Source: Pseudotabrizicola algicola (GTDB lineage Bacteria > Pseudomonadota > Alphaproteobacteria > Rhodobacterales > Rhodobacteraceae). From it: a stretch of 62,245 nucleotides of DNA. The translations under genes were made by a program, and so were the position numbers. Below are positions 1 through 62,245 of this stretch, piece after piece. Location: positions 1-62,245 of the forward strand of contig NZ_JAAIKE010000012.1 of the NCBI RefSeq assembly GCF_010915705.1. Reading direction: 5' to 3'. How positions within the stretch are numbered: position 1 is the stretch's first letter; every line of letters starts with the position of its first letter. Under the pieces are notes generated by a model. That model was not told where the DNA came from. It was given only the letters and a program-made list of their open reading frames with translations, and did not search any database.

Positions 1-501
1 CTTCAGATGTCAACAGCAGCTTCCGCCACCGCACCAACCGCTTCGTTCCGCGTTCCCGCATCACTTCCGCTTCGGTGAGGCGCTGTTTAGGTCCAAGAAA
101 ATAAACACGCAAGCAGAAAAGTTGAGCCCGCACGCACTTTCTTGAAAACACCCAAGTTTCCTTGGCGAAAATCGCTGAAAAATCTTCGCGCGGCGGATGC
201 CGGAAGCCGCCCGTCGCCTGCCGGATGCCCTGAATCGCGCTCCTTCGCCCTCGAAACAGGGGAATCGACCGACACACAGCCCGATCCGCGACTCGCCGCG
301 CGCGCAGCTCCGGCGTGACGGCAGGCGTCGCAGCGAGGGCGCAATATCGCCCCGCCCCGAAGACGCACCCAAGGACGCCAAGGCGCGCGCAAGCAGCCAT
401 AGACCGACCCTGCAAAGCCACGGCAGATCAACAAGCAGGATGGCACTGGACACAGCACGATGCGCCCTGATTTCCATCTGCCGATTTTAAATTGAAAAAG
501 A
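1..501. other. Intergenic region without a recognisable gene
   Basis: About 500 bases lie between the window edge and the tRNA-Phe gene. Open frames exist on both strands, but they have low-complexity Arg/Ala/Ser-rich translations, no convincing ribosome binding site and no recognisable family, as expected of non-coding high-GC sequence. Positions roughly 95-200 are more A/T-rich than the rest and could hold promoter or leader sequence of a gene beyond the window edge. I see no RNA gene here and assign no function. Confidence 0.5.
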
Positions 502-577
502 TGGTGCCCAGAGCCGGAATCGAACCAGCGACACGCGGATTTTCAATCCGCTGCTCTACCAACTGAGCTATCTGGGC
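502..577 (-). tRNA. tRNA-Phe (GAA anticodon)
   Basis: On the minus strand the 76 bases fold into a complete cloverleaf. The acceptor stem is GCCCAGA/TCTGGGC, the D arm is GCTC/GAGC, the anticodon stem is GCGGA/TCCGC with loop TTGAAAA (anticodon GAA), the variable loop has five bases, and the T arm is GCTGG/CCGGC with a TTCGATT loop. The discriminator is A and the 3' CCA is encoded in the DNA. It decodes UUC/UUU as phenylalanine. It is the last element of the leftward block that contains yacG, but has a plausible promoter of its own about 35 bases upstream. Confidence 0.96.
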
Positions 578-610
578 ACCGTATCAAACGATCTCTCGCT
601 TGGTAGCGGC

Positions 611-639
611 TGAATAGACGAGGGTTGCGGGACTGTCCA
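611..639 (-). promoter_or_regulatory. Putative tRNA-Phe promoter
   Basis: Reading the minus strand, a TGGACA -35-like hexamer (639-634) is separated by 17 bases from a TATTCA -10-like hexamer (616-611). This would start transcription about 25 bases before the tRNA 5' end. Assignment rests only on spacing and similarity to the sigma-70 consensus. Confidence 0.4.
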
Positions 640-1069
640 GAGGGTCGCGGGAAAAATCTGGTGGCAGGCAACTTTTGTTTCGGGCTGTCCGGAACGGCCA
701 CCGCCAAGTGGGTCTTCATCCTGTTGCAAAGGGGGTGCGCCGCGCAGCCGAAGGCAAACACGGGTCTCCTTTACGGCCCGCGCCTTGGTGGCGGACGGAG
801 ACTTTTGGTCAGACGCCAGAGGCGGGAAAGGGAAGCGGCGCTCCGTCACGCTGTCGCCAGACTGCGCCGTTGCCAGAGCCCACCTCTTTAAGCAGGCCAA
901 AAGGCCGAAGGACGCGCCGGGATCTTGCCCGTCAAGGGGCGCTTGCAGGCTGCCAAGCATCCGGGGCCGCCGGCGCGGGGCCCATCCGTTCCCTGACCCG
1001 CTCCGGCAAACAGACGGGTCGGCGGCGCAGGAAGGCGCCCCCGCCGCGCAAAGCCCGCGCCGCGCCCCT
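640..1069. other. Intergenic region between yacG and tRNA-Phe
   Basis: About 430 bases separate the yacG stop from the putative tRNA promoter. Overlapping open frames on both strands give compositionally biased translations (Arg/Pro/Ala) with no recognisable domain. I find no tRNA, no terminator with a T-run and no repeat shared with other parts of the window. Confidence 0.45.
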
Positions 1070-1249
1070 TCAGTCGCGCAGGGGGCCGTCTTCGTCACCG
1101 GCAGCGCGCGGGGTCTCCTCCTCGCCCTCGGGCGCGGGGATCGCATAGCTTTCGTTCAGCCAGCGGGCCAGATCGACATCGGCGCAGCGGCGCGAGCAGA
1201 AGGGGCGGTATTTCGCATCGGTCGGCTTGAGGCAGATCGGGCAGCTCAT
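1070..1249 (-). CDS. yacG: DNA gyrase inhibitor YacG (zinc-ribbon protein)
   Basis: Small 59-residue zinc-finger protein. The N-terminus carries CPIC followed by FCSRRC, the four-cysteine zinc site typical of YacG, then the conserved ADVDLARWLNESYAIP segment; the acidic tail is variable. In E. coli YacG binds GyrB and blocks DNA binding by gyrase. The ATG at 1249 overlaps the stop of the upstream RNase gene as ATGA, so the two are translationally coupled. A longer frame reaches 1330, but its extra residues lie inside the RNase gene and do not match the family. Last protein gene of the leftward infA-maf-RNase-yacG unit. Confidence 0.92.
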   Translation of the reverse strand: MSCPICLKPTDAKYRPFCSRRCADVDLARWLNESYAIPAPEGEEETPRAAGDEDGPLRD

Positions 1250-2295
1250 GCGAACAGCTCCCGCGCCACCTCGGCCAGCGGCAGGCGGTCGCGCTTGCGC
1301 GTCAGCTCGTAAAGACCGAGCGTCGTCCATCCGGCCAGATTGGCCTCGCCATCACCCTTGAACGCGGCCTTGATCACCTGATCGAGGATGGCGCGGTCCT
1401 TCTTCGACATCGGCGCGAAATCCACCACCACCTGCCCGCCAAGGCCGCGCAGCCGCAACTGGCGCGGCAGATCGCGGGCGGCGGCGATATTCACCTTCAG
1501 GCTGGCGGCAGGGCTGGTGTCGGGTCCGGTGTTCACATCCACCGCCACAAGCGCGCGGGTCGGCTCTATCATCATATGCCCGCCCCCCGTCAGGTCGACA
1601 CGCGGCAGCAAAAGCGCCTCGACCATCGCGTCGACGCCATGCGCTGCAAAACCGCCGGGTTCCATCACCGCCTCGTCTGGCGCAGGGTCCAGCCAGTCGC
1701 GGAACGCAATGTCATGCGCGCCCGCGCCATCGACCAGCAATTCCGCCTCGCCTTGCGTATCGGCCAGAACCGCCTCGGCAAGGCCACGCATCGCGGCGAT
1801 ATCCTCGGCAACCGCGTCCTCTTCGGCCTCGGCACAGGCCGAGCGCAGGATCAGGCCCAGATTGGCCGCCGCCCCCGCCATGCCCGCGCCCGCAAGATCG
1901 GCCAGATCGGCGCGCAGATCCTCGTCGCGGATACGGCGGCTGATGTTCAGCCCCGGCGCATCCGGGGTCACGATGGCAAAGCGCGACTTGAACAAAAGCC
2001 GCGTGGTCACCGGCAGGGCTTTTCCGGCCTCGGCAGGCCCCGACACCTGCACCAGAAGCCGCTGGCCGGGCGCGATGCCGCTGATCTGGCGCAAAAAGCC
2101 CGACCCGCCGGGCAGTTTGACGAAAATGCCGCCCTGCCCCTTCACGGGGCGGTCGGCAATCGCGCGGTAGATGGCACCGGGCAGCACCGCATCACCTTCG
2201 GGGTCCACCGACAGCTCTTCGAGCTGCCCGTCCACCACCAGCGCCGCCACCTGCCGCCCGCCGATCTCGTCGGCGATCACCACACGACCCTTCAT
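1246..2295 (-). CDS. Ribonuclease E/G family protein (short form)
   Basis: A 349-residue member of the RNase E/G family, endonucleases that process rRNA and decay mRNA. The catalytic core is recognisable: [14 protein letters not shown] (Asp253 in the DVN motif) and VVDFAPM (Asp292) correspond to the two metal-binding aspartates of RNase E. It is shorter than E. coli RNase G (about 489 aa), and an S1 RNA-binding domain is not obvious at the N-terminus; this short form is usual in Rhodobacterales beside maf and yacG. The ATG at 2295 overlaps the maf stop as ATGA; upstream codons of the open frame lie inside maf and are not used. A separate full-length RNase E is expected elsewhere in the genome. 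Confidence 0.88.
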
Positions 2296-2867
2296 GCCTG
2301 CCTCCAGACCGGATAGCCGATGGCCTCCAGCAACACCGCGGTTTCCGCCACCGGCAACCCCATGATCCCGGTATAACTGCCCTGAATCCACGGGATCAGC
2401 GCGCCCGCAAGCCCTTGGATGCCATAGCCGCCCGCCTTGCCCTGCCAGTCACCGCTGGCAAGATAGGCATTCAGCTCGGCATCCGACAGCCGCTTCATCT
2501 TGACCGTGCTCACCGACTCGCGCGTCAGGATGCGCCCGCCGCGCCGCACGGCCACCGCCGTGATCACCTCATGGCGCCGCCCGCCCAGCAATGTGAGGAA
2601 TGCCGCCGCCTCTCCGGCATCGGCAGGCTTGCCCAGAATCCGGCGGCCCAGCGCCACCGTGGTATCGGCACAGATCACCACGTCATCGGCATCTGCCTCC
2701 ACGGCCAGCGCCTTTTCCCGCGCCAGCCGCGCGCAATAGGGGCGCGGCAATTCTCGCGGGTGCGGGTCTTCGTTGATGTCGGGGGGCAGGATGGCATCAG
2801 GGAGAAGCCCGATCTGCGCCAGAAGCTCCTTCCGGCGCGGGCTTCCCGATCCGAGGATCAGCCGCAA
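2292..2867 (-). CDS. maf: Maf-like nucleotide pyrophosphatase
   Basis: A 191-residue Maf/HAM1-superfamily protein. It starts with the family signature [11 protein letters not shown], and the central [17 protein letters not shown] segment supplies Asp68 and Lys80 of the active site. Maf proteins hydrolyse non-canonical or modified nucleoside triphosphates (dTTP/UTP or m7GTP subfamilies) to the monophosphate, keeping the nucleotide pool clean; some are linked to septum formation. Which subfamily this belongs to cannot be fixed by eye. It starts one base after the infA stop and overlaps the RNase gene by four bases, so infA-maf-RNase-yacG form one transcript. Confidence 0.92.
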
Positions 2868-2868
2868 T

Positions 2869-3087
2869 TTACTTGAAACGATAGTTGATACGGCCCTTCG
2901 ACAGGTCGTAGGGGGTCATTTCCACCTGCACCTTGTCGCCAGCCAGAACGCGGATGCGGTTCTTGCGCATCTTGCCTGCCATCACCGCGATCAATTCATG
3001 GCCATTGTCGAGTTCAACCTTGAATGTCGCATTCGGCAGGAGTTCCTTGACGACACCGGGGAATTCGAGAATGTCTTCCTTGGCCAT
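2869..3087 (-). CDS. infA: Translation initiation factor IF-1
   Basis: A 72-residue single OB-fold protein with the near-invariant IF-1 sequence ([51 protein letters not shown]). IF-1 binds the A site of the 30S subunit and cooperates with IF-2 and IF-3 during initiation. The ATG at 3087 follows TGGAGTGACC, a good ribosome binding site; the longer frame to 3129 adds residues absent from the family. It is first gene of a four-gene leftward operon and has its own promoter at 3138-3166. Confidence 0.97.
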
Positions 3088-3137
3088 GGTCACTCCAATA
3101 AATATGAGCCCGCGGGAACCGCAGGCCATAGGCGGGG

Positions 3138-3166
3138 CATATGCGCCCGATTCTCTGGGTTTTCAA
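3138..3166 (-). promoter_or_regulatory. Putative infA promoter
   Basis: On the minus strand TTGAAA (3166-3161) and CATATG (3143-3138) are spaced 17 bases apart, a good sigma-70 arrangement, predicting a leader of about 45 bases before the infA ATG. The structured repeat at 3189-3264 lies upstream of this promoter and therefore outside the infA transcript. Confidence 0.5.
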
Positions 3167-3188
3167 GAGGATTCTGCCCCGAGGGCGC

Positions 3189-3264
3189 GCTCATCGGCCT
3201 TTACAGGCCTCTTCGCTGGCCCGGACTACGGCCAGCGCGATGACGCCCGTAAGGGCGGAAGAGC
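3189..3264. repeat. Pseudoknot-like repeated element, copy 1
   Basis: On the plus strand the order is TCATCG (3191-3196), hairpin GGCCT-TTAC-AGGCC (3196-3209), CTCTTC (3209-3214), hairpin CGCTGGCC/GGCCAGCG (3214-3237), CGATGA (3238-3243), hairpin GCCC-GTAA-GGGC (3245-3256), GAAGAG (3258-3263). TCATCG pairs with CGATGA and CTCTTC with GAAGAG in crossing order, which would make an H-type pseudoknot stacked on hairpins. The second copy at 53558-53615 keeps both crossing pairs while the hairpin stems change with compensation. The strand is not determined because the reverse complement has an equivalent arrangement. It lies between infA and the upstream hydrolase gene. Confidence 0.6.
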
Positions 3265-3276
3265 CCCCGGGGCAGA

Positions 3277-4146
3277 TCACCGCGCCAGCCGCGCCCCCTG
3301 TTCGTCCCAGTGCAGGTGGTTCAGCACGCGCCCGTTACGCCGCACCTCGCGGATCGCCGCAAGGCTGACCCCGGCCAAGGCCCAGCCCGGCGCGTTCAGC
3401 GGCGTTTCCGCCAGAATGCCGGTGGGCGGAAAGCCAAGATCGGGCGGGCCATAGATCGCGCCGGAGCCCACGTTTTCATCCACCGCCGGGCAGAAATCGC
3501 ACAAGCCCACCGTGGGCGATTGCGCGACAACGCATTGGTTTTCGAGGGCCCGCGCCATTGCCCCGATCCGCACCCGCGTGAACCCGGCCAGACTGTCGGT
3601 GCAGGACGGGGCCAGCAACACCTCGGCCCCCTGCTCTACCAGATGCCGCGCCAGCAGCGGAAACTCGCTGTCATAGCAGATGATCACCCCGATCCGCCCC
3701 AGATCTGTGTCAAACGGCGCAAGGCCGCGCCCTGCCACCACATCCCACTCTTCCCGCTCGAACCGCGTCATGATCTGCTTGTCCTGATGTCCGATGATCC
3801 CGTCGGGCCCATAGAGCGTGGCGCGGTTCACCGGGCGCGCGCCTGCAAAGAACGGCCGCGACGCCCCGAGGATCAGGCAATCATGCCGCCGCGCCAGTTC
3901 CAGATGCAGCGCATCGGTTGCCGCGCCATGCCGCGACACCTCGTGCAGCGCGGCTTCCAGATCCCCCGCCACCGCCCGCCCGCCAAGGCTGGAGAGTTCC
4001 ATCGAGCCATATTCGGGAAAGACCAGCAGCTTGGCCCCCTGCCCCGCCGCATCGGCCACCCAGGCGCCCAGCTTGGCGGCGTGATCGTCGAAATGGTCGA
4101 ACCACGTCAGATCATAGGCGGCGGCGGCCAGACCGAACCCGCTCAC
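3277..4146 (-). CDS. Carbon-nitrogen hydrolase (nitrilase superfamily)
   Basis: A 289-residue enzyme with the complete Glu-Lys-Cys triad of the nitrilase superfamily: Glu45 in LLVFPEYGSME, Lys123 in GHQDKQIMTRFEREEW, and the nucleophile Cys157 in GVIICYDSEFP. These enzymes hydrolyse nitriles, amides or N-carbamyl groups; the substrate cannot be read from sequence, but the length and FEREEW segment suit the cytosolic amidohydrolases often paired with a GNAT domain. The start is GTG at 4146, overlapping the stop of the upstream acetyltransferase gene as GTGA. It is the last gene of a tightly coupled three-gene leftward operon (SnoaL-like, GNAT, hydrolase), which suggests one shared small-molecule pathway. 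Confidence 0.88.
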   Translation of the reverse strand: MSGFGLAAAAYDLTWFDHFDDHAAKLGAWVADAAGQGAKLLVFPEYGSMELSSLGGRAVAGDLEAALHEVSRHGAATDALHLELARRHDCLILGASRPFFAGARPVNRATLYGPDGIIGHQDKQIMTRFEREEWDVVAGRGLAPFDTDLGRIGVIICYDSEFPLLARHLVEQGAEVLLAPSCTDSLAGFTRVRIGAMARALENQCVVAQSPTVGLCDFCPAVDENVGSGAIYGPPDLGFPPTGILAETPLNAPGWALAGVSLAAIREVRRNGRVLNHLHWDEQGARLAR

Positions 4147-4751
4147 AGCGCGCGCATCCAGAATTGCAGCGGTTTTCTGGTCTCCACCTCATCCCCCACG
4201 TCACGCCATGAAAACTCGGCCAACATCCCGGGCAGCGGCGCATAGCCCCGCCCCCGCCAGAAGGCATCGTTGCTGCGCGCCTCTGCCGGACGGGCCGGAT
4301 GCCCGTCGGGCCGCTGCACCGAGCAAAAGGCCACATGGCTGCGCCCCAGCGCACGGGCATGATCCTCGCGCAGGTCGAAGAAGCGATGCCCCAGACCAAA
4401 GCCGCGATACTCGGGCAGCACCACCGATTCGGCACCATACAGGATCGCGCTCAGCGGCAGGCCCAGCCCCGCCAGCGGCGCGGCGAATTCCTCGGCATGA
4501 TCCTCCATCGGGGTCGAGGTCGAGGCCCCGATCAGCCGATCCCCGTCAAAGGCCCCGACCAGCAGCGCATGGGCGGAGTCGCGATAGGTCTGCAGATAAT
4601 CGCGCTCGTACTCCAGCGTGCCGTCGTAAAGGTAGGGCCAGTCGCGGAACACCGCGATGCGCAGGCCCGCCACCGCATCAAGCTGCGCCTCCAGTTCCGC
4701 CCCCTGCAGGGCGCGCACCGCGATGCCCTCGGGCAGCGCCGCGCGGGTCAT
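4143..4751 (-). CDS. GNAT family N-acetyltransferase
   Basis: A 202-residue GNAT-fold protein. The acetyl-CoA binding loop is YRGFGLGHRFFD in the third quarter, matching the Q/RxxGxG/A motif, preceded by the beta-strand AILYGAESVVLPEY. N-acetyltransferases transfer acetyl from acetyl-CoA to an amine; the acceptor is unknown. The gene overlaps both neighbours by four bases (ATGA with the upstream SnoaL-like gene, GTGA with the downstream C-N hydrolase), so the three are translationally coupled. GNAT proteins adjacent to nitrilase-like hydrolases are common, often as fused proteins, which supports a functional link. Confidence 0.85.
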   Translation of the reverse strand: MTRAALPEGIAVRALQGAELEAQLDAVAGLRIAVFRDWPYLYDGTLEYERDYLQTYRDSAHALLVGAFDGDRLIGASTSTPMEDHAEEFAAPLAGLGLPLSAILYGAESVVLPEYRGFGLGHRFFDLREDHARALGRSHVAFCSVQRPDGHPARPAEARSNDAFWRGRGYAPLPGMLAEFSWRDVGDEVETRKPLQFWMRAL

Positions 4752-5158
4752 GCCGACACCTGTGCAACCCAGTCCGACAGGTTGTAGAACGTGGTGATCC
4801 GCGCGATCTTCCCCTCGCGCAGGTCAAAGAACGCGCCCGCAGGCAGCACATAGCGCTGGCCCCGCGCCTCGGGCAGGCCGGGATCGGTCTGCAGATATTC
4901 GCCATGCACCGTGAATTCCGCCGCGCCGCGGGTGCCGTCCTCGCTGGCGAAAACCACCAGATCGCGCAATTCCTCGCGATAGCTGACGCCCATATGCGCG
5001 CAGAATTCGGCAAACTTCTCGCGCCCGCGCCGGATGCCGCCCTCGTTCACCCGATGCTCTACATCGCCGGTGACAAGCGCCAGCATCCCGGCAGGATTGC
5101 CGGCGTTGAAGGCGGCGTAATAGGCGGCAAGAAGGGATTCGGCATCAGTTCTGGACAT
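4748..5158 (-). CDS. SnoaL-like / NTF2-fold protein
   Basis: A 136-residue protein of the NTF2-like (nuclear transport factor 2 / SnoaL / ketosteroid isomerase) fold. The N-terminal helix LLAAYYAAFNAGNPAGMLALV, the strand around DVEHRVNEGGIRRGREKFAEF and the terminal DLREGKIARITTFYNLSDW are typical. Such proteins form small conical dimers that act as isomerases, cyclases or ligand-binding subunits; the substrate is unknown. The ATG at 5158 is preferred over a TTG two codons upstream because GGAG lies eight bases before it. First gene of the SnoaL-GNAT-hydrolase operon. Confidence 0.8.
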   Translation of the reverse strand: MSRTDAESLLAAYYAAFNAGNPAGMLALVTGDVEHRVNEGGIRRGREKFAEFCAHMGVSYREELRDLVVFASEDGTRGAAEFTVHGEYLQTDPGLPEARGQRYVLPAGAFFDLREGKIARITTFYNLSDWVAQVSA

Positions 5159-5234
5159 CGACAAGGCTCCGCTGTTTTGCCCGCACGATAACGGCTTTGC
5201 GACGGATGCCTAGGCCCCTTTTGCCGGGCAAGAC

Positions 5235-5284
5235 GGGGGGGCCAGCCCCCCCGCCCCCCCGGAGTATTTGGAAAGCAGCAAGCC
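5235..5284. repeat. Half-copy of terminator module
   Basis: A G7/C7 hairpin (5235-5252) followed by CCCCCCCGGAGTATTTGGAAAGCAGCAAG. The GGAGTATTT-AAAGCAGCAA part is one arm of the bidirectional module described at 14004-14167 and 57422-57588. It lies directly after the stop codon of the qorB-like gene and upstream of the SnoaL-like operon, where it probably separates transcription units. Confidence 0.6.
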
Positions 5285-6127
5285 TCACAAAGCGGCAAGT
5301 GCCTGCGCGATCGCCTCGGCCGCCGGCGTGGTGGGGCGGCCGATCAGCCGCGACAGGGTGCCGCTGTCATCCTGCAAGGCCCCCTTGGCGGCCCATGCAT
5401 CGCTGTCGGCAAGCACGCGGGCAAAGCCTTCGGGCAGGCCGAACCCGATCAGGATCTCGGCATAGCTTGCCTCGGGCAGGCTGTCATAGCGCATCGGCTT
5501 GCCGGTCTGGCGGCCCAGTTCGGCGGCAAACTCCGCCATGCTGAAGGCGCTGTCGCCCGCCAGTTCATAAACCGCATCCTCATGGCCCCCTGTCGCGGCG
5601 GTGACCGCAATTGCCTCGGCAAAATCGGCACGGGCGGCGGCAGAGAACCGCCCCTCCCCCGCCGCGCCGATCACCGCCCCGTGCGCCAGCGCCGGACCGA
5701 TGGAGCCGGTGAGGTTCTCGAGATACCAGCCGTTGCGCAGGATCGTGCAGGTCAGCCCCGAGGCCTTCAGCGCCGCCTCGGTCGCGATGTGATCCTGCGC
5801 CAGCAGCATCGGCGAGGCATCGCCCTTGAGGATGGAGGTGTAGATCACCCGCCCCACCCCTGCCGCCTGCGCCGCGCGGATCACGCGGGCATGCTGGCCC
5901 GCACGGTCGTTGAAATCGCTCGACGAGATCAGCACCAGCACCTCCACCCCTGCGAGCGCCGCGACATCGGGCGCGGTGTAGTCGAAGGCCCGCACCTCCA
6001 GCCCGAGGCCCGCCAGTTTCCCCGGGCTGCGGGCAAGGGCGACCGGCGCAAGGCCGCGTGCGGCAAGGGCGGCGAGGGCAAGGCGGCCGAGCTGGCCGCT
6101 GGCTCCGGTGACGGCGATGGTGGTCAT
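5285..6127 (-). CDS. QorB-like NAD(P)H:quinone oxidoreductase (NmrA-type SDR)
   Basis: A 280-residue atypical short-chain dehydrogenase/NmrA-family protein. The Rossmann motif VTGASGQLGRLAL is at the N-terminus; further family segments are FDYTAPDVAALAGVEVLVLISSS and TILRNGWYLENL. Length and sequence resemble E. coli QorB (YtfG), which reduces quinones with NADPH. The start at 6127 (ATG after GAAGGAGCCCGTC) is chosen because upstream codons of the open frame would cross the divergent promoter region. The divergently transcribed HxlR-type regulator is the same arrangement as ytfG/ytfH in E. coli, which supports the assignment and suggests redox- or quinone-responsive control. Confidence 0.85.
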   Translation of the reverse strand: MTTIAVTGASGQLGRLALAALAARGLAPVALARSPGKLAGLGLEVRAFDYTAPDVAALAGVEVLVLISSSDFNDRAGQHARVIRAAQAAGVGRVIYTSILKGDASPMLLAQDHIATEAALKASGLTCTILRNGWYLENLTGSIGPALAHGAVIGAAGEGRFSAAARADFAEAIAVTAATGGHEDAVYELAGDSAFSMAEFAAELGRQTGKPMRYDSLPEASYAEILIGFGLPEGFARVLADSDAWAAKGALQDDSGTLSRLIGRPTTPAAEAIAQALAAL

Positions 6128-6181
6128 GACGGGCTCCTTCTGTTTGCGATGTCTTGCAGATAGAGCCTTCACTTCCGATCC

Positions 6182-6206
6182 GTAAGTACCTACATTTTTG
6201 TAAGTA
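6182..6206. promoter_or_regulatory. Putative HxlR-type operator between qorB-like and regulator genes
   Basis: Two GTAAGTA heptamers (6182-6188 and 6200-6206), 18 bases apart, sit in the 95-bp divergent intergenic region; each is part of a degenerate GTA...TAC dyad (GTAAGTACCTAC, GTAAGTATAC). TAC/GTA dyads are typical operators of the HxlR/YodB family. The site is AT-rich compared with its surroundings and could control both divergent genes. Binding is inferred, not shown. Confidence 0.45.
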
Positions 6207-6222
6207 TACCGCAGAGGCGCAG

Positions 6223-6630
6223 ATGACCCCCTCCACCACCGCACAACACCTGATCGGCCAATGGGAGCGCGGCAATGTTCTGGCCGCCGATTGCCCGTCT
6301 CGCGCCATCCTCCAGCACCTGACCAGCAAATGGGGGGCGCTGGTGATGGTCACGCTCGCCACCGGCCCGCACCGGTTTGCGCAGTTGCGCCGCCGCATCA
6401 ACGGGGTAAGCGAGCGGATGCTGGCCCAGACCCTGCAACAGCTTGAAGCGGACGGCTTTGTGCTGCGCGTCGCGCGCGATGTGGTGCCGCCGCATGTCAG
6501 CTACAGCCTGACCCCGCTCGGCACCGAAGCGGCGGGCCATGTGCTGGCCCTCACCGCCTGGATCGAGGCGAGCCTGCCGCGCATCCTTGGCCCGCAGGGT
6601 GCAGGCGGGACCGCCGCCGCCGCGTCCTAG
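6223..6630 (+). CDS. HxlR family transcriptional regulator (QorR/YtfH-like)
   Basis: A 135-residue winged-helix regulator of the HxlR family. The hallmark segments are present: ILQHLTSKWGALVMVTLATGPHRF, then LRRRINGVSERMLAQTLQQLEADGF (recognition helix region), and the wing VPPHVSYSLTPLG. A single cysteine, Cys24 in ADCPSRAI, sits just before the winged helix, the position at which redox-sensing relatives (YodB, HypR, QorR) carry their reactive cysteine. It is divergent from the qorB-like gene and presumably represses it until a quinone or oxidant modifies the cysteine. The 3' end overlaps the convergent phosphatase gene by three bases. The ATG at 6223 is preferred over an earlier in-frame ATG because that one lies upstream of the operator repeats. 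Confidence 0.88.
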   Translation: MTPSTTAQHLIGQWERGNVLAADCPSRAILQHLTSKWGALVMVTLATGPHRFAQLRRRINGVSERMLAQTLQQLEADGFVLRVARDVVPPHVSYSLTPLGTEAAGHVLALTAWIEASLPRILGPQGAGGTAAAAS

Positions 6631-7100
6631 CCGGCCTCCGCCGCGCCCTCCTCGGTCGGCGCGCCAAAGCGGCCCACCATACGGTCGCGGATCTGGTCGC
6701 GCGCCTGCCGATAGGCGGAAAGCTTGCTTTCACGCGATTCGCCAAGGCCCGTCGGGTCAAGGATCGGCCAATACTCGACATCCAGATGGAAATGCCGCGT
6801 CAACTCCAGCGCCATGCGCTGGCTGGCAGGCGACAGCGCGATGATCAGGTCGAATTGCGACAGATCATCCCCCCATTCCTTCATTTCCTCGAAACTGCGG
6901 CTGCGGTGCCGCGACAGCTCGATCCCCCATTCACGGCTGACTGCCACCGAGAAGCCGTCCACCTCCATGTCATTGCGCACCCCGGCCGATTGCACATAGG
7001 CGCGCTGGCCGTAGAACTTCTTCATCATGGCCTCGGCCATAGGAGAGCGCACCGCATTATGGTCGCAGCAGAACAGAACCGACTGGGGGAAATCAGCCAA
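6627..7100 (-). CDS. Low-molecular-weight protein-tyrosine-phosphatase-like protein
   Basis: A 157-residue protein of the LMW phosphatase / arsenate reductase fold. The P-loop CDHNAVRS gives Cys12-X5-Arg18-Ser, and the downstream WPILDPTG contains the general-acid Asp. These enzymes dephosphorylate phosphotyrosine by a cysteinyl-phosphate intermediate; a specific substrate is not known for this Rhodobacterales member. The only possible start that keeps the P-loop is the TTG at 7100, preceded by GGGGGTAGGGC; ATG codons occur only after the catalytic cysteine. It follows the UPF0262 gene by three bases and belongs to the same leftward unit. Confidence 0.87.
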   Translation of the reverse strand: MADFPQSVLFCCDHNAVRSPMAEAMMKKFYGQRAYVQSAGVRNDMEVDGFSVAVSREWGIELSRHRSRSFEEMKEWGDDLSQFDLIIALSPASQRMALELTRHFHLDVEYWPILDPTGLGESRESKLSAYRQARDQIRDRMVGRFGAPTEEGAAEAG

Positions 7101-7103
7101 GCC

Positions 7104-7583
7104 CTACCCCCAGTGCAGAACGCAGATCAGCGTGAACAGCCGCCGCGCCGTATCGGTATCCACCTCGGCCTTGCCCTCCAGCCGCTCCTGCAGCACCCGC
7201 GCCCCTTCGTTGTGAATCCCGCGCCGCGCCATGTCGATCGCCTCGATCTGGCTGGGCGGCAGGCGTTTCACCGCCTCGAAATAGCTCTCGCAGATCTGGA
7301 AGTAATCCTTCACCACCTGCCGGAACGGCCCCAGCGACAGATGGAAGGCGCCCACCGGCTCTCCGGCCTCGGACCCGATCTCGAACACCAGCCGCCCGTC
7401 GCGGATCGCAAGGCCAAGCCGGTAGGGCCCCGGCGGCACCGGCCGGTCCTCGCGCGCGGGGAGGGCAAAGGAATTCTCTTCCAGCAGATCGAAGATCGCC
7501 ACACGGCGTTCCTGCTCGATCTCCGCCGTCGGGCGCGCCAGCCCCCGGTCATCGATCTCGATATGGCAAATGCGGTTCGTCAT
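7104..7583 (-). CDS. UPF0262 family protein
   Basis: A 159-residue protein that I recognise as the conserved alphaproteobacterial family UPF0262. Typical segments are ICHIEIDDRGLARPTAEIEQER, FDLLEENSF and DYFQICESYFEAVKRLPPSQIEAIDMARRGIHNEGA. No catalytic motif, signal peptide or membrane segment is visible and the molecular function is unknown. It characteristically lies between hisD and the LMW phosphatase gene, as here, with a GST gene inserted on its upstream side. The ATG at 7583 is chosen over an earlier frame start because the extra residues are not family-like. Confidence 0.88.
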   Translation of the reverse strand: MTNRICHIEIDDRGLARPTAEIEQERRVAIFDLLEENSFALPAREDRPVPPGPYRLGLAIRDGRLVFEIGSEAGEPVGAFHLSLGPFRQVVKDYFQICESYFEAVKRLPPSQIEAIDMARRGIHNEGARVLQERLEGKAEVDTDTARRLFTLICVLHWG

Positions 7584-7661
7584 GGGCAGGGCCTTGCTCG
7601 TGGATACCGAGGTGATGCCCGAGCCGCGCGCATGGCGCAAGCCCGAAGCGCACCCGCACCG

Positions 7662-8318
7662 CTAGGGCGCGGCCTCCCCCGCCACGGGCGGCAACGCCGG
7701 CGCATCCAGCCCGCCAAAGGGATCGGCCCAGAACGGCAGCGCCTGCAACCGCGCCGCCCAAGCCGACAGATGCGGATACTCCGCCAGCGGCAGACCTGCC
7801 ACGTCATTGAACGGCAGGAACGTCGCCATGCGGAAATCGGCATAGCTCAGCCCGTCCGCCATCAGCCAGTCCCGCCCGGCCAGTTCCGCCTCCAGCAGGG
7901 CCGCCGCCTCGTGAAACAGCGCCAACCCCTCCGCGATCAGGGCAGGGTCCACCGGACCAAGCCCGTAGCGTTGCTTGGTGCCGCGCTCGAAATGCACCAT
8001 GTCGCAGGCCCGCACGAAGGTCTCCTTGCCCCAGCTGATCCAGCGGATCATGTCGGGCAGCGCCGCGCCCGTCCGCCAGAACGCCGACCCCGCCCTCTGC
8101 GACAGGCGGCAGGCAATCGCATCCGCCTCCCACAGCGCCCGCCCGTCCTCCACCAGAATCGGAATGCGCCCCCAAGGGTTCAGCGCCAGAAAGCGCGCCC
8201 GCTCTGCCGGATCGAAGGGCGCGCACCATTCGAAGGTGACAGGCACGCGCACATGGCGGGCCACCGCAACCGCAAGGCGCGGGTTGGGGTTGCGCGAATA
8301 ATAGAGGATGCAGGGCAT
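7662..8318 (-). CDS. Glutathione S-transferase family protein
   Basis: A 218-residue GST with an N-terminal thioredoxin-like domain and a helical C-terminal domain. The N-domain starts LYYSRNPNPRLAVAVARH, contains the cis-proline in GRIPILVEDG (Pro53), and the glutathione gamma-Glu binding pair at Glu64-Ala65. The C-terminal domain has LIAEGLALFHEAAALLEAEL and the N-capping-box-like segment GLSYADFRMATFLPF. GSTs conjugate glutathione to electrophiles or act as peroxidases; the substrate is unknown. The ATG at 8318 is used because everything upstream in the open frame lies in non-coding sequence antisense-biased toward hisD. Confidence 0.85.
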   Translation of the reverse strand: MPCILYYSRNPNPRLAVAVARHVRVPVTFEWCAPFDPAERARFLALNPWGRIPILVEDGRALWEADAIACRLSQRAGSAFWRTGAALPDMIRWISWGKETFVRACDMVHFERGTKQRYGLGPVDPALIAEGLALFHEAAALLEAELAGRDWLMADGLSYADFRMATFLPFNDVAGLPLAEYPHLSAWAARLQALPFWADPFGGLDAPALPPVAGEAAP

Positions 8319-8366
8319 CGGCGGGCCTCGCAGCAGCGACTCGCCACCATCATGGCGCAGCCCCGG

Positions 8367-8408
8367 CCCCCTGTCACCTGCCCCCTGTCTCCTGCCCGCC
8401 GTCTCCTG
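8367..8408. repeat. 14-bp tandem repeat (three units)
   Basis: Three consecutive 14-base units, CCCCCTGTCACCTG, CCCCCTGTCTCCTG and CCCGCCGTCTCCTG, fill the gap between hisD and the GST gene. The first two differ at one position and the third is diverged. No function is evident; slippage is a simple explanation. Confidence 0.7.
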
Positions 8409-8419
8409 CCCGCGACCGC

Positions 8420-9721
8420 TCACCCGTTCAGCCGGTCCAGCCGCGCCCGCACGCTCAGCCCATGCGCCTCGAGGCTCTCGCTGATCGCCAGCCGCTCCGC
8501 GCTGGGGCCGATGGCCTTCAGCGCCTCGGGCGTCATCCGCGCCATCGTGGTGCGCTTCATGAAATCCAGCACATTCAGCCCCGACGAGAAGCGGGCCGAG
8601 CGCGCGGTGGGCAGCACATGGTTCGGCCCGCCCACATAATCGCCGATCGCCTCCGGCGTCCAAGGCCCGAGGAAGATCGCCCCCGCATGCGGAATGGCAT
8701 CGGCCAGCGCCTCGGCATCCTCCACCATGATCTCCAGATGCTCGGGCGCAATCCGGTTGGCCAGCGCCGCCGCCTGCGCCAGCGTCTCCACCACGATCAC
8801 CGCGCCATTGTCGCGCCAGCTCGCGCCTGCAATCTCGCGCCGCTCCAGCGTCTCCAGCCGCCGCACCACCGCCTCCGCCACCGCGCGGCCCAGCGCGGCA
8901 TCGGTGGTGATCAGCAGCGCCTGCGCGCTCTGGTCATGCTCGGCCTGGCTCAACAGGTCCAGCGCGATCCAGTCCGGATCATTGCCCGCATCGGCGATCA
9001 CCAGAATCTCCGACGGCCCCGCGATCATGTCGATCCCCACGCGGCCGAACACCCGCCGCTTGGCCGCCGCCACATAGGCATTGCCCGGACCGGTGATCTT
9101 GTCCACCGGCGCAATGGTCTCGGTGCCATAGGCCAGCGCCGCAATCGCCTGCGCGCCGCCGATGCGGTAAATCTCGTCCACACCCGAAATCTGCGCCGCC
9201 AGCAGCACCAGCGGGTTGACCACGCCCCCCGGCGTCGGGCAAGTCACCACCAGCCGCCCCACGCCCGCAACCTTGGCCGGAATCGCATTCATCAGCACGC
9301 TTGACGGGTAAGAGGCGAGCCCCCCCGGCACATAGAGCCCCGCCGCCGAAACCGGGGTCCAGCGCCAGCCCAGCCGCGCCCCCGCCGCATCCACCCAGCT
9401 TGCATCCTCGGGCCGCTGCCGCGCGTGATAGGCGCGGATCCGCTCCGCCGCCAGTTCCAGCGCCGCGCGGTCCTCGGCAGAAACCTTGGCAATCTCGGCG
9501 GCAATCTCGGCTGGCGAGAACGCCATCCCTGCCGCATCCAGCGTCAGCCGGTCATAGCGCGCGGTCAATTCCAGCACCGCCGCATCGCCGCGCGCACGCA
9601 CATCGGCAAGGATCGCGGCCACCGCCGCATCCACATCCTCCGCCTCCTCGCGCTTCATTCCCAAAAGCGCGGCAAAGCGCGCCTCGAAATCCGCATCGGT
9701 CACGGTCAAGAACTCAGGCAT
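8420..9721 (-). CDS. hisD: Histidinol dehydrogenase
   Basis: A 433-residue enzyme catalysing the last two steps of histidine synthesis, oxidation of L-histidinol to L-histidine with two NAD+. All landmarks are present: GLYVPGGLASYPSSVLMN, DKITGPGNAYVAAAKR, the zinc/substrate region SQAEHDQSAQ (His262, the same number as in E. coli HisD), and the catalytic Glu327-His328 in IAPEHLEIM. Length equals the family norm. No other his gene is next to it; in Rhodobacterales hisD usually heads the UPF0262-phosphatase-infA block rather than a histidine operon. The start ATG at 9721 follows GAGGGATGCGCCG. Confidence 0.97.
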   Translation of the reverse strand: MPEFLTVTDADFEARFAALLGMKREEAEDVDAAVAAILADVRARGDAAVLELTARYDRLTLDAAGMAFSPAEIAAEIAKVSAEDRAALELAAERIRAYHARQRPEDASWVDAAGARLGWRWTPVSAAGLYVPGGLASYPSSVLMNAIPAKVAGVGRLVVTCPTPGGVVNPLVLLAAQISGVDEIYRIGGAQAIAALAYGTETIAPVDKITGPGNAYVAAAKRRVFGRVGIDMIAGPSEILVIADAGNDPDWIALDLLSQAEHDQSAQALLITTDAALGRAVAEAVVRRLETLERREIAGASWRDNGAVIVVETLAQAAALANRIAPEHLEIMVEDAEALADAIPHAGAIFLGPWTPEAIGDYVGGPNHVLPTARSARFSSGLNVLDFMKRTTMARMTPEALKAIGPSAERLAISESLEAHGLSVRARLDRLNG

Positions 9722-10061
9722 CGGCGCATCCCTCGCAAGCTTTCGCCCCAGATAGCGCGCCCCCGCCCCCCCCTCAACCCGCCAATTGCGATTGCCGCCT
9801 GCCCATCACCCCTCACCGCCGAAGTGCCCAGCCGCCCGCCGCCCGCCGGTTGCCATCGCACCCCGCCCGCCGCTCCCGCCCCGCAGCCCCCCGGCCCGCG
9901 CCCGCCGCCAACCCCGCCGCACCACGGCCGGACTCCCTCACCGCGCCCCAAGACCGCACAAGCCCCAGAGGCCAAGGCCCGCCCAGCCCGCCCCCTGCAT
10001 TGCTGCTTTCGAAATACTCCGGGGGGGCGCGAAGCGCGGGGGGCAGCGCCCCCCTCCGCCC
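9722..10061. other. Intergenic region upstream of hisD with terminator half-module
   Basis: About 340 bases between hisD and the MATE gene, both leftward. The part next to hisD (9722-9990) is strongly strand-biased, C-rich on plus, with no recognisable gene or RNA; the hisD promoter should be near 9725-9780 but no clear hexamers stand out. The part next to the MATE stop contains the repeated terminator half-module annotated at 9999-10058. Confidence 0.5.
9999..10058 (-). terminator. Terminator half-module downstream of MATE gene
   Basis: Reading the minus strand from the MATE stop, a hairpin GGGGGGCGCTGCCCCCC and a GCGCTTCGCGC hairpin are followed by CCGGAGTATTTCGAAAGCAGCAA. This is the same half-module as at 14004, 52975 and 57422. 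A strong G/C stem followed by a short T-stretch fits an intrinsic terminator, although the T-run is only TATTT. Confidence 0.55.
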
Positions 10062-11444
10062 TCAGACCGCAGGCGCTGCCGGCAACCGCGCCCAGAACCG
10101 CGCCATCAGGCTCACCGCCGCGCAAGCCAGCCCGATCACCAGCCCCAGCCACAGCCCCACCGCGCCAAGCCCCAGCGGGAAGGCCAGCACATAGCTCGCC
10201 GGCATCCCGATCAGCCAATAGCTGATCGCGGCATAGATCATCGGCACCCGCGTGTCCTGCACGCCCGCCAGCAGGCCCAGCGCCATCACCTGCATCGAAT
10301 CGGCCAGCTGGAACAGCGCCGCACAGGCCAGAAGCGCGGTGCCAACCAGCAGGATCGTCGCCCGTGCCGGCTCGGCAGGGTCGAGAAACACCGAAATCAG
10401 CGGCTCGGGCAGCGTCAGGAACAGCACCACCGTCAGCCCCGCCACCGCCAGCGACAGCCCGATCGCCACCTTGGCCCCCAGCCGCATCGCCGCATGATCC
10501 CCCGCGCCGGCAAAGCGGCCCGTGCGCACCGTCACCGCATTCGACAGCCCCACATGCACCATGAAGGTCAGCGCGGTGATCTCCAGCGCAATCCCGTGCG
10601 CGGCCAGTTCCACCGTGCCGATCCAGCCCATCATCAGGGCGCTCGCCTGAAACAGCCCGCTCTCGGCCAGCCCCGTCAGCCCCATCGGCCAGCCCAGCCG
10701 GAACACCGCCGCAAAGGCACCCCAGTCGGGCCGCCAGAACCGGATGAACAGCTGATACCGCCGCAACCCCGGCAACAACCCCGCGTAAAGGCACAGGAAC
10801 AGCAAGGACAGCAGCTGAATGATCACCGTCGCAATCGCCGCCCCCCGCACGCCCAGTTCCGGCGCGCCCCAGTTGCCAAAGATCAGCGCCCAGTTGATCG
10901 CCGCATTCAGCGGCACCGCCGCCACCGTGATCCACAGCACCACCTGCGTGCGCTCCAGCGCCGACAGATAGCTCTTGAGCACCATGACCAGCAGCGCCGG
11001 AATCATGCCCAGCCCCGCGATCCGCAGATAGTCCTGCCCCAGCGCCGAGACATCCGCCGCCTGCCCCAGCGCCAGCAGGATCGGCTCCGACCACCAGAAC
11101 ACCGGATAGATCAGCACCCCGAACAGGATCGACAGCCACAGCCCCATCCGCGCCACCCGGCGCACCTGCACCTCGTCGCCCTGCGCCTGCGCATTGGCCA
11201 CCATCGGCATCACCGCCTTGGCAAAACCGGACCCGAGGATGAACAGCACGAAAAAGCTCGATGCCGCCAGCACCCCCGCCGCCAGCGGCACCACCCCGTA
11301 CCAGCCCAGCATGATGGTATCGGTCACATGCAGCCCGAACTGCGCCACATGGCTGCCGATCAGCGGCAACCCCAGCGAAAGCGTCGCACGGACGTGATCC
11401 GGCACGGTCTGTGCCGGAGCGGGGGAAAAGCGATCATTTTTCAT
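10062..11444 (-). CDS. MATE family multidrug/Na+ efflux transporter
   Basis: A 460-residue polytopic inner-membrane protein with about twelve hydrophobic segments arranged as two similar halves, as in the NorM/MATE family, which exports cationic drugs and metabolites in exchange for Na+ or H+. Family-like segments include the N-terminal LPLIGSHVAQFGLHVTDTIMLGWYG, PLNAAINWALIFGNWGAPELGVRGAA, and the second-half equivalents GWPMGLTGLAESGLFQASALMMGW and MALGLLAGVQDTRVPM. The start ATG at 11444 (MKNDRF) is chosen over a start 12 codons earlier. Transcribed alone; the specific substrate cannot be deduced. Confidence 0.92.
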   Translation of the reverse strand: MKNDRFSPAPAQTVPDHVRATLSLGLPLIGSHVAQFGLHVTDTIMLGWYGVVPLAAGVLAASSFFVLFILGSGFAKAVMPMVANAQAQGDEVQVRRVARMGLWLSILFGVLIYPVFWWSEPILLALGQAADVSALGQDYLRIAGLGMIPALLVMVLKSYLSALERTQVVLWITVAAVPLNAAINWALIFGNWGAPELGVRGAAIATVIIQLLSLLFLCLYAGLLPGLRRYQLFIRFWRPDWGAFAAVFRLGWPMGLTGLAESGLFQASALMMGWIGTVELAAHGIALEITALTFMVHVGLSNAVTVRTGRFAGAGDHAAMRLGAKVAIGLSLAVAGLTVVLFLTLPEPLISVFLDPAEPARATILLVGTALLACAALFQLADSMQVMALGLLAGVQDTRVPMIYAAISYWLIGMPASYVLAFPLGLGAVGLWLGLVIGLACAAVSLMARFWARLPAAPAV

Positions 11445-11483
11445 GCACAAAGCGATACGCCGCGCCCCGTGCCGAGGCAAGCC

Positions 11484-12464
11484 TCAGAGTGACCCCGCCA
11501 GCAGCAGCAGCGACACCGCCGCAATCAGCGCCCCCGCCACCACCTCCACCCCCGGCAACACCCGCGCGAGACCCGCCCCGGGCAGCGCGGCAAAGGCCCC
11601 CTCGCGCGCCCAGAACGCCAGACCCGCCACCACGATCGTCACCGCCGCAGTGCCCAGCCCCATCGCAAAGGTGCCCGCCACCCCGGCCCAGCCGATCCCC
11701 ATCGCAAAGGTCAGGATCAAGAGGAACAAGGCCCCCGAACAGGGCCGCAAGGCAATCGCCCCGACCAGCAAGGCCGCATCGCGGGCGGAAGCCACCCCGG
11801 CCACCTGCGCCGCGCTCGGCCCATGCGCATGGCCGCAGCCGCAAGCCCCGCCGTCCACATGCGCATGGGGATCGTGGCCGTGCCCGTCGTGGCTGTGGCC
11901 ATGAGGCGCGTCATGCCGCACAGCCCCCGTCGCCGCCGTGGCCGCCCGCCCCTGCGCCACCAGTCCGCGCAGCCCGCGCCACACCAGCCAAAGCCCCAGA
12001 CCCGCCACCAGAGCATGCGAGAGCGGAACCATCGCGGCCTCGGCAAAGCCCTCCATCCGCGGCCGCGTCCAGCCCAGCAGAAACGCCCCGCCCGCCACCA
12101 GCGCCACCGCCACCGCCGCCTGCGCCAAGGACGAGGCCAGCGCCAACCCGGCCAGCACCGGCAGGCGCACGCGCCGCGCCATGCCATAGCCGCCGATCAC
12201 CGCCTTGCCATGCCCCGGCCCGACCGCATGGAAGAAGCCGTAGGAAAAGCACACTGCCAGCAGCGCCGACCACGCCCCCGGCTCGCCCGCACGCAAGGCC
12301 CGCACCGCCGCGGCCAAGGCCTCCTGCACCGCGCGCTGCTGTCCCGCCGCCCAGACCGCCAGAGGCTCCAGCCACCCGCCGGCCCACGAGAGCGCCAGAG
12401 CCAGGGCCACCGCCAGGCCCGCCAAAGCCAGACCGCGCGCCAAAGCCGTCATTCCCCCCCGCAT
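11484..12464 (-). CDS. NicO-type nickel/cobalt transporter
   Basis: A 326-residue membrane protein of the NiCoT/RcnA-like superfamily. The first signature FFHAVGPGHGKAVIGGYGM (His79, His85) and the second RPCSGALFLLILTFAMGIGW are both present. Between them a cytoplasmic or periplasmic loop at about residues 185-215 is very rich in His with a Cys-Gly-Cys, as expected of a metal-binding loop. It probably moves Ni2+ or Co2+ across the inner membrane. It overlaps the end of the DUF1007 gene; the ATG at 12464 has AGGAGG ten bases upstream, while a second ATG at 12452 overlaps the DUF1007 stop as ATGA, so either start is possible. Confidence 0.88.
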   Translation of the reverse strand: MRGGMTALARGLALAGLAVALALALSWAGGWLEPLAVWAAGQQRAVQEALAAAVRALRAGEPGAWSALLAVCFSYGFFHAVGPGHGKAVIGGYGMARRVRLPVLAGLALASSLAQAAVAVALVAGGAFLLGWTRPRMEGFAEAAMVPLSHALVAGLGLWLVWRGLRGLVAQGRAATAATGAVRHDAPHGHSHDGHGHDPHAHVDGGACGCGHAHGPSAAQVAGVASARDAALLVGAIALRPCSGALFLLILTFAMGIGWAGVAGTFAMGLGTAAVTIVVAGLAFWAREGAFAALPGAGLARVLPGVEVVAGALIAAVSLLLLAGSL

Positions 12465-13105
12465 GAAATCCGCGCCTCCTCGGCATAGGCCGCCCCGATC
12501 GCCGGAAACTCGCTCTCGGCATCCGCCGACCCGGCGAGTTCATCCAGCGCCGCCTGAAGCCGCGCATCCGCCGCCTCGCGGTCCGGCTCGTAAACCTGCA
12601 CACGGCAGCCTTCCCCTCCGGTCAGCACAGGCGTCTCCGCGATCAGATAGGAGGTGTAGAAGGACGGATCATAGACCTGCACCACCAACTCCTCCGCACC
12701 CAGCGCCACCGGCGCCGCCAGACGCCGCAGATGGGTGGACCTCAGACTGCCATCCACATAGGCCGCCGTCGGCTCCAGCGGGCCTGACAGCGCCAAGGGC
12801 GCCTCGCCCAGAAGCGCATAGGTGTCCCCCGCGAAATCCTCATGCCACCCCATGTCGAAACCGGCCAGCGCCGCCTCTTCCTCGGCTGTCAACACGCCGT
12901 CAAAATCGGGGTCATACCCCTGCTCGGCCACATAGGTCATCGAGAACAGGGAATCGTACCGCCAGCCGATCCGCAGCGCCTCGGCCCGCCCCTCGGCATC
13001 GAAGATCACCTCGATGGTGGCATCGATGAACACATGGGGATGCGCCGACACCGCCACAGGCAGCGCCACCAGACCTCCCAACATTGCCGCAAAACCCCAT
13101 CGCAT
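12449..13105 (-). CDS. DUF1007 family periplasmic protein
   Basis: A 218-residue secreted protein. An N-terminal signal peptide (MRWGFAAMLGGLVALPVAVSA) is followed immediately by HPHVFIDATIEVIFD, the diagnostic N-terminus of DUF1007 proteins whose HPH may bind metal. DUF1007 genes are nearly always paired with a NicO-type transporter, as here, suggesting a periplasmic metal-delivery or substrate-binding partner. An acidic DFDGVLTAEEE segment resembles an EF-hand-like loop. The start at 13105 is chosen because it begins the signal peptide; upstream codons lack family similarity. Overlap with the downstream transporter implies coupling. Confidence 0.87.
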   Translation of the reverse strand: MRWGFAAMLGGLVALPVAVSAHPHVFIDATIEVIFDAEGRAEALRIGWRYDSLFSMTYVAEQGYDPDFDGVLTAEEEAALAGFDMGWHEDFAGDTYALLGEAPLALSGPLEPTAAYVDGSLRSTHLRRLAAPVALGAEELVVQVYDPSFYTSYLIAETPVLTGGEGCRVQVYEPDREAADARLQAALDELAGSADAESEFPAIGAAYAEEARISCGGE

Positions 13106-13347
13106 GGGCCGGAGCCTAGCCCAAAGCGCCGCCCGCCGCCATGCCCGCAAGCCACCCAAAACGCCGCATCAGCAGCGATCTGCCAAACCGGCGCCAGAGC
13201 CCTTGCGCGCCCCTTGGTCCCCCGCCGCGACGACGCCGGCGTCAGGGGCCAGATGCCCCGCACCGCCCCGGCAACGCTGCCCGACTCCACCCTTGCCGAG
13301 GACGCGGCGGCGTGCTGCTATCCGCCCAGCCCAGAAAGGACAAAGCC

Positions 13348-14004
13348 ATGCTGACAATCTACGGCGTCTACCGATCCCGCGCGATCCGCCCGCTCTGGGT
13401 GCTCGAAGAATGCGAGGCCCCCTTCACCCATGTTCCGGTGATCCAGGCCTATCGCCTGACCGGCCCCGCAGGCCCCGGCGCGCCGCTGAACACCGCCATG
13501 CCCGAATACCTTGCCATCAACCCGCTGGGGCAGGTGCCCGCCATGCGCGACGGGGCGCTGCTGCTCACCGAATCGCTGGCAATCTGCCTGCACATCGCCC
13601 GCAAATACGGCGGACCCCTCGGCCCCGCCTCGGATGACGAGGCGTCTGAGATGGAACAATGGGCGCTCTTCGCGGCCACGGCGGTAGAACCCGCCGCCAT
13701 CGAAATCCTCTACACCACCCGCGACGGACAGGCAGAGACCCCGACCGGCCAGGGCATCATCCGCCTCGCCGCCGAAAAGCTCAGACGCCCGCTGGCCCGG
13801 CTGGAAAAGCATCTCACCAGCCGCGACTGGTTGATGAACCGCTTCACTGCCGCCGATATCATGGTGGCCGAATGCCTGCGTTACGGCCAGACCTACCAGC
13901 CCTTGCTGGCAGACCACCCGAACACCGCCCGCTGGCTCGCCGCCGCCCAGGCCCGACCCGCCTTCCAGACCGTCTGGAACCGGCGCGCAGCGGAACCCGA
14001 GTAG
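13348..14004 (+). CDS. Glutathione S-transferase family protein
   Basis: A 218-residue soluble GST. The thioredoxin-like domain begins MLTIYGVYRSRAIRPLWVLEE and includes the cis-Pro motif LGQVPAMRDG and the Glu-Ser glutathione-binding pair in LLLTESLAICLHIARKYG. The helical domain contains RPLARLEKHLTSRDWLMNRFTAADIMVAECL, matching the bacterial beta/other GST pattern with Thr-Ala-Ala-Asp as N-capping box. The ATG at 13348 is preceded by AGAAAGGA. It is transcribed rightward alone and ends at the bidirectional terminator module shared with the convergent epimerase gene. Substrate unknown. Confidence 0.87.
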   Translation: MLTIYGVYRSRAIRPLWVLEECEAPFTHVPVIQAYRLTGPAGPGAPLNTAMPEYLAINPLGQVPAMRDGALLLTESLAICLHIARKYGGPLGPASDDEASEMEQWALFAATAVEPAAIEILYTTRDGQAETPTGQGIIRLAAEKLRRPLARLEKHLTSRDWLMNRFTAADIMVAECLRYGQTYQPLLADHPNTARWLAAAQARPAFQTVWNRRAAEPE

Positions 14005-14167
14005 GGGGGCCAGCCCCCCGCGCTGCGCGCTCCCCCCGGAGTATTTCGAAAGCAGCAATGCAAACACGCCTTGTCTTGCTGCTTTCCCAAATACTCCCGC
14101 GCGGAGCGCGCCCCGAGGAGACGCGGTGCAGCCGCGCGACGAGACAAAAACAATGCGGCGTAGCCGC
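14004..14167. repeat. Bidirectional terminator module, copy A
   Basis: About 165 bases lying exactly between convergent GST and epimerase genes. The core is an inverted repeat, GGAGTATTTCGAAAGCAGCAA and TTGCTGCTTTCCCAAATACTCC (about 20-bp arms) around a 19-base spacer, flanked on the left by a GGGGGG-CCA-CCCCCC hairpin and on the right by GCGCGGAGCGCGC and a CGGTGCAGCCGCG hairpin. Copy B at 57422-57588 is about 95% identical and also lies between a gene pair, downstream of putA. Each converging gene therefore has its own stem plus a shared long dyad. Confidence 0.75.
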
Positions 14168-14176
14168 TCTGTCAGA

Positions 14177-15073
14177 TTACCCGTGGTCCGGCAGAACCGC
14201 CCGCCAGTCATGCTGGTCCCGAAAGCCCAGCACCTCGCGGATCTTGCGGTTCGACATCAGGCTGTCCCACGGCCCCAGGTCTTCCGTCACCGGCACGCCG
14301 GGGAAGAAGCGGGCCAGCAGGTCGGCGTTGGGGATGTTCATCCCGTTGGTCGAGTTGCAGGCGTTGAAGACCTGATAGCCCAGCCCGTCCTTCTTCAGGC
14401 ACAGGTCCACGATCTGCCCCAGATCGCGGGCGTCGACATAATTGAACGCATTCCTGCGCCGCATCTCCGGATGGGCAAAGTAGCGGGGGAACAGCGTTTC
14501 ATATTCATGCGGCTCCACCACATTGCCGATCCGCAATGCGTAGATGTCGGCGCCCGAGCGCTGCGCAAAGCTGCGCGCCGTCACCTCGTTCACCTTCTTC
14601 GACGTGCCATAGGTGTCCATCGGGTCGATGTCATAGTCTTCGGTCAGCGGCAGCCTGTGCGGGTCGGTCACCCCGTCGGCAAAGCAGATGCCATAGGTCG
14701 TCTCGGAGGAAGCGATGATCACCTTGGCGATGCCCAGCTTCACCGCCGCCTCGATCACGTTGTAGGTGCCGACGACATTCACCCGCCAGGTCTCGGTGTC
14801 CGGGCACATCATCATCCGCGGGATCGCGGCGAAATGCACCACCGCGTCAAAGGCGCGCGCGCCCTTCCCGGTTTCCAGCTCGTCATAGCCCGCGTGGGAA
14901 TGCATCGCCGAATAGACCTGCCCCGCATCGGTGATATCGCCGATCAGGTCATGCACGCCCTGCCCCCCCAGCGGCACCTTGTCGAAGTTGAGCACCCTAT
15001 GCCCCTGCCCCACCAGATAGGGGATCACATGTTTGCCCGCCTTGCCCGATCCGCCCGTGAAAAACACCCGCAT
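14177..15073 (-). CDS. NAD-dependent epimerase/dehydratase family protein
   Basis: A 298-residue extended short-chain dehydrogenase. The NAD(P)-binding motif FFTGGSGKAGKH is at residues 5-14, the catalytic Tyr155-X3-Lys159 is in YGTSKK, and a Ser/Thr pair precedes it at ASSETTYG. The NAAG-like and substrate segments (FNYVDARDLGQIVDLCL) are typical of sugar nucleotide or uronate epimerases/dehydrogenases; the exact substrate is not readable. The ATG at 15073 follows ACAGAAG. It is a single-gene transcript ending in the shared terminator module, divergent from parE. Confidence 0.85.
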   Translation of the reverse strand: MRVFFTGGSGKAGKHVIPYLVGQGHRVLNFDKVPLGGQGVHDLIGDITDAGQVYSAMHSHAGYDELETGKGARAFDAVVHFAAIPRMMMCPDTETWRVNVVGTYNVIEAAVKLGIAKVIIASSETTYGICFADGVTDPHRLPLTEDYDIDPMDTYGTSKKVNEVTARSFAQRSGADIYALRIGNVVEPHEYETLFPRYFAHPEMRRRNAFNYVDARDLGQIVDLCLKKDGLGYQVFNACNSTNGMNIPNADLLARFFPGVPVTEDLGPWDSLMSNRKIREVLGFRDQHDWRAVLPDHG

Positions 15074-15209
15074 CTTCTGTCCTCCGTTCCAGATTCCCAG
15101 ACCTAGGGCAGCCACACCGCCCTGACAATGGCCCAACATCTTGCGCCCCCTGCCCCGCAGGTGATCTAATGCGCCCCAGCCCTGACCCAGAACAAGAATC
15201 GAGCATGAC

Positions 15210-17165
15210 ATGGCCAGTGACCTCCTTTCCGCCGCCACCCCTGCCTACAACGCCGCTTCCATCGAGGTGCTCGAAGGGCTGGAGCCGGTGCGCAAGCGGC
15301 CCGGCATGTATATCGGCGGCACCGATGAACGCGCGCTGCACCACCTTGTCGCCGAAATCCTCGACAACGCGATGGACGAGGCCGTCGCCGGTCACGCCAC
15401 CCGGATCGAGATCGAACTCCAAGACGGCAACACCGTCACCATCCGCGACAATGGCCGCGGCATCCCCGTCGATCCGCACCCCAAGTTCCCCGGCAAATCC
15501 GCGCTGGAGGTCATCCTCTGCACCCTCCACGCGGGCGGCAAGTTCGGCGGCGATGCCTATGCCACCTCGGGCGGCCTGCACGGCGTCGGCGCCTCTGTCG
15601 TCAACGCGCTGTCAGACCACATGCGCGTCGAGGTGGCCCGCAACCGCGAGCTTTTCGTGCAGGAGTTTTCCCGCGGCATCCCGCAAGGCCCCGTCGCCAA
15701 GGTCGGCCCCGCCCCCAACCGGCGCGGCACCAGCGTGACCTTCCACCCCGACCCCGAGATCTTCGGCTCCCTCACCCTCAAGCCCGCCCGCATCATGAAG
15801 GCGGCGCGGTCCAAGGCCTATCTCTTCTCGGGCGTCGAGATCCGCTGGAAAACCACCGTCAACGATGGCGAGACCCCGCTCGAGGCCACTTTCCACTTCC
15901 CCGGCGGCCTTGCCGATTACCTCAGCGACACGCTGGCCAAAACCACCACCTATGCCGACCGCCCCTTCGCGGGCAAGGTCGGCTTCACCGAGAAATTCAA
16001 CGTCCCCGGCTCGGTCGAATGGGCGATCAACTGGACGCCCGCGCGTGACGGCTTCATCCAGTCCTACTGCAACACCGTCCCCACCCCCGAAGGCGGCACC
16101 CATGAATCCGGCTTCTGGGCCGCGATCATCAAGGGCATCCGCGCCTATGGCGAGCGGGTCAAGAACCGCAAGGCCGACCAGATCACCCGCGACGACCTCC
16201 TGACCGGCGGCTGCGCCCTCGTCTCCTGCTTCATCCGCGAGCCGCAATTCGTCGGCCAGACCAAGGACCGCCTCGCCACCGAAGAGGCCGCCCGCTATGT
16301 CGAACTCGCCGTGCGCGACCACTTCGACACCTGGCTCGCCGCCGACCCGAAATCGGCGGGCGCGATCCTCGATTTCCTGATCCTGCGCGCCGAAGAACGC
16401 CTGCGCCGCCGGATGGAAAAGGAAACCGCCCGCAAATCCGCAACCAAGAAACTGCGCCTGCCGGGCAAACTCACCGATTGCACCGCGAAAAACCGCGAAG
16501 GCACCGAACTGTTCATCGTCGAGGGCGACTCGGCGGGCGGCTCGGCCAAGGGCGCGCGGTCACGCGAGACGCAGGCGCTCTTGCCGCTCAAGGGCAAGAT
16601 CCTCAACGTGCTGGGCGCGGCGTCGAGCAAACTCAACGACAACTCCGAAATCCGCGATATCTGCGAGGCGCTCGGCGTCCAGATGGGCACCAAGTTCAAC
16701 GTCGATGACCTGCGCTATGACAAGATCATCATCATGACAGACGCCGACGTCGACGGCGCCCATATCGCCAGCCTTCTGATGACCTTCTTCTTCACCCAGA
16801 TGCGCCCGCTGATCGACAAGGGGCACCTGTATCTCGCCTGCCCGCCGCTCTACCGCCTGACGCAAGGCCCGCGCCGCATGTATGTGGCGGACGAGGCGGA
16901 AAAAGACCTCTGGCTTGCCAAGGGCCTCGGCGGCAAGGGCAAGATCGACGTGCAGCGCTTCAAGGGTCTGGGCGAGATGGACGCGAAAGACCTGAAGGAA
17001 ACCACGATGGACCCGGCCTCGCGCAAGCTGATCCGCGTCAGCATCGACGAGGACGAACCCGGCATGACCGGCGATCTGGTCGAACGCCTGATGGGCAAAA
17101 AGCCGGAACTGCGCTTCCAGTATATTCAGGAGAATGCGCGGTTTGTGGAGGAGTTGGATGTGTGA
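15210..17165 (+). CDS. parE: DNA topoisomerase IV subunit B
   Basis: A 651-residue type IIA topoisomerase ATPase subunit that with ParC decatenates daughter chromosomes. The GHKL ATPase motifs are clear: EILDNAMDEA, DNGRGIPVD and GGLHGVGASVVNALS. The TOPRIM domain has EGDSAGGSAKGARSR (Glu438) and TDADVDGAHIA (Asp511). It lacks the insertion that lengthens E. coli GyrB to about 800 residues, so ParE is the better call. The ATG at 15210 is close to a short leader after AAGAATCGAGC. The C-terminus FVEELDV ends in a stop that overlaps the GTG start of the following AT-rich gene. Confidence 0.95.
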   Translation: MASDLLSAATPAYNAASIEVLEGLEPVRKRPGMYIGGTDERALHHLVAEILDNAMDEAVAGHATRIEIELQDGNTVTIRDNGRGIPVDPHPKFPGKSALEVILCTLHAGGKFGGDAYATSGGLHGVGASVVNALSDHMRVEVARNRELFVQEFSRGIPQGPVAKVGPAPNRRGTSVTFHPDPEIFGSLTLKPARIMKAARSKAYLFSGVEIRWKTTVNDGETPLEATFHFPGGLADYLSDTLAKTTTYADRPFAGKVGFTEKFNVPGSVEWAINWTPARDGFIQSYCNTVPTPEGGTHESGFWAAIIKGIRAYGERVKNRKADQITRDDLLTGGCALVSCFIREPQFVGQTKDRLATEEAARYVELAVRDHFDTWLAADPKSAGAILDFLILRAEERLRRRMEKETARKSATKKLRLPGKLTDCTAKNREGTELFIVEGDSAGGSAKGARSRETQALLPLKGKILNVLGAASSKLNDNSEIRDICEALGVQMGTKFNVDDLRYDKIIIMTDADVDGAHIASLLMTFFFTQMRPLIDKGHLYLACPPLYRLTQGPRRMYVADEAEKDLWLAKGLGGKGKIDVQRFKGLGEMDAKDLKETTMDPASRKLIRVSIDEDEPGMTGDLVERLMGKKPELRFQYIQENARFVEELDV

Positions 17166-18028
17166 GTGAGATCGGGTTTTTTAAGAAAATTGCATTCATA
17201 TTTGCAGCTTGGCTCGCCACAAGAAATAGAATTCCGCAAACTTACGCACTAGATAATTCTGCTGGTTGCAAATGGAACTTTTGCTCACTTTATTTGCGTT
17301 TTGTTGACGACCCCTGCTTTGAGAGCTTCCTTGTTTGTGAACGGCCTAGTTGGAAAGGTCTTTCAGGGTTGGGTTTCTCAAAGGTTAAAGACTATCCAAT
17401 CGGATTCGATCTTTCAGAACCACAGTCACCTAGCAAAGGTGTATCATGGATCGAGGGAAACATGTCTCTGCCATTCGAAACGATAGGAAATTTTAATGTC
17501 GAGTTCAATAGGATCTATGGCACTAAATCGATCGCGTATTCATCAGTATGGCGGTATCTTTGGGGTGAGTTATTTCACCTTCACTTTTGGATGGATTGCA
17601 CAGAAGTAATTTCTCGCTGGTGGTTCAAATATCGTTTCGACTTTACTCCTGAAAGAATGAATATACTAATTGAAATTGTTGAATGGAAACGACGAGATTT
17701 AAAATCTCAGCGAGTTCGCTCGTTGGGAAGCGAATTCTCACACATTGAACTTTTCACTGTAATCGCTACATGGCGTGCTTGGAGCCTCTCAGATCATAGC
17801 AGGCATCTAGCAGAATTAAAATTCATCTTGGACTCTCTCGTAAGCACCGGAGAGCTAAGTCACGAGCCTAACGGCAGATATACGTTGAATGCAAAATCTC
17901 TAGCAACTATTTCTGCATATGAAACCGACAATCGAAAGCAGCATCGCTCTGAACGTAATAATAAATTAACTCTATTTTTGACTTTTGTGCTAGCCCTAGC
18001 TGCGATTTTAGAATTATTTTTAAAGTAA
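17162..18028 (+). CDS. AT-rich orphan gene overlapping parE, unknown function
   Basis: A 288-residue protein that I do not recognise. The GTG start overlaps the parE stop as GTGA and GGAGGAG lies eight bases upstream inside parE, so it would be co-translated with parE. Base composition is about 40% GC by eye against about 65-70% around it, and codons such as ATA, TTA, AAA and AGA, rare in the neighbours, are frequent: strong signs of recent acquisition. The protein is rich in Trp, Phe and Tyr, has a Leu-rich helix-turn-like stretch near residues 220-255, and ends with a hydrophobic segment (LTLFLTFVLALAAILELFLK) suitable for a C-terminal membrane anchor. No transposase, integrase or att repeat is nearby. 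Confidence 0.72.
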   Translation: MSEIGFFKKIAFIFAAWLATRNRIPQTYALDNSAGCKWNFCSLYLRFVDDPCFESFLVCERPSWKGLSGLGFSKVKDYPIGFDLSEPQSPSKGVSWIEGNMSLPFETIGNFNVEFNRIYGTKSIAYSSVWRYLWGELFHLHFWMDCTEVISRWWFKYRFDFTPERMNILIEIVEWKRRDLKSQRVRSLGSEFSHIELFTVIATWRAWSLSDHSRHLAELKFILDSLVSTGELSHEPNGRYTLNAKSLATISAYETDNRKQHRSERNNKLTLFLTFVLALAAILELFLK

Positions 18029-18355
18029 CCCTGCTCCGTCAGATTTGCTCCCCATCGCTGCACCTTGGGGACAGGTTAAAAAAGTGCGCTTGGCCAACGA
18101 AACGGCCCTCGCAGGCGTGCTCGGGCGTTCACCGTGAAAACACTCCACTGGACTGCTTTCAAAGCCGGTTCACCTTGCCTTCCCTCCCCCCCCATCTTGA
18201 CCCCACAGGCTCCGCCCCAACCACCGGGGCACCCCTGATGCCTGCACGCTTCCACCCCACCACCGATTGGCTCAACCACCCTCCGGCAAGCCCCTCCCAC
18301 CAATTCCCTTGAAACTTCCGCCCCCGCCTGCCGTATCCTACTGCAGGAGGACCCC
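18029..18355. other. Intergenic region with repeated elements
   Basis: About 330 bases separate the AT-rich gene from a tiny lipoprotein gene. Composition returns to high GC about 40 bases after the stop. The region holds an imperfect dyad repeat (18134-18165) resembling one at 18456-18488, and the internal-loop hairpin copy 1 at 18206-18244. The promoter of the lipoprotein gene is probably around 18310-18345 but has no clear hexamers. No protein-coding frame is supported. Confidence 0.5.
18206..18244. repeat. Internal-loop hairpin element, copy 1
   Basis: CAGGC-TCC-GCCCC, a seven-base loop, GGGGC-ACCCCTGAT-GCCTG. The outer stem CAGGC/GCCTG and inner stem GCCCC/GGGGC enclose a conserved asymmetric internal loop (TCC opposite ACCCCTGAT). 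The copy at 18841-18881 keeps outer stem and internal loop exactly but has a different inner stem and terminal loop, suggesting selection on structure. On the minus strand the internal loop reads ATCAGGGGT opposite GGA. Confidence 0.6.
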
Positions 18356-18460
18356 ATGACACAGAAAACCGCCCTCATCCTCGCCGTTCTGCTCTCGCTT
18401 GCCGCCTGCAAGGAAGACAAGGCTCCGTCTGAACCTGTCGCGCCATCGATGGGGTACTGA
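18356..18460 (+). CDS. Tiny lipoprotein (34 aa)
   Basis: A 34-codon gene with a strong ribosome binding site (GCAGGAGGACCCC before the ATG). The product has a basic start (MTQK), a hydrophobic core and an LSLAAC lipobox with Cys18 as lipidation site, leaving a mature lipopeptide of 17 residues with charged and proline-rich composition (KEDKAPSEPVAPSMGY). Similar minimal lipoproteins are found in Rhodobacterales; an entericidin-like role is possible but not shown. The combination of a strong RBS and a correct lipoprotein signal makes it more than a chance ORF. Confidence 0.72.
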   Translation: MTQKTALILAVLLSLAACKEDKAPSEPVAPSMGY

Positions 18461-18504
18461 AACAGTCCGCCGGACCGCTTTCGCAGCGCGCTGCCCGCCG
18501 CCCC

Positions 18505-18684
18505 TCACCCGCCCCGTTTCACCACCAGAAACGACAGCGCATAGACCAGCGGCACCGCAAAGGGGATGGTCAGCGCGGGCAAGGGGCCGGGCGAGTCGTG
18601 CATCATCATGAAGGGCCAGGCCACCGCGACCCCCAGAAACCAGCCCAGAACAATCGCCGCGATGATCCGTCCGATGAACAGCAT
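18505..18684 (-). CDS. Small two-helix membrane protein (59 aa)
   Basis: A 59-residue protein with two predicted membrane helices: IIAAIVLGWFLGVAVAWPFMM and, after the short hydrophilic MHDSPGPLPA loop, LTIPFAVPLVYALSFLVV, ending KRGG. The ATG at 18684 follows GGGAGGCGAC, a strong ribosome binding site. Longer upstream starts in the same frame add low-complexity residues and are not used. Function unknown; no family recognised. It is encoded opposite to its small neighbours. Confidence 0.68.
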   Translation of the reverse strand: MLFIGRIIAAIVLGWFLGVAVAWPFMMMHDSPGPLPALTIPFAVPLVYALSFLVVKRGG

Positions 18685-18840
18685 GTCGCCTCCCGCAAGC
18701 CTCGGGCCAGCATAGCCGCTTTTGCGGCCTGCCCCAACAGCCCGCGTGAACACAGGCCATGACGGTGAAACCGGTCGCGATCCGCGCGATGGCACGGCGC
18801 GCCCTTGCCAACGGGCGGCCAAAGCCCCATCCTTTCCCTA

Positions 18841-18881
18841 CAGGCTCCGCCCCGCCTCTGCGGGTGCACCCCTGATGCCTG
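18841..18881. repeat. Internal-loop hairpin element, copy 2
   Basis: CAGGC-TCC-GCCCCGC, loop CTCT, GCGGGTGC-ACCCCTGAT-GCCTG. Same outer stem and same asymmetric internal loop as copy 1 at 18206-18244, with a longer inner stem of different sequence and one bulged T. It lies about 80 bases before the small basic protein gene and upstream of the divergent 59-residue membrane protein gene. Confidence 0.6.
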
Positions 18882-18958
18882 TCGCGCCCTCGCAGGGCCG
18901 ATGTGCAGCGATCCCTCCGGCATGGGCTGGCGGGAACCTCGGCACGAAAGGGAAAGCC

Positions 18959-19093
18959 ATGGGAAAAGAGAAGAACAAGGGCAACAAGGAAGCCAAGAAG
19001 CCCAAGAAAGAGGTCGTCAAGGTGCTGGCCACCGCCAATGCGGGCCTGTCCAAGGATGGCACCACCATCGCGGGCAAGCGCGTCAAGCAATAG
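18959..19093 (+). CDS. Small basic protein (44 aa), unknown function
   Basis: A 44-residue highly charged protein. The N-terminal half (MGKEKNKGNKEAKKPKKEVV) is Lys/Glu-rich and probably disordered; the C-terminal half VLATANAGLSKDGTTIAGKRVKQ is more ordered. The ATG is preceded by AAAGGGAAAGCC. I recall very similar short proteins in Rhodobacterales genomes annotated as hypothetical; nucleic-acid or ribosome binding is a reasonable guess from charge but unproven. It is monocistronic. Confidence 0.7.
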   Translation: MGKEKNKGNKEAKKPKKEVVKVLATANAGLSKDGTTIAGKRVKQ

Positions 19094-19300
19094 CGCGGGG
19101 CGGGGTTGCCTCCGCCTTATCACCGCGCATTGGCCGAGGCCGCAAGGTCCGTGCCGGTGCGCGGTGCGATGGCGGGGCGATGCGCCCCTGCCGCGCCTCA
19201 GTCGGCGAAATCCTTAACAAACCCTGAATCCCGCAGGGTCAAGCTGTTGAATTCATTGCGACTCCCCCCGTGTAACACAGGGGAGCCCGCGCCCGCAGGC

Positions 19301-19462
19301 TCAGCCGCGATTGCCGCGCATCGTCTGCAGCAGGTCCCACCCCGCCAGCGCCACCGTGAACCCGATGACCACCATCAGGTCCACCCGCTGCACCTTCCAC
19401 ACAAGGATGCCCAGAAAGGCCACGAAAATCGCGAAGGCCAGCACGGCCAGGATATTGTTCAT
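19301..19462 (-). CDS. Small membrane protein (53 aa) at the end of the TRAP operon
   Basis: A 53-residue protein starting four bases after the amidase stop. It has two hydrophobic helices, ILAVLAFAIFVAFLGILVW and LMVVIGFTVALAGWDLL, separated by the positively charged turn KVQRVD, and a short basic tail. The ribosome binding site GAAGGGACC overlaps the end of the amidase gene, so the gene is co-transcribed and probably coupled with it. Function unknown. Its position after DctP-DctQ-DctM-amidase suggests an accessory role in the transport system, which is inference. Confidence 0.75.
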   Translation of the reverse strand: MNNILAVLAFAIFVAFLGILVWKVQRVDLMVVIGFTVALAGWDLLQTMRGNRG

Positions 19463-19466
19463 CGGA

Positions 19467-20825
19467 TCAGGTCCCTTCATTCGGCGAGAGGATATGCTGG
19501 GTCAACCAGCGCGCGGTCCGCAGCAGCCGGGCATCATCGCCGCGCCGCCCCACAAGCTGCACGCCCATCGGCAGGCCGTTCCCGGCGGTGAACAGCGGCA
19601 GCGTGATCGCAGGCACCCCGGCCAGCGTCCACAGCCCGTTGAACACGGGCGAGCCGGTGGAGTCGAGCCCCGCCGGCGCAGGTCCGCAGGCAGCGGGACA
19701 GAGGAGGGCATCGCAGCGCTCGAACACCTGATCCAGCGCGGCATTCATCACCACCCGCCAGTCCTGCGCCGCGATATAGTCGCGCGCCAGCACCGCCTTG
19801 CCCTCGTCCAGCGCGGCCCGCAGCGGGGCCGACATCAGATCCCGCCCCCGCCGCTCCAGCCCGAAGTAACATTTGGCCATCTCGGCGAAGTTGATGGCCT
19901 GACGCGCGGCGGCCAGACCCTCGAACCCTGCCAGCGGCACCTCGAAGCAATCCGGCAGGGTCGCAGCCAGTTCTGCCATCGCATCCAGCATTTCAGGCTC
20001 TGCCTGATCCTGCTCGGGCAGACGCACAAGGGCAAAGGCCGGGGTGACGGGGGCCTTGGCCATCGCCACGTCGAGAAGTCGCGGCACCGGCACCGGAGCG
20101 GTCGCGGCATCGGCCGGGTCATGGCCCGTCAGCACCTCGGCCAGCAGGGCGCAATCCTCGACCGATTTGCCGAAGACCCCGATCGTATCCAGAAACGGCG
20201 ACTGCATCAGCACGCCGGTGCGCGGGATCAGCCCGAAGCTGGGCTTGAAGCCGACCACGCCGCAAAAGCTGGCGGGGCGGATCACCGACCCGCCGGTCTG
20301 TGTTCCGATGGCCAAGGGAACCATGCCTGCCGCAACGGCGGCGGCAGAGCCTTGGCTCGACCCGCCCGGCGTATGGCCGGGGTTATGCGGGTTGCGCGTC
20401 TTGCCCGGATGCATGAAGGCACATTCCGTCGTCACAGTCTTGCCCATGACAATCGCGCCCGAGGCCCGCAGGCGGCTGACCAGCCAAGCATCCTCGGACG
20501 GAACCCGCCCCGCGTCTATCGGGGTGCCATTGGCGGTCGGAATACCCTTGGTGTCGATGATATCCTTCAGACCGACCGGAAGCCCGTGCAAGGGACCAAT
20601 CGGCATGCCTGCGAGCCGGCGCTTGTCCAGGGCGCGGGCCTGCTCCAGCGCATGATCACCATCCAGCCAGGCCCAGGCCTGAACCTCGGGCTCGCGGGCG
20701 GCGATCCGGGCGAGGCAAGCCTCGACCAGTTCCACCGCACGCACCGCACCCGAAGCGAGCCGGTCCCGCAGGGTGACCGCATCCAACGCCAGCAGCGCCT
20801 CGCCCTGATCAGCGCGAAGGCCCAT
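19467..20825 (-). CDS. Amidase (amidase signature family)
   Basis: A 452-residue amidase-signature enzyme. The Ser-cisSer-Lys triad is intact: Lys87 in GLPVGLKDIID, Ser156 in HTPGGSSQGSAAAVAAG, and the nucleophile Ser180 in IGTQTGGSVIRPASF. These enzymes hydrolyse amide bonds in compounds from small carboxamides to glutamyl-tRNA; this sequence resembles catabolic amidases rather than GatA. The ATG at 20825 lies inside the end of the dctM gene with GGAGG six bases upstream, so it is translationally coupled to the transporter, implying that the TRAP system imports an amide or a precursor of one. The enzyme has no signal peptide and acts in the cytoplasm. Confidence 0.92.
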   Translation of the reverse strand: MGLRADQGEALLALDAVTLRDRLASGAVRAVELVEACLARIAAREPEVQAWAWLDGDHALEQARALDKRRLAGMPIGPLHGLPVGLKDIIDTKGIPTANGTPIDAGRVPSEDAWLVSRLRASGAIVMGKTVTTECAFMHPGKTRNPHNPGHTPGGSSQGSAAAVAAGMVPLAIGTQTGGSVIRPASFCGVVGFKPSFGLIPRTGVLMQSPFLDTIGVFGKSVEDCALLAEVLTGHDPADAATAPVPVPRLLDVAMAKAPVTPAFALVRLPEQDQAEPEMLDAMAELAATLPDCFEVPLAGFEGLAAARQAINFAEMAKCYFGLERRGRDLMSAPLRAALDEGKAVLARDYIAAQDWRVVMNAALDQVFERCDALLCPAACGPAPAGLDSTGSPVFNGLWTLAGVPAITLPLFTAGNGLPMGVQLVGRRGDDARLLRTARWLTQHILSPNEGT

Positions 20826-22233
20826 AGAATGCCTCCGGAAGCGCAAACACGATCTGCGGGAAGGTATAGAGCAGCCCCATACAGATGATGACCATACCGC
20901 AATAGGGCAGAACCCCCTTGAAGATGGCGGTCAGCTTGACCTGCGGCGGCGCAACCCCCTTGAGATAATAGGCGCTCATCGCCATGGGCGGGGTCAGGAA
21001 GCTGGTCTGCAGGTTCAGCGCGACAAGCACGCCGAAGAACAGCGGGTCGATCCCGAACACAGGCAGCAGCGGCAGGAAGATCGGCACGAAGATGATGATG
21101 ATCTCGGACCATTCCAGCGGCCAGCCCAGCAGGAAGATGATCAGCTGCGCCATGATCAGGAACTGGAAGGGCGTCAGATCAAGACCCTGCACGAATTCCG
21201 CGATCACATGCTCGCCGCCCAGGTAGCTGAACACCGCCGAGAAGGTGTAGGAGCCGACGAAGAGCCAGCAGACCATCGCCGTGGTGCGCACCGTCAGGTA
21301 GACGCTTTCGCGCAGACGCTGGAACGTCATGGCGCGGTAGGCGACAGCCAGCACGATGCCGCCGAGAGCACCGATCGACGCGGCTTCGGTCGGGGTGGCC
21401 AGACCGAACAGGATGGACCCCAGAACCGAAAATATCAGAAGGGCCAATGGCAGGAAGCTGGTCGCCAGCATCCAGGCCAGCTTCATGAACGGGACCTCGG
21501 GCATCTCCTCCTTGGTCGGCTTCGGGGCCAGCTGGGGGTTCAGGATCGACCGCCCGATGATGTAGATCAGGTAAAGCCCGACAAGCGTGAAGCCCGGCAG
21601 CAAGGCCCCGGCGTAAAGCCGCACGATCGACACACCCGAAGACGCCGCATAGACGATGAGCATGATCGAAGGCGGAATGAGGATGCCAAGCGTTCCGCCC
21701 GCGCAGATGATCCCCGTTGCGAAAGAGTGGTCATAGCGCGCCCTGAGCATCTGCGGCAGCGCCAGCAGGCCCATCAGTGTCACCACCGCGCCGACGATGC
21801 CCGTGGCGGTGGCAAACAGCGCGCATGTCACCAGTGCAGCAACGCCCATAGAGCCGGGAATGTTACGGGTGGCAATCGCCAGCGTGCCAAACAGCTTGTC
21901 CACGATATTGGCGCGTTCCACGATATAGCCCATGAACAGGAATAGCGGGATCGCGGTCAGAACCTCGTTCGAGATCACCGTGTAGGTCTGGTTCACGAAC
22001 AAATCGAAGATACGGTTGTTGTAGAACCCCTCTATCCACAGACTGGTGCTGTCCCACCAGCTGGCGTCTTCGGCCAGTCGGTTGTAGGCGCGCCACATCC
22101 GGCTCGGGTCGAAATAAGCGTAATACCCAAAGCCGATCCCCAAGGCCATGAGGGTGAAGGCAATCGGAAAGCCCAGAAAGACAAAGGCAATGAAGATGCC
22201 CAACATCATGAGGGCGATTTGCGGGTCGGTCAC
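20809..22233 (-). CDS. TRAP transporter large permease subunit (DctM family)
   Basis: A 474-residue polytopic protein of the DctM family, the main translocation subunit of TRAP transporters, which take up carboxylates and related acids using the Na+ gradient and a binding protein. Many hydrophobic segments and the family sequence GGTLGILIPPSIMLIVYA are visible, as are FLFMGYIVERANIVDKLF and LNLQTSFLTPPMAMSAYYLKG. The start is GTG at 22233 with CCGGAG eight bases upstream; the open frame extends further but into the small-permease gene's 3' region without similarity. The loop around residues 55-80 (YNRLAEDASWWDSTSLWIEGFYNN) is characteristic of the larger TRAP subfamily of TakM type. Confidence 0.93.
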   Translation of the reverse strand: MTDPQIALMMLGIFIAFVFLGFPIAFTLMALGIGFGYYAYFDPSRMWRAYNRLAEDASWWDSTSLWIEGFYNNRIFDLFVNQTYTVISNEVLTAIPLFLFMGYIVERANIVDKLFGTLAIATRNIPGSMGVAALVTCALFATATGIVGAVVTLMGLLALPQMLRARYDHSFATGIICAGGTLGILIPPSIMLIVYAASSGVSIVRLYAGALLPGFTLVGLYLIYIIGRSILNPQLAPKPTKEEMPEVPFMKLAWMLATSFLPLALLIFSVLGSILFGLATPTEAASIGALGGIVLAVAYRAMTFQRLRESVYLTVRTTAMVCWLFVGSYTFSAVFSYLGGEHVIAEFVQGLDLTPFQFLIMAQLIIFLLGWPLEWSEIIIIFVPIFLPLLPVFGIDPLFFGVLVALNLQTSFLTPPMAMSAYYLKGVAPPQVKLTAIFKGVLPYCGMVIICMGLLYTFPQIVFALPEAFYGPSR

Positions 22234-22270
22234 TTTTGCGAACTCCGGAAATGGACGGCGGTTTGGCCGA

Positions 22271-22873
22271 TTACCTTGGGGCGGCGGGGGTGGTGCTGTT
22301 CTGGGCAGCCGCTTCGGCGGCTTGGCGCAGCAGCACCTGCTCGGTTTCTTCGACGTCCTCTTCCGCCTCCAGCCAAGCGCCGGTGCGCATGCAGATGATG
22401 CAGCGGAACACCTGCGCAAGTCCTTGGATCAGCAGCAGGATACCTGCCGCCACGATCACCGACTTGAACTGGTAGATCGGAATGCCCGCCGGACTGTTCA
22501 CCGACACTTCGCCATAGCTCCAGGACCGGCTGGCGTATTTCCATCCGGTAAAGACCAGGGCCAGGATACCGGGGAAGAAGAAGAAGATGTAAAGGACAAG
22601 ATCGACCAGTGCCTGCCGCTGGGGGCGCCATGTGCGATACAGGAAGTCCCCGCGCACATGCCCTCCGCGTGACAGCGTGTAGGCCCCGCCCATCATGAAC
22701 AGTGTGCCATACATGATGAAACTGAGGTCCAGCGCCCAAGGGGTCGGCCGGTTGAACAGATAGCGCACCATGACCTCGTAGGCCATGCCGAAGGTCATCA
22801 AGATGATCAGCCAGCCAAAGGTCTTGCCAAAGAAGGCAGAAAGCCGATCGGCAAAGCGAATATACCAGATCAT
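22271..22873 (-). CDS. TRAP transporter small permease subunit (DctQ family)
   Basis: A 200-residue protein with four hydrophobic segments, the DctQ-type small membrane subunit that pairs with the large permease. Visible family features are MTFGMAYEVMVRYLFNRPTPWALDLSFIMYGTLFMMGGAYTL and the GGHVRGD turn. The C-terminus is extended with an acidic, Ala/Glu-rich tail after residue 170. The ATG at 22873 is preceded by GGAGCTTCCCAC. An attenuator-like hairpin separates it from the upstream binding-protein gene, so it is probably made at a lower level than DctP. Confidence 0.9.
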   Translation of the reverse strand: MIWYIRFADRLSAFFGKTFGWLIILMTFGMAYEVMVRYLFNRPTPWALDLSFIMYGTLFMMGGAYTLSRGGHVRGDFLYRTWRPQRQALVDLVLYIFFFFPGILALVFTGWKYASRSWSYGEVSVNSPAGIPIYQFKSVIVAAGILLLIQGLAQVFRCIICMRTGAWLEAEEDVEETEQVLLRQAAEAAAQNSTTPAAPR

Positions 22874-22981
22874 GTGGGAAGCTCCGTTCTTGCAGCACGG
22901 TCGGCAGACCAGCCCGCAGCAGGCATCATAGACAACAAGGCGCATGCCTTAGCATGCGTCGCAAGGTTCATCGGCGTGTAG

Positions 22982-23009
22982 AAAAGGGGCGCGCTTGATG
23001 GCGCGCCCC
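22982..23009 (-). terminator. Intra-operon attenuator between dctP and dctQ
   Basis: On the minus strand, ten bases after the dctP stop, GGGGCGCGC-CATCAA-GCGCGCCCC forms a nine-base-pair stem followed by TTTT. This is a good intrinsic terminator shape. In TRAP and ABC operons such a hairpin after the binding-protein gene commonly limits read-through into the permease genes. Confidence 0.75.
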
Positions 23010-23018
23010 GCAGACAGG

Positions 23019-24158
23019 TCAGAGCTTCAGACGGCCCGGGAAGTAGTGCTCGTAGGCGAGCCCGAGGTCCGGCGCGTTCATCAGCTCGTAATAGGCGACT
23101 TTCTCGACCCATGCGCGCTGGCTGTCCATCACCTTCTTGTTGAACTCGTCGCCTTCCAGATCGGCGATCAGTGTATCCCAGGCGCCAAGCTGCGCGGCAA
23201 GGATCTCTTTCGAGGTGCGGTGGACGGTGACGCCTGCTTCGCTTTGCAGCTCGGCAAGGTCCTTGGAGTATTCGCGCATCGCCAGGGCGAGGTTCGACGT
23301 GGCCGACGCTTCCACCGCATATTTCAAGATCGCCTGCAGATCCGGGTCCAGATCTTCGAGGAAGTCCTTGTTGAAGGTGAATTCGAACGCTTCCGACGCC
23401 TGATGGTAGGACGACAGGTAGTAGTTCTTGGCCACGTCCTGCGCGCCGAAGCGACGGTCGGACGACGGGTTGTTGAATTCGAACGCGTCGATCACGCCGC
23501 GCTCCATCGCCGGAACGATTTCGCCGCCCGGAAGCTGCGCCACCGACATGCCCATGGCCTGCAGCAGGTCTGCCGCCAGACCCACGGTGCGGTATTTGAA
23601 GCCCTGAATGTCGGCAACGGTGTTCACTTCACCCTTGAACCAGCCAAACGGCTGTGCGGGCATCGGCATCCCCATGTAGCCCACAACGTTCAGGCCAAGG
23701 ATATCCTGCGTCAGTTCGCGATAGAACTCCGCACCGCCGCCCTCATAGAACCAGCCCAGCATGGTCGAGGCCGAGCCGCCGAACACCGGACCGGTGCCGA
23801 AGAAGGAAGCGGCCTTGTGCTTGCCATACCAGTAAACCGGCACGGTATGGGTGGCGTCGATCACACCGTCATGCACGGCGTCCATCACCTGAAACGCGCC
23901 GACGATCGCGCCGGCCGGCGACAGGTCGATCTTCAGACGGCCGCCCGACATTTCCTCAACGCGCTGCACATACTGCCGGGCGAAGTCCATCCAGATGTCG
24001 GACGCAGGCCAAGAGGTCTGCATCTTCATCACGATCGGGGCCTGCGCCAGAACGGCGGGCGCTGCCAGAACAGAGGCGGCGGCGGCGGCAGAGCCACCCA
24101 AAGCGCCCTTGCGCAGGAACGAACGACGGGAAAGCCCGGTATCGCGGGTATCGGTCAT
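23019..24158 (-). CDS. TRAP transporter substrate-binding protein (DctP/TakP family)
   Basis: A 379-residue periplasmic binding protein. The N-terminus has a twin-arginine signal (SRRSFLRKGALGGSAAAAASVLAAPAVLAQA), so it is probably exported folded by Tat. The mature part contains the TRAP-binding motif around GFKYRTVGLAADLLQAMG, whose Arg makes the conserved salt bridge to the ligand carboxylate, plus GGEIVPAMERGVIDAFEFNNP as in the alpha-keto-acid binder TakP. It is the first gene of the operon; a TGGTAA-N7-TTACCA dyad lies about 86 bases upstream. The substrate is probably a carboxylate, possibly linked to the amidase, but cannot be named. Confidence 0.93.
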   Translation of the reverse strand: MTDTRDTGLSRRSFLRKGALGGSAAAAASVLAAPAVLAQAPIVMKMQTSWPASDIWMDFARQYVQRVEEMSGGRLKIDLSPAGAIVGAFQVMDAVHDGVIDATHTVPVYWYGKHKAASFFGTGPVFGGSASTMLGWFYEGGGAEFYRELTQDILGLNVVGYMGMPMPAQPFGWFKGEVNTVADIQGFKYRTVGLAADLLQAMGMSVAQLPGGEIVPAMERGVIDAFEFNNPSSDRRFGAQDVAKNYYLSSYHQASEAFEFTFNKDFLEDLDPDLQAILKYAVEASATSNLALAMREYSKDLAELQSEAGVTVHRTSKEILAAQLGAWDTLIADLEGDEFNKKVMDSQRAWVEKVAYYELMNAPDLGLAYEHYFPGRLKL

Positions 24159-24243
24159 ATGGTGTCCTCCCAGACGATTGTGGCTGCTCCTCGCAGCCTG
24201 TTATCTGGGTGCAGTTTAATGCGGGGGCGATGAAATGCAAGAC

Positions 24244-24262
24244 TGGTAAGTTTGTTTTACCA
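24244..24262. promoter_or_regulatory. Inverted repeat upstream of dctP (putative operator)
   Basis: A perfect dyad TGGTAA-GTTTGTT-TTACCA in the AT-richer leader of the TRAP operon. TGGT...ACCA half-sites are typical of GntR/FadR-type regulators. On the minus strand a TTGCAT (24240-24235) and TAAACT pair with 16-base spacing follows directly, so the dyad would sit just upstream of the -35 element. No regulator gene lies next to the operon. Confidence 0.45.
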
Positions 24263-24422
24263 CGTCTACCCAATCATCGGTATGAGGCAAAAGGATAGGC
24301 CCCGCCGCGGCCCTAGCCCCGCGCGCCTTGCCTAGGCCGCTCAGTCCTCTGGAAACGCTGGAGAAAATTCGGCTCTGTCGCCTTTCTGCGGCCTCGCCGG
24401 CGCGGCCGCCCGTGCCGGCCCG

Positions 24423-25412
24423 TCAGGCCAGCGACAAGACCGGGCCTTCGAGCAAACGCATCAAATCGCCAAAATACCCGCCCGACCGCGCCGCCTGCAT
24501 CGGGTCAGAGGTGATCGCGACCGCAAGCGCGCGGTTTGGCTGCGCGGCGATGATCTGTCCGCCATAGCCACGCGCGATGATCCAGCCGCTCTGGCTCTGG
24601 AACCAGCCCAAACCATAGGTCAGTCCGGAATAGGGCGACCGCGTCAACGGCCGCTGCGACTGTGCCACCCAATCGGGCGCAATCACCTGCGCCCCGCCGA
24701 ACCGCCCCCCGTCGCGCATCAACACGGCCACCCGCAACATCGCCTCGGGCGACAGCGCCATCTCGTTGCCGCCAAAGTAAAAGCCCTGCGGGTCCCGCGT
24801 CCATGACGGCACATCGATGCCGAGGGGGGCCCCCAGCCTCTCACGCGCCAGACGCCGCAAATCCTGCCCCGTTGTTTCGGCAATCGCCGCCCCCAGCACA
24901 TGCGTGCTTCCGGTGGAATAGATCATCCGCCCGCCGTTCGGCGCGATACGCGGCTGGCGCAGCGCCGCCGCCACCCAGTTGCGCGAGCCGACCCAAGCGC
25001 CGTAATTGCCCCCTGACGTGCTTTGCAGCCCCGCCCGCAACGTCACCAGATCGCCCATCGTCAGATCGGCAACGCCTTCGGTGGCATCCGCCGGAATGAG
25101 CCGCGGCGCAACATCGCCCAGCCGTGCCTCCAGTCCGGCAATCTCGCCCCGCGCGATAGCCGTCCCGAGGATCAGCGCCAGCAGGCTCTTGGAGCAGGAC
25201 TTGATATTGGCCGCCGCACCAAGGCCCCTGCCCCGCGGGGCCTCGGCCAACAGGCGCTCGTCGCCCCGCTGCACCATGATGGCATGCAGTTGTGGCAAGC
25301 CAAGCGCAGCGGCGCGCAACCCTGCCACCCCGGCAGATTGTGCCCGCACGACCGCCGGAGCCAGCACAAACCCCGCCAAAGCGGCAGAAAAGCTGCGGCG
25401 TGTCATCCTCAT
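24423..25412 (-). CDS. Serine hydrolase, class C beta-lactamase-like
   Basis: A 329-residue secreted serine hydrolase. A twin-arginine signal (MTRRSFSAALAGFVLAPAVVRAQ) is followed by the penicillin-binding-protein fold: the SxxK motif is IKSCSKSLLAL (Ser72, Lys75), the Tyr motif is MIYSTGSTHV (Tyr165), and the third motif is replaced by GYGGQII rather than KTG. This pattern is closer to esterases and 6-aminohexanoate-dimer hydrolase (NylB-like) than to true AmpC beta-lactamase, so drug resistance should not be assumed. The ATG at 25412 follows GGAGATCGGGA. Transcribed alone. Confidence 0.87.
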   Translation of the reverse strand: MRMTRRSFSAALAGFVLAPAVVRAQSAGVAGLRAAALGLPQLHAIMVQRGDERLLAEAPRGRGLGAAANIKSCSKSLLALILGTAIARGEIAGLEARLGDVAPRLIPADATEGVADLTMGDLVTLRAGLQSTSGGNYGAWVGSRNWVAAALRQPRIAPNGGRMIYSTGSTHVLGAAIAETTGQDLRRLARERLGAPLGIDVPSWTRDPQGFYFGGNEMALSPEAMLRVAVLMRDGGRFGGAQVIAPDWVAQSQRPLTRSPYSGLTYGLGWFQSQSGWIIARGYGGQIIAAQPNRALAVAITSDPMQAARSGGYFGDLMRLLEGPVLSLA

Positions 25413-25604
25413 TCCCGATCTCCCCAGCAAAGCCGTTCCGTCACTTCCCAAAAGCGGCATCCGTCCGAAAAGGCAAAACACGGCCTGTCACAAAGCGGCG
25501 AGGCCACAGCGCCCGCGCCCGACATGGACAAAGCACAAAGGCTCTGACATCTCTGGCCCCACGCGCCGCACCCGCGCGCCAAGGCCCCATCAGGAACCCC
25601 CATC

Positions 25605-25961
25605 ATGGCCCTCCCCTTTTCCGTTCCCGTCATCACCATCGGGCTTCTGCTCGCCAGCAACATCTTCATGACCTTCGCCTGGTATGGGCATCTGAAGTTC
25701 AAGGGCACAGCGCTCATCACCGTGATCCTTGTCAGCTGGGGCATCGCGTTCTTCGAATATCTGCTGATGGTTCCGGCCAACCGCATCGGGCATGGCCACT
25801 TCAGCGCGGCAGAGCTCAAGACCATTCAAGAGGTGATAACCCTCTGCGTTTTCGCAGTGTTTTCGGTATTTTACCTCAAGGAACCCCTAAGCTGGAACCA
25901 TCTTGTCGGCTTTGCGTTCATCGCAACGGGGGCGTTCTTCATCTTTCACAAATGGGCATAG
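25605..25961 (+). CDS. DMT family protein (DUF486)
   Basis: A 118-residue membrane protein with four hydrophobic helices. It matches the DUF486/DMT family, small EmaA/EmrE-like proteins: ITIGLLLASNIFMTFAWYGHLKF, VSWGIAFFEYLLMVPANRIGHGHFSAAELKTIQEVITL, VFAVFSVFYLKEPLSWNHLVGFAFIATGAFFIFHKWA. The conserved NRIG and QEVITL parts are diagnostic. No transport substrate is established for this family. The ATG at 25605 follows CAGGAACCCCCATC. It is followed 63 bases later by an MFS exporter gene in the same direction. Confidence 0.9.
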   Translation: MALPFSVPVITIGLLLASNIFMTFAWYGHLKFKGTALITVILVSWGIAFFEYLLMVPANRIGHGHFSAAELKTIQEVITLCVFAVFSVFYLKEPLSWNHLVGFAFIATGAFFIFHKWA

Positions 25962-26024
25962 ACGCACAGCGCTCTCTGCCGGAACGGCGTGGACAGCCCG
26001 ACCGCGCGGGCATAGCAAGGTGTC

Positions 26025-27236
26025 ATGGCTGACAGTAAATTTCTCGATCGTCGGACGCCGCCGCATATCGCGACGCTGATCCTGCTTGCCGGGCTTTCGG
26101 CCCTGACCATGAACATCTTCCTGCCCTCGCTTCCCGGCATGGCGGAATGGTTCGACGCGCCCTATGCCCTGATGCAGCTTTCGGTGGCGCTCTATCTGGC
26201 GCTCTCGGCCGTCCTGCAGATCGTGATCGGCCCGATTTCGGATCGCTACGGGCGCCGCAAGGTGCTGCTGTGGTCACTGGTCCTGTTCCTGATCGCCACC
26301 GTCGGCACGCTGGTCGCCCCCAATGCCACCGTGTTTCTGGTGTTCCGCATGGCGCAGGCGGTGATCGCGGCGGGCATGGTGCTTTCGCGCGCCGTGGTGC
26401 GCGACATGGTGCCCGATGCGCAGGCTGCCAGCATGATCGGCTATGTCACCATGGGCATGAGCATCGTTCCTATGGTCGGTCCGGTGATTGGCGGCGTGCT
26501 GGAAGAAATCATCGGCTGGCAGGCCAATTTCGGCCTCCTCTTGGTGCTGGGTCTGGTGACCCTCTGGATCACATGGGCCGACCTTGGCGAAACCGCGACC
26601 CTGCGCCCGGTGACGCTGGGCACGCAGATAAGGCAGTATCCGCAACTCCTGCGCTCGCAGCGGTTCTGGGGCTATGCGCTCTGCGCGGGCTTCGCCTCCG
26701 GTTCGTTCTTCGCCTATCTCGGCGGCGCGCCCTTTGTCGGAACCGAGGTGTTCAACCTGTCGGCCTCGGGCGTGGGCGCGCTGTTTGCCCTGACAGCGGT
26801 GGGCTATGCGGCGGGCAATTTCGTCGCGGGCCGGTTCTCGGTGCGGGTCGGGATGAACCGCATGGTCTATATCGGGGCGCTGGTCACCCTCGCCGGACTC
26901 GGCACTCTGGCCGCCCTGACGCTGGCGGGGGTGCATTCGGCCTTCGTCTTCTTCGGCTTCACCACCTTTGTCGGCTTCGGCAATGGCATGACGCTGCCCA
27001 ATGCCAATGCGGGTCTGCTGTCGATCAAACCGGAACTGGCCGGAACGGCGTCGGGTCTTGGCGGGGCGATCATGATCGGCGGCGGCGCGGCACTGGCGGC
27101 GCTGGCGGGGGTTCTTCTGGGGCCGGGGTCGGATGAAACCCCGCTGGTGCTCCTGATGCTCGCCTCGGCCATCGGCTCGCTGCTCTCGATCCTCTGGGTC
27201 ATGCGGCGCGCCCGCGCCTTGGGCCTGCGCGGCTGA
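26025..27236 (+). CDS. MFS multidrug efflux transporter, Bcr/CflA type
   Basis: A 403-residue, 12-helix major facilitator superfamily protein of the drug:H+ antiporter-1 Bcr/CflA subfamily. The cytoplasmic loop motif GPISDRYGRRKVLLW (motif A) follows helix 2, VLSRAVVRDMV (motif B region) is in helix 4, and GPVIGGVLEEIIGWQANF (motif C) is in helix 5. These transporters expel bicyclomycin, chloramphenicol, cysteine or related small molecules; the substrate here is unknown. The gene follows the DUF486 gene in the same direction and precedes the ScfR regulator gene by 70 bases. Confidence 0.92.
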   Translation: MADSKFLDRRTPPHIATLILLAGLSALTMNIFLPSLPGMAEWFDAPYALMQLSVALYLALSAVLQIVIGPISDRYGRRKVLLWSLVLFLIATVGTLVAPNATVFLVFRMAQAVIAAGMVLSRAVVRDMVPDAQAASMIGYVTMGMSIVPMVGPVIGGVLEEIIGWQANFGLLLVLGLVTLWITWADLGETATLRPVTLGTQIRQYPQLLRSQRFWGYALCAGFASGSFFAYLGGAPFVGTEVFNLSASGVGALFALTAVGYAAGNFVAGRFSVRVGMNRMVYIGALVTLAGLGTLAALTLAGVHSAFVFFGFTTFVGFGNGMTLPNANAGLLSIKPELAGTASGLGGAIMIGGGAALAALAGVLLGPGSDETPLVLLMLASAIGSLLSILWVMRRARALGLRG

Positions 27237-27265
27237 CCCGCCACGATTGACCGCTTGACGCAGGC

Positions 27266-27293
27266 TTTGCAAAGGCCAAGAGTGCTTTGCAAA
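27266..27293 (+). promoter_or_regulatory. Paired TTTGCAAA boxes upstream of the ScfR gene
   Basis: Two perfect palindromes TTTGCAAA (27266-27273 and 27286-27293), each extended to CTTTGCAAAG, lie 20 bases apart centre to centre and end 13 bases before the start codon. TTTGCAAA is the known recognition sequence of RamB/PccR-type ScfR regulators, where PccR of Rhodobacter sphaeroides uses two boxes with a four-base spacer. The position over the leader suggests strong autorepression. Confidence 0.75.
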
Positions 27294-27306
27294 GCCGGGG
27301 ATCAGG

Positions 27307-28704
27307 ATGGCCACTCAAAAGCTTTATGCCGGGGCAAAGCTGCGCGAAATGCGCGGACGTCTCGGGCTGACGCAAAAGCTCTTCGCCGACAAATTGTCGG
27401 TATCCTTGCCATACCTGAACCAGATGGAAAACAACCACAGGCCAGTCTCTGCCGGAGTGGTTCTGGCACTGGCGCAAGAGTTCGGTCTGGATGTCACCGA
27501 GCTTACCGTGGGCGAAAGCGAACGGCTGGTCAGCGATATGAAAGAGGCGCTGGCCGACCCCGTTTTCGGCGCGGCCAGCCCGCCCTTGGCCGACCTGCGG
27601 CTTGCGGCGTCCAACGCCCCGGCGCTGGCCCGTGCCTTCCTCGACCTGCACCGCGCCTATCGCCAGACCCATGAACGGCTCGCCTCGCTGGACGAGGCAC
27701 TCGGCCGCGAAGATGCGGCCTTGCGCGCCTCCCCGTGGGAGGAAGTGCGCGATTTCTTTCACTATTGCGACAATTACATCGATGCGGTGGACAGGGCCGC
27801 CGAAACCTTCGTCACCGGCCCACAAGGCCGCCGCAACGTGGTGCAAGCCGCGCGTGAGGCGCTGGAACGGCGCGGCATCACTCTGCACTTTTCCGACAGC
27901 GGTGCCATGCGCCGCTACGATCCGGCAGCAAAGCGGCTCGATGTCTCGGCCCGCGCCTCCGAACCCACCCAGCGATTCCAGCTGCTGCATCAGGTCGCCC
28001 TCATCACCCAGAACGACCTGCTCGAAGCCACCCTCGACCTCGCCCGTTTCCAATCGCCCGAAGCGCGCGAGATCGCGAAAATCGGCCTCGCCAATTACTT
28101 CGCAGGTGCCGCCCTCCTGCCCTACCGCGCCTTCCTTGAGGCGGCCATCAGCACAAGACATGATCTCGAACGCCTCGCGGACCTGTTCGGCGCGAGTGTC
28201 GAGCAGGTTGCCCACCGCCTCTCGACCCTGCAACGTCCCGGTTCCAAAGGGATTCCCTTCTTCTTCGTCCGCGTCGATCAGGCCGGAACCATCACGAAAC
28301 GCCACTCTGCCACCCGGCTCCAGTTCGCGCGCTTCGGCGGGGCCTGCCCCTTGTGGAACGTCCACCGCGCCTTCGAAACCCCCGGCCGCTTCCTGCGTCA
28401 ACTGGCCGAGACCCCCGATGGCGTGCGCTACCTCTGCCTGTCGCGCGATGTCTCGAAATCGGGCGGCTCTTTCCACGCGCCCACCCGCCGCTATGCCATC
28501 GGCCTTGGCTGCGAAGTGCAGCACGCCGGTGCCCTCGTCTATTCCGACGGGCTGGACCTCAAGGGCCGCTTCGAGCCGATCGGCATCTCCTGCCGCATCT
28601 GTGAACGCCCCGATTGCCACCAGCGCTCTGTCCCGCCGCTCGAACGCCGCCTGCGCGTGAACCCCGACCGGCGCGACGTGCTGCCCTATGAAATCCTGTC
28701 CTGA
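27307..28704 (+). CDS. ScfR-family (short-chain fatty acyl) transcriptional regulator
   Basis: A 465-residue regulator with an N-terminal XRE-type helix-turn-helix (residues 9-63, KLREMRGRLGLTQKLFADKLSVSLPYLNQMENNHRPVS, given in parts), a central IrrE/metallopeptidase-like region, and a C-terminal domain with Cys-rich CEV...SCRICERPDCHQRS. This architecture is the RamB/PccR/MccR class that senses acyl-CoA metabolites (acetyl-, propionyl-, crotonyl-CoA pathways). The two TTTGCAAA boxes immediately upstream match the operator of the class. No carbon-assimilation target gene is next to it, so its regulon lies elsewhere and the ligand cannot be given. Confidence 0.88.
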   Translation: MATQKLYAGAKLREMRGRLGLTQKLFADKLSVSLPYLNQMENNHRPVSAGVVLALAQEFGLDVTELTVGESERLVSDMKEALADPVFGAASPPLADLRLAASNAPALARAFLDLHRAYRQTHERLASLDEALGREDAALRASPWEEVRDFFHYCDNYIDAVDRAAETFVTGPQGRRNVVQAAREALERRGITLHFSDSGAMRRYDPAAKRLDVSARASEPTQRFQLLHQVALITQNDLLEATLDLARFQSPEAREIAKIGLANYFAGAALLPYRAFLEAAISTRHDLERLADLFGASVEQVAHRLSTLQRPGSKGIPFFFVRVDQAGTITKRHSATRLQFARFGGACPLWNVHRAFETPGRFLRQLAETPDGVRYLCLSRDVSKSGGSFHAPTRRYAIGLGCEVQHAGALVYSDGLDLKGRFEPIGISCRICERPDCHQRSVPPLERRLRVNPDRRDVLPYEILS

Positions 28705-28797
28705 CCGGATCAGGCCAGCCGGACGCAGACCCAAGAACCCGCAAAGACCCTTTGCCTTGCATGTTTCCCCAAACACTCTGGGGGGAGCCGAAGGCGG

Positions 28798-28814
28798 GGG
28801 GGGCAAAGCCCCCC
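28798..28814. terminator. G/C hairpin between convergent genes
   Basis: GGGGGGC-AAA-GCCCCCC forms a seven-base-pair stem between the convergent ScfR and YdcH-like genes. It is preceded by TTTCCCCAAACACTCTGGGG, a diverged relative of the terminator half-modules found elsewhere in the window. No T-run follows. Confidence 0.5.
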
Positions 28815-28826
28815 TCGCCAGTGGGG

Positions 28827-29081
28827 TCAGCTGTGACTGGCGGCACCATGCGCCAGATTATGCGCGATGTGATCCTTGAGGCGGAGCCGATGGCGGCGCA
28901 GGGCGGCTTCCGCCTCTTCCGACAGGGCGTCGATCCGTGCCTCTGCCCGATGCACCGCCCGGTTGACCTCGGTATATTGCGCCAGCAACTTGGCGAAATG
29001 GGCATCGGCCAGCTTCATCTCGTGGATCTTTTCGGCCTGGCCCGGGAATTCCTCGGCCAGATCATGCGGCGTGTTCGACAT
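28827..29081 (-). CDS. YdcH family protein (DUF465)
   Basis: An 84-residue, highly helical protein of the DUF465/YdcH family. The signature is the LAEEFPGQAEKIHEMKLADAHFAKL start and the VNRAVHRAEARIDALSEEAEAALRRHRLRLKD coiled-coil with DHIAHNL end. Members are small two-helix proteins of unknown function, common in alphaproteobacteria. The ATG at 29081 follows AGCAGGAGCAGTCCC-like sequence. Transcribed leftward, convergent with the ScfR gene. Confidence 0.9.
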   Translation of the reverse strand: MSNTPHDLAEEFPGQAEKIHEMKLADAHFAKLLAQYTEVNRAVHRAEARIDALSEEAEAALRRHRLRLKDHIAHNLAHGAASHS

Positions 29082-29155
29082 GGGACTGCTCCTGCTGTTT
29101 GTGTCACACGCAGCCTAGCAGGCGCGCCAGCACCCCCACATTGACAGGGATCAAG

Positions 29156-29815
29156 TCACCGGCGGGCAGGCCGGAATCCGGCGGCCTCGGCCGAGGCTTC
29201 ATCACAGAACCACGCCTCCCCCTTGCCCGAGTCAATGCGGGTGGCGTCATAGTCTTTTTGCCCGGGGCGGTGGTAAATGCGACCCGAACTGCTGATGTTG
29301 CCCTTGATGTCGCAGCCCTTGGGAGCGCTTTGTGACGAACTGCTGGCCCGGGCGCGATGCGCCCGGGGAGAGTCCATCGTCCCCGCCCAGAGGCCAACCC
29401 GTGCCGCCCTGGCCTTGGCCTCATCCCTTTGATACCGCAGGGAATACTTGCGATAAACCTGCGCAGCCCCGGCTTGGACCTGCGCGCGCGACAGGTCGAC
29501 GCCACCCGCGGTGCAGGTGGCAACCATCCGGCCATAGCGGTCGGTGTCCTCACGGATGCAGGAGACGGGGGACTTGCCGATCGCTTGGGCAAGCATCTTG
29601 GCCGACCACGCCCCGCAGTCCCACGTCTGGCCCGCCCGCTGGCAGCTTTGCCCCCGCTCTGGGGCGTCGATGCCGAACAGGCGCACACGGTGGCCTTGCC
29701 AATGCAACGTGTCACCATCGATCACCCGCACAGGCTCCTCACGGGTCAACGCGGAAGCCACGGGGGCGGCAGCGCAAAGCGCCGCCAGAACGATGAGTGA
29801 ACGAAAGGTTAACAT
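29156..29815 (-). CDS. Secreted thermonuclease (staphylococcal nuclease-like) with C-terminal domain
   Basis: A 219-residue exported nuclease. A signal peptide (MLTFRSLIVLAALCAAAPVASA) precedes an SNase fold: VRVIDGDTLHW (Asp33, Asp35), VRLFGIDAPERGQ (Arg45, Asp50, Glu53) and TDRYGRMVATC (catalytic Arg). After a Ser/Arg linker a second, Cys-paired domain runs from about residue 166 (GCDIKGNISSSGRIYHRPGQ ... GEAWFCDEASAEAAGFRPARR), a module often attached to secreted nucleases. The ATG at 29815 is used; a GTG one codon earlier is also possible. Three GTTAACGA-type 11-base repeats lie upstream. Confidence 0.9.
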   Translation of the reverse strand: MLTFRSLIVLAALCAAAPVASALTREEPVRVIDGDTLHWQGHRVRLFGIDAPERGQSCQRAGQTWDCGAWSAKMLAQAIGKSPVSCIREDTDRYGRMVATCTAGGVDLSRAQVQAGAAQVYRKYSLRYQRDEAKARAARVGLWAGTMDSPRAHRARASSSSQSAPKGCDIKGNISSSGRIYHRPGQKDYDATRIDSGKGEAWFCDEASAEAAGFRPARR

Positions 29816-29857
29816 CACCCCGTGATCGGGAAGTTTCCCCCCGAGCGCAAGGCAAAA

Positions 29858-29890
29858 GTTAACGAGAGGTTAACGAAAGGTTAACGACGC
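29858..29890. repeat. 11-bp tandem repeats containing GTTAAC
   Basis: Three head-to-tail 11-base units, GTTAACGAGAG, GTTAACGAAAG, GTTAACGACGC, lie 43 bases upstream of the nuclease start codon; a fourth GTTAAC is at 29808-29813 overlapping the start region. GTTAAC is palindromic, and an 11-base period puts each unit on nearly the same DNA face. They could be a regulator array for the nuclease gene; no regulator is identified. Confidence 0.65.
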
Positions 29891-29941
29891 TGTGGCGAAC
29901 CTCCCGCGCAGCGGGTGCCCGCGCGCCGCTGCACCCGCGGA

Positions 29942-31591
29942 TCAGCGTTGCGCGGTCTGCCAGTCGGGGTGCATCCACGGGCCCAGATTCATCGGCGCAA
30001 GGGGGGCGCGGCCAAGGATATGGTCCGCCGCCTTTTCCCCCACCATGATCGACGGCGCGTTCAGGTTGCCATTGGTCACCTGCGGAAAGACGGAACTGTC
30101 GGCAAGGCGCAACCCCTCGACCCCGATCACCCGGCACTCCGGGTCAACCACCGCCATCGGGTCTGTCCTGCGCCCCATCCGCGCGGTGCCGCAGGGGTGA
30201 TAGGCCGATTCGACATGCTCGCGCAGGAAGGCGTCGATCTCGTCATCGGTCTGCACCTCCGGCCCCGGCTGGATTTCCGATTTGACAAAAGGGGCCATCG
30301 CGTCTTGCGCAAACACCTCGCGCGTCAGGCGGATCGCCGCGCGGAACTCGGTCCAGTCATCGGGGTGCGACATGTAATTGAAGCGGATCACCGGCGCATC
30401 TTTCGGATCGGCCGACCGCAAGGTGACCGACCCGCGCGATTTCGACCGCATCGGGCCGACATGCGCCTGAAACCCGTGCCCGCCCGCTGCCACCTTGCCG
30501 TCATAGCGCACGGCAATCGGCAGGAAATGATACTGGATGTTGGGATAGTCGATCCCCGCATGCGAGCGGATGAAGGCGCAGGCCTCGAACTGGTTCGACG
30601 CGCCAAGGCCCTTGCCCGTGAACAGCCATTGCGCCCCGATCAGCGCCTTGGACCAGATGTTCCAGTGCTTGTAGAGCGTAATGGGTTGCGTCGCGGCGAA
30701 CTGGAAATAGATTTCCAGATGGTCCTGCAGGTTGGCCCCCACGCCGGGACGGTCCGCCACCAGTGCGATGCCGTGGCGCGCAAGTTCCGCCGCAGGCCCG
30801 ATGCCGGACAGCATCAGCAACTTGGGGCTGTTGATCGACGAGGCCGCCAGGATCACTTCGCGGCCCGCCCGCACCACAAAGGGCGCGCCGCCCTGATCCA
30901 CTTCCACCCCCGTGGCGCGGCCGTTTTCGATCACCACGCGGCGGGCATTGCCGCGCAGCAGATGCACATTGCCCCCCGCCATCGCGGGTTTGAGGTAGGC
31001 ATTGGCGGCAGACCAGCGGCGGCCCTTGTAGATGGTGGCCTCCATCGGGCCAAAACCCTCTTGCTGCTCGCCGTTGTAGTCCTGCGTCACCGGATAGCCC
31101 GCCTGCGCCCCTGCCTTGATGAAGGCGTCGAACAAGGGGTTGTCGCGCGGCCCGCGGGTGACGTGCAGCGGGCCATCGGTGCCGCGATACTCTGGCCCCG
31201 ACCCGCCGTGCGAATGCTCCATCCGCTTGAAATAGGGCAGCACATCGGCATAGGCCCAGCCATCGGCCCCCATCTCGGCCCAAGTGTCGAAGTCGCGTGC
31301 ATGGCCGCGCACATAGACCATGCCGTTGATGCTGCTCGACCCGCCGATCACCTTGCCGCGCGGCGTCGCCAGCCTCCGGCCGCCCAGATGCGGCTCGGGT
31401 TCCGACTGCAACCCCCAGTCGTAGATGCCCATGTTCATCGGATAGGACAGCGCGGCCGGCATCTGGATGAACGGTCCGGCATCAGACCCGCCCGCCTCGA
31501 TCACCGTCACGCGCCGTCCGGCCTCGGCCAGACGGTAAGCCATTGCGCAACCGGCAGAACCGGCCCCGATGATAACGTAATCCGCGTGCAT
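29942..31591 (-). CDS. betA: Choline dehydrogenase
   Basis: A 549-residue GMC-family flavoprotein that oxidises choline to betaine aldehyde at the inner membrane, first step to glycine betaine. The ADP-binding motif [17 protein letters not shown] is at the N-terminus, the first GMC signature is [18 protein letters not shown], and the second is near [23 protein letters not shown]. The active-site His is in [13 protein letters not shown] and Asn in [17 protein letters not shown]. It is the last gene of betI-betB-betA, 20 bases after betB. The ATG at 31591 gives the normal family length. Confidence 0.95.
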
Positions 31592-31611
31592 GTCTTTGAC
31601 TTTTCGTAAGT

Positions 31612-33066
31612 TCAGAAAGAAGCGTCCACCGGCCCCATACCGACGTAGACCGATTTGACCTGCGTGTAATGCTGCACCGCCGCATGGCCGTTTTCGCGCC
31701 CCACGCCCGAGGTCTTGTTGCCGCCGAACGGCCCTTCGACCGGGGTCAGGTTATAGGCATTGATCCAGCAGGTGCCGGCCTGCAACTGGCTTATGACGCG
31801 GTGCGCGCGGGTCAGATCGGCGGTGAACACCCCCGCCGCCAGCCCGAACTCGGTGGCATTGGCGCGTGCAATTGCCTCGGCCTCGGTGTCGAAGTCGAGA
31901 ACCGCCATCACAGGGCCAAAGACTTCCTCGCGCGCCAGCGTCATCTCGTCGGTGACATCGGCAAACACCGTCGGCTGCACATAATAGCCGGTGTTCAGGT
32001 CTGCGCGCGCCCCTCCGGTGACAAGCCGCGCCCCCTCGCGCTTGGCGATCTCGATATAACCCATCACCTTGTCGAGCTGCGGCTCTGACACCAATGGCCC
32101 CATCTGCGTGGCATCGTCCAAGGGATCGCCCATGACGATCGCCTGCGCCCGTGCCTTGACCCGCGCAAGGAAGGCATCCTTGAGCCCCTTTTGCACAAAG
32201 ACGCGGGTGCCATTGCTGCAGACCTGACCCGCCGAATAGAAATTGGCCATCAAGGCCGCGCCAACCGCATCTTCGAGATTGGCATCGTCAAAGATGATGA
32301 GAGGGGATTTCCCACCCAGTTCCATCGTGACATGGCGCATCCCTTCCGCCGCCGCCGCATAGACCTTGCGCCCCGTCGGCACCGAGCCCGTGAGCGAGAC
32401 CTTGGCGACGCGCGCATCAGTCACCAGCGTGGCCCCCACGGCCCCGCGGCCCTGAACCACGTTGAACAGACCCGCAGGCAGGCCCGCCTCGGCATAGATT
32501 TCGGCCAGTTTCAGCGCACCAAGCGGCGTGACCTCGGACGGTTTGAACACCATCGCGTTGCCAAGCGCCAAGGCAGGCGCAGATTTCCAGCAGGCTATCT
32601 GGCTGGGATAGTTCCAAGCCCCGATGCCGACGCAAACCCCCAAAGGCTCGCGCAGGGTATAGATGAAATCGCGCCCCAGCGGGATCGTCTCTCCGGTGAC
32701 GGTCGGCGCAAGCCCGGCAAAATACTCCAGCGCATCGGCCCCCGAGGGCCAATCGGCCACGCGGGTTTCCTGAATCGGCTTTCCGGTGTCGAGCGCCTCG
32801 AGACGCGCAAGCTCTTCCGCACGGTCCCGGATCAGATCGGCGGCGCGGCGCAAGATGCGGGCGCGGTCAACCGGGCGCACGGCGGCCCATTCGGCCTGCG
32901 CACGGGCGGCAGCGGCAAGCGCGCGGTCGATCAGGGCCGGCGTGGCCTCGTGCAGGCGGGCGATCACCTCTCCGGTGGCGGAATAGATCACCTCGATGGG
33001 CGCGCCGGCGGTGTCCTCGACGAAAGCCCCATCGATGAAATGGCTGGCGGCTGGTTGCGCTTTCAT
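31612..33066 (-). CDS. betB: Betaine aldehyde dehydrogenase
   Basis: A 484-residue NAD(P)-dependent aldehyde dehydrogenase that makes glycine betaine, an osmoprotectant or carbon source. Key residues are Asn152 in [15 protein letters not shown], Glu249 in [10 protein letters not shown] and the nucleophile Cys283 in [14 protein letters not shown]. The sequence and operon context fit BetB rather than a generic ALDH. The ATG overlaps the betI stop as ATGA; betI-betB-betA are therefore one leftward transcript under BetI control. Confidence 0.95.
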
Positions 33067-33647
33067 GCGTCCTCCCCGGAAAGTTGTGAATTGAGATAAT
33101 CGAGCGCGGCGGCAACCGCCGCCTCGCCGTCGGGCGCGCCGGATTTGAGAACTTCGCGCAGATAGAGACCATCAATTAGCGCGCCCAAGCCATCGGCCAG
33201 CACGGGTGCGCGCGGCCCCGCCAGCGGGCGCAAACAGGCCATGAGATTGGAACGCAGGCGCCGCTGATAGATGGCAAGCAGACGCCGCGCCTGCGGCACG
33301 GTCTGCGCCAGAACCCAGAAGTTGAGCCACGCCCCCACCGCCTCGCGGCGGAAGTTTCCGGCGCTGAAGCTCGCCCGCAGAATCGCCTCGAGCCGCGCCC
33401 TCGCCCCGTTGGTCGCCCCCAGCGCGCCGCGCACCTCGGCCCCGTAAAGCGACAGGATGTGGCGCATGGCGGCAAGGAACATTTCTTCCTTCGATCCGAA
33501 ATAGTGATGGGCCAGCGCGGGCGACATCCCCGCCCGCCGCGCGATCTGCGAAACGGTCACATCCAAAGACCCCGCCCGCCCGATCTCGGTGATCGTGGCT
33601 TTGACCAGGGCGTCCTTTCGGATCGGCTCCATCCCGAGTTTCGGCAT
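33063..33647 (-). CDS. betI: Transcriptional repressor BetI (TetR family)
   Basis: A 194-residue TetR-family repressor. The N-terminal helix-turn-helix reads [47 protein letters not shown], close to BetI; the C-terminal domain binds choline. BetI represses choline uptake and oxidation genes until choline is present. It is first gene of the bet operon and divergent from choX-choW-choV, so one 88-bp intergenic region can serve both directions. The ATG at 33647 follows TTAAGGTCACGCC. Confidence 0.92.
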
Positions 33648-33699
33648 TTTGGCGTGACCTTAAGAAAATAACTTGCCAAACTAAGTAAGCGTGAAGTTC

Positions 33700-33713
33700 A
33701 TTGACTCGTCAAT
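33700..33713. promoter_or_regulatory. Putative BetI operator
   Basis: ATTGAC-TC-GTCAAT is a perfect dyad in the betI-choX intergenic region. On the minus strand it overlaps a possible TTGACG -35 element of the bet operon, and on the plus strand it lies about 22 bases before the choX start codon. ATTGA...TCAAT dyads are typical BetI sites. Binding is inferred. Confidence 0.6.
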
Positions 33714-33735
33714 CAACAAAAAACAGGAAGGTCCC

Positions 33736-34665
33736 ATGATGCAGCGTTCCATGCTCTTGGCCACAACCCTCACCATCGCACTGTCTGGCGGCGCCTTTGC
33801 GCAAAGCTGCGACAAGGTGGTGTTCTCCGACGTCGGCTGGACCGACATCACCGCGACGACAGCGGCAACGACCGTGGTGCTGGAGGCCCTGGGCTATGAA
33901 ACAGAGACCAAATTGCTGTCGGTGCCGGTAACCTATTCAGGTCTGGCCAGCGGCGATATCGACGTCTACCTCGGCAACTGGATGCCGACGATGGAGGCGG
34001 ACATTGCCCCCTACCGCGAGGCAGGCACCGTCGATACGGTGCGCGTCAATCTGGAGGGCGCGAAATATACGCTTGCCACCAATGCCGCCGGAGCGGCGCT
34101 GGGCATCGCGGATTTCAAGGATATCGCCACCCACAAAGACGCTTTGGGCAGCCAGATTTACGGTATCGAGCCCGGAAATGACGGCAACCGCCTCATCCTT
34201 GACATGATCGAAGGCGGCCCCTTCGGCCTCGCAGATTTCACCATCGTGGAATCCTCGGAACAGGGCATGCTGTCGGCGGTGGCCCGCGCCAACCGTTCGG
34301 ACACGCCGGTCGTGTTTCTGGCGTGGGAGCCGCATCCGATGAACGCCAACTTCGAGATCACCTATCTGACAGGCGGCGACGATGTATTCGGCCCCGACTT
34401 CGGCGGTGCGGTGGTGGCGACAAACACCCGCGCAGGCTATGTTGCTGCCTGCCCGAATACGGGTAAGCTGTTGCAAAACCTGTCCTTTACGCTGGCGATG
34501 GAAAACGAGATCATGGGGGCCATCCTCAATGACGGGGAAGACCCGGCTGCCGCCGCGAAGGCTTGGCTGGCCGCAAACCCCGCAACATGGGAGGCTTGGC
34601 TGGACGGTGTGACCACCCGCGACGGGGGAGATGCAAAAGCCGCCGTGGCCGCAGCGCTCGGCTGA
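33736..34665 (+). CDS. choX: Choline ABC transporter substrate-binding protein
   Basis: A 309-residue periplasmic binding protein with a Sec signal (MMQRSMLLATTLTIALSGGAFAQ). The aromatic cage that holds the trimethylammonium group in ChoX is conserved: Trp35 in DVGWTDITAT, Trp82 in YLGNWMPTME, Tyr111 in EGAKYTLAT and Trp197 in FLAWEPHPMN. This identifies choline as the ligand with good confidence. The ATG at 33736 follows AGGAAGGTCCC; the earlier ATG at 33691 lies in the operator region. First gene of the rightward choXWV operon opposite betIBA. Confidence 0.95.
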   Translation: MMQRSMLLATTLTIALSGGAFAQSCDKVVFSDVGWTDITATTAATTVVLEALGYETETKLLSVPVTYSGLASGDIDVYLGNWMPTMEADIAPYREAGTVDTVRVNLEGAKYTLATNAAGAALGIADFKDIATHKDALGSQIYGIEPGNDGNRLILDMIEGGPFGLADFTIVESSEQGMLSAVARANRSDTPVVFLAWEPHPMNANFEITYLTGGDDVFGPDFGGAVVATNTRAGYVAACPNTGKLLQNLSFTLAMENEIMGAILNDGEDPAAAAKAWLAANPATWEAWLDGVTTRDGGDAKAAVAAALG

Positions 34666-34709
34666 GCGCGCCCTGTGCGTTCTCGGGGGGGGCCGCATGA
34701 AACATGCCC

Positions 34710-34730
34710 CGGGGGCTTTGCGCCCCCGGA
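34710..34730 (+). terminator. Attenuator hairpin between choX and choW
   Basis: CCGGGGGC-TTTGC-GCCCCCGG forms an eight-base-pair stem 44 bases after the choX stop; a T7 run follows ten bases later (34741-34747), just before the choW ribosome binding site. The geometry is not that of a canonical terminator, but the hairpin probably stabilises choX mRNA or reduces choWV expression. Confidence 0.55.
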
Positions 34731-34776
34731 CCTCCGCTAAGTTTTTTTCAAAAGGCGCAAGGGGCTTGCCGCAGCG

Positions 34777-35613
34777 ATGGAATGGCTGACCGAACACAAG
34801 ATACCTGTCGGGCGGACCGCGAAGGCGGTGTTCGACTGGCTGAACGACAATATGGCCGGGGTTTTCGACGCGATCGCCGACGCCATGCAGGCGATGATCG
34901 GGGCGATCCTGTGGTGCCTGTCCACCCCGCACCCGCTTGTGATCGTGGCGCTGTTTGTCGGGCTGACATGGGCGCTGCAGCGTCGCTGGACGGTGGCGCT
35001 GGGGGTCTTGCTGGGCTTTCTGTTCATCCTCAACCAAGGATACTGGACCGCCACGATGGAAAGCCTGACGCTGATCCTGTCGGCCTGCGTGGTCTGCATG
35101 GGCCTTGGCGTGCCGATCGGCATCGCGGCGGCGCACCGGCCCCGGCTTTATGCCGCGCTCTCGCCGGTGCTGGATCTGATGCAGACGCTGCCGACCTTTG
35201 TCTATCTGATCCCCGCCATCGTCTTTTTCGGGCTGGGCATGGTGCCGGGGCTGATCGCCACGGTGATCTTTGTGCTGCCTGCGCCGATACGCCTGACCTA
35301 TCTGGGCGTGTCCTCGACTCCGGTGGCGCTTCTGGAGGCGGCGACGGCCTTTGGTGCGACCCCGCGGCAGCGCCTGTGGAAGGTGGAGCTGCCCTATGCG
35401 CTGCCGCAGATCATGGCAGGGCTGAACCAGACGATCATGCTGTCGCTCTCGATGGTGGTCATCGCGGCGCTGGTGGGGGCCAACGGGCTTGGCGTGCCGG
35501 TGGTGCGGGCGCTGAACACGGTGAACACCTCGCTCGGCTTTGAATCGGGCATCATCATCGTGGTGGTGGCGATCATTCTGGACCGGATGTTGAGAGTGGA
35601 GACGCGCAAATGA
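34777..35613 (+). CDS. choW: Choline ABC transporter permease
   Basis: A 278-residue ProW/OpuAB-type permease with about six membrane helices. The cytoplasmic EAA loop is EAATAFGATPRQRLWKVELPYALPQIMAGLNQT. The N-terminal amphipathic region (MEWLTEHKIPVGRTAKAVFDWLNDNM) is typical of glycine betaine/choline permeases. It overlaps choV by four bases (ATGA). Together ChoW and ChoV form the membrane complex served by ChoX. The ATG follows AAGGGG. Confidence 0.94.
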   Translation: MEWLTEHKIPVGRTAKAVFDWLNDNMAGVFDAIADAMQAMIGAILWCLSTPHPLVIVALFVGLTWALQRRWTVALGVLLGFLFILNQGYWTATMESLTLILSACVVCMGLGVPIGIAAAHRPRLYAALSPVLDLMQTLPTFVYLIPAIVFFGLGMVPGLIATVIFVLPAPIRLTYLGVSSTPVALLEAATAFGATPRQRLWKVELPYALPQIMAGLNQTIMLSLSMVVIAALVGANGLGVPVVRALNTVNTSLGFESGIIIVVVAIILDRMLRVETRK

Positions 35614-36668
35614 CGCCGGCAGCGATCAAGACAGAAGCGGCCAATCTGGCAGTGCGTTTCGACAAGGTGTCGATCGTGTTCGGCGATCAACCCGAGCGGG
35701 CGCTGCCGCTGATGGACAAGGGGCAGAGCCGCGCCGAGGTCCAGAAGGCAACCGGGCAGGTTCTGGGCGTGCATGACTGCAGTCTCGATGTCGCCGAAGG
35801 CGAGATCCTGGTGCTGATGGGCCTGTCGGGTTCCGGAAAATCGACGCTGCTGCGGGCGGTCAACGGGCTGAACCCCGTTTGCCGCGGGGCGGTGCATGTC
35901 AGCGATGGCAAGGGACTCGTCGATGTGACCCATGCCGATGCCGCCACCTTGCGCCAGATCCGGCTGAGCCGGGTGGCGATGGTGTTCCAGCAGTTCGGTC
36001 TGTTGCCCTGGCGCAGCGTGCGGGAAAATGTCGGGCTTGGTCTGGAACTGGGCGGCGTTCCCGTGGCCGAGCGGCGCGAGCGGGTGGAACGGCAGCTGGA
36101 GCTTGTGAACCTGTCACAATGGGCCGACCGCAAGGTGGGTGATCTGTCGGGCGGCATGCAGCAACGGGTCGGCCTTGCGCGCGCCTTTGCCACCGAGGCG
36201 CCGATCCTGCTTATGGACGAGCCGTTCTCGGCCCTCGATCCGCTGATCCGCGCCAAGTTGCAGGACGAATTGCTGGAGTTGCAACAGACGCTGAAGCGCA
36301 CCATCATTTTTGTCAGCCACGATCTGGACGAGGCGTTCAAGATCGGCAACCGGATCGCCCTGATGGAGGGTGGGCGGATCGTGCAATGCGGCACCGCACG
36401 CGAGATCATTGCAAATCCGGTCGATGCGTATGTGCAGGACTTCGTGGCGCATATGAACCCGCTTTCCGTGCTGACCGCCCGCGATGTGATGGTGGCGGGG
36501 GAAAGCACGTCAGCCCACAGCGTGGGCGCAGAGACACCGGTGCGCGAGATCATGGCCGCGATGCGGGACGGGGTGGCCGAGCTTGCGGTGGTGGAAGACG
36601 GCGCGTGCATCGGGGTGCTGCGCGCCGGGCCGGTGATGGGGCGGCTGATCAACCCGCGAACGGGCTGA
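35610..36668 (+). CDS. choV: Choline ABC transporter ATP-binding protein
   Basis: A 352-residue ProV-type ATPase. Walker A is GLSGSGKST (residues 71-79), the signature is LSGGMQQRVG (from 179), and Walker B is ILLMDEPFSALDP (Asp203-Glu204). The first 50 residues contain the QAT-family extension (GDQPERALPLMDKGQSRAEV) and the C-terminal 80 residues look like a CBS-like regulatory domain truncated relative to the two-CBS ProV of E. coli. It ends 20 bases from the convergent topA gene. Confidence 0.94.
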   Translation: MTPAAIKTEAANLAVRFDKVSIVFGDQPERALPLMDKGQSRAEVQKATGQVLGVHDCSLDVAEGEILVLMGLSGSGKSTLLRAVNGLNPVCRGAVHVSDGKGLVDVTHADAATLRQIRLSRVAMVFQQFGLLPWRSVRENVGLGLELGGVPVAERRERVERQLELVNLSQWADRKVGDLSGGMQQRVGLARAFATEAPILLMDEPFSALDPLIRAKLQDELLELQQTLKRTIIFVSHDLDEAFKIGNRIALMEGGRIVQCGTAREIIANPVDAYVQDFVAHMNPLSVLTARDVMVAGESTSAHSVGAETPVREIMAAMRDGVAELAVVEDGACIGVLRAGPVMGRLINPRTG

Positions 36669-36688
36669 TCGCTCCGCCCCGGCGCGGG

Positions 36689-39325
36689 TTATTCCGCCGC
36701 TTTGGGCGCGGGCTTTTTCGCCGCTACAGTCTTGGCCGCCGTCTTCGCCGGAGCCTTCTTTGCCGCGGCTTTCTTTGTCGCGGGCTTTGCAGGCTTTTCC
36801 GCAGGGGCTGCGTCTTTTTTGGCGGCCGCCTTCCTGGGGGCTGCCTTTTTCTTCCCCGGCGACTTCGCGGCCTTTTCGGCGATCAACTCCAGCGCCTGAT
36901 CAAGATTGATCTCTTCCGGGACAATCTCCTTGGGAATCGTCGCGTTGATCTTTTCCCATTTGATATAGGGGCCATAACGCCCCGGCATCACCGTGATATC
37001 GCCCCCGTCAGGATGTGCGCCAAGCGCCTTGATCGGCTCTGCCGGAGCGCTTGCGGCGCGGCCACGGCTGGCCTTTTGGGCAAGGACCTCCATCGCGCGG
37101 TTCATGCCGATGGTGAATACCTCTTCCACGTCGGGGATATTGGCATAGGTCTTGTTGTGCTTGACATAGGGGCCAAAGCGCCCGATCGCGGCTTCCACCG
37201 GCTCGCCATCCTCGGGGTGCTGGCCGATCAGACGGGGCAGCGAAAGCAGGTCGAGCGCGCGTTCCAGCGTCAGGCTGTCGGCGGACCAGCCTTTCGGCAG
37301 GCTGGCACGATCCGGCTTGGGCTGGGCCTCGCTCGCCTCTCCGCGCTGGACATAAGGCCCGAAGCGGCCCGCCCGCAGCGAGATGGGCTGGCCCGCCTCA
37401 TCATGGCCCAAGATCCGGCCATCGGCACCGCCCGCCTCGTCCCCGCCGGAAATCGGGCGGGTGTAACGACATTCGGGATAATTGCCGCAGCCGATGAAGG
37501 CCGAACCCGAACGGGCGGTCTTGAGATGCAAGCGGCCCGTGCCACAGGTCGGGCAAGAGCGCGGATCAGAGCCATCCTCCCGCAAGGGATACAGATGGGG
37601 CGAGAGAAAATCATCAATCTTTTCAAGAACCTCACCGATCCGCAGATCGGCAGTCTCGGCCACGGCGGCCGAAAAATCGCGCCAGAACCGATCCAGCACA
37701 TCCTTGTAGTCCAGCGATCCGGCCGAAACATCGTCAAGCTGGTTTTCCAGATCGGCGGTGAAGTCATACTCCACATAGCGGCGGAAATAATTGGTCAGGA
37801 AGGCCGTGACCAGCCGCCCCTTGTCCTCGGGGATCAGCCGGTTCTTGTCCTTGCGGACATATTCGCGGTCCTGAATCGTGGACAGGACAGACGCATAGGT
37901 GGACGGGCGGCCGATGCCCAGTTCTTCCATGCGCTTGACCAGGGTCGCCTCGGTATAGCGCGGCGGGGGCTGGGTGAAGTGCTGCTCGGGCGACAGGGCG
38001 CGCTTTTCGGCAGGCTCCCCTTGCATGATCTGCGGCAGGCGGCCGCCCTCTTCATCCTCGTCATCGCGGCCTTCGTCATAGACCTTGAGAAAGCCGTCGA
38101 ACTGCACGACCTGTCCGGTTGCGCGCAAGACAACCTGCCCGTCGGCGCTGCCCACATCCACCGTGGTCCGCTCCAGCCGCGCGGCTGCCATCTGGCTGGC
38201 AATCGTGCGTTTCCAGATCAGATCATAGAGGTTCGCCTGATCCTTCTCGGCCAAGCGCAGCTTTTCGGGCGCGGCGGCCATTTCGGTCGGGCGGATACAC
38301 TCATGCGCCTCTTGCGCATTCTTGGCCTTGTTCTTGTAGATGCGCGGCTGATCCGGCACATAGGCCGCCCCGAAGCGATCCTTGATCGCTTCGCGGGCCT
38401 GGGCCACTGCCTCGGGGGCCATGTCGATGCCATCGGTCCGCATATAGGTGATGTGTCCGGCTTCATAGAGCCGCTGCGCCGTGCTCATGCATTGCTTGGC
38501 ACCCATGCCCAGTTTGCGGCTCGCTTCCTGCTGTAGGGTCGAGGTCATGAAGGGCGGATAGGGGTTGCGGGTGGCGGGCTTGGCCTCCACGCTTTGCACC
38601 GTCAATGTTCGGGAAGTGACAGCCTGAACCGCCAGTTCGGCAGCCTCCGACGTGGTAATGTCGAATTTGTCAAGCTTCTTGCCGCCCAGCACTGTCAGGC
38701 GCGCCTCATACTCCTGCCCGCGCGGGGTGACCAGCACCGCCTTGACCGACCAATATTCGCGGGCGCGGAACGCCTCGATCTCCATCTCGCGCTCGACGAT
38801 CAGGCGCAAGCAGACCGATTGCACGCGGCCCGCCGATTTTGACCCCGGAAGCTTGCGCCACAGCACGGGCGAAAGGGTGAAGCCAACGAGATAATCAAGC
38901 GCGCGGCGCGCCAGATAGGCCTCGACCAAAGGGGTGTCGATGTCACGCGGGGCCCTCATGGCCTGCGTCACCGCCTCTTTGGTGATGGCGTTGAAAGTGA
39001 CGCGCGACACCGTCTTGCCCTTCTTCAGGCTGCTCGCAAGCGCCTCCCGCAGGTGCCACGAAATCGCCTCCCCCTCGCGGTCGGGGTCGGTGGCGAGGAT
39101 CAGCGTGTCGTCGGATTTCAGCGCCTCCGAGATGGCGCGGATGTGCTTTTTGGACTCGGCCGCCACCTCCCATTTCATCGCAAAGTCATGCTCTGTATCG
39201 ACAGAGCCATCCTTTGGCGGCAGATCGCGGACATGGCCGTAGGATGCCAGAACCGTAAACTCAGGCCCAAGATATTTGTTGATTGTCTTGGCCTTGGCAG
39301 GCGACTCGACTACGACGACGGCCAT
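36689..39325 (-). CDS. topA: DNA topoisomerase I
   Basis: An 878-residue type IA topoisomerase that relaxes negative supercoils. The TOPRIM motif is LATDPDREGEAISW (Asp80, Asp82), and the nucleophile Tyr294 is in HITYMRTDGIDM. One zinc-ribbon domain (SCPTCGTGRLHL ... FIGCGNYPECRYTRP) lies near residues 585-620, followed by repeated GRFGPYVK-type TopA C-terminal motifs, and the protein ends with a long Lys/Ala/Pro-rich tail of about 80 residues that probably contacts DNA or RNA polymerase. It follows dprA leftward at a distance of 110 bases, a common alphaproteobacterial order. Confidence 0.96.
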   Translation of the reverse strand: MAVVVVESPAKAKTINKYLGPEFTVLASYGHVRDLPPKDGSVDTEHDFAMKWEVAAESKKHIRAISEALKSDDTLILATDPDREGEAISWHLREALASSLKKGKTVSRVTFNAITKEAVTQAMRAPRDIDTPLVEAYLARRALDYLVGFTLSPVLWRKLPGSKSAGRVQSVCLRLIVEREMEIEAFRAREYWSVKAVLVTPRGQEYEARLTVLGGKKLDKFDITTSEAAELAVQAVTSRTLTVQSVEAKPATRNPYPPFMTSTLQQEASRKLGMGAKQCMSTAQRLYEAGHITYMRTDGIDMAPEAVAQAREAIKDRFGAAYVPDQPRIYKNKAKNAQEAHECIRPTEMAAAPEKLRLAEKDQANLYDLIWKRTIASQMAAARLERTTVDVGSADGQVVLRATGQVVQFDGFLKVYDEGRDDEDEEGGRLPQIMQGEPAEKRALSPEQHFTQPPPRYTEATLVKRMEELGIGRPSTYASVLSTIQDREYVRKDKNRLIPEDKGRLVTAFLTNYFRRYVEYDFTADLENQLDDVSAGSLDYKDVLDRFWRDFSAAVAETADLRIGEVLEKIDDFLSPHLYPLREDGSDPRSCPTCGTGRLHLKTARSGSAFIGCGNYPECRYTRPISGGDEAGGADGRILGHDEAGQPISLRAGRFGPYVQRGEASEAQPKPDRASLPKGWSADSLTLERALDLLSLPRLIGQHPEDGEPVEAAIGRFGPYVKHNKTYANIPDVEEVFTIGMNRAMEVLAQKASRGRAASAPAEPIKALGAHPDGGDITVMPGRYGPYIKWEKINATIPKEIVPEEINLDQALELIAEKAAKSPGKKKAAPRKAAAKKDAAPAEKPAKPATKKAAAKKAPAKTAAKTVAAKKPAPKAAE

Positions 39326-39434
39326 GAATTACCCTTTTTGCATCACGCCCCGAGAGGCGCGGCAAGATGTGGGCGAAGCGGTGCGAATGTCAATGCAACA
39401 AACGGCGGGGCCGCGGCGGGCATTTGTGCGCGGC

Positions 39435-40577
39435 TCATTCTACGCGGCTGAGCAGGCCGCCCGGAGCGCGGTGAACCTTGCCGTCGAGTTCCAGCGTCAG
39501 AAGGTGCTGCGCCACGGTGGCGGGCGGCATCGACAGATCGCGGATCAACTGGTCTTCGGCCAGCGGGCTGGGACCAAGGCGGGCCAGAATCTGGCTGTGG
39601 ACGGCAGAAACATCGGCAAGCGGGCGCCGCGCAGGGACAGGGCCGGGCAGCGGTGGCGCGTCTTCCACCACCTCGGGGGCAAAGGGCAGCACCTGCGCGC
39701 CCAGCGAGTCGAGCACATCACCCGGCCCGCGGACCAGTGTCGCCCCATCGCGCAGCAAAAGGTTGCATCCCGCCGCGCGGGCATCAAACGGATGGCCCGG
39801 CACCGCAAGCACATCGCGCCCCTGATCCAGCGCGGTTTTCGCGGTGATCAGCGAGCCAGAGCGCGCCGCCGCCTCGACCACGACAACGGCACGCGACAGG
39901 CCAGAGACGATGCGGTTGCGCTGCGGAAAATGGCGGGCCTGCGGCTGCATCCCCATCGGCTGTTCCGATACCAGACACCCGTCTTCCGCGATCTGCGCCA
40001 TGAGCGTTGCATTCTCTTCGGGATAGGCCACATCGACACCGCCAGCCTGAACCGCCACGGTGCCGCTGGCCAGCGTCGCCTCATGCACCGCGGTGTCGAT
40101 GCCGCGGGCAAGGCCCGATACCGTGGCAAAGCCGCCCTGCGCCACGCCTTCGGCCAGCCGCCGCGCCATGCGCAGCCCCAGCGACGAGGCATTGCGCGCC
40201 CCGACCATCGCCACCAGAGGGCGGTGCAGCAGGCCCGCATCTCCCAGCACCCAAAGCACCGGCGGCGCGTCGGGCAGATCACACAGGGCGGGCGGATAGG
40301 CGCCGCTGCCCCAGACAATCAGTTGCGCCCCTGCGGCGCGGCCCTGAGCCATTTCGTGCCGGGCCACTTCCACCGGACAGGGCGCATAATTTTCCACGCC
40401 AGCCGCGCGGGCCACATCGGGCAAGGCGGCAAGGGCGGCGCGGGCCGATCCATGTTCGGCCATCAGCCGGTGCCATGTCACCGGCCCGACCCGCCGGGAA
40501 CGAATGAGACGAAGACAATCCACCGGGTCATCGTCCAGGGGTGTGGGGTGGGGTGTGGGTTTGGATGTCAGTCCCAT
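39435..40577 (-). CDS. dprA: DNA-processing protein DprA
   Basis: A 380-residue DprA/Smf protein that protects incoming single-stranded DNA and loads RecA during transformation. The extended Rossmann fold is clear: MVGARNASSLGLRMARRLAEGVAQGGFATVSGLARGIDTAVH, GGVDVAYPEEN, SEQPMG and FPQRNRIVSGLSRAVVVVEA. A C-terminal winged helix (SQILARLGPSPLAEDQLIRDLSMPPATVAQHLLTLELDGKVHR) is also present. It is upstream of topA in the same direction. The start ATG at 40577 gives an N-terminal SAM-like helical region of normal length. Confidence 0.95.
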   Translation of the reverse strand: MGLTSKPTPHPTPLDDDPVDCLRLIRSRRVGPVTWHRLMAEHGSARAALAALPDVARAAGVENYAPCPVEVARHEMAQGRAAGAQLIVWGSGAYPPALCDLPDAPPVLWVLGDAGLLHRPLVAMVGARNASSLGLRMARRLAEGVAQGGFATVSGLARGIDTAVHEATLASGTVAVQAGGVDVAYPEENATLMAQIAEDGCLVSEQPMGMQPQARHFPQRNRIVSGLSRAVVVVEAAARSGSLITAKTALDQGRDVLAVPGHPFDARAAGCNLLLRDGATLVRGPGDVLDSLGAQVLPFAPEVVEDAPPLPGPVPARRPLADVSAVHSQILARLGPSPLAEDQLIRDLSMPPATVAQHLLTLELDGKVHRAPGGLLSRVE

Positions 40578-40744
40578 GTCCGCCTCGCCTCATTCGCAGG
40601 GCCACCTTGGACCGCGCAAGGTTAACGGCAGGTGAATCATCGCATCGCGCGCCAAGATTTTTGCACGGCCCGCATCCTCGCCCTTCTCCCGTGGCGAAAA
40701 CGGGCGGCACAGGGTCGGGAAGATGATGGACGCAGCCTTCAAAG

Positions 40745-40754
40745 TTTGATCAAA
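40745..40754. promoter_or_regulatory. Palindrome upstream of gabT
   Basis: TTTGATCAAA, a perfect ten-base palindrome, followed by ATGTCGTACAAC (GntR-like half-sites), lies 44-53 bases before the gabT start codon. The AT-rich dyad in otherwise GC-rich sequence may be an operator. The regulator is unknown. Confidence 0.35.
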
Positions 40755-40797
40755 TGTCGTACAACGGCCCATGTCGGGCCAAAAGGAGCGCCAAGCC

Positions 40798-42075
40798 ATG
40801 CTGAATGCCGAAGTAGCCCGCCGCCGGGATGACGCGATCTCGCGCGGGGTGGGGATGATGACCCAGATCTACGCCGACCGCGCGTTGAACGCCGAGGTCT
40901 GGGATATCGAGGGCAACCGCTACATCGACTTTGCCGCCGGAATCGCCGTGGTGAACACAGGGCATTGCCACCCCCGCGTGATGGCCGCCGTCACCGAGCA
41001 ACTGGGCCGCTTCACCCATACCTGCCATCAGGTGATGCCTTATGAAAACTACATCCGCCTCGCCGAACGCCTGAACGAGAAAGTGCCGGGCGATTTCGCG
41101 AAAAAGACGATCTTTGTCACCACCGGCGCCGAGGCTTGCGAGAATGCGGTGAAAATCGCCCGCATCGCCACGGGGCGTAATGCGGTGATCGCCTTTGGCG
41201 GCGGCTTTCACGGGCGCACCTTCATGGGCATGTCGCTGACCGGCAAGGTCGAACCCTACAAGAAGGGCTTCGGCGCGATGATGCCGGATGTGTTCCACGT
41301 CCCCTTCCCGATGGCCCCGCATGGCATCTCCACCAAGGATGCGATGGCGGGCATCGAGAAACTGTTCAAATCCGATCTGGACCCGACCCGCGTGGCCGCC
41401 ATCGTCTTTGAACCTGTGCAGGGCGAAGGCGGCTTCTACCCCGCGCCCGCCGATCTGGTCAAAGCCATCCGCACCCTCTGCGACAAGCATGGCATCGTGA
41501 TGATTGCCGACGAGGTGCAGACCGGTTTCGCCCGCACCGGCCATCTCTTTGCGATGGAAGCTTACGGCGTCGCCGCCGACCTGACCACGATGGCCAAGGG
41601 GCTGGCAGGCGGCCTGCCGCTTGCGGCGGTGACGGGACGGGCGGAACTGATGGATGCCGCCAATCCGGGAGGTTTGGGTGGCACCTATGCAGGCAACCCC
41701 CTCGGCATCGCCGCAGCCCATGCGGTGCTGGATGTCATCGAAGACGAAGACCTTTGCGCCCGCGCCAATGAACTGGGCAGCCGCCTGAAGCAGCGGCTGG
41801 AAGCCATCCGCGCGACCACACCCGAGATCATCGACATCCGTGGCCCCGGCTTCATGGTGGCGGTAGAATTCGCGAACCCCGGCACGCAAGAGCCGGACGC
41901 CGGCTTCACCGGCCGCGTGCGCGCCGAGGCGCAGAAACGCGGTCTGATCCTGCTCACCTGCGGCGTTTACGGCAATGTGGTCCGCTTCCTCGCGCCGATC
42001 ACCATTCCTGACGCCCATTTCGCCGAAGGGCTCGATATTCTCGAAGCCTCGATCGCGGCGGCGCGCAGCGCCTGA
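40798..42075 (+). CDS. gabT: 4-aminobutyrate aminotransferase
   Basis: A 425-residue class III PLP-dependent aminotransferase that converts GABA and 2-oxoglutarate to succinate semialdehyde and glutamate. The PLP Lys267 is in TTMAKGLAGGLPLAA, the phosphate/aldehyde region is VTTGAEACENAVKIAR, and MIADEVQTGFARTG carries the PLP-binding Asp. Sequence and length match bacterial GabT. The ATG at 40798 is preferred because GGAG lies ten bases upstream, inside the longer frame that begins at 40771. No gabD follows; a large hairpin closes the transcript. Confidence 0.9.
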   Translation: MLNAEVARRRDDAISRGVGMMTQIYADRALNAEVWDIEGNRYIDFAAGIAVVNTGHCHPRVMAAVTEQLGRFTHTCHQVMPYENYIRLAERLNEKVPGDFAKKTIFVTTGAEACENAVKIARIATGRNAVIAFGGGFHGRTFMGMSLTGKVEPYKKGFGAMMPDVFHVPFPMAPHGISTKDAMAGIEKLFKSDLDPTRVAAIVFEPVQGEGGFYPAPADLVKAIRTLCDKHGIVMIADEVQTGFARTGHLFAMEAYGVAADLTTMAKGLAGGLPLAAVTGRAELMDAANPGGLGGTYAGNPLGIAAAHAVLDVIEDEDLCARANELGSRLKQRLEAIRATTPEIIDIRGPGFMVAVEFANPGTQEPDAGFTGRVRAEAQKRGLILLTCGVYGNVVRFLAPITIPDAHFAEGLDILEASIAAARSA

Positions 42076-42120
42076 CCGCAGGCCGCATGGCAAAAACAGG
42101 GGCGCGGGCGCATGGCGTTC

Positions 42121-42164
42121 TGCCGCAAGGACGGCGCTTTTCGGGCGCCATTCTCCTTGCGGCA
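42121..42164 (+). terminator. Large hairpin downstream of gabT
   Basis: TGCCGCAAGGA and TCCTTGCGGCA form 11-base-pair perfect arms, with an inner GGCGC/GCGCC stem around TTTTCGG. It lies 46 bases after the gabT stop. There is no T-run, so it may act as an mRNA 3'-end stabiliser or a Rho-independent pause rather than a classical terminator. Confidence 0.6.
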
Positions 42165-42262
42165 GGCATAACTGCGCCGCAAGTTGCAGAAGCTGTGGCA
42201 AGTGTTCGCTAATGGGTTGTAAATGTTCGTCCTGACTACTGGGTAAACCGATTACCGAAAGA

Positions 42263-45200
42263 ATGACGAAATTGACCGCGCTTGGCACTGATCTGCTTAG
42301 AAACACTGAAGATTTTCCGGCCTGCGCCACGCTGGACGACATGATGTGCTGGTTGATTCGTCGCTGCGGCGCATCGGCGGGCATGGTGCAGGTGGGCGCG
42401 GATGACGCAGCGGCACGTTTCCAGATGGCTTGGCCAGAGGGGTGTCTCGCGCAATTCTCGGAGTCTTTGGCCGCCGCCCCGATCGACAAGATCAAATACC
42501 GCACCCGCCCGCTGGGCGAGGTTGAGGGCAGCCCCGTCACGCTTTTTCTTGATCTCGGGCCGCAGGCAAATCCTGCCGCAGCCGATGCCGATGTGGCCCG
42601 CTTCGGCCCGTTCTTGCGGTTGGCGCTGGAAAACACGCTGCTGCGCCGCAAGCAGGACCGGCTGAACAACCTTGCCGGATTGGCCGGGGCCTGGCTGTGG
42701 GATATGGACAGCCAGGGCCAGATCACCCATCTGGCCCCGCCCAAGGCCGATGGCGCGGGCATCGGCCTGCACGGCCCCCCTCTGGCCGAGGCGGATTGGG
42801 CCGGTGCGGATTGGTCTGTCATTCGCGCCCGCCTGCCCCGGCAAAACGTGATCCGCGATCTTTTCCACACCATCACCCTGCCCGATGGCAGCCAACGGCC
42901 CCTCCGCACCAATGCGACACCGCTGCGCGACCGGACGGGGCAGTTTCTGGGCTATACCGGTGTCAGCGCCGAACGGCCCTTTCCGTCCGACCAGGAACAT
43001 CAGGCGATCTCGGCCTATCAGCGCCTGTCGGCGGTCCTCGATGTGCTGCCGGATCTGGTGTTCGAAATCACCGCAGACGGGCGCTACACCGACTTCATGG
43101 CAGGCCCTGCCGAACTTCTGGGCGATGCGCGAGACTCGCTTCCCGGCCGCACCCTTGAAGAGGTGCTGCCGCCAGATGTGGCCGCGCGCAGCCGCAAGGC
43201 GCTGGCCGAAGCGCTGAAATCGGGGCGCAGCACACCCATGCGCTTCAAACTCGACTCGCCGGCGGGGATGCGCTGGTATGAAACCTCCGGCGCACGCAAG
43301 CTGGCCCATGCCGCCGGCGAGCAGCCGACGGTGATTTTCGTTGTGCATGATGTCACCAAGGACATGCAGAAATCCGAAGATCTGGGCCGGCTGGGCCGGG
43401 TCGTCGAGAACATGTCGAACCTCGTGGTCCTTGTCGATGTGGACCAGAAGATCACCTGGGCCAACAATGCGTGGCAGCATCGCACCGGCTGGACCCTGCC
43501 CGAGGTGATCGGGCGCCGCCTCGCCGACGTGGTGCGTGGCAGACGCGGTGATCCGCGCAATGCCGCCGAGGTAGACCGCGCAATCGAAACACAGCAGCCC
43601 TATCACGGCGCCACCATCAACTTTGACCGTCACGGCATGGGGTATTGGATCGATTTCAACATCCTGCCGCTGCATGACCGCGACGGCAACGTAAACGGCT
43701 ATGTGTCCATCGAAACCGATGTCACCGCGCAAAAGGAGGGTGAGGCCAAGATGGCCCAGCTCGCCGACGAGGCCGACCGGATGCGCGCGCAGCTTTACGA
43801 CGCCATCGAAACGCTGCCCGATGGCGTCCTGATCTGGGATGCGAACGAACGTCTGGTCTTTGCCAATTCGGCCTATAAGCGCATGTATCCCGAAGCCGCG
43901 CCCCATCTGGTCCCCGGCGTGGCTCAGGTCGACCTTCTGCGCATGGGGTTAGAGCTGAAAGCGTTTCCCGAGGCATTCGGCCGCGAGGAGGAATGGTTTC
44001 AGGAACAGCTGGAACGCTACCGCAACCCCAACACCGACGAGGTGATGCGCGCGGATGACCGCTGGATCCGCCGCGTCGACCTGCGCACGCCCGACGGGGG
44101 GCGCATCGCCGTCCGCATCGACACAACCGAACGCCACCGCCAGATGCATGCGCTCGACGAGGCGCACCGCTCGCTGGCCGAGGCGCGCGACTCTCTCGCC
44201 CAGATCATCGAAAGCGCCGATGTCGGCACATGGGATTGGCGGGTGGATACGGGGGCGCTGCGCATTGGCGGCCGCTATGCCCAGATGCTGGGCTACACGC
44301 CCGAGGAATTGGGCGAGCCTTCGGATGCCATGTTCCGCGCCCTCGTGCACCCCGAAGATCTGGCCCGCCTCGACATGACCGAGCATGATGATTTCGCCCC
44401 CCTGCCAGACGGGCGCGAACCCGTGCGAGAGCATCAATTGCGTATGCGCCGCAAGGATGGCACTTGGGCTTGGATTCTGTCACGCTCTGCCGTGACCGAA
44501 CGGATGCAGGACGGCAAGCATAACGCTGTCGTCGGCATCCATCTCGACGTGACAGAACGCAAGAAGCTAGAGGACCTCGTGCTCAGCAACCAAGCCTTCC
44601 TGACCGAAGTGATGGATACCTCTATCTCCGCCATCGTCGTGGTCAGCGCGCAGGGCCTGCTGACCTATGCCAATGCCGAGGCGGAGCGCATCCTTGGCCG
44701 CGACCGGACCGTGCTGGAAGGGATGAACTTTGCCGATGCCGTCTGGGGCATCACCGCGCCCGATGGCAGCGAGATGTCGGTCGAGGATTTGCCGGTATCG
44801 CGGGCGCTGGCCGAAAACGCCATCGTCAGAGACATCCGGATTGCCATCACCCGCCTCGATGGAACGCGGCGCGTCCTGTCGGTGAACGCGGTCCCGCATC
44901 AGGGGGTTGATGCCACGGCTGCCGAAAAGTTGGTGATCGCCTCTTTCGTAGACATCACCGAAGAATTGACCAAGGCCGCACGGCTGGAACAGGCGCTCGT
45001 CGAAGCGAAAACCGCGAGCCAATCGAAATCGACATTCCTTGCGAACATGAGCCATGAAATCCGCACACCGCTCAACGGGGTGCTGGGCATGGCCGAACTG
45101 CTGGACGGGCTCATTCAGGACCCGCGCAAGAAAGAGATGATCGGCACGATCCGCCGCTCCGGCGAATTGCTCCTGAATGTGCTCAACGAAGTGCTCGACA

Positions 45201-46144
45201 TGTCCAAGATCGAGGCCGGAAAGATGGTGATCGAACAGATCCCCTTCGTCCCCGCCGAGATCGCCCGCCAGATCGAACCGCTGCACGGCCTGCGCGCCGA
45301 GGAAAAGGGCCTCGATTTCGAGGTGCTCACCAATTCGGGGGCAGAGCGTTTGCGGCTCGGCGATCCGTTCCGCATCCAGCAAATTCTAAACAATCTGCTC
45401 AGCAATGCCATCAAGTTCACCGAAAGCGGCGCGGTTTCTCTGGTGATGTCGGCCCGCGATGGCAAACCGCTGACGATCGAGGTCAGCGACACCGGCATCG
45501 GCATGTCGCCAGAACAGGTCGACCGTATCTTTGACAATTTCGAACAGGCCGAAGGTGGCACGACGCGGCGCTTTGGTGGCACGGGTCTGGGCATGCCCAT
45601 CGTGCGCAACCTCGTCGAGCTTATGGGCGGCAGCGTCTCGGTGACCAGCCGCGTCGGCCAAGGCACGCGGGTGCGCATCTCGCTCCCGCTGATGGAGACG
45701 AGCGAGCCGCTCATCGCAGAACCCGCGCGCGGCGAAACGCCCGTGCTGCAATCGCTTCACGGGGTGTCCCTGCTCATCGCGGACGATTCGGCAACCAACC
45801 GCATCGTCATCAACGAAATGCTCAAGGACACCGGGGCCGAACTGGTGCTGGCGGTAAACGGGGCCGAGGCGGTGGATACCTGGCGTCAGCGGGCCGAGGC
45901 GGGAACGCCCTTCGACATGCTGATCCTCGATATCGCGATGCCGGTTCTGGATGGCACCGGCGCGCTCCAGCAGATCCGTGACAGCAATCTGGCAGGCTCA
46001 CAGGTGCCGGCCATCGCGGTGACCGCCAACGCGATGTCGCATCAGGTGTCGGAATACATCATGGCCGGATTTGATTCGCATGTTCCCAAACCTTTCCGGC
46101 AGGCAGAGCTGCTTCACGCAATTTCTATCCTGCTCACCCGCTGA
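42263..46144 (+). CDS. Hybrid sensor histidine kinase with six PAS domains
   Basis: A 1293-residue cytoplasmic hybrid kinase. After an N-terminal region (1-130) come about six PAS-like units, near residues 135-235, 255-370, 380-490, 510-625, 645-770 and 780-900 (e.g. LDVLPDLVFEITADGRYTDF, NLVVLVDVDQKITWANNAW, GVLIWDANERLVFANSAY). The HisKA domain has His931 in LANMSHEIRTPLNGVL, followed by the N box LLSNAIKFTESG, G1 DTGIGMSP and G2 GGTGLGMPIVRNLV. A C-terminal receiver has LLIADDSATNR and Asp1223 in LILDIAMPVLDG. No membrane segment or signal peptide is seen, so it senses an intracellular cue. The downstream receiver and Hpt genes complete a phosphorelay. Confidence 0.92.
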   Translation: MTKLTALGTDLLRNTEDFPACATLDDMMCWLIRRCGASAGMVQVGADDAAARFQMAWPEGCLAQFSESLAAAPIDKIKYRTRPLGEVEGSPVTLFLDLGPQANPAAADADVARFGPFLRLALENTLLRRKQDRLNNLAGLAGAWLWDMDSQGQITHLAPPKADGAGIGLHGPPLAEADWAGADWSVIRARLPRQNVIRDLFHTITLPDGSQRPLRTNATPLRDRTGQFLGYTGVSAERPFPSDQEHQAISAYQRLSAVLDVLPDLVFEITADGRYTDFMAGPAELLGDARDSLPGRTLEEVLPPDVAARSRKALAEALKSGRSTPMRFKLDSPAGMRWYETSGARKLAHAAGEQPTVIFVVHDVTKDMQKSEDLGRLGRVVENMSNLVVLVDVDQKITWANNAWQHRTGWTLPEVIGRRLADVVRGRRGDPRNAAEVDRAIETQQPYHGATINFDRHGMGYWIDFNILPLHDRDGNVNGYVSIETDVTAQKEGEAKMAQLADEADRMRAQLYDAIETLPDGVLIWDANERLVFANSAYKRMYPEAAPHLVPGVAQVDLLRMGLELKAFPEAFGREEEWFQEQLERYRNPNTDEVMRADDRWIRRVDLRTPDGGRIAVRIDTTERHRQMHALDEAHRSLAEARDSLAQIIESADVGTWDWRVDTGALRIGGRYAQMLGYTPEELGEPSDAMFRALVHPEDLARLDMTEHDDFAPLPDGREPVREHQLRMRRKDGTWAWILSRSAVTERMQDGKHNAVVGIHLDVTERKKLEDLVLSNQAFLTEVMDTSISAIVVVSAQGLLTYANAEAERILGRDRTVLEGMNFADAVWGITAPDGSEMSVEDLPVSRALAENAIVRDIRIAITRLDGTRRVLSVNAVPHQGVDATAAEKLVIASFVDITEELTKAARLEQALVEAKTASQSKSTFLANMSHEIRTPLNGVLGMAELLDGLIQDPRKKEMIGTIRRSGELLLNVLNEVLDMSKIEAGKMVIEQIPFVPAEIARQIEPLHGLRAEEKGLDFEVLTNSGAERLRLGDPFRIQQILNNLLSNAIKFTESGAVSLVMSARDGKPLTIEVSDTGIGMSPEQVDRIFDNFEQAEGGTTRRFGGTGLGMPIVRNLVELMGGSVSVTSRVGQGTRVRISLPLMETSEPLIAEPARGETPVLQSLHGVSLLIADDSATNRIVINEMLKDTGAELVLAVNGAEAVDTWRQRAEAGTPFDMLILDIAMPVLDGTGALQQIRDSNLAGSQVPAIAVTANAMSHQVSEYIMAGFDSHVPKPFRQAELLHAISILLTR

Positions 46145-46344
46145 CAGCACAACCAAAGCGGTATAAAAACAACCCCAGATTGTGTAAACGGAAATGGACA
46201 ACTCTCAACCGTGTAATTGGGCATCACTCGCCCAGATTAGTCCTTTGTGCGGCCACATTCTGATGAAATAAGTTAGCTCTGCGTTAAGCTTATGGCGTAT
46301 CCATACGTCATGTTCGCGTCAGTGTGTGTCTTGAGGGGGATTCA

Positions 46345-46755
46345 GTGTTGGCCCAGAATGTCAGTCCTTCGCCCGCAGTCGTGCTGCTGGCGGAAGACGA
46401 TGAAGTCAATCAACAGATTGTTCGTCATCTTCTTGCGGATTTCCCCTTTATCGAACTCGTGGTTGCCTCCGATGGCAAGATGGCGCTGGAAGCGGCCATC
46501 TCGCAGCCGTTCGACCTGATGATCTTCGACCGCCAGATGCCGCTCATCACCGGCGACCGGGTGATCCGCCACCTCAAGGCGGCGCGCACCGTCAACACTG
46601 CGACGCCGATCATCCAGTTCACCGCCGATGCCCAACATGCATCGGTCACCCACCGCGCGCACGATCAGGCAGACGTCCTCATTCCCAAGCCGATCCAGAG
46701 CGAGGTGTTCCGCTCTACCGTCCTGAGGCTGCTCAACCGGCAGCCTTGCGAGTAA
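46345..46755 (+). CDS. Single-domain response regulator
   Basis: A 136-residue stand-alone receiver without output domain. It has the acidic pocket LLAEDDEVNQQ (Glu17-Asp18-Asp19), the phospho-acceptor Asp62 in LMIFDRQMPLITGD, Thr in IIQFTADA and the conserved Lys in VLIPKPIQ, so it should be phosphorylated normally. The GTG at 46345 is chosen because GAGGGGGATTCA lies just before it; a start seven codons earlier is also possible. It stands between the hybrid kinase and the Glu-substituted regulator and probably shuttles phosphate or titrates the kinase. Confidence 0.87.
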   Translation: MLAQNVSPSPAVVLLAEDDEVNQQIVRHLLADFPFIELVVASDGKMALEAAISQPFDLMIFDRQMPLITGDRVIRHLKAARTVNTATPIIQFTADAQHASVTHRAHDQADVLIPKPIQSEVFRSTVLRLLNRQPCE

Positions 46756-46837
46756 TCAGGCAAAATTTTTGCCTCGCGCCCCATTTATGCCGCAAATGCC
46801 AGCTTAGGTTGTGCTCAGGCAACCGAGGGTGGTAATT

Positions 46838-47797
46838 ATGTCTGCCAGCATGAGATATTTGGCCGTTGACGATGATCCGGCATTTCACTTTGTTCTGACC
46901 AAAATGATGACCCATCTGGGCTACCAACCGCCTGTCTGCGCAATTTCTGCGGTAGAGGCCCTGAATTACCTGTCCGACCCCAAACAGCATTTCGACGCGA
47001 TCCTGCTCGAGATCCAGATGCCCGGCATGGATGGCATCGAGGCCTGCCAGCACATCCGCGCGATGGCGCATCACAAAGACACGCCCATCATGATGGTCAC
47101 CACCATGAACGGGCGCGAGTTCGTCGATCAGGCCTTTGCGGTCGGTGCCACCGACTATCTGACCAAGCCGATCAACCGCATCGAATTGCAGGCGCGTCTG
47201 GGTATGCTTGACCGTCTGGTGAAAGAGCATGCCCATGCCCGTTCGCTTCAATTCGCAATGGAATCGATGGACGATATCCAGAGCTTCGGCTTCGCCTTCG
47301 AAGACCCGATGACGCTGCCCAAATGCGGCTCTCTCATCGACTATCTCGCCTTGGAAAACCATCTGCTCACGCTCAGCCGCCTGAAACTGCACGCCCATAC
47401 CGCGCTCGCCTTTCAGGTTGTGGGCGGGGCCGCGCTGTTCCGCCGCCTGAACCGGGTGGAGTTTCTGGACTGCATGGAAGATGTCGGATCAGCCATCGCC
47501 GCCTGCCTCAAGCGCCAGAACTTCCTGCTCGCCTATGCCGGAAGCGCCGAGTTTGTCAGCATCCTCAATCGCACACACCCGATCGACATGCTGGAACTGG
47601 AACAGGAGCTTTCGTCAGAACTGATGGTGTTCGATGCCGTCTATGAAAGCCTTGGCCTGCCGATGCTCGAAGTGCGCATCGGGGCCACGGTCAATTCTGG
47701 CCTGTTCTCGACCTCGGCCGTCAAGACGATGCTGGGCCGCGCGCGCGCCTCTGTGCGCGGGCAATCGGGCTTTCACATGCAGTATATGGCAGGCTAA
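46838..47797 (+). CDS. Response regulator with Glu in place of phospho-Asp and degenerate GGDEF domain
   Basis: A 319-residue protein: receiver (1-125) plus a C-terminal GGDEF-like domain (about 160-319). The receiver keeps the acidic pocket DDD (11-13), Thr88 and Lys110, but the phosphorylation site reads ILLEIQMPGMDG, with Glu58 where all typical receivers have Asp. The C-terminal domain retains the GGDEF fold pattern, but the signature is AYAGSAEFVSIL instead of GGDEF, so no diguanylate cyclase activity is expected. The protein may be a constitutively active-like output or a scaffold. The ATG at 46838 is used. It is followed by the Hpt gene after one base. Confidence 0.85.
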   Translation: MSASMRYLAVDDDPAFHFVLTKMMTHLGYQPPVCAISAVEALNYLSDPKQHFDAILLEIQMPGMDGIEACQHIRAMAHHKDTPIMMVTTMNGREFVDQAFAVGATDYLTKPINRIELQARLGMLDRLVKEHAHARSLQFAMESMDDIQSFGFAFEDPMTLPKCGSLIDYLALENHLLTLSRLKLHAHTALAFQVVGGAALFRRLNRVEFLDCMEDVGSAIAACLKRQNFLLAYAGSAEFVSILNRTHPIDMLELEQELSSELMVFDAVYESLGLPMLEVRIGATVNSGLFSTSAVKTMLGRARASVRGQSGFHMQYMAG

Positions 47798-47798
47798 G

Positions 47799-48167
47799 AT
47801 GCTGGTGGGAACCAGCACGGGGCAGACCATGACAGAGTCGTGGGCGCAGGCGATCATACCGCAGTTTCTCGATCTGACGGCCAGCCGCCAGATCGAGATC
47901 GAAATCGAACGCGGCAATCTCGAAGCCGGAACCGATCCCAAACATGCCGCCCGCGAGATCGGCAAAATCGTGCACAAGATTGCCGGCACCGCCGCAAGCC
48001 TCGGCTTTCCCGGCCTTGGCGCGCAGGCGCAAACGGTAGAATCGCTTTGCCACCAAGCCGCGGCCTCCCCTGCCCGCGATCTTGACCCCGCACTCAAGCG
48101 CCATCTGCTGCGCGCACTCGATGACCTGAACCAGGAACTTGACCGGGTGCTTGTCACCACGGTGTGA
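47799..48167 (+). CDS. Histidine phosphotransfer (Hpt) protein
   Basis: A 122-residue helical protein with an Hpt domain: EIGKIVHKIAGTAASLGFPGLG carries the phospho-accepting His59, followed by the typical AQAQTVESLCHQAA helix. It would pass phosphate between the hybrid kinase receiver and a terminal response regulator. The ATG at 47799 begins one base after the stop of the preceding gene; a second ATG at 47829 (MTESWAQ) gives a 112-residue form and is also plausible. Last gene of the phosphorelay cluster. Confidence 0.87.
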   Translation: MLVGTSTGQTMTESWAQAIIPQFLDLTASRQIEIEIERGNLEAGTDPKHAAREIGKIVHKIAGTAASLGFPGLGAQAQTVESLCHQAAASPARDLDPALKRHLLRALDDLNQELDRVLVTTV

Positions 48168-48350
48168 CTGGCCTTGCCCTTGATGCGGGGGCGGCCAAGT
48201 CCCTAAATCAGATCAGAGCGTTACGCAGCGGCAAAGGCGGAAAGGCGCCTGAAGCCGCCAAGTCACATTTTCCTGACTGGAACCTTTTCGCGTTTTGACG
48301 CGTTGTATGGGCATGTAACGAATACACCTGCCAACAAACGAGGCCTTCCC

Positions 48351-48608
48351 ATGAAAAAATTCGCTCTCCTGTCCGCCGTGGCTCTGTCGCTCGCCGCTTG
48401 CCAGACCTCTGACCAGAACGCTGCTCTGGGCGGTCTTGGCGGCGCTGCCGTCGGCGCGGCACTGTCCTCCGGCGAAGACCGCACCACCGGCGCTCTGATC
48501 GGCGCAGCAGTGGGCGTTGCCGCCTCGACCCTGATTGGCCCCGCCCCGCAGCGCGGTCAGTGCTACTACCGCGACCAGAACGGCAACCGCTTCATCGCCG
48601 CTTGCTGA
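48351..48608 (+). CDS. Glycine-zipper lipoprotein
   Basis: An 85-residue outer-membrane-type lipoprotein. The signal MKKFALLSAVALSLAAC has Cys17 as lipidation site. The mature part contains Gly/Ala-rich zipper segments (ALGGLGGAAVGAALSSG, ALIGAAVGVAASTLIG), typical of proteins that oligomerise in or at membranes, and ends with a small QCYYRDQNGNRFIAAC motif with two cysteines that could form a disulfide. The ATG at 48351 follows ACGAGGCCTTCCC. A strong intrinsic terminator follows, so it is monocistronic. Confidence 0.88.
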   Translation: MKKFALLSAVALSLAACQTSDQNAALGGLGGAAVGAALSSGEDRTTGALIGAAVGVAASTLIGPAPQRGQCYYRDQNGNRFIAAC

Positions 48609-48626
48609 TCTGATCCGGCGGATCAC

Positions 48627-48659
48627 AAAGGCGCGTCCGGGAAACCGGGCGCGCCTTTT
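48627..48659 (+). terminator. Intrinsic terminator of the glycine-zipper lipoprotein gene
   Basis: AAAGGCGCGTCCGG-GAAA-CCGGGCGCGCCTTTT forms a 14-base-pair stem with one G-T wobble, a GAAA loop and a terminal TTTT. It lies 18 bases after the stop codon and is the clearest classical terminator in the window; the A/T flanks make it potentially bidirectional. Confidence 0.85.
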
Positions 48660-48763
48660 GCTATACGCGCGCCACGCTGACGGGCCACGCCTGCCCCCTT
48701 GTGCGGGCTTTTCAGGCCGCGCCCCAGCCGATAAGAGCGGGTCATGCACAAAGGCCGCCCCGC

Positions 48764-49507
48764 ATGACCCAACCCGCCGCACCCGCCAGCGATGCTCTTG
48801 TCCTGCAAGGGGCCTGCGCCGCGTTGTCCGGCAAACGGGTGCTGCATGATCTGACGCTGCAGCTGCAAGAGCGGCGAATCGGGATCATCGGGCGCAACGG
48901 GTCCGGAAAATCCACACTTCTGCGCCTCCTCGCGGGCCTCATTGCCCCCGAGACAGGCAGCGTGCGCGTCGCAGGGCTCGATCCTGCCCGCGCCCGCAAG
49001 GAGATGCTCGGCCAGATCGGCATCCTGTTCCAGAACCCCGATCACCAGATCCTGTTCCCCACCGCGGATGAGGAACTTGCCTTCGGGCTCATCCAGATGG
49101 GCCTGCCGAAAGCGCAGGCACAGGCGCAGGTTCGGGCGCTTTTGGCCGAACATGGTCGCAGCCATTGGCAGGGCGTCCCCGTCTCCAGCCTCTCGCAAGG
49201 ACAACGGCACTGGCTCTGCCTGCAAGCTGTGCTGCTTATGCAGCCGCGCACCATTCTGCTTGACGAGCCCTTTGCCGGATTGGATCTGCCGACCCAGGCC
49301 CGCCTCGCCCGTGCCTTCGCTGCCCTGCCCCAACGCCTCATCACGATCACCCACGATCCGGCAAGCCTTGCGGGCAGTGACCGCGTGATCTGGATCGAGG
49401 CTGGCCGCGTGGCCGCCGATGGTCCGCCAGCGGCGGTCCTGCCGCAGTTTGAATCCGAAATGCACCGACTGGGGGGCCTTGATGCTGACGCTGACCTCCC
49501 CGGTTGA
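48764..49507 (+). CDS. bioM: Biotin ECF transporter ATPase BioM
   Basis: A 247-residue ABC ATPase of the CbiO/EcfA type. Walker A is GRNGSGKST (43-51), the Q-loop is ILFQNPDHQILFPTADEE (the FQNPD motif is typical of ECF ATPases), the signature LSQGQRHWLCLQAVLL is slightly divergent, and Walker B is TILLDEPFAGLD. With BioN and the substrate-specific BioY it imports biotin with high affinity. The gene order bioM-bioN-bioY matches the Rhodobacter capsulatus biotin transporter. It overlaps bioN by 26 bases. Confidence 0.92.
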   Translation: MTQPAAPASDALVLQGACAALSGKRVLHDLTLQLQERRIGIIGRNGSGKSTLLRLLAGLIAPETGSVRVAGLDPARARKEMLGQIGILFQNPDHQILFPTADEELAFGLIQMGLPKAQAQAQVRALLAEHGRSHWQGVPVSSLSQGQRHWLCLQAVLLMQPRTILLDEPFAGLDLPTQARLARAFAALPQRLITITHDPASLAGSDRVIWIEAGRVAADGPPAAVLPQFESEMHRLGGLDADADLPG

Positions 49508-50078
49508 CACCCCCCTGCACCGGCTCCGCGCCGGCCACAAACTGGGCGCGCTGGCGGTGTTCACCTTCGGGCTTTTCTGGGTCAGCGCGCCGCTCGTCCT
49601 GTCCGTGGCCCTTCTTGTCGTCGCGGGCCTCTATCTTGCCGCAGGTCGCCGCTTTAGCCTGCACGGACTGCACATGTTGCGCCCGCTCTGGCCTTTCGTG
49701 GTGGTGGTCGCGCTCTGGCACCTGTGGCTGAAAGACCCCGCCTCGGGTGCCACCATCATCATGCGCATGGTCACCGCCGTCGCCGCCGCCAATCTGGTGA
49801 CGATGACAACCCGCCTTTCCGACATGATCGGAGTGCTCGAACGGCTGGCCCGCCCGCTTGCGCCTGTCCTGCCGCCGCGTCGGCTGGCCTTGGCCATCGC
49901 GCTGGTGATCCGGTTCATCCCCGTCCTGTCGGAACGCGCGGCGCAACTGGCACAGGCATGGCGCGCCCGGTCCGGCAAGGCGCCCCGCTGGCGGCTCTTC
50001 GCACCGGTCGCGCTCGCCGCCCTTGATGATGCCGAAACTGCGGCCGAGGCCTTGCGCGCACGCGGTGGTGCAGGCTAG
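49482..50078 (+). CDS. bioN: Biotin ECF transporter transmembrane protein BioN
   Basis: A 198-residue T-component (EcfT/CbiQ family) with about five hydrophobic helices. The two short coupling motifs of T-components are represented by the region MRMVTAVAAANLVTMTTRLSDMIGVLERLARP and RFIPVLSERAAQLAQAWRARSG, which contain the Ala-Arg-X-like elements contacting the ATPase. The ATG at 49482 lies within the end of bioM. It is shorter than CbiQ (about 230 aa) but normal for BioN. Confidence 0.92.
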   Translation: MLTLTSPVDTPLHRLRAGHKLGALAVFTFGLFWVSAPLVLSVALLVVAGLYLAAGRRFSLHGLHMLRPLWPFVVVVALWHLWLKDPASGATIIMRMVTAVAAANLVTMTTRLSDMIGVLERLARPLAPVLPPRRLALAIALVIRFIPVLSERAAQLAQAWRARSGKAPRWRLFAPVALAALDDAETAAEALRARGGAG

Positions 50079-50150
50079 ACACAGCGCGACCCTGCGCCGC
50101 AGCACAGCAAGACCCCGCGCGGCAGCCTCCCCCATATCTCCGAGGACAAG

Positions 50151-50693
50151 ATGGAACGCAGCCTTACCCACATCGCCCTGTTTGCCGCCCTGATCGCGGT
50201 TCTGGGACTTGTCCCGCGCGTCGATCTGGCCGCCGGAGTGCCGATCACGGCGCAGTCTCTCGGGATCATGCTGTGCGGCACCGTTCTCGGGGCCAAACGC
50301 GGGGCGCTTGCCGTGCTGCTGTTTCTTCTGCTGGTGGCACTTGGCCTGCCGCTCCTGTCGGGCGGGCGCGGCGGTCTGGGCGTCTTTGTCGGCCCCTCTG
50401 CGGGTTTCCTCATCGGCTTCCCGGTCGCGGCCTTCGTGGCGGGCTGGGTGATGGAACGCACCACACTCCCCGCCTTCTGGGCCGCCGCGGCGGGCGCCGT
50501 CATCGGCGGCATCGGAGTGCTCTATGTCTTTGGCATCACCGGCATGGCCATCGTGCTGGACAAGACGATGTCCGAAGCCGCGCTGCTGGGGCTGGCCTTC
50601 CTGCCCGGCGACGTCATCAAGGCGGTCGTGGCGGGGCTGGTGACACAGGCCATCGCGCGCGCGCGCCCCGCCGCCCTGCTGGCACGGGCCTGA
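50151..50693 (+). CDS. bioY: Biotin transporter substrate-specific protein BioY
   Basis: A 180-residue six-helix S-component. The family is identified by the N-terminal half (VPITAQSLGIMLCGTVLGAKRGALAVLLFLLLVALGLPLLSGGRGGLGVFVGPSAGFLIGFP), in which the GPSAGFLIG and GRGGLGVF segments form the biotin site. BioY alone can transport biotin slowly and with BioMN quickly. The ATG at 50151 follows CCGAGGACAAG. I searched the upstream regions of bioM and bioY for a BioR palindrome (TTATnnATAA) and found none. Confidence 0.95.
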   Translation: MERSLTHIALFAALIAVLGLVPRVDLAAGVPITAQSLGIMLCGTVLGAKRGALAVLLFLLLVALGLPLLSGGRGGLGVFVGPSAGFLIGFPVAAFVAGWVMERTTLPAFWAAAAGAVIGGIGVLYVFGITGMAIVLDKTMSEAALLGLAFLPGDVIKAVVAGLVTQAIARARPAALLARA

Positions 50694-50718
50694 AGCCCCT
50701 GCGGCACCCCCGCATTCC

Positions 50719-51798
50719 CTAGCGCTGGCGCTCGACCGCCAGCGCGCTGCCGATACCGCCCGCCGAGGCGATGGCGGCGAGTCCCACCCCGTCCCCGAGG
50801 CTGTGAAACAGCCGCACGGCAAGGATCGCCCCCGAGGCTCCGATGGGGTGCCCCCGCGCCAGGGCGCCGCCCCCCGTGTTGACCCGCGCAAGGTCCAGCC
50901 CCAAGCCCTCCACACAGGCCATCGCCTGCGCCGCATAGGCCTCCATCACCTCGGCCTGCGCAATATCGGGCGCGGCAACGCCAAGGTCTTCAAACAGCGC
51001 CAAGCCCGCAGGCACGGGGGCCAGCCCCGGCTGCTCGGGGTCCGCGCCCAGCGTGCGCGCCCCAAGGATGTGCAACGCCCCCGGCCTTGCGAACCGATCC
51101 GCCGCAACCAGACAAAACGCCGCCCCGTCTGCCGCCACCGCCGCCGTGGCGCGCGTCACGCTTCCCGCAACCACAGGCGCGCGCGCCAGCAGGCGCGGCG
51201 TCAGCCCACGCGCAAACGGGTCGCGCGCCACGCCCGCCAGCGACACGACCTCGGGCCATGCCAACACCGCCAAGGCCTTGGCATGGCTTTGTATGGCCCA
51301 AGCCTCTTGCGCCGCGCGGTCATAGCCGCGGCTCTCCGCCAGACCCGCAGCCGCCTCCGCCATGCGCGGATTGCGCGCAGGCCAAGGCGTGAAGGGCGCC
51401 TCATCATAAGCTACCGGCGCACCGCCATCGGGGTCGGTCAAAAATCGCAGCGGCCGGCGCGAGAAACTCTCCACCCCTCCCGCCAGCACAATATCGGCCG
51501 CCCCCGAATCGACCAGCGCCGCCGCCAGCCGCAGCGCATCCAGACCCCCCGCGCATTGCCGGTCAATCGTCAGCCCCGCCACCCGCTCGGCCAGACCCGC
51601 CGCCAGCGCGACGCGCCGCGCCGGATTGCCCCCCGGCCCGATCGCATTGGCGCAAATCACCTCGTCCACAGCCGCGATGCCCGCATCCGCCAGACAGGCG
51701 TGCAGCACAGGCACTGCCAGCTCCTCGAGCGAGAACCGTGCAAAGGCGCCGCCCTTCGGCACCACCGCCGTCCGTCGCGCCGACAGAATCACCGCCAT
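50719..51798 (-). CDS. Thiolase-family protein with altered active site
   Basis: A 359-residue protein with the thiolase fold. The acylated Cys82 is present in IDRQCAGGLDALR and His317 in GGALARGHPIGASG, but the second catalytic cysteine (CIGGGMG in biosynthetic thiolases) is Ala344 in GLAAIASAGGIG, and the Asn of the NEAF motif is Met (MEAYAAQ). The protein could still acylate Cys82, but ordinary Claisen condensation is doubtful. It overlaps the upstream AMP-ligase gene by ten bases and so is coupled to it. It is convergent with bioMNY, which may be accidental. Confidence 0.82.
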   Translation of the reverse strand: MAVILSARRTAVVPKGGAFARFSLEELAVPVLHACLADAGIAAVDEVICANAIGPGGNPARRVALAAGLAERVAGLTIDRQCAGGLDALRLAAALVDSGAADIVLAGGVESFSRRPLRFLTDPDGGAPVAYDEAPFTPWPARNPRMAEAAAGLAESRGYDRAAQEAWAIQSHAKALAVLAWPEVVSLAGVARDPFARGLTPRLLARAPVVAGSVTRATAAVAADGAAFCLVAADRFARPGALHILGARTLGADPEQPGLAPVPAGLALFEDLGVAAPDIAQAEVMEAYAAQAMACVEGLGLDLARVNTGGGALARGHPIGASGAILAVRLFHSLGDGVGLAAIASAGGIGSALAVERQR

Positions 51799-53015
51799 GC
51801 GTCCACCTCGGCCTGCAAACGGGCCAGATCGGTCTTGCCCGAAGCCAGCACCGGCCAGTCCTCCCGCCAGATCACGCCGCGCGGCGCGGCCATCGCCCCA
51901 AGGCGCGCCCGCATCGCCGCGACAATCGCCGCTTCATGGCTTCGCTCGCCCATGATGACCGCCCAGAGCACATGGCCCCGCCGCCCGTCCACCCGTGGCA
52001 AGACGGCCACCCGCGCGACCCCCGGCAAGCTGGCGGCAAAGCGCTCGATCTCCTCGGGAAACACATTCTGCCCGGCAATCGTCACCATGCGCCCGGCCCG
52101 CCCGCGCAAGACAAGCCCCGCAGCGGTCATGCTCCCGATCTCTCCCACGCTCAGCCACCCGTCCCGCCAGCGCGCGGCACCGGCATCATCTCCGGCATAA
52201 CGCTCAAACAGATAGGGGCTGCGCACCCAGACCTCCCCCTCCGCCCCCTGCGGCACCTCGGCCCCGCCCGCATCGCACAGGCGCAGCTCCACCCCCGGAT
52301 AGGGCCTGCCCACCGTCTCCGGCCCATCCTGAGGCCCCGCCAGCGTGATGAAACTCGCCTCCGCCGCGCCGTAAAACTCGCGCACCACGGCGGCAGGTGC
52401 CAGCGCGGCCAAACGCGCGCGCAAACCCGCCTCCAGCTTGGCCCCGCCCACCAGCACCAGCCGCAAGGCGGGCCAGTCCAGCCCGCAGGCGACCATCTGC
52501 GCCAGATGCACCGGCGTGGCATAGATCACCCCGATGCCCCGCGCCGCCACCGCCGCCGCCATCCGGTCGGGACGCAAACCATCCAGCAGATGCACCTCCG
52601 CCCCCAGCGCCAGCCCCTCCAGCGCCGCATAAAGCGCCAGCGATTGCGACAGCCGCCCCGGCACCGCCACCCGCACCCCCGGCCCAATGCCAAACAGCCC
52701 CGCGTTGACCGCAAAGCTCGCAAGCCAGGTCGCCTGCCGTCGCAGCACCCGCCGCGCCCCGCCCAGAGACCCGCCGGTCAGCGTCTCGAAACAGCCGAAC
52801 CCCGCCTCCAGCGGGCCCTCGCCACCAATCCTGAACCCGGCCCCCGCCCCGGCCAAGACCGACGCAAGCGCCGCCCCCCCGGGCCGATCCGGCATCACGG
52901 GCGCAAACGGCCCCGCAAGCGGCAAAACATCGCCCTCGGGTCCGACCAGACGCGCCGCCGGATGGGGCGCAAACCCCTCCCTTGCAGCTTTCCCAAATAC
53001 TCCCGCCGGAGGCAT
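51789..53015 (-). CDS. Short AMP-binding acyl-CoA ligase-like protein
   Basis: An ANL-superfamily adenylating enzyme of up to 408 residues, about 100 shorter than usual at the N-terminus. Recognisable motifs are a degenerate A3 loop (TLTGGSLGGARRVLR), A5 FYGAAEA, A7-like DGWLSVGEIG (Glu in place of the usual Asp), A8 GRAGRMVTIAGQNVFPEEIE and the catalytic Lys in ASGKTDLARLQ. It probably activates a carboxylic acid as acyl-CoA. The start is uncertain: the ATG at 53015 lies in a terminator half-module, while AAGGGAGGGG at about 52983-52974 has no in-frame ATG close by; GTG/ATG at 52898/52895 are alternatives. Overlaps the thiolase-like gene. Confidence 0.75.
   Translation of the reverse strand: MPPAGVFGKAAREGFAPHPAARLVGPEGDVLPLAGPFAPVMPDRPGGAALASVLAGAGAGFRIGGEGPLEAGFGCFETLTGGSLGGARRVLRRQATWLASFAVNAGLFGIGPGVRVAVPGRLSQSLALYAALEGLALGAEVHLLDGLRPDRMAAAVAARGIGVIYATPVHLAQMVACGLDWPALRLVLVGGAKLEAGLRARLAALAPAAVVREFYGAAEASFITLAGPQDGPETVGRPYPGVELRLCDAGGAEVPQGAEGEVWVRSPYLFERYAGDDAGAARWRDGWLSVGEIGSMTAAGLVLRGRAGRMVTIAGQNVFPEEIERFAASLPGVARVAVLPRVDGRRGHVLWAVIMGERSHEAAIVAAMRARLGAMAAPRGVIWREDWPVLASGKTDLARLQAEVDAWR
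52975..53012 (-). repeat. Terminator half-module between aroQ and the ligase gene
   Basis: On the minus strand CCTCCGGCGGGAGTATTTGGGAAAGCTGCAAGG matches the GGAGTATTT-AAAGCAGCAA half-module seen at 5260, 10000, 14040 and 57460, preceded by a short CCGCGGG-type stem. It lies after the aroQ stop and overlaps the possible start of the ligase gene. Confidence 0.55.
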
Positions 53016-53041
53016 CCGCCGCGCCCCGCCCGCGACCGCGC

Positions 53042-53482
53042 TCAGGACCCGACCAGCGTCCGCATCCGCCGCAGCGCCAGCAGATAGCCCTCGGTGCCAA
53101 ATCCCGCGATCACTCCCTCGGCCCGCAGCGACACATAGGAATGATGCCGGAACGTCTCGCGCTTGTGCACATTCGAGATGTGGACCTCCAGCACCGGCCC
53201 TTCAAAGGCGTTCAGCGCATCCAGAATCGCCACCGACGTATGGGTGAACGCACCGGGGTTGATGATGACCCCCGCCGCTTCCGCACGGGCCTCATGGATC
53301 CAGTCGATCAGAACCCCTTCATGGTTCGACTGGTAAAAGCGCAGCCCCAAGCCCAGATCGCCCGCCAGCGCGGCACAGGATGCCGCCACATCGTCCAGCG
53401 TTTCACGCCCGTAAATCTCGGGCTGGCGCAGTCCCAGCAGGTTCAGGTTGGGACCGTTCAGAATGTAGATGGGCTTTGCCAT
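53042..53482 (-). CDS. aroQ: 3-dehydroquinate dehydratase, type II
   Basis: A 146-residue flavodoxin-fold type II dehydroquinase of the shikimate pathway, which dehydrates 3-dehydroquinate to 3-dehydroshikimate. Characteristic are [20 protein letters not shown] (with the catalytic Tyr/Arg loop), [34 protein letters not shown] and [20 protein letters not shown]. The enzyme is a dodecamer in known cases. It is preceded by the structured repeat copy 2. The ATG at 53482 follows GAAGAGGATATC. Confidence 0.96.
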
Positions 53483-53557
53483 GATATCCTCTTCGCAACT
53501 CGCGCCATGCTATCCACAGCGCGCGCGGCAGGAAACCGGCTTTTGCATCCGCCCAGC

Positions 53558-53615
53558 GCTCATCGGGCCTGATGGCCCTCTTCGCCAGCGATGACAGCCG
53601 TCAGGCTGGAAGAGC
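53558..53615. repeat. Pseudoknot-like repeated element, copy 2
   Basis: Plus-strand order: TCATCG (53560-53565), hairpin GGGCC-TGAT-GGCCC (53565-53578), CTCTTC (53578-53583), GCCAG linker, CGATGA (53589-53594), hairpin AGCC-GTCA-GGCT (53596-53607), GAAGAG (53609-53614). The crossing pairs are identical to copy 1 (3191-3263), both hairpin stems differ by compensatory changes, and the middle hairpin of copy 1 is missing. It sits between the metF terminator and aroQ. Confidence 0.6.
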
Positions 53616-53624
53616 CCCCCGGGC

Positions 53625-53661
53625 AAAAAAAGAGGCCCGAGCCACGCGGGGCAAGGGCCTC
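53625..53661 (-). terminator. Intrinsic terminator of metF
   Basis: On the minus strand GAGGCCC (53661-53655), a 16-base loop, GGGCCTC (53638-53632) and T7 (53631-53625) form a classical Rho-independent terminator 24 bases after the metF stop. It separates metF from the structured element and aroQ. Confidence 0.85.
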
Positions 53662-53684
53662 AGGGAGACGCCATCAGCCTGATG

Positions 53685-54551
53685 TCAGGCAACTTTCTCC
53701 AGCACCACCTCGGGCTGGATGCCCAGCGCGCGCACCACTTCACGCGTCAGGTGCGGACGGTTCAGCGTGTAGAAGTGCAAATCCTGCACCCCACCCTCCA
53801 GCAGCCTGTCGCAAAGCTGGGTGCAATGCGCCAAGGCATAAAGCTCCTCGCGCCCGTCACGCGCGGCGGTGGTAAAGGCCTCGTCCAGCCGCGCCGGCAC
53901 ATGCGATCCGCAGCGCTGCGCAAATTTCTTCGCCCCCGCCCAGCTGGTGATCGGCAAAATGCCCGGTATGATCGGCGCGGTGATGCCCTCTTTCACGCAC
54001 AGATCGCGGAAGCGGAAAAACGTATCGGCATCGAAGAAGAACTGCGTGATCGCACTCGACGCACCGGCATCGATCTTGCGCTTGAGCCAGCGCACATCGG
54101 CCAGCGTATCGGCAGCATCCGGGTGCGGCTCGGGATAGGCCCCGACGCGCAGCGTGAACCTGCCCGTCGCCGCCAGCGCCTCGATCAACTCCACCGACGA
54201 GGCAAAGCCGTCAGGATGCGCGGTAAACCGCTCCGCCCCCTTGGGCGCATCGCCGCGCAGCGCAACGATCTCGGTCACGCCCGCCTCGGCATAGGCTGCC
54301 GCAATCTCCAGCGTCTCCGCCTTCGTCGCATCGACGCAGGTCAGATGCGCCGCCACGTTCAGCCCGTAATTCTTGCCGATCGCCGTCACTGCCTCATGGG
54401 TCAGCTTGCGGGTGGTGCCGCCCGCCCCATAGGTGACCGAGACAAACTCCGGCTGCATCGGGGCCAGCGCCTGCACGGTTTCCCAAAGACGGAAGGACGC
54501 ATCCAGCGTCTGGGGCGGGAAGAACTCGAACGAAATGCGCGGCGTTGCCAT
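53685..54551 (-). CDS. metF: Methylenetetrahydrofolate reductase
   Basis: A 288-residue TIM-barrel flavoenzyme reducing 5,10-methylene-THF to 5-methyl-THF for methionine synthesis. Motifs include ISFEFFPPQT (catalytic Glu region), FVSVTYGAGGTTRKLT, AAHLTCVDATKAETL, ALRGDAPKGAERF and AITQFFFDADTFFRF. The ATG at 54551 is preceded by GGAGACGACC; the much longer open frame to 55601 runs antisense through the LysR gene and is not used. It is divergent from the LysR-type regulator gene. Confidence 0.96.
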   Translation of the reverse strand: MATPRISFEFFPPQTLDASFRLWETVQALAPMQPEFVSVTYGAGGTTRKLTHEAVTAIGKNYGLNVAAHLTCVDATKAETLEIAAAYAEAGVTEIVALRGDAPKGAERFTAHPDGFASSVELIEALAATGRFTLRVGAYPEPHPDAADTLADVRWLKRKIDAGASSAITQFFFDADTFFRFRDLCVKEGITAPIIPGILPITSWAGAKKFAQRCGSHVPARLDEAFTTAARDGREELYALAHCTQLCDRLLEGGVQDLHFYTLNRPHLTREVVRALGIQPEVVLEKVA

Positions 54552-54594
54552 GGTCGTCTCCTTTTGATGCCCCCTTGTCGCAGATTCGGCGATG

Positions 54595-54607
54595 TGAGAC
54601 AAATTCA
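54595..54607. promoter_or_regulatory. Putative MetR-type binding site
   Basis: TGAGACAAATTCA matches the MetR consensus TGAANNNNNTTCA at all but one position and lies between the divergent metF and LysR-type genes, 44 bases from the metF start codon. A second overlapping TTCAT...ATGAT dyad follows. Binding is inferred. Confidence 0.5.
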
Positions 54608-54638
54608 TAAACTTCACGATGATCTTGTGGTAAACCTC

Positions 54639-55544
54639 ATGTATATCGAACTCCGCCACCTGCGCACCATCCGAGCGATTCATCAGGCGGGCGGCCTTGC
54701 CCGCGCCGCCGACCTGCTCAACATGACGCAATCGGCGCTGTCGCATCAGGTCGCCAATCTGGAAGATCAGGCGGGGATGGAGCTTTTCGTGCGCCGCTCC
54801 AAACCCATGCGCCTCTCGGCGGCAGGCATCCGCATGCTGCGCGCCGCCGACCGTATCCTGCCGGAAATCGAGCTGATGGAGGAAGAATTCCGCGCCCTGC
54901 GCTCGGGCAAGACGGGGCGGCTGCACATCGCCATCCAGTGCCATGCCTGCTTTGACTGGCTGTTCCCGGTGCTGGAGCTTTTCCGGCAGGCCTGGCCCGA
55001 GGTCGATGTCGACATCCGCGCCGGCCTCGCCTTCGACAGCTTTCCGGCCCTCTTGCGCGAAGAGGTCGATCTGGTCATCACCTCCAACCCCGAACCGCTG
55101 CCGGGCCTCACCTACAACCCGCTCTTCGACTACCACCCGGTTTTCCTTGCCTCCGCGCAAAACCCGCTGGCCACCAAGGAGGTCATCACAGCCGAGGACT
55201 TCCGCGATCAGGTGCTCATCACCTACCCTGTCGGCCGCGACAAACTCGATGTCTTCACCGAACTGCTCACCCCCGCCAAGGTCGAACCGCGCGGGCAGCG
55301 TCCGGTGGAACTGACCGCCGTGATCCTGATGCTGGTCGGCTCCAACCGCGGTGTCGCGGTGTTGCCCGACTGGGTGCTGCGCGACATCAAGACCAATGCC
55401 GATTACATCACCCGCCCCCTCGGCCCCGAAACCGTGACCAAACGCCTCTTCGCCGCGACCCGCGAAGAAGACGCCGCAAAACCCTTCATGGCGCACTTCC
55501 TGCGCCTGTGCCGGTCCGAACCTGTCAAACTGCAACGCGGCTGA
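54639..55544 (+). CDS. LysR-family transcriptional regulator, MetR-like
   Basis: A 301-residue LysR regulator. The N-terminal winged helix (ELRHLRTIRAIHQAGGLARAADLLNMTQSALSHQVANLEDQAGMELF) strongly resembles MetR, as does the effector domain start GRLHIAIQCHACFDWLFPVLELFRQAWPEVDVDI; the CHACFDWL motif is a MetR hallmark. MetR uses homocysteine as coactivator for metE/metF-type genes. Divergent from metF, so it presumably activates metF and represses itself. The ATG at 54639 is the first codon matching the family. Confidence 0.9.
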   Translation: MYIELRHLRTIRAIHQAGGLARAADLLNMTQSALSHQVANLEDQAGMELFVRRSKPMRLSAAGIRMLRAADRILPEIELMEEEFRALRSGKTGRLHIAIQCHACFDWLFPVLELFRQAWPEVDVDIRAGLAFDSFPALLREEVDLVITSNPEPLPGLTYNPLFDYHPVFLASAQNPLATKEVITAEDFRDQVLITYPVGRDKLDVFTELLTPAKVEPRGQRPVELTAVILMLVGSNRGVAVLPDWVLRDIKTNADYITRPLGPETVTKRLFAATREEDAAKPFMAHFLRLCRSEPVKLQRG

Positions 55545-55755
55545 CCGCGCGCACAGCGGCAGGCAAACGGCAAAAGGCAGGCGGAACGGCGGGCCATGCA
55601 AAGCCGGCCGTCAAGGCCACAAGGCGCAACCCGACGCCGCCGCCCGCGCTGACGCGCGCGAATCCCGCCATGACGGCGCGAAATCCCCATGCCCCCTTCC
55701 CTTGTGCGCCCGTCCGCCCTATACGCGTGCGCTGACGCGGAACGGAGTTTTCACG

Positions 55756-56550
55756 ATGCAAGGCAGCGCCAACCTCAACCTGATGATCAAGGCTGCGCGC
55801 CGCGCTGGCCGCTCTCTGGTGAAAGACTTCCGCGAAGTGGAAAACCTTCAGGTCTCGGCCAAGGGTCCCGGCGACTTTGTCACCAAGGCCGACCGCGAAG
55901 CGGAACGCATGATCCGCGAAGACCTGATGGGCGCCCGCCCCACCTATGGCTGGCTCGGCGAGGAAACCGGCGCCGCCGCAGGGGCCGACCCCACCCGCCG
56001 CTGGATCGTCGATCCCCTCGACGGAACCACCAACTTCTTGCACGGCATGCCGCATTGGGCCGTGTCGATCGCGCTGGAACACAAGGGCGAAATCGTCTCG
56101 GCGGTGGTCTATGACGCCGCCAAGGACGAAATGTTCTGGGCCGAAAAAGGCTCGGGCGCCTGGCTGAACGACAGCCGCCGCATCCGCGTCTCGGGCCGCC
56201 GCGCGATGTCCGAGGCGGTCTTTGCCACCGGCGTGCCCTTCGGCGCAAGGAAAACCCTGCCCGCCACGCTGCAAGACCTCGCCCGCCTGATGCCCGCCTG
56301 CGCAGGTGTGCGCCGCTGGGGCGCGGCTGCGCTCGACCTCGCCTATGTCGCCGCAGGCCGCTACGATGGCTATTGGGAACGTGAACTCAACGCATGGGAT
56401 GTGGCAGCGGGCATCCTGCTGGTGAAAGAGGCCGGCGGCATGGTCTCCGGCATCCGCGACACCCAGGACCCGCTGGAAGACGGCAGCCTGATCGCGGGCA
56501 ACGAAGCCCTGTTCGAATCCTTCCGCAAGATCATCCGCAACGACGGCTGA
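55756..56550 (+). CDS. suhB: Inositol monophosphatase family protein
   Basis: A 264-residue Mg2+-dependent, Li+-sensitive phosphatase. Metal-binding motifs are GEETG (Glu in YGWLGEETG), WIVDPLDGTTNFLHG and the C-terminal ELNAWDVAAGILLVKEAGG. The SuhB-like subgroup is suggested by length and by the KADREAERMI segment, though activity on inositol-1-phosphate versus another phosphate ester is not decided by sequence. The ATG at 55756 follows CGGAGTTTTCACG. Convergent with the rhomboid gene, 18 bases between stops. Confidence 0.9.
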   Translation: MQGSANLNLMIKAARRAGRSLVKDFREVENLQVSAKGPGDFVTKADREAERMIREDLMGARPTYGWLGEETGAAAGADPTRRWIVDPLDGTTNFLHGMPHWAVSIALEHKGEIVSAVVYDAAKDEMFWAEKGSGAWLNDSRRIRVSGRRAMSEAVFATGVPFGARKTLPATLQDLARLMPACAGVRRWGAAALDLAYVAAGRYDGYWERELNAWDVAAGILLVKEAGGMVSGIRDTQDPLEDGSLIAGNEALFESFRKIIRNDG

Positions 56551-56568
56551 TCCAGCCCCGCGAGCGGC

Positions 56569-57315
56569 CTATCGGGGCCGCCGCGGCACCTGCGGCACCC
56601 GCGAGCGCACAAGGTCATAGCGCGCCTCCGGATGCGGCGGCGCGCCCTTGGTGCGGTTCCAGAAGCCAAAACCGCCCAGCCGCACCCACAGCGGCAGCGT
56701 CAACGCAACTCCGGCGACAAATCCGCCGGTATGCGCCCAATACGCCACCCCGCCCCCGTCGGTCGGCGTGACCGCGCCGTTGAACAGCTGCAGGGCAAAC
56801 CACAGCCCCAGAACAATCCAGGCGGGGATCGGGAAAATCCGGAAGAAGATCACGATGATGATCAGAACATCCACCCGCGCTTTCGGAAACAGCAGCAGAT
56901 AGCCTCCCATCACCCCGGCAATCGCCCCCGAAGCCCCCACCATCGGAATCTCCGACGCGGGATCGGCCGCATATTGCAACGCAACCGCCGCCAGCCCCGC
57001 CGCAAGATAGAAAAGGGCAAAACCGGAATGCCCCATCTCGTCTTCCATGTTGTCTCCGAAGATGAAGAGAAACAGCATATTGCCAAGCAGATGCATCCAC
57101 CCGCCATGCAGGAACATGTGACTGACGATCCCCTGCAAGCCGACGCCTTCCGAAACAAAGCCCGGCACAAAACCCCATTCGTAGAAAAAACGCCCGAGCT
57201 GGCGATCATCCATCATCAGGTTGAACACCAGGAAAACCGCCACATTCGCGCCAATGAGCAGCCAGGTGACAAAGGGCCAACGCCCCGACGGGTTGTGATC
57301 ACGAATGGGAAACAT
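56569..57315 (-). CDS. Rhomboid family intramembrane serine protease
   Basis: A 248-residue polytopic membrane protein with six hydrophobic segments. The catalytic dyad is intact: Ser129 in MVGASGAIAGVMGGY and His195 in YWAHTGGFVAG; the HMFLHGGWMHLLGNMLFLFIFGDNMED segment provides the usual His/Asn of helix 2. Rhomboids cleave transmembrane segments of other proteins. The ATG at 57315 gives a normal start MFPIRDHNPSGRWPFVTWLLI; longer upstream frames are not used. Substrate unknown. Confidence 0.93.
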   Translation of the reverse strand: MFPIRDHNPSGRWPFVTWLLIGANVAVFLVFNLMMDDRQLGRFFYEWGFVPGFVSEGVGLQGIVSHMFLHGGWMHLLGNMLFLFIFGDNMEDEMGHSGFALFYLAAGLAAVALQYAADPASEIPMVGASGAIAGVMGGYLLLFPKARVDVLIIIVIFFRIFPIPAWIVLGLWFALQLFNGAVTPTDGGGVAYWAHTGGFVAGVALTLPLWVRLGGFGFWNRTKGAPPHPEARYDLVRSRVPQVPRRPR

Positions 57316-57421
57316 GGGCGCCAGCTTTTCCGATCCCCTCCGCGCCGTCAAGTGCCGGTGCCACCGGGGCAGACCCGCGTGCGCCCCTCCGGCGCAGGTG
57401 CAACGGCAAACGCAGCAAGAA

Positions 57422-57588
57422 GGGGGGCCAGCCCCCCGCGCTGCGCGCTCCCCCCGGAGTATTTCAAAAGCAGCAATGCAAACACGCCTTGTCTTGCTGC
57501 TTTCCCAAATACTCCCCGCGCGGAGCGCCCGCCCCGAGGAGACGCGGCGCAGCCGCGCGACGAGACAAAAAACAATGCGGCGCAGCCG
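57422..57588. repeat. Bidirectional terminator module, copy B
   Basis: Nearly identical to copy A (14004-14167): left GGGGGG-CCA-CCCCCC hairpin, core dyad GGAGTATTTCAAAAGCAGCAA ... TTGCTGCTTTCCCAAATACTCC, right GCGCGGAGCGC and CGGCGCAGCCGCG hairpins and an AAAAAACAATGCGG end. It lies downstream of putA and upstream of the rhomboid gene, both leftward. The few differences (single bases and short insertions) are mainly in loops and between stems. Confidence 0.75.
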
Positions 57589-57604
57589 CGCCTTCAGATC
57601 ACGT

Positions 57605-60600
57605 TCAGGCCGCTGCTTCGGCCAGAAGCTGTGCATTGCCGCCCGAGGCAGTGGTGTCAATGCAGGTGTGACGCTCGAATGTGACATGGGCCTTGTCGGG
57701 CATGTCGGTAATGAGCGGCAGGATCGGCCCCGCCCGGCGGGACAGCGCGCTGGCATAGGCGCGGGCGCGGGCCGTCTCGCCCCACCAGATCGCCGCGGCA
57801 AATCCCGTCTCCTCGCCGAGCGCCTCGGGGGCGAGGTCTGGCACCTCGACCGCCACCCCGCCCAAGGCGCGAACGGCCACCGCCTGCACCATCGCCTGCG
57901 CAGGGCCGGGGCCAAGGCACAGGACGGGCGCACGGGCCAGAGTGGTCAGCCTGTTGGATTCGCCCGTCGGACCGGGCAGATCAACCGTGACCGGCTCCGG
58001 CACCGCCTGCACCATCCGCAGCGCCTCGCGCAGGGGGCGCGCTGCCGGTTCCAGCGCCCGCGCGCCATCCGCGTTGCGATGGCCGTCATCAGCGGCAGGC
58101 CGCGGCGGCTTGCAGAAACGCAGCAGATACTGCGGTCCGCCCGCCTTTGGCCCCGTTCCCGACAGGCCCTCGCCGCCGAAGGGCTGGCTGCCCACCACCG
58201 CCCCGATCTGGTTGCGGTTCACATAGATATTGCCAACCCGCATCGCCGCCACCACCTGCTGCACGCGGTCATCGATCCGCGTGTGCAGGCCAAAGGTCAG
58301 CCCGTATCCGGTGGCGTTCACCGCCGCGATCACCCGGTCCAGATCGACGGCGCGGAACGTGGCCACATGCAGCACCGGGCCGAAGATCTCGCGCGGCATC
58401 GCTTCGATCCCCGGCACCTTGATCACCACAGGCGCCACGAAATGCCCCCCTGCCGGAGCGGACAGTTCCTTCAGCACCCGCCCCTCGGCGCGGGCCTGCG
58501 CCACATAACCGGCGATGCCCGCCTGTGCCTCGGCATCGATCACCGGCCCCACATCGGTGGCCAGATGCCACGGATCCCCCAGCGCCAGATCGTCCATCGC
58601 GCCGAACAGCATCTCCAGCACCGTCTCGGCGATATCCTCCTGCACATAGAGGCACCGCAGCGCCGAGCAGCGCTGCCCCGCCGACTGGAAGCTCGAGGCA
58701 AGGATGTCGCGCACCGCCTGTTCGGGCAGCGCGGTGCTGTCCACCACCATCGCGTTAAGCCCCCCGGTCTCGGCGATCAGCGGCGCGCCCGGGTCCAGAT
58801 GCTCGGCCATGCTCGCCCGGATCTTCAGCGCCGTATCGGTGCCGCCGGTAAAGGCCACTCCCGCCACCCGCGCATCGCGCGTCAGTGCAGCCCCGACTGC
58901 GCCATCGCCCGGCAAGAGTTGCAGGGCCGAGACCGGCACCCCCGCCCGATGCAGCAACCCCACGGCAAAAGCCGCAATCAGCGGCGTCTGCTCTGCCGGT
59001 TTGGCCAGCACCGCATTGCCCGCCGCCAGCGCCGCCGCGATCTGTCCGGTGAAGATGGCCAGAGGGAAGTTCCACGGGCTGATGCAGGCAAAGATCCCCC
59101 GGCAGGGGTGGCGCAGCGCCCCGGCACCGTCGGCGTAATAGCGCAGGAAATCCACCGCCTCGCGCAGTTCCGACACCGCATCGGCCTGCGTCTTGCCCGC
59201 CTCGCGCGCCAGCAGCGCGAAGATCGCGCCGAACTCGGCCTCGTAAAGATCGGCCGCCCGGCGCAGCACCTCTGCCCGTGCCTGGCGCTCTGCCGCCCAG
59301 GGCTCGGCCAGCCGCAGGGCGGTGTCGATATCGGGGGCGCCCGCCTCGGTGACAAAGCCCACCCGCGCGCCCGTCGCGGGGTTCGTAACCTCGCGGCGCA
59401 GACCGCCCGCCGCGCGGCCTGCCAGCATCGGCGCCGCCTCGAACACCGTCTCGGCAAAAGGCGCACGCGCCGCCGCAATCTTCTCCAGATCGGGGGCAGC
59501 CGTCAGGTCAAACCCGCAGGCATTGCGCCGCGCGCCGAACAACTCCGGCCCCGTCAGCAGCGCCTTGTTGGGCACGCCCAACCCCCCCTCGACAGCCGTC
59601 AGCGGGCAGGCCGCCACCCGCGCGGGCGGCACGTCCTCGTCGACGATCTGGTTGACAAAACTGCTGTTGGCGCCGTTTTCCAGCAAGCGCCGCACCAGAT
59701 AGGCCAGCAGGTCGCGATGCGCCCCCACCGGCGCGTAAATCCGGCAGCGGGTGCCACGGTCCGACAGCACGATGTCATGCAGCCGCTCACCCATCCCGTG
59801 CAGGCGCTGGAACTCGAAGGCCATCGCATCCACGCCCATCTCGCCCGCCATATGCAGCACCGCCGCGACCGTATGGGCGTTGTGGGTGGCAAACTGCGGG
59901 TAGATCCGGCCCGCCAACCCAAGCAGCTTGCGCGCATTGGCGATGTAGGAGACATCCGTCGCCTCCTTGCGTGTGAACACCGGGAAACTCTCCAGCCCCA
60001 GCACCTGCGCCCGCTTCACCTCGGCATCCCAATAGGCACCCTTGACCAGCCGCACCATGATCTTGCGGTCCAGCCGCTCGGCCAGATCATGCAGCCAGTC
60101 GATCACCGCCCCCGCGCGCCGCCCGTAGGCCTGCACCACCACGCCGAACCCGTCCCATCCGGCCAGCGAGGCATCCGACAGCACCGCCTCGATCACCTCG
60201 AGCGACAACTCCAGCCGGTCGGCCTCCTCGGCGTCGATGTTGAAGCCGATCCCCGCCGCCCGCGCCAGCCCCGCCAGCGCGCGCACGCGCGGCACCAGTT
60301 CGGCCATCACGCGGTCGCGCTTGGCCACCTCATAGCGCGGGTGCAACGCCGACAGCTTCACCGAAATTCCCGGATTGGCCCGAATGTCATTGCCCTTGGC
60401 CGCCGCCGCAATCGCGGTGATCGCCCGCGTATAGGCAAGGTGATAGCGCCGCGCATCGGCCTCGGTGCGCGCCGCCTCGCCCAGCATGTCATAGCTGTAG
60501 GTATAGCCCTTCGCCTCCAGATTGCGGGCGCGGTCCATCGCGCGCTCGATCGTCTCGCCCAGAACGAAGTTGCGGCCCATCTCCTTCATCGCCTGCGCCA

Positions 60601-61081
60601 CCGCGCGGCGGATCACCGGCTCGCCCAGCCGCTTGACCGCCGCCCGCAGATGCCCCGCCACCCCCGGTTCGCGGTCATCCAGCACCTTGCCGGTCAGCAT
60701 CAAGGCCCATGTCGAGGCATTGACCAGCGACGACGCCGACCGCCCCAGATGCCGCCCCCAATCGCTCGGCGCGATCTTGTCCTCGATCAGGGCATCCATC
60801 GTCTCGGCATCCGGCACCCGCAGCAACGCCTCGGCCAGACACATCAGCGCGATGCCCTCATCGGTCGAAAGTCCGTATTCGGCCAGAAACACCTCCATCA
60901 GCCCCGGCTTGGCGCTCTTGCGGATGCGGGTCACCAGATCGGCCCCTGCCGCCGAGATCGCCGCCCGTTCGGCCTCCGGCAAGGCCGCCTCGGCAATCAG
61001 CGCCTGTACCAGCGCCGCCTCGTCGCGCAGCGCCTCGTTGCGGATGATGGCAAGGGGGGATTCGTGGGCGTCGCGCGGCAT
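57605..61081 (-). CDS. putA: Bifunctional proline dehydrogenase / L-glutamate gamma-semialdehyde dehydrogenase PutA
   Basis: An 1158-residue enzyme converting proline to glutamate. The proline dehydrogenase barrel (about 100-470) has GAYWDAEVKRAQ and the FAD-binding segment around GMGERLHDIV. The aldehyde dehydrogenase domain (about 530-1000) contains SPWNFPLAIFTGQIAAALAAGN, EGGLN-like ETGGLNAM and the nucleophile Cys in FQSAGQRCSALRC. The C-terminal 120 residues form the extra domain of long PutAs. No N-terminal ribbon-helix-helix domain is present, so it is not self-regulating; control is by the divergent putR. The ATG at 61081 follows CAGGAGAGCCAG. Confidence 0.95.
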   Translation of the reverse strand: MPRDAHESPLAIIRNEALRDEAALVQALIAEAALPEAERAAISAAGADLVTRIRKSAKPGLMEVFLAEYGLSTDEGIALMCLAEALLRVPDAETMDALIEDKIAPSDWGRHLGRSASSLVNASTWALMLTGKVLDDREPGVAGHLRAAVKRLGEPVIRRAVAQAMKEMGRNFVLGETIERAMDRARNLEAKGYTYSYDMLGEAARTEADARRYHLAYTRAITAIAAAAKGNDIRANPGISVKLSALHPRYEVAKRDRVMAELVPRVRALAGLARAAGIGFNIDAEEADRLELSLEVIEAVLSDASLAGWDGFGVVVQAYGRRAGAVIDWLHDLAERLDRKIMVRLVKGAYWDAEVKRAQVLGLESFPVFTRKEATDVSYIANARKLLGLAGRIYPQFATHNAHTVAAVLHMAGEMGVDAMAFEFQRLHGMGERLHDIVLSDRGTRCRIYAPVGAHRDLLAYLVRRLLENGANSSFVNQIVDEDVPPARVAACPLTAVEGGLGVPNKALLTGPELFGARRNACGFDLTAAPDLEKIAAARAPFAETVFEAAPMLAGRAAGGLRREVTNPATGARVGFVTEAGAPDIDTALRLAEPWAAERQARAEVLRRAADLYEAEFGAIFALLAREAGKTQADAVSELREAVDFLRYYADGAGALRHPCRGIFACISPWNFPLAIFTGQIAAALAAGNAVLAKPAEQTPLIAAFAVGLLHRAGVPVSALQLLPGDGAVGAALTRDARVAGVAFTGGTDTALKIRASMAEHLDPGAPLIAETGGLNAMVVDSTALPEQAVRDILASSFQSAGQRCSALRCLYVQEDIAETVLEMLFGAMDDLALGDPWHLATDVGPVIDAEAQAGIAGYVAQARAEGRVLKELSAPAGGHFVAPVVIKVPGIEAMPREIFGPVLHVATFRAVDLDRVIAAVNATGYGLTFGLHTRIDDRVQQVVAAMRVGNIYVNRNQIGAVVGSQPFGGEGLSGTGPKAGGPQYLLRFCKPPRPAADDGHRNADGARALEPAARPLREALRMVQAVPEPVTVDLPGPTGESNRLTTLARAPVLCLGPGPAQAMVQAVAVRALGGVAVEVPDLAPEALGEETGFAAAIWWGETARARAYASALSRRAGPILPLITDMPDKAHVTFERHTCIDTTASGGNAQLLAEAAA

Positions 61082-61183
61082 CTGGCTCTCCTGTTTGGCC
61101 CATGATACCGCGCTATCCAAAGGCTGTTCGCCCGATTATACTGGCTTACGCAGCCATTTCGCCCGCAAATCAGGCCAAATCCC

Positions 61184-61648
61184 ATGTCTTCTGCCCTGCC
61201 CGAACTGGACCGTTTCGATCACGCCATCCTGCGCGTCCTCTCGACAGATGGCCGCATCAGCGCGGTGGAACTCGCCCGCCGCATCGGCCTGTCGAAAAGC
61301 CCCACCCAGGCCCGCATGAAACGCCTCGAGGAACTGGGCGTCATCACCGCCTATCGCGCCGGACTTGACCCGATAAAGATGGGTCAGGCCCATGTCGCCT
61401 TTGTCGAGGTAAAGCTGTCCGACACCCGCGAAGCCGCGCTGCAGGCCTTCAACAAGGCGGTGCAAGCCGTGCCGGAAATCGAGCAATGCCACATGATCGC
61501 CAGCCGCTTCGACTACCTGCTCAAGGTGCGCACCGCCGACATTCAGGCCTATCGCCGCGTGCTGGCCGAACGCATCTCGGCCTTGCCCCATGTCACCAGC
61601 ACCTCCACCCATGTGGCGATGGAATCGGTGAAGGAAGGGCCGATCTAG
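61184..61648 (+). CDS. putR: Lrp/AsnC-family transcriptional activator PutR
   Basis: A 154-residue Lrp-type regulator: N-terminal helix-turn-helix (LDRFDHAILRVLSTDGRISAVELARRIGLSKSPTQARMKRLEELGVI) followed by a RAM ligand-binding domain (AFVEVKLSDTREAALQAF ... FDYLLKVRTADIQAYRRVL). In Rhodobacter capsulatus and Agrobacterium PutR activates putA in response to proline. The genes are divergent here with a 102-base intergenic region that contains a TATACT -10-like hexamer for putR (61137-61142). The ATG at 61184 is preceded by CAAATCCC with weak RBS. Confidence 0.92.
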   Translation: MSSALPELDRFDHAILRVLSTDGRISAVELARRIGLSKSPTQARMKRLEELGVITAYRAGLDPIKMGQAHVAFVEVKLSDTREAALQAFNKAVQAVPEIEQCHMIASRFDYLLKVRTADIQAYRRVLAERISALPHVTSTSTHVAMESVKEGPI

Positions 61649-61668
61649 CCTCGCCCCTCAGGAAACCG

Positions 61669-61754
61669 TGGTGCCCGCGGCCGGACTTGAACCGGCACGA
61701 CCTTGCGATCGGGAGATTTTAAGTCTCATGTGTCTACCATTTCACCACGCGGGC
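61669..61754 (-). tRNA. tRNA-Leu (TAA anticodon)
   Basis: On the minus strand 86 bases fold into a class II tRNA with long variable arm. The acceptor stem is GCCCGCG/CGCGGGC, the anticodon loop CTTAAAA gives UAA, the variable arm CCCGATCGCAAGGTCGT forms its own stem, and the T arm is GCCGG/CCGGC with TTCAAGT. Discriminator A and an encoded CCA end the gene. It reads UUA (and UUG by wobble). The gene is convergent with putR, with 20 bases between them. Confidence 0.96.
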
Positions 61755-61868
61755 AGCGCCCGCCCAGCATAGCGATGCGCGCGGCGGGGAAAAGGGGGCC
61801 CGCGCATATTCCTGCCCTTGACCGCCCGCGCTTTCGCGCGATGCAGCAGCGATGCTGCTCTGCGGCAA

Positions 61869-61898
61869 TTGACAGCGCACCGCTTCCCCCGCTTTATG
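61869..61898 (+). promoter_or_regulatory. Putative promoter of the CoA-transferase operon
   Basis: A consensus TTGACA -35 (61869-61874) is followed after 18 bases by TTTATG (61893-61898) as -10-like element, 29 bases before the start codon. A GCAGCA-GCGA-TGCTGC hairpin lies just upstream. Confidence 0.45.
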
Positions 61899-61927
61899 AT
61901 TGCAACGGTTTTGCGGGAAAGGTCGTC

Positions 61928-62245
61928 ATGAACAAGGTCTATCCGAATGCGGCAGCGGCGCTTGATGGGGTGCTGTTTGATGGCATGCTCATCGCCAGCG
62001 GGGGGTTTGGCCTCTGCGGTATCCCCGAACTCCTGATCGCCGCGATCCGCGACGCTGGCACCAGGAACCTCACCGTCGCCTCCAACAACGCGGGCGTTGA
62101 CGGGTTCGGCCTCGGGGTTCTCCTGGAAACCCGGCAGGTCAGGAAGATGATCTCCTCCTACGTGGGCGAGAACGCCGAATTCATGCGCCAGTATCTGAGC
62201 GGCGAGCTGGAGCTGGAATTCAACCCCCAGGGCACGCTGGCCGAA
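61928..62245 (+). CDS. Succinyl-CoA:3-ketoacid CoA-transferase subunit A (partial)
   Basis: The first 106 codons of a family I CoA-transferase subunit A; the gene runs off the window end. The N-terminus [40 protein letters not shown] contains the conserved [10 protein letters not shown] motif, followed by [21 protein letters not shown] and [32 protein letters not shown], which match ScoA/AtoD-like subunits. The enzyme moves CoA from succinyl-CoA to acetoacetate in ketone-body use. A subunit B gene is expected just outside. The ATG follows GGGAAAGGTCGTC. Confidence 0.92.

Follow-up and report, generated by a model that had tools for sequence, protein, structure and literature searches.

A dispersed repeat of inverted GA-hairpins in Rhodobacteraceae and its candidate RHH-TraI_middle partner protein

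Introduction

The window analysed here, a stretch of 62,245 nt, is one entire contig of the genome of Pseudotabrizicola algicola (4.49 Mb, 29 contigs; G000 below). The same four hexamers occur in the same order at two places in it: TCATCG (3191-3196), CTCTTC (3209-3214), CGATGA (3238-3243) and GAAGAG (3258-3263) in copy 1, and again in copy 2 with starts at 53560, 53578, 53589 and 53609. The gapped succession TCATCG..CTCTTC..CGATGA matched twice in the window and never in 100 dinucleotide shuffles of it. The words form two interleaved complementary pairs, and the locus therefore raises the question of whether each copy is a single structure with crossing helices, as the original prediction had it, or something else. 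Here we present a description of the repeat and of a gene associated with it. We put at slightly less than an even chance the reading of each copy as a single doublet belonging to a dispersed REPIN-like repeat whose partner is not a RAYT but a protein joining a ribbon-helix-helix (RHH) and a TraI_middle-like domain. RAYTs are the best-known gene family driving and co-evolving with small dispersed palindromes; an unrelated second partner, if true, would mean that alliances of protein and palindrome arose more than once.

Features of the window copies

Both interleaved word pairs were confirmed letter by letter in the two copies, and so were the stem changes between them (GGCCT/AGGCC to GGGCC/GGCCC and GCCC/GGGC to AGCC/GGCT), which are truly compensatory, and the GTAA loop. 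What had been described as one structure of two helices with inserted hairpins is indeed a structured repeat, but it consists of two inverted copies of one hairpin, termed arms below (Table 1). The base that each inserted hairpin was said to share with the flanking helix is present, but as the closing pair of that local hairpin. A covariance model built from 50 arms, the four window arms included, matched these four at E ≤ 1 with 43.7-46.9 bits, the lowest value being that of arm a of copy 1. RNA folding of this arm gave the GA-hairpin structure at -11.6 kcal/mol, and arm b of the same copy folded at -13.6 kcal/mol.

In line with the statement that no known family was recognised, the window had no Rfam match at gathering score apart from two tRNAs, and a permissive Rfam scan of positions 3150-3300 returned five microRNA families, all far under their cut-offs. 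A hammerhead-like core was dropped after inspection by eye. A terminator-like hairpin with a T-run was seen by eye on the minus strand at about 53625-53662, between the stop codon of the PF02219 gene and copy 2.

Table 1. Positions of the two repeat copies and of their neighbouring genes in the window
Feature	Position	Strand	Remarks
infA (initiation factor IF-1), downstream of copy 1	2869..3087	-	PF01176, E 2.9e-25
Copy 1 arm a, GA-hairpin	3189..3216	-	N-N' = A-T, stem GGCCT/AGGCC, loop GTAA
Copy 1 spacer	3217..3236	.	own hairpin possible (TGGCC...GGCCA)
Copy 1 arm b, GA-hairpin	3237..3264	+	N-N' = T-A, stem GCCC/GGGC, loop GTAA
Carbon-nitrogen hydrolase gene	3277..4146	-	PF00795; stop codon 12 nt from copy 1
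Class II dehydroquinase (aroQ-type) gene, downstream of copy 2	53042..53482	-	PF01220
Copy 2 arm a, GA-hairpin	53558..53585	-	N-N' = A-T; pattern scan and model match
Copy 2 spacer, 2 nt	53586-53587		
Copy 2 arm b, GA-hairpin	53588..53615	+	N-N' = T-A; pattern scan and model match
Methylenetetrahydrofolate reductase-domain gene, upstream of copy 2	53685..55496	-	PF02219

Anatomy and covariation of the arm

A search with the half-element GCGATGAC..GGAAGAGC yielded single arms at other places of G000 and in two further genera, in which the matched positions covary (T..A, A..T, G..C). These single arms with their matched letter changes led to the arm model GC-GA-N-GA-S-stem-loop-stem-S'-GA-N'-GA-GC, a hairpin of 28-30 nt. 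In its lower stem G faces A at four steps, and the two tandem G.A motifs flank a Watson-Crick N-N' pair; some arms measure 30 nt, their upper stem containing an extra step, GA/GA or GA/AA. The ends are GCGA and GAGC (CCGA/GAGG in 2 of the 50 aligned arms), and the loops are mostly of the form G..A (55/63). The flanks of 127 arms from G000, G166 and G117 show a weak CA upstream and a G downstream in 95/127.

Among these 127 arms, which were selected by a rule that ignores N-N', this pair is Watson-Crick in 108, compared with a mean of 41 and a maximum of 58 in 2000 shuffles. Covariation statistics were obtained from 50 hand-chosen distinct 28-nt arms, in which 96.8% of cells are paired (71.1% in shuffles, 24-41% when slid) and 89 both-side changes occur (28.6 in shuffles). 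Two of the five measures were not clear of shuffles, namely further pair types (13 vs. 12.6) and the number of pairs with a both-side change (6 vs. 5.0, with 34 of 500 shuffles as high). N-N' is A-U in 24 of the 50 arms, U-A in 11, G-C in 6 and C-G in 1, the other 8 being mainly G-G. Stem complementarity could also be maintained, in the absence of selection, by mutational correction of palindromes; such a process should, however, remove the G.A steps, which persist.

A hairpin with two tandem G.A motifs is a possible recognition site in either DNA or RNA. The RNA energy model recovers the arm fold for single arms, whereas DNA parameters give the inner stem only. The tandem GA steps, the G..A loops and the sense arm inside the partner gene (see below) favour RNA as the folded strand; the arm on the opposite strand, which is found in codirectional contexts too, and the relaxase-like domain of the partner favour DNA.

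Arrangement of arms in doublets

Neighbouring arms within 40 nt of each other stand in -+ order in 33 of 36 cases, an inverted arrangement that places one GA-hairpin on each DNA strand in every doublet. An H-type pseudoknot RNA with the crossing helices TCATCG/CGATGA and CTCTTC/GAAGAG, as the original prediction proposed from the perfect 6-bp crossing complementarity of both window copies, is very improbable: the TCATCG/CGATGA helix does appear in the DNA-parameter fold of the plus strand of copy 1 (ensemble frequency 0.02), but the other whole-element DNA and RNA folds lack it, the RNA minimum-energy fold of both copies and strands is a long nested hairpin (from a program that cannot predict pseudoknots), in some doublets of G000 the partner of an A-T arm is a G-C or G-G arm, covariation across elements tracks the local hairpin, and the crossing match over 33 inverted pairs is at chance (11 vs. 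8.9 expected, p 0.25). In the 33 close -+ pairs both crossing positions match in 9 (7.4 expected, p 0.30) and the nested match, likewise at chance, is found in 11 (11.8 expected), so that a reading of the doublets as one long nested hairpin was rejected as well; complementarity of the outer flanks of the 33 pairs was not above shuffles. The arms are accordingly regarded as independent local hairpins, and the perfect crossing words of the window follow from the combination of an A-T and a T-A arm in each copy. Spacers vary from element to element and thus give no hint that whole doublets were copied recently. A different repeat, containing GGGGATATTT and AAAGGAGAAA, was seen between arms in G166 (L254:3063-3146 and L268:3103-3206).

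Distribution and genomic placement

The REP-like element that the original prediction had also allowed for was borne out in so far as the repeat is dispersed. The covariance-model search in relatives, proposed at the same time, found further homologues: of 295 genomes sampled from the taxonomic family, 49 were matched by the arm model at E ≤ 0.01 in a survey scoring at most 25 candidates per genome. The distribution is patchy, and 16 of the 295 had at least 10 arm hits. Pattern searches returned 45 hits in G000 (18 with a control pattern), 54 in G166 (3) and 141 in G117 (61). In a pattern scan of named genomes, which fixes one arm variant and is therefore no survey, 117 stretches were among the matches listed; the sole carriers of paired arms among these were Pseudogemmobacter humi (L045) and Rhodobacter sp. 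YIM 73028 (L090, second arm degenerate). A phage origin was considered and rejected: three pattern matches in viral contigs were judged unrelated from their sequence, and tblastn found no relative of the partner protein in viral contigs. In G123:C151:35-1028 arm hits recur every 483 bases, which would fit tandem repetition of an arm-holding unit.

Arms lie mostly between genes: 101 of 127 arm midpoints are outside called genes, and 17 of 88 elements (three genomes) are inside them. Intergenic gaps of at least 30 nt that contain arms are convergent in 32 cases, codirectional in 35 and divergent in 2, compared with 27, 163 and 82 for gaps without arms at the same loci. The distance from stop codon to element is 5-9 nt in 34/100 and ranges from -16 to 251; gene starts are rough, as gene calling relied on a simple script based on codon usage.

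This placement suits a pure 3'-end RNA element, that is, a bidirectional terminator or a stabiliser of mRNA ends, which would need no special partner and whose link to a gene would reflect shared ancestry. The explanation is unlikely on the whole, although it is also helped by the tandem GA steps and G..A loops, which suit RNA, and by the RNA fold of the hairpin. No U-run follows the arms of either window copy (a statement about these two copies), copy 2 comes after a separate terminator-like hairpin, and both arms occur in codirectional contexts too. The arms inside the partner gene, their synonymous constraint and the matching of arm subtypes (see below) are left unexplained by it.

Places of elements were compared between G000, G166 and G117, the elements of the last having been read in part. 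One element shares both neighbouring genes and three share one neighbour, one element is intragenic in one genome but next to that gene in the other, and two pairs are located within orthologous genes. Within the genus of G000, 6 of 15 loci in species that lack the partner gene but have arm hits match arm places of G000. The few shared places and these matching loci indicate inheritance of some places and turnover of others. At the infA place of copy 1, two gene-less species retain remnants of 24 and 22 bits (44-47 bits in the window genome), and other relatives, G004 included, have nothing above about 11 bits there; a search for an empty site that would reveal insertion ends met remnants or unalignable sequence in the infA region of relatives.

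Several individual places were noted in addition. A doublet lies between the D-3-phosphoglycerate dehydrogenase gene and its upstream neighbour in two genera (L218:3065-3121 in G000, L274:2952-3012 in G166). An arm on the opposite strand lies inside orthologous RNA methyltransferase (PF04452) ORFs (L229:3039-3066 in G000, L247:3021-3048 in G166), in both genera within a poorly aligned stretch of the gene. Gene order breaks beside the element of L440 (G004), the left flank of which resembles another G000 contig (L231) and the right flank window positions 19331-20741.

The partner gene and its in-gene arms

Pairs in the reverse, +- order were found only twice in G000 and G166, in both cases inside orthologous ORFs (68% identity). 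The G000 ORF (C23:377458-377889) encodes a protein of 144 amino acids, in which the in-gene doublet occupies the linker joining an RHH and a TraI_middle-like domain. The arm DNA is nearly identical between the two genera, and the remainder of the gene is not. A Pfam search of the partner returned RHH-type and TraI_middle matches, with no relaxase catalytic domain and no Y1 domain; 15 of the 19 homologues searched matched TraI_middle, with a best E of 3.1e-7, the G000 protein (P0001) lying below the curated cut-off. A PDB profile search linked the N-terminus weakly to RHH proteins, and its matches for the C-terminal half (de novo designed proteins and an acyltransferase) are taken as chance. 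One homologue, with 32% identity, lies on plasmid pC of Cereibacter sphaeroides 2.4.1 and is annotated as a hypothetical protein. In nine partner loci read, neither a relaxase nor a transposase was noticed beside the gene.

Homologues were found in 62/295 genomes at E ≤ 1e-6. Of the 30 best homologues read, 19 have the sense arm at the matching place (18 if the position window misses the truncated match L340) and 11 do not; the in-gene pair is complete in 9/30 if one core mismatch is tolerated and in 12/30 if two are. More distant homologues have neither in-gene arm. In 17 distinct sense arms 99.3% of cells are paired, with 7 both-side changes (1.4 in shuffles) located at three pairs and four pairs invariant. 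At identical amino acids the same codon is used in 1759/2347 cases (0.75) within the element and in 3813/8527 (0.45) outside it, the sequence pairs compared not being independent; inside the element Arg is encoded by AGG in 16/19 and Asp by GAT in 17/19. From this codon comparison, the codons of the in-gene element appear constrained beyond the needs of the amino acids.

The in-gene arms could instead be an old insertion in a host gene, kept by the protein sequence and unrelated, as far as the protein is concerned, to the dispersed arms. Conservation of the linker residues R-A-D-E-R-L speaks for such an origin, as does the occurrence of single arms within the RNA methyltransferase ORFs of two genera. 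We consider it rather improbable, given that the codon constraint exceeds what the amino acids require, that the in-gene stems vary in a compensatory way, and that the gene and the dispersed arms co-occur and match in subtype.

Association of gene and arms

Of the 49 arm-positive genomes 26 have a homologue at E ≤ 1e-6, compared with 36 of the 246 arm-negative ones; conversely, arms occur in 26 of 62 genomes with such a homologue and in 23 of 233 without, the in-gene arm itself being included in a genome's count. Arms were found in 20 of 27 homologue genomes at E ≤ 1e-20 and in 16/16 at E ≤ 1e-30, a cut chosen post hoc, the next genome (G257, 3.8e-30) having no arm hit. Eight genomes have at least 4 arm hits and no homologue at E ≤ 1e-6 (G018, G125, G151, G199, G262, G274, G295 and G299), and a profile search added partial homologue matches in G274 and G299 only. 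G334, with 102 pattern hits (control 18), has divergent homologues only, none with a detected in-gene arm, and may harbour a diverged form of the system.

Arm subtype was defined by the second dinucleotide (GA, GC or GT) of hairpin-supported dispersed arms and compared with the class of the in-gene arm in genomes other than G000, G166 and G117, where arms had been sought with GA fixed. The two agree in G304 (19/19, GC), G035 (24/24, GC), G293 (5/6, GC), G163 (6/6, GA) and G283 (5/6, GA), and also in the small numbers of arms available from G127 (2, GC), G309 (2, GT) and G261 (3, GT). A single arm departs from the gene in G293 (GG) and another in G283 (GC), and so does the sole arm read from G120 (GG, with a GC gene). 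This matching is the strongest sign of what may be a direct link between gene and arms.

Within the genus, the two gene-positive species have 32 (G000) and 11 (G004) model hits, compared with 0-7 in the fourteen gene-less species (4, 0, 1, 0, 7, 0, 2, 0, 0, 0, 0, 0, 0, 1; exact p 0.008, kinship ignored); completeness is below 90% for five of the gene-less assemblies, and the G004 assembly has 8% contamination. G004 has the partner gene and lacks an intact infA element.

The preferred reading, a REPIN-like repeat with an RHH-TraI_middle partner, joins what was documented by comparing genomes (the hairpin with its GA motifs, the doublets, the 3'-end placement, the in-gene arms with constrained codons, the co-occurrence and the subtype matching) with a putative role of the protein, which would bind the folded strand, control itself through its own gene and either cause the spread of the arms or profit from it. 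In such a system the protein would recognise the folded GA-hairpin, restrain its expression via the site in its own gene and occupy dispersed sites at gene 3' ends; sites would spread in gene-carrying genomes and decay after gene loss, as REPs do with RAYTs. More tentatively, the protein may read the GA-mismatch hairpin with the copy in its own gene as both autoregulatory site and seed, from which gene-end sites would have been built and diversified, protein and sites switching subtype (GA, GC, GT) jointly. The in-gene arms, together with a genus in which 2 of 16 species have the gene, lend themselves to simple experiments on binding and on what causes spread and decay.

Comparison with known systems

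Among open-licence papers none was recognised as describing this repeat. According to two accounts (PMC2817692, PMC3116915), REP/REPIN-RAYT systems consist of inverted hairpin doublets that are mostly extragenic and whose abundance and subtype follow one gene. The arms resemble them in being short imperfect-palindrome hairpins in inverted doublets, mostly outside genes and in tens per genome, with copy number and subtype that go with one gene and few copies without it. They differ in having tandem G.A steps in the stem. REPs carry a conserved 5' GTAG-type tetranucleotide, which was not seen in the flanks of the 127 arms.

A classical RAYT-driven REP/REPIN element would account for the likenesses just listed, but is improbable. 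The Y1 transposase domain PF01797 was found in 30/295 genomes, with G000, G117, G166 and G334 not among them, and is not associated with arms (3/49 arm-positive vs. 27/246 arm-negative genomes); the partner joins RHH and TraI_middle-like domains with no Y1 domain found, and arms lie within its ORF instead of flanking it. Because the RAYT test failed despite the resemblance, the repeat is not filed as REPIN-RAYT.

Relaxosomes act on hairpin DNA, and the partner resembles components of conjugative relaxosomes (TraI_middle, RHH accessory proteins) in its domains; unlike relaxosome and oriT systems, it has no detected relaxase catalytic domain. Autogenously regulated mRNA-binding proteins have a structured site inside the regulator's own gene, as is found here, but here the second arm, where present, is a GA-hairpin on the antisense strand, and there are dozens of dispersed sites. 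Bidirectional intrinsic terminators are hairpins between convergent genes, a position that the arms share; unlike terminators, the arms have no U-run (window copies) and form two separate hairpins on opposite strands. The attC sites of integrons, as described in PMC8632094, have the consensus end RYYYAAC; in place of such an end, the arms have GCGA and GAGC.
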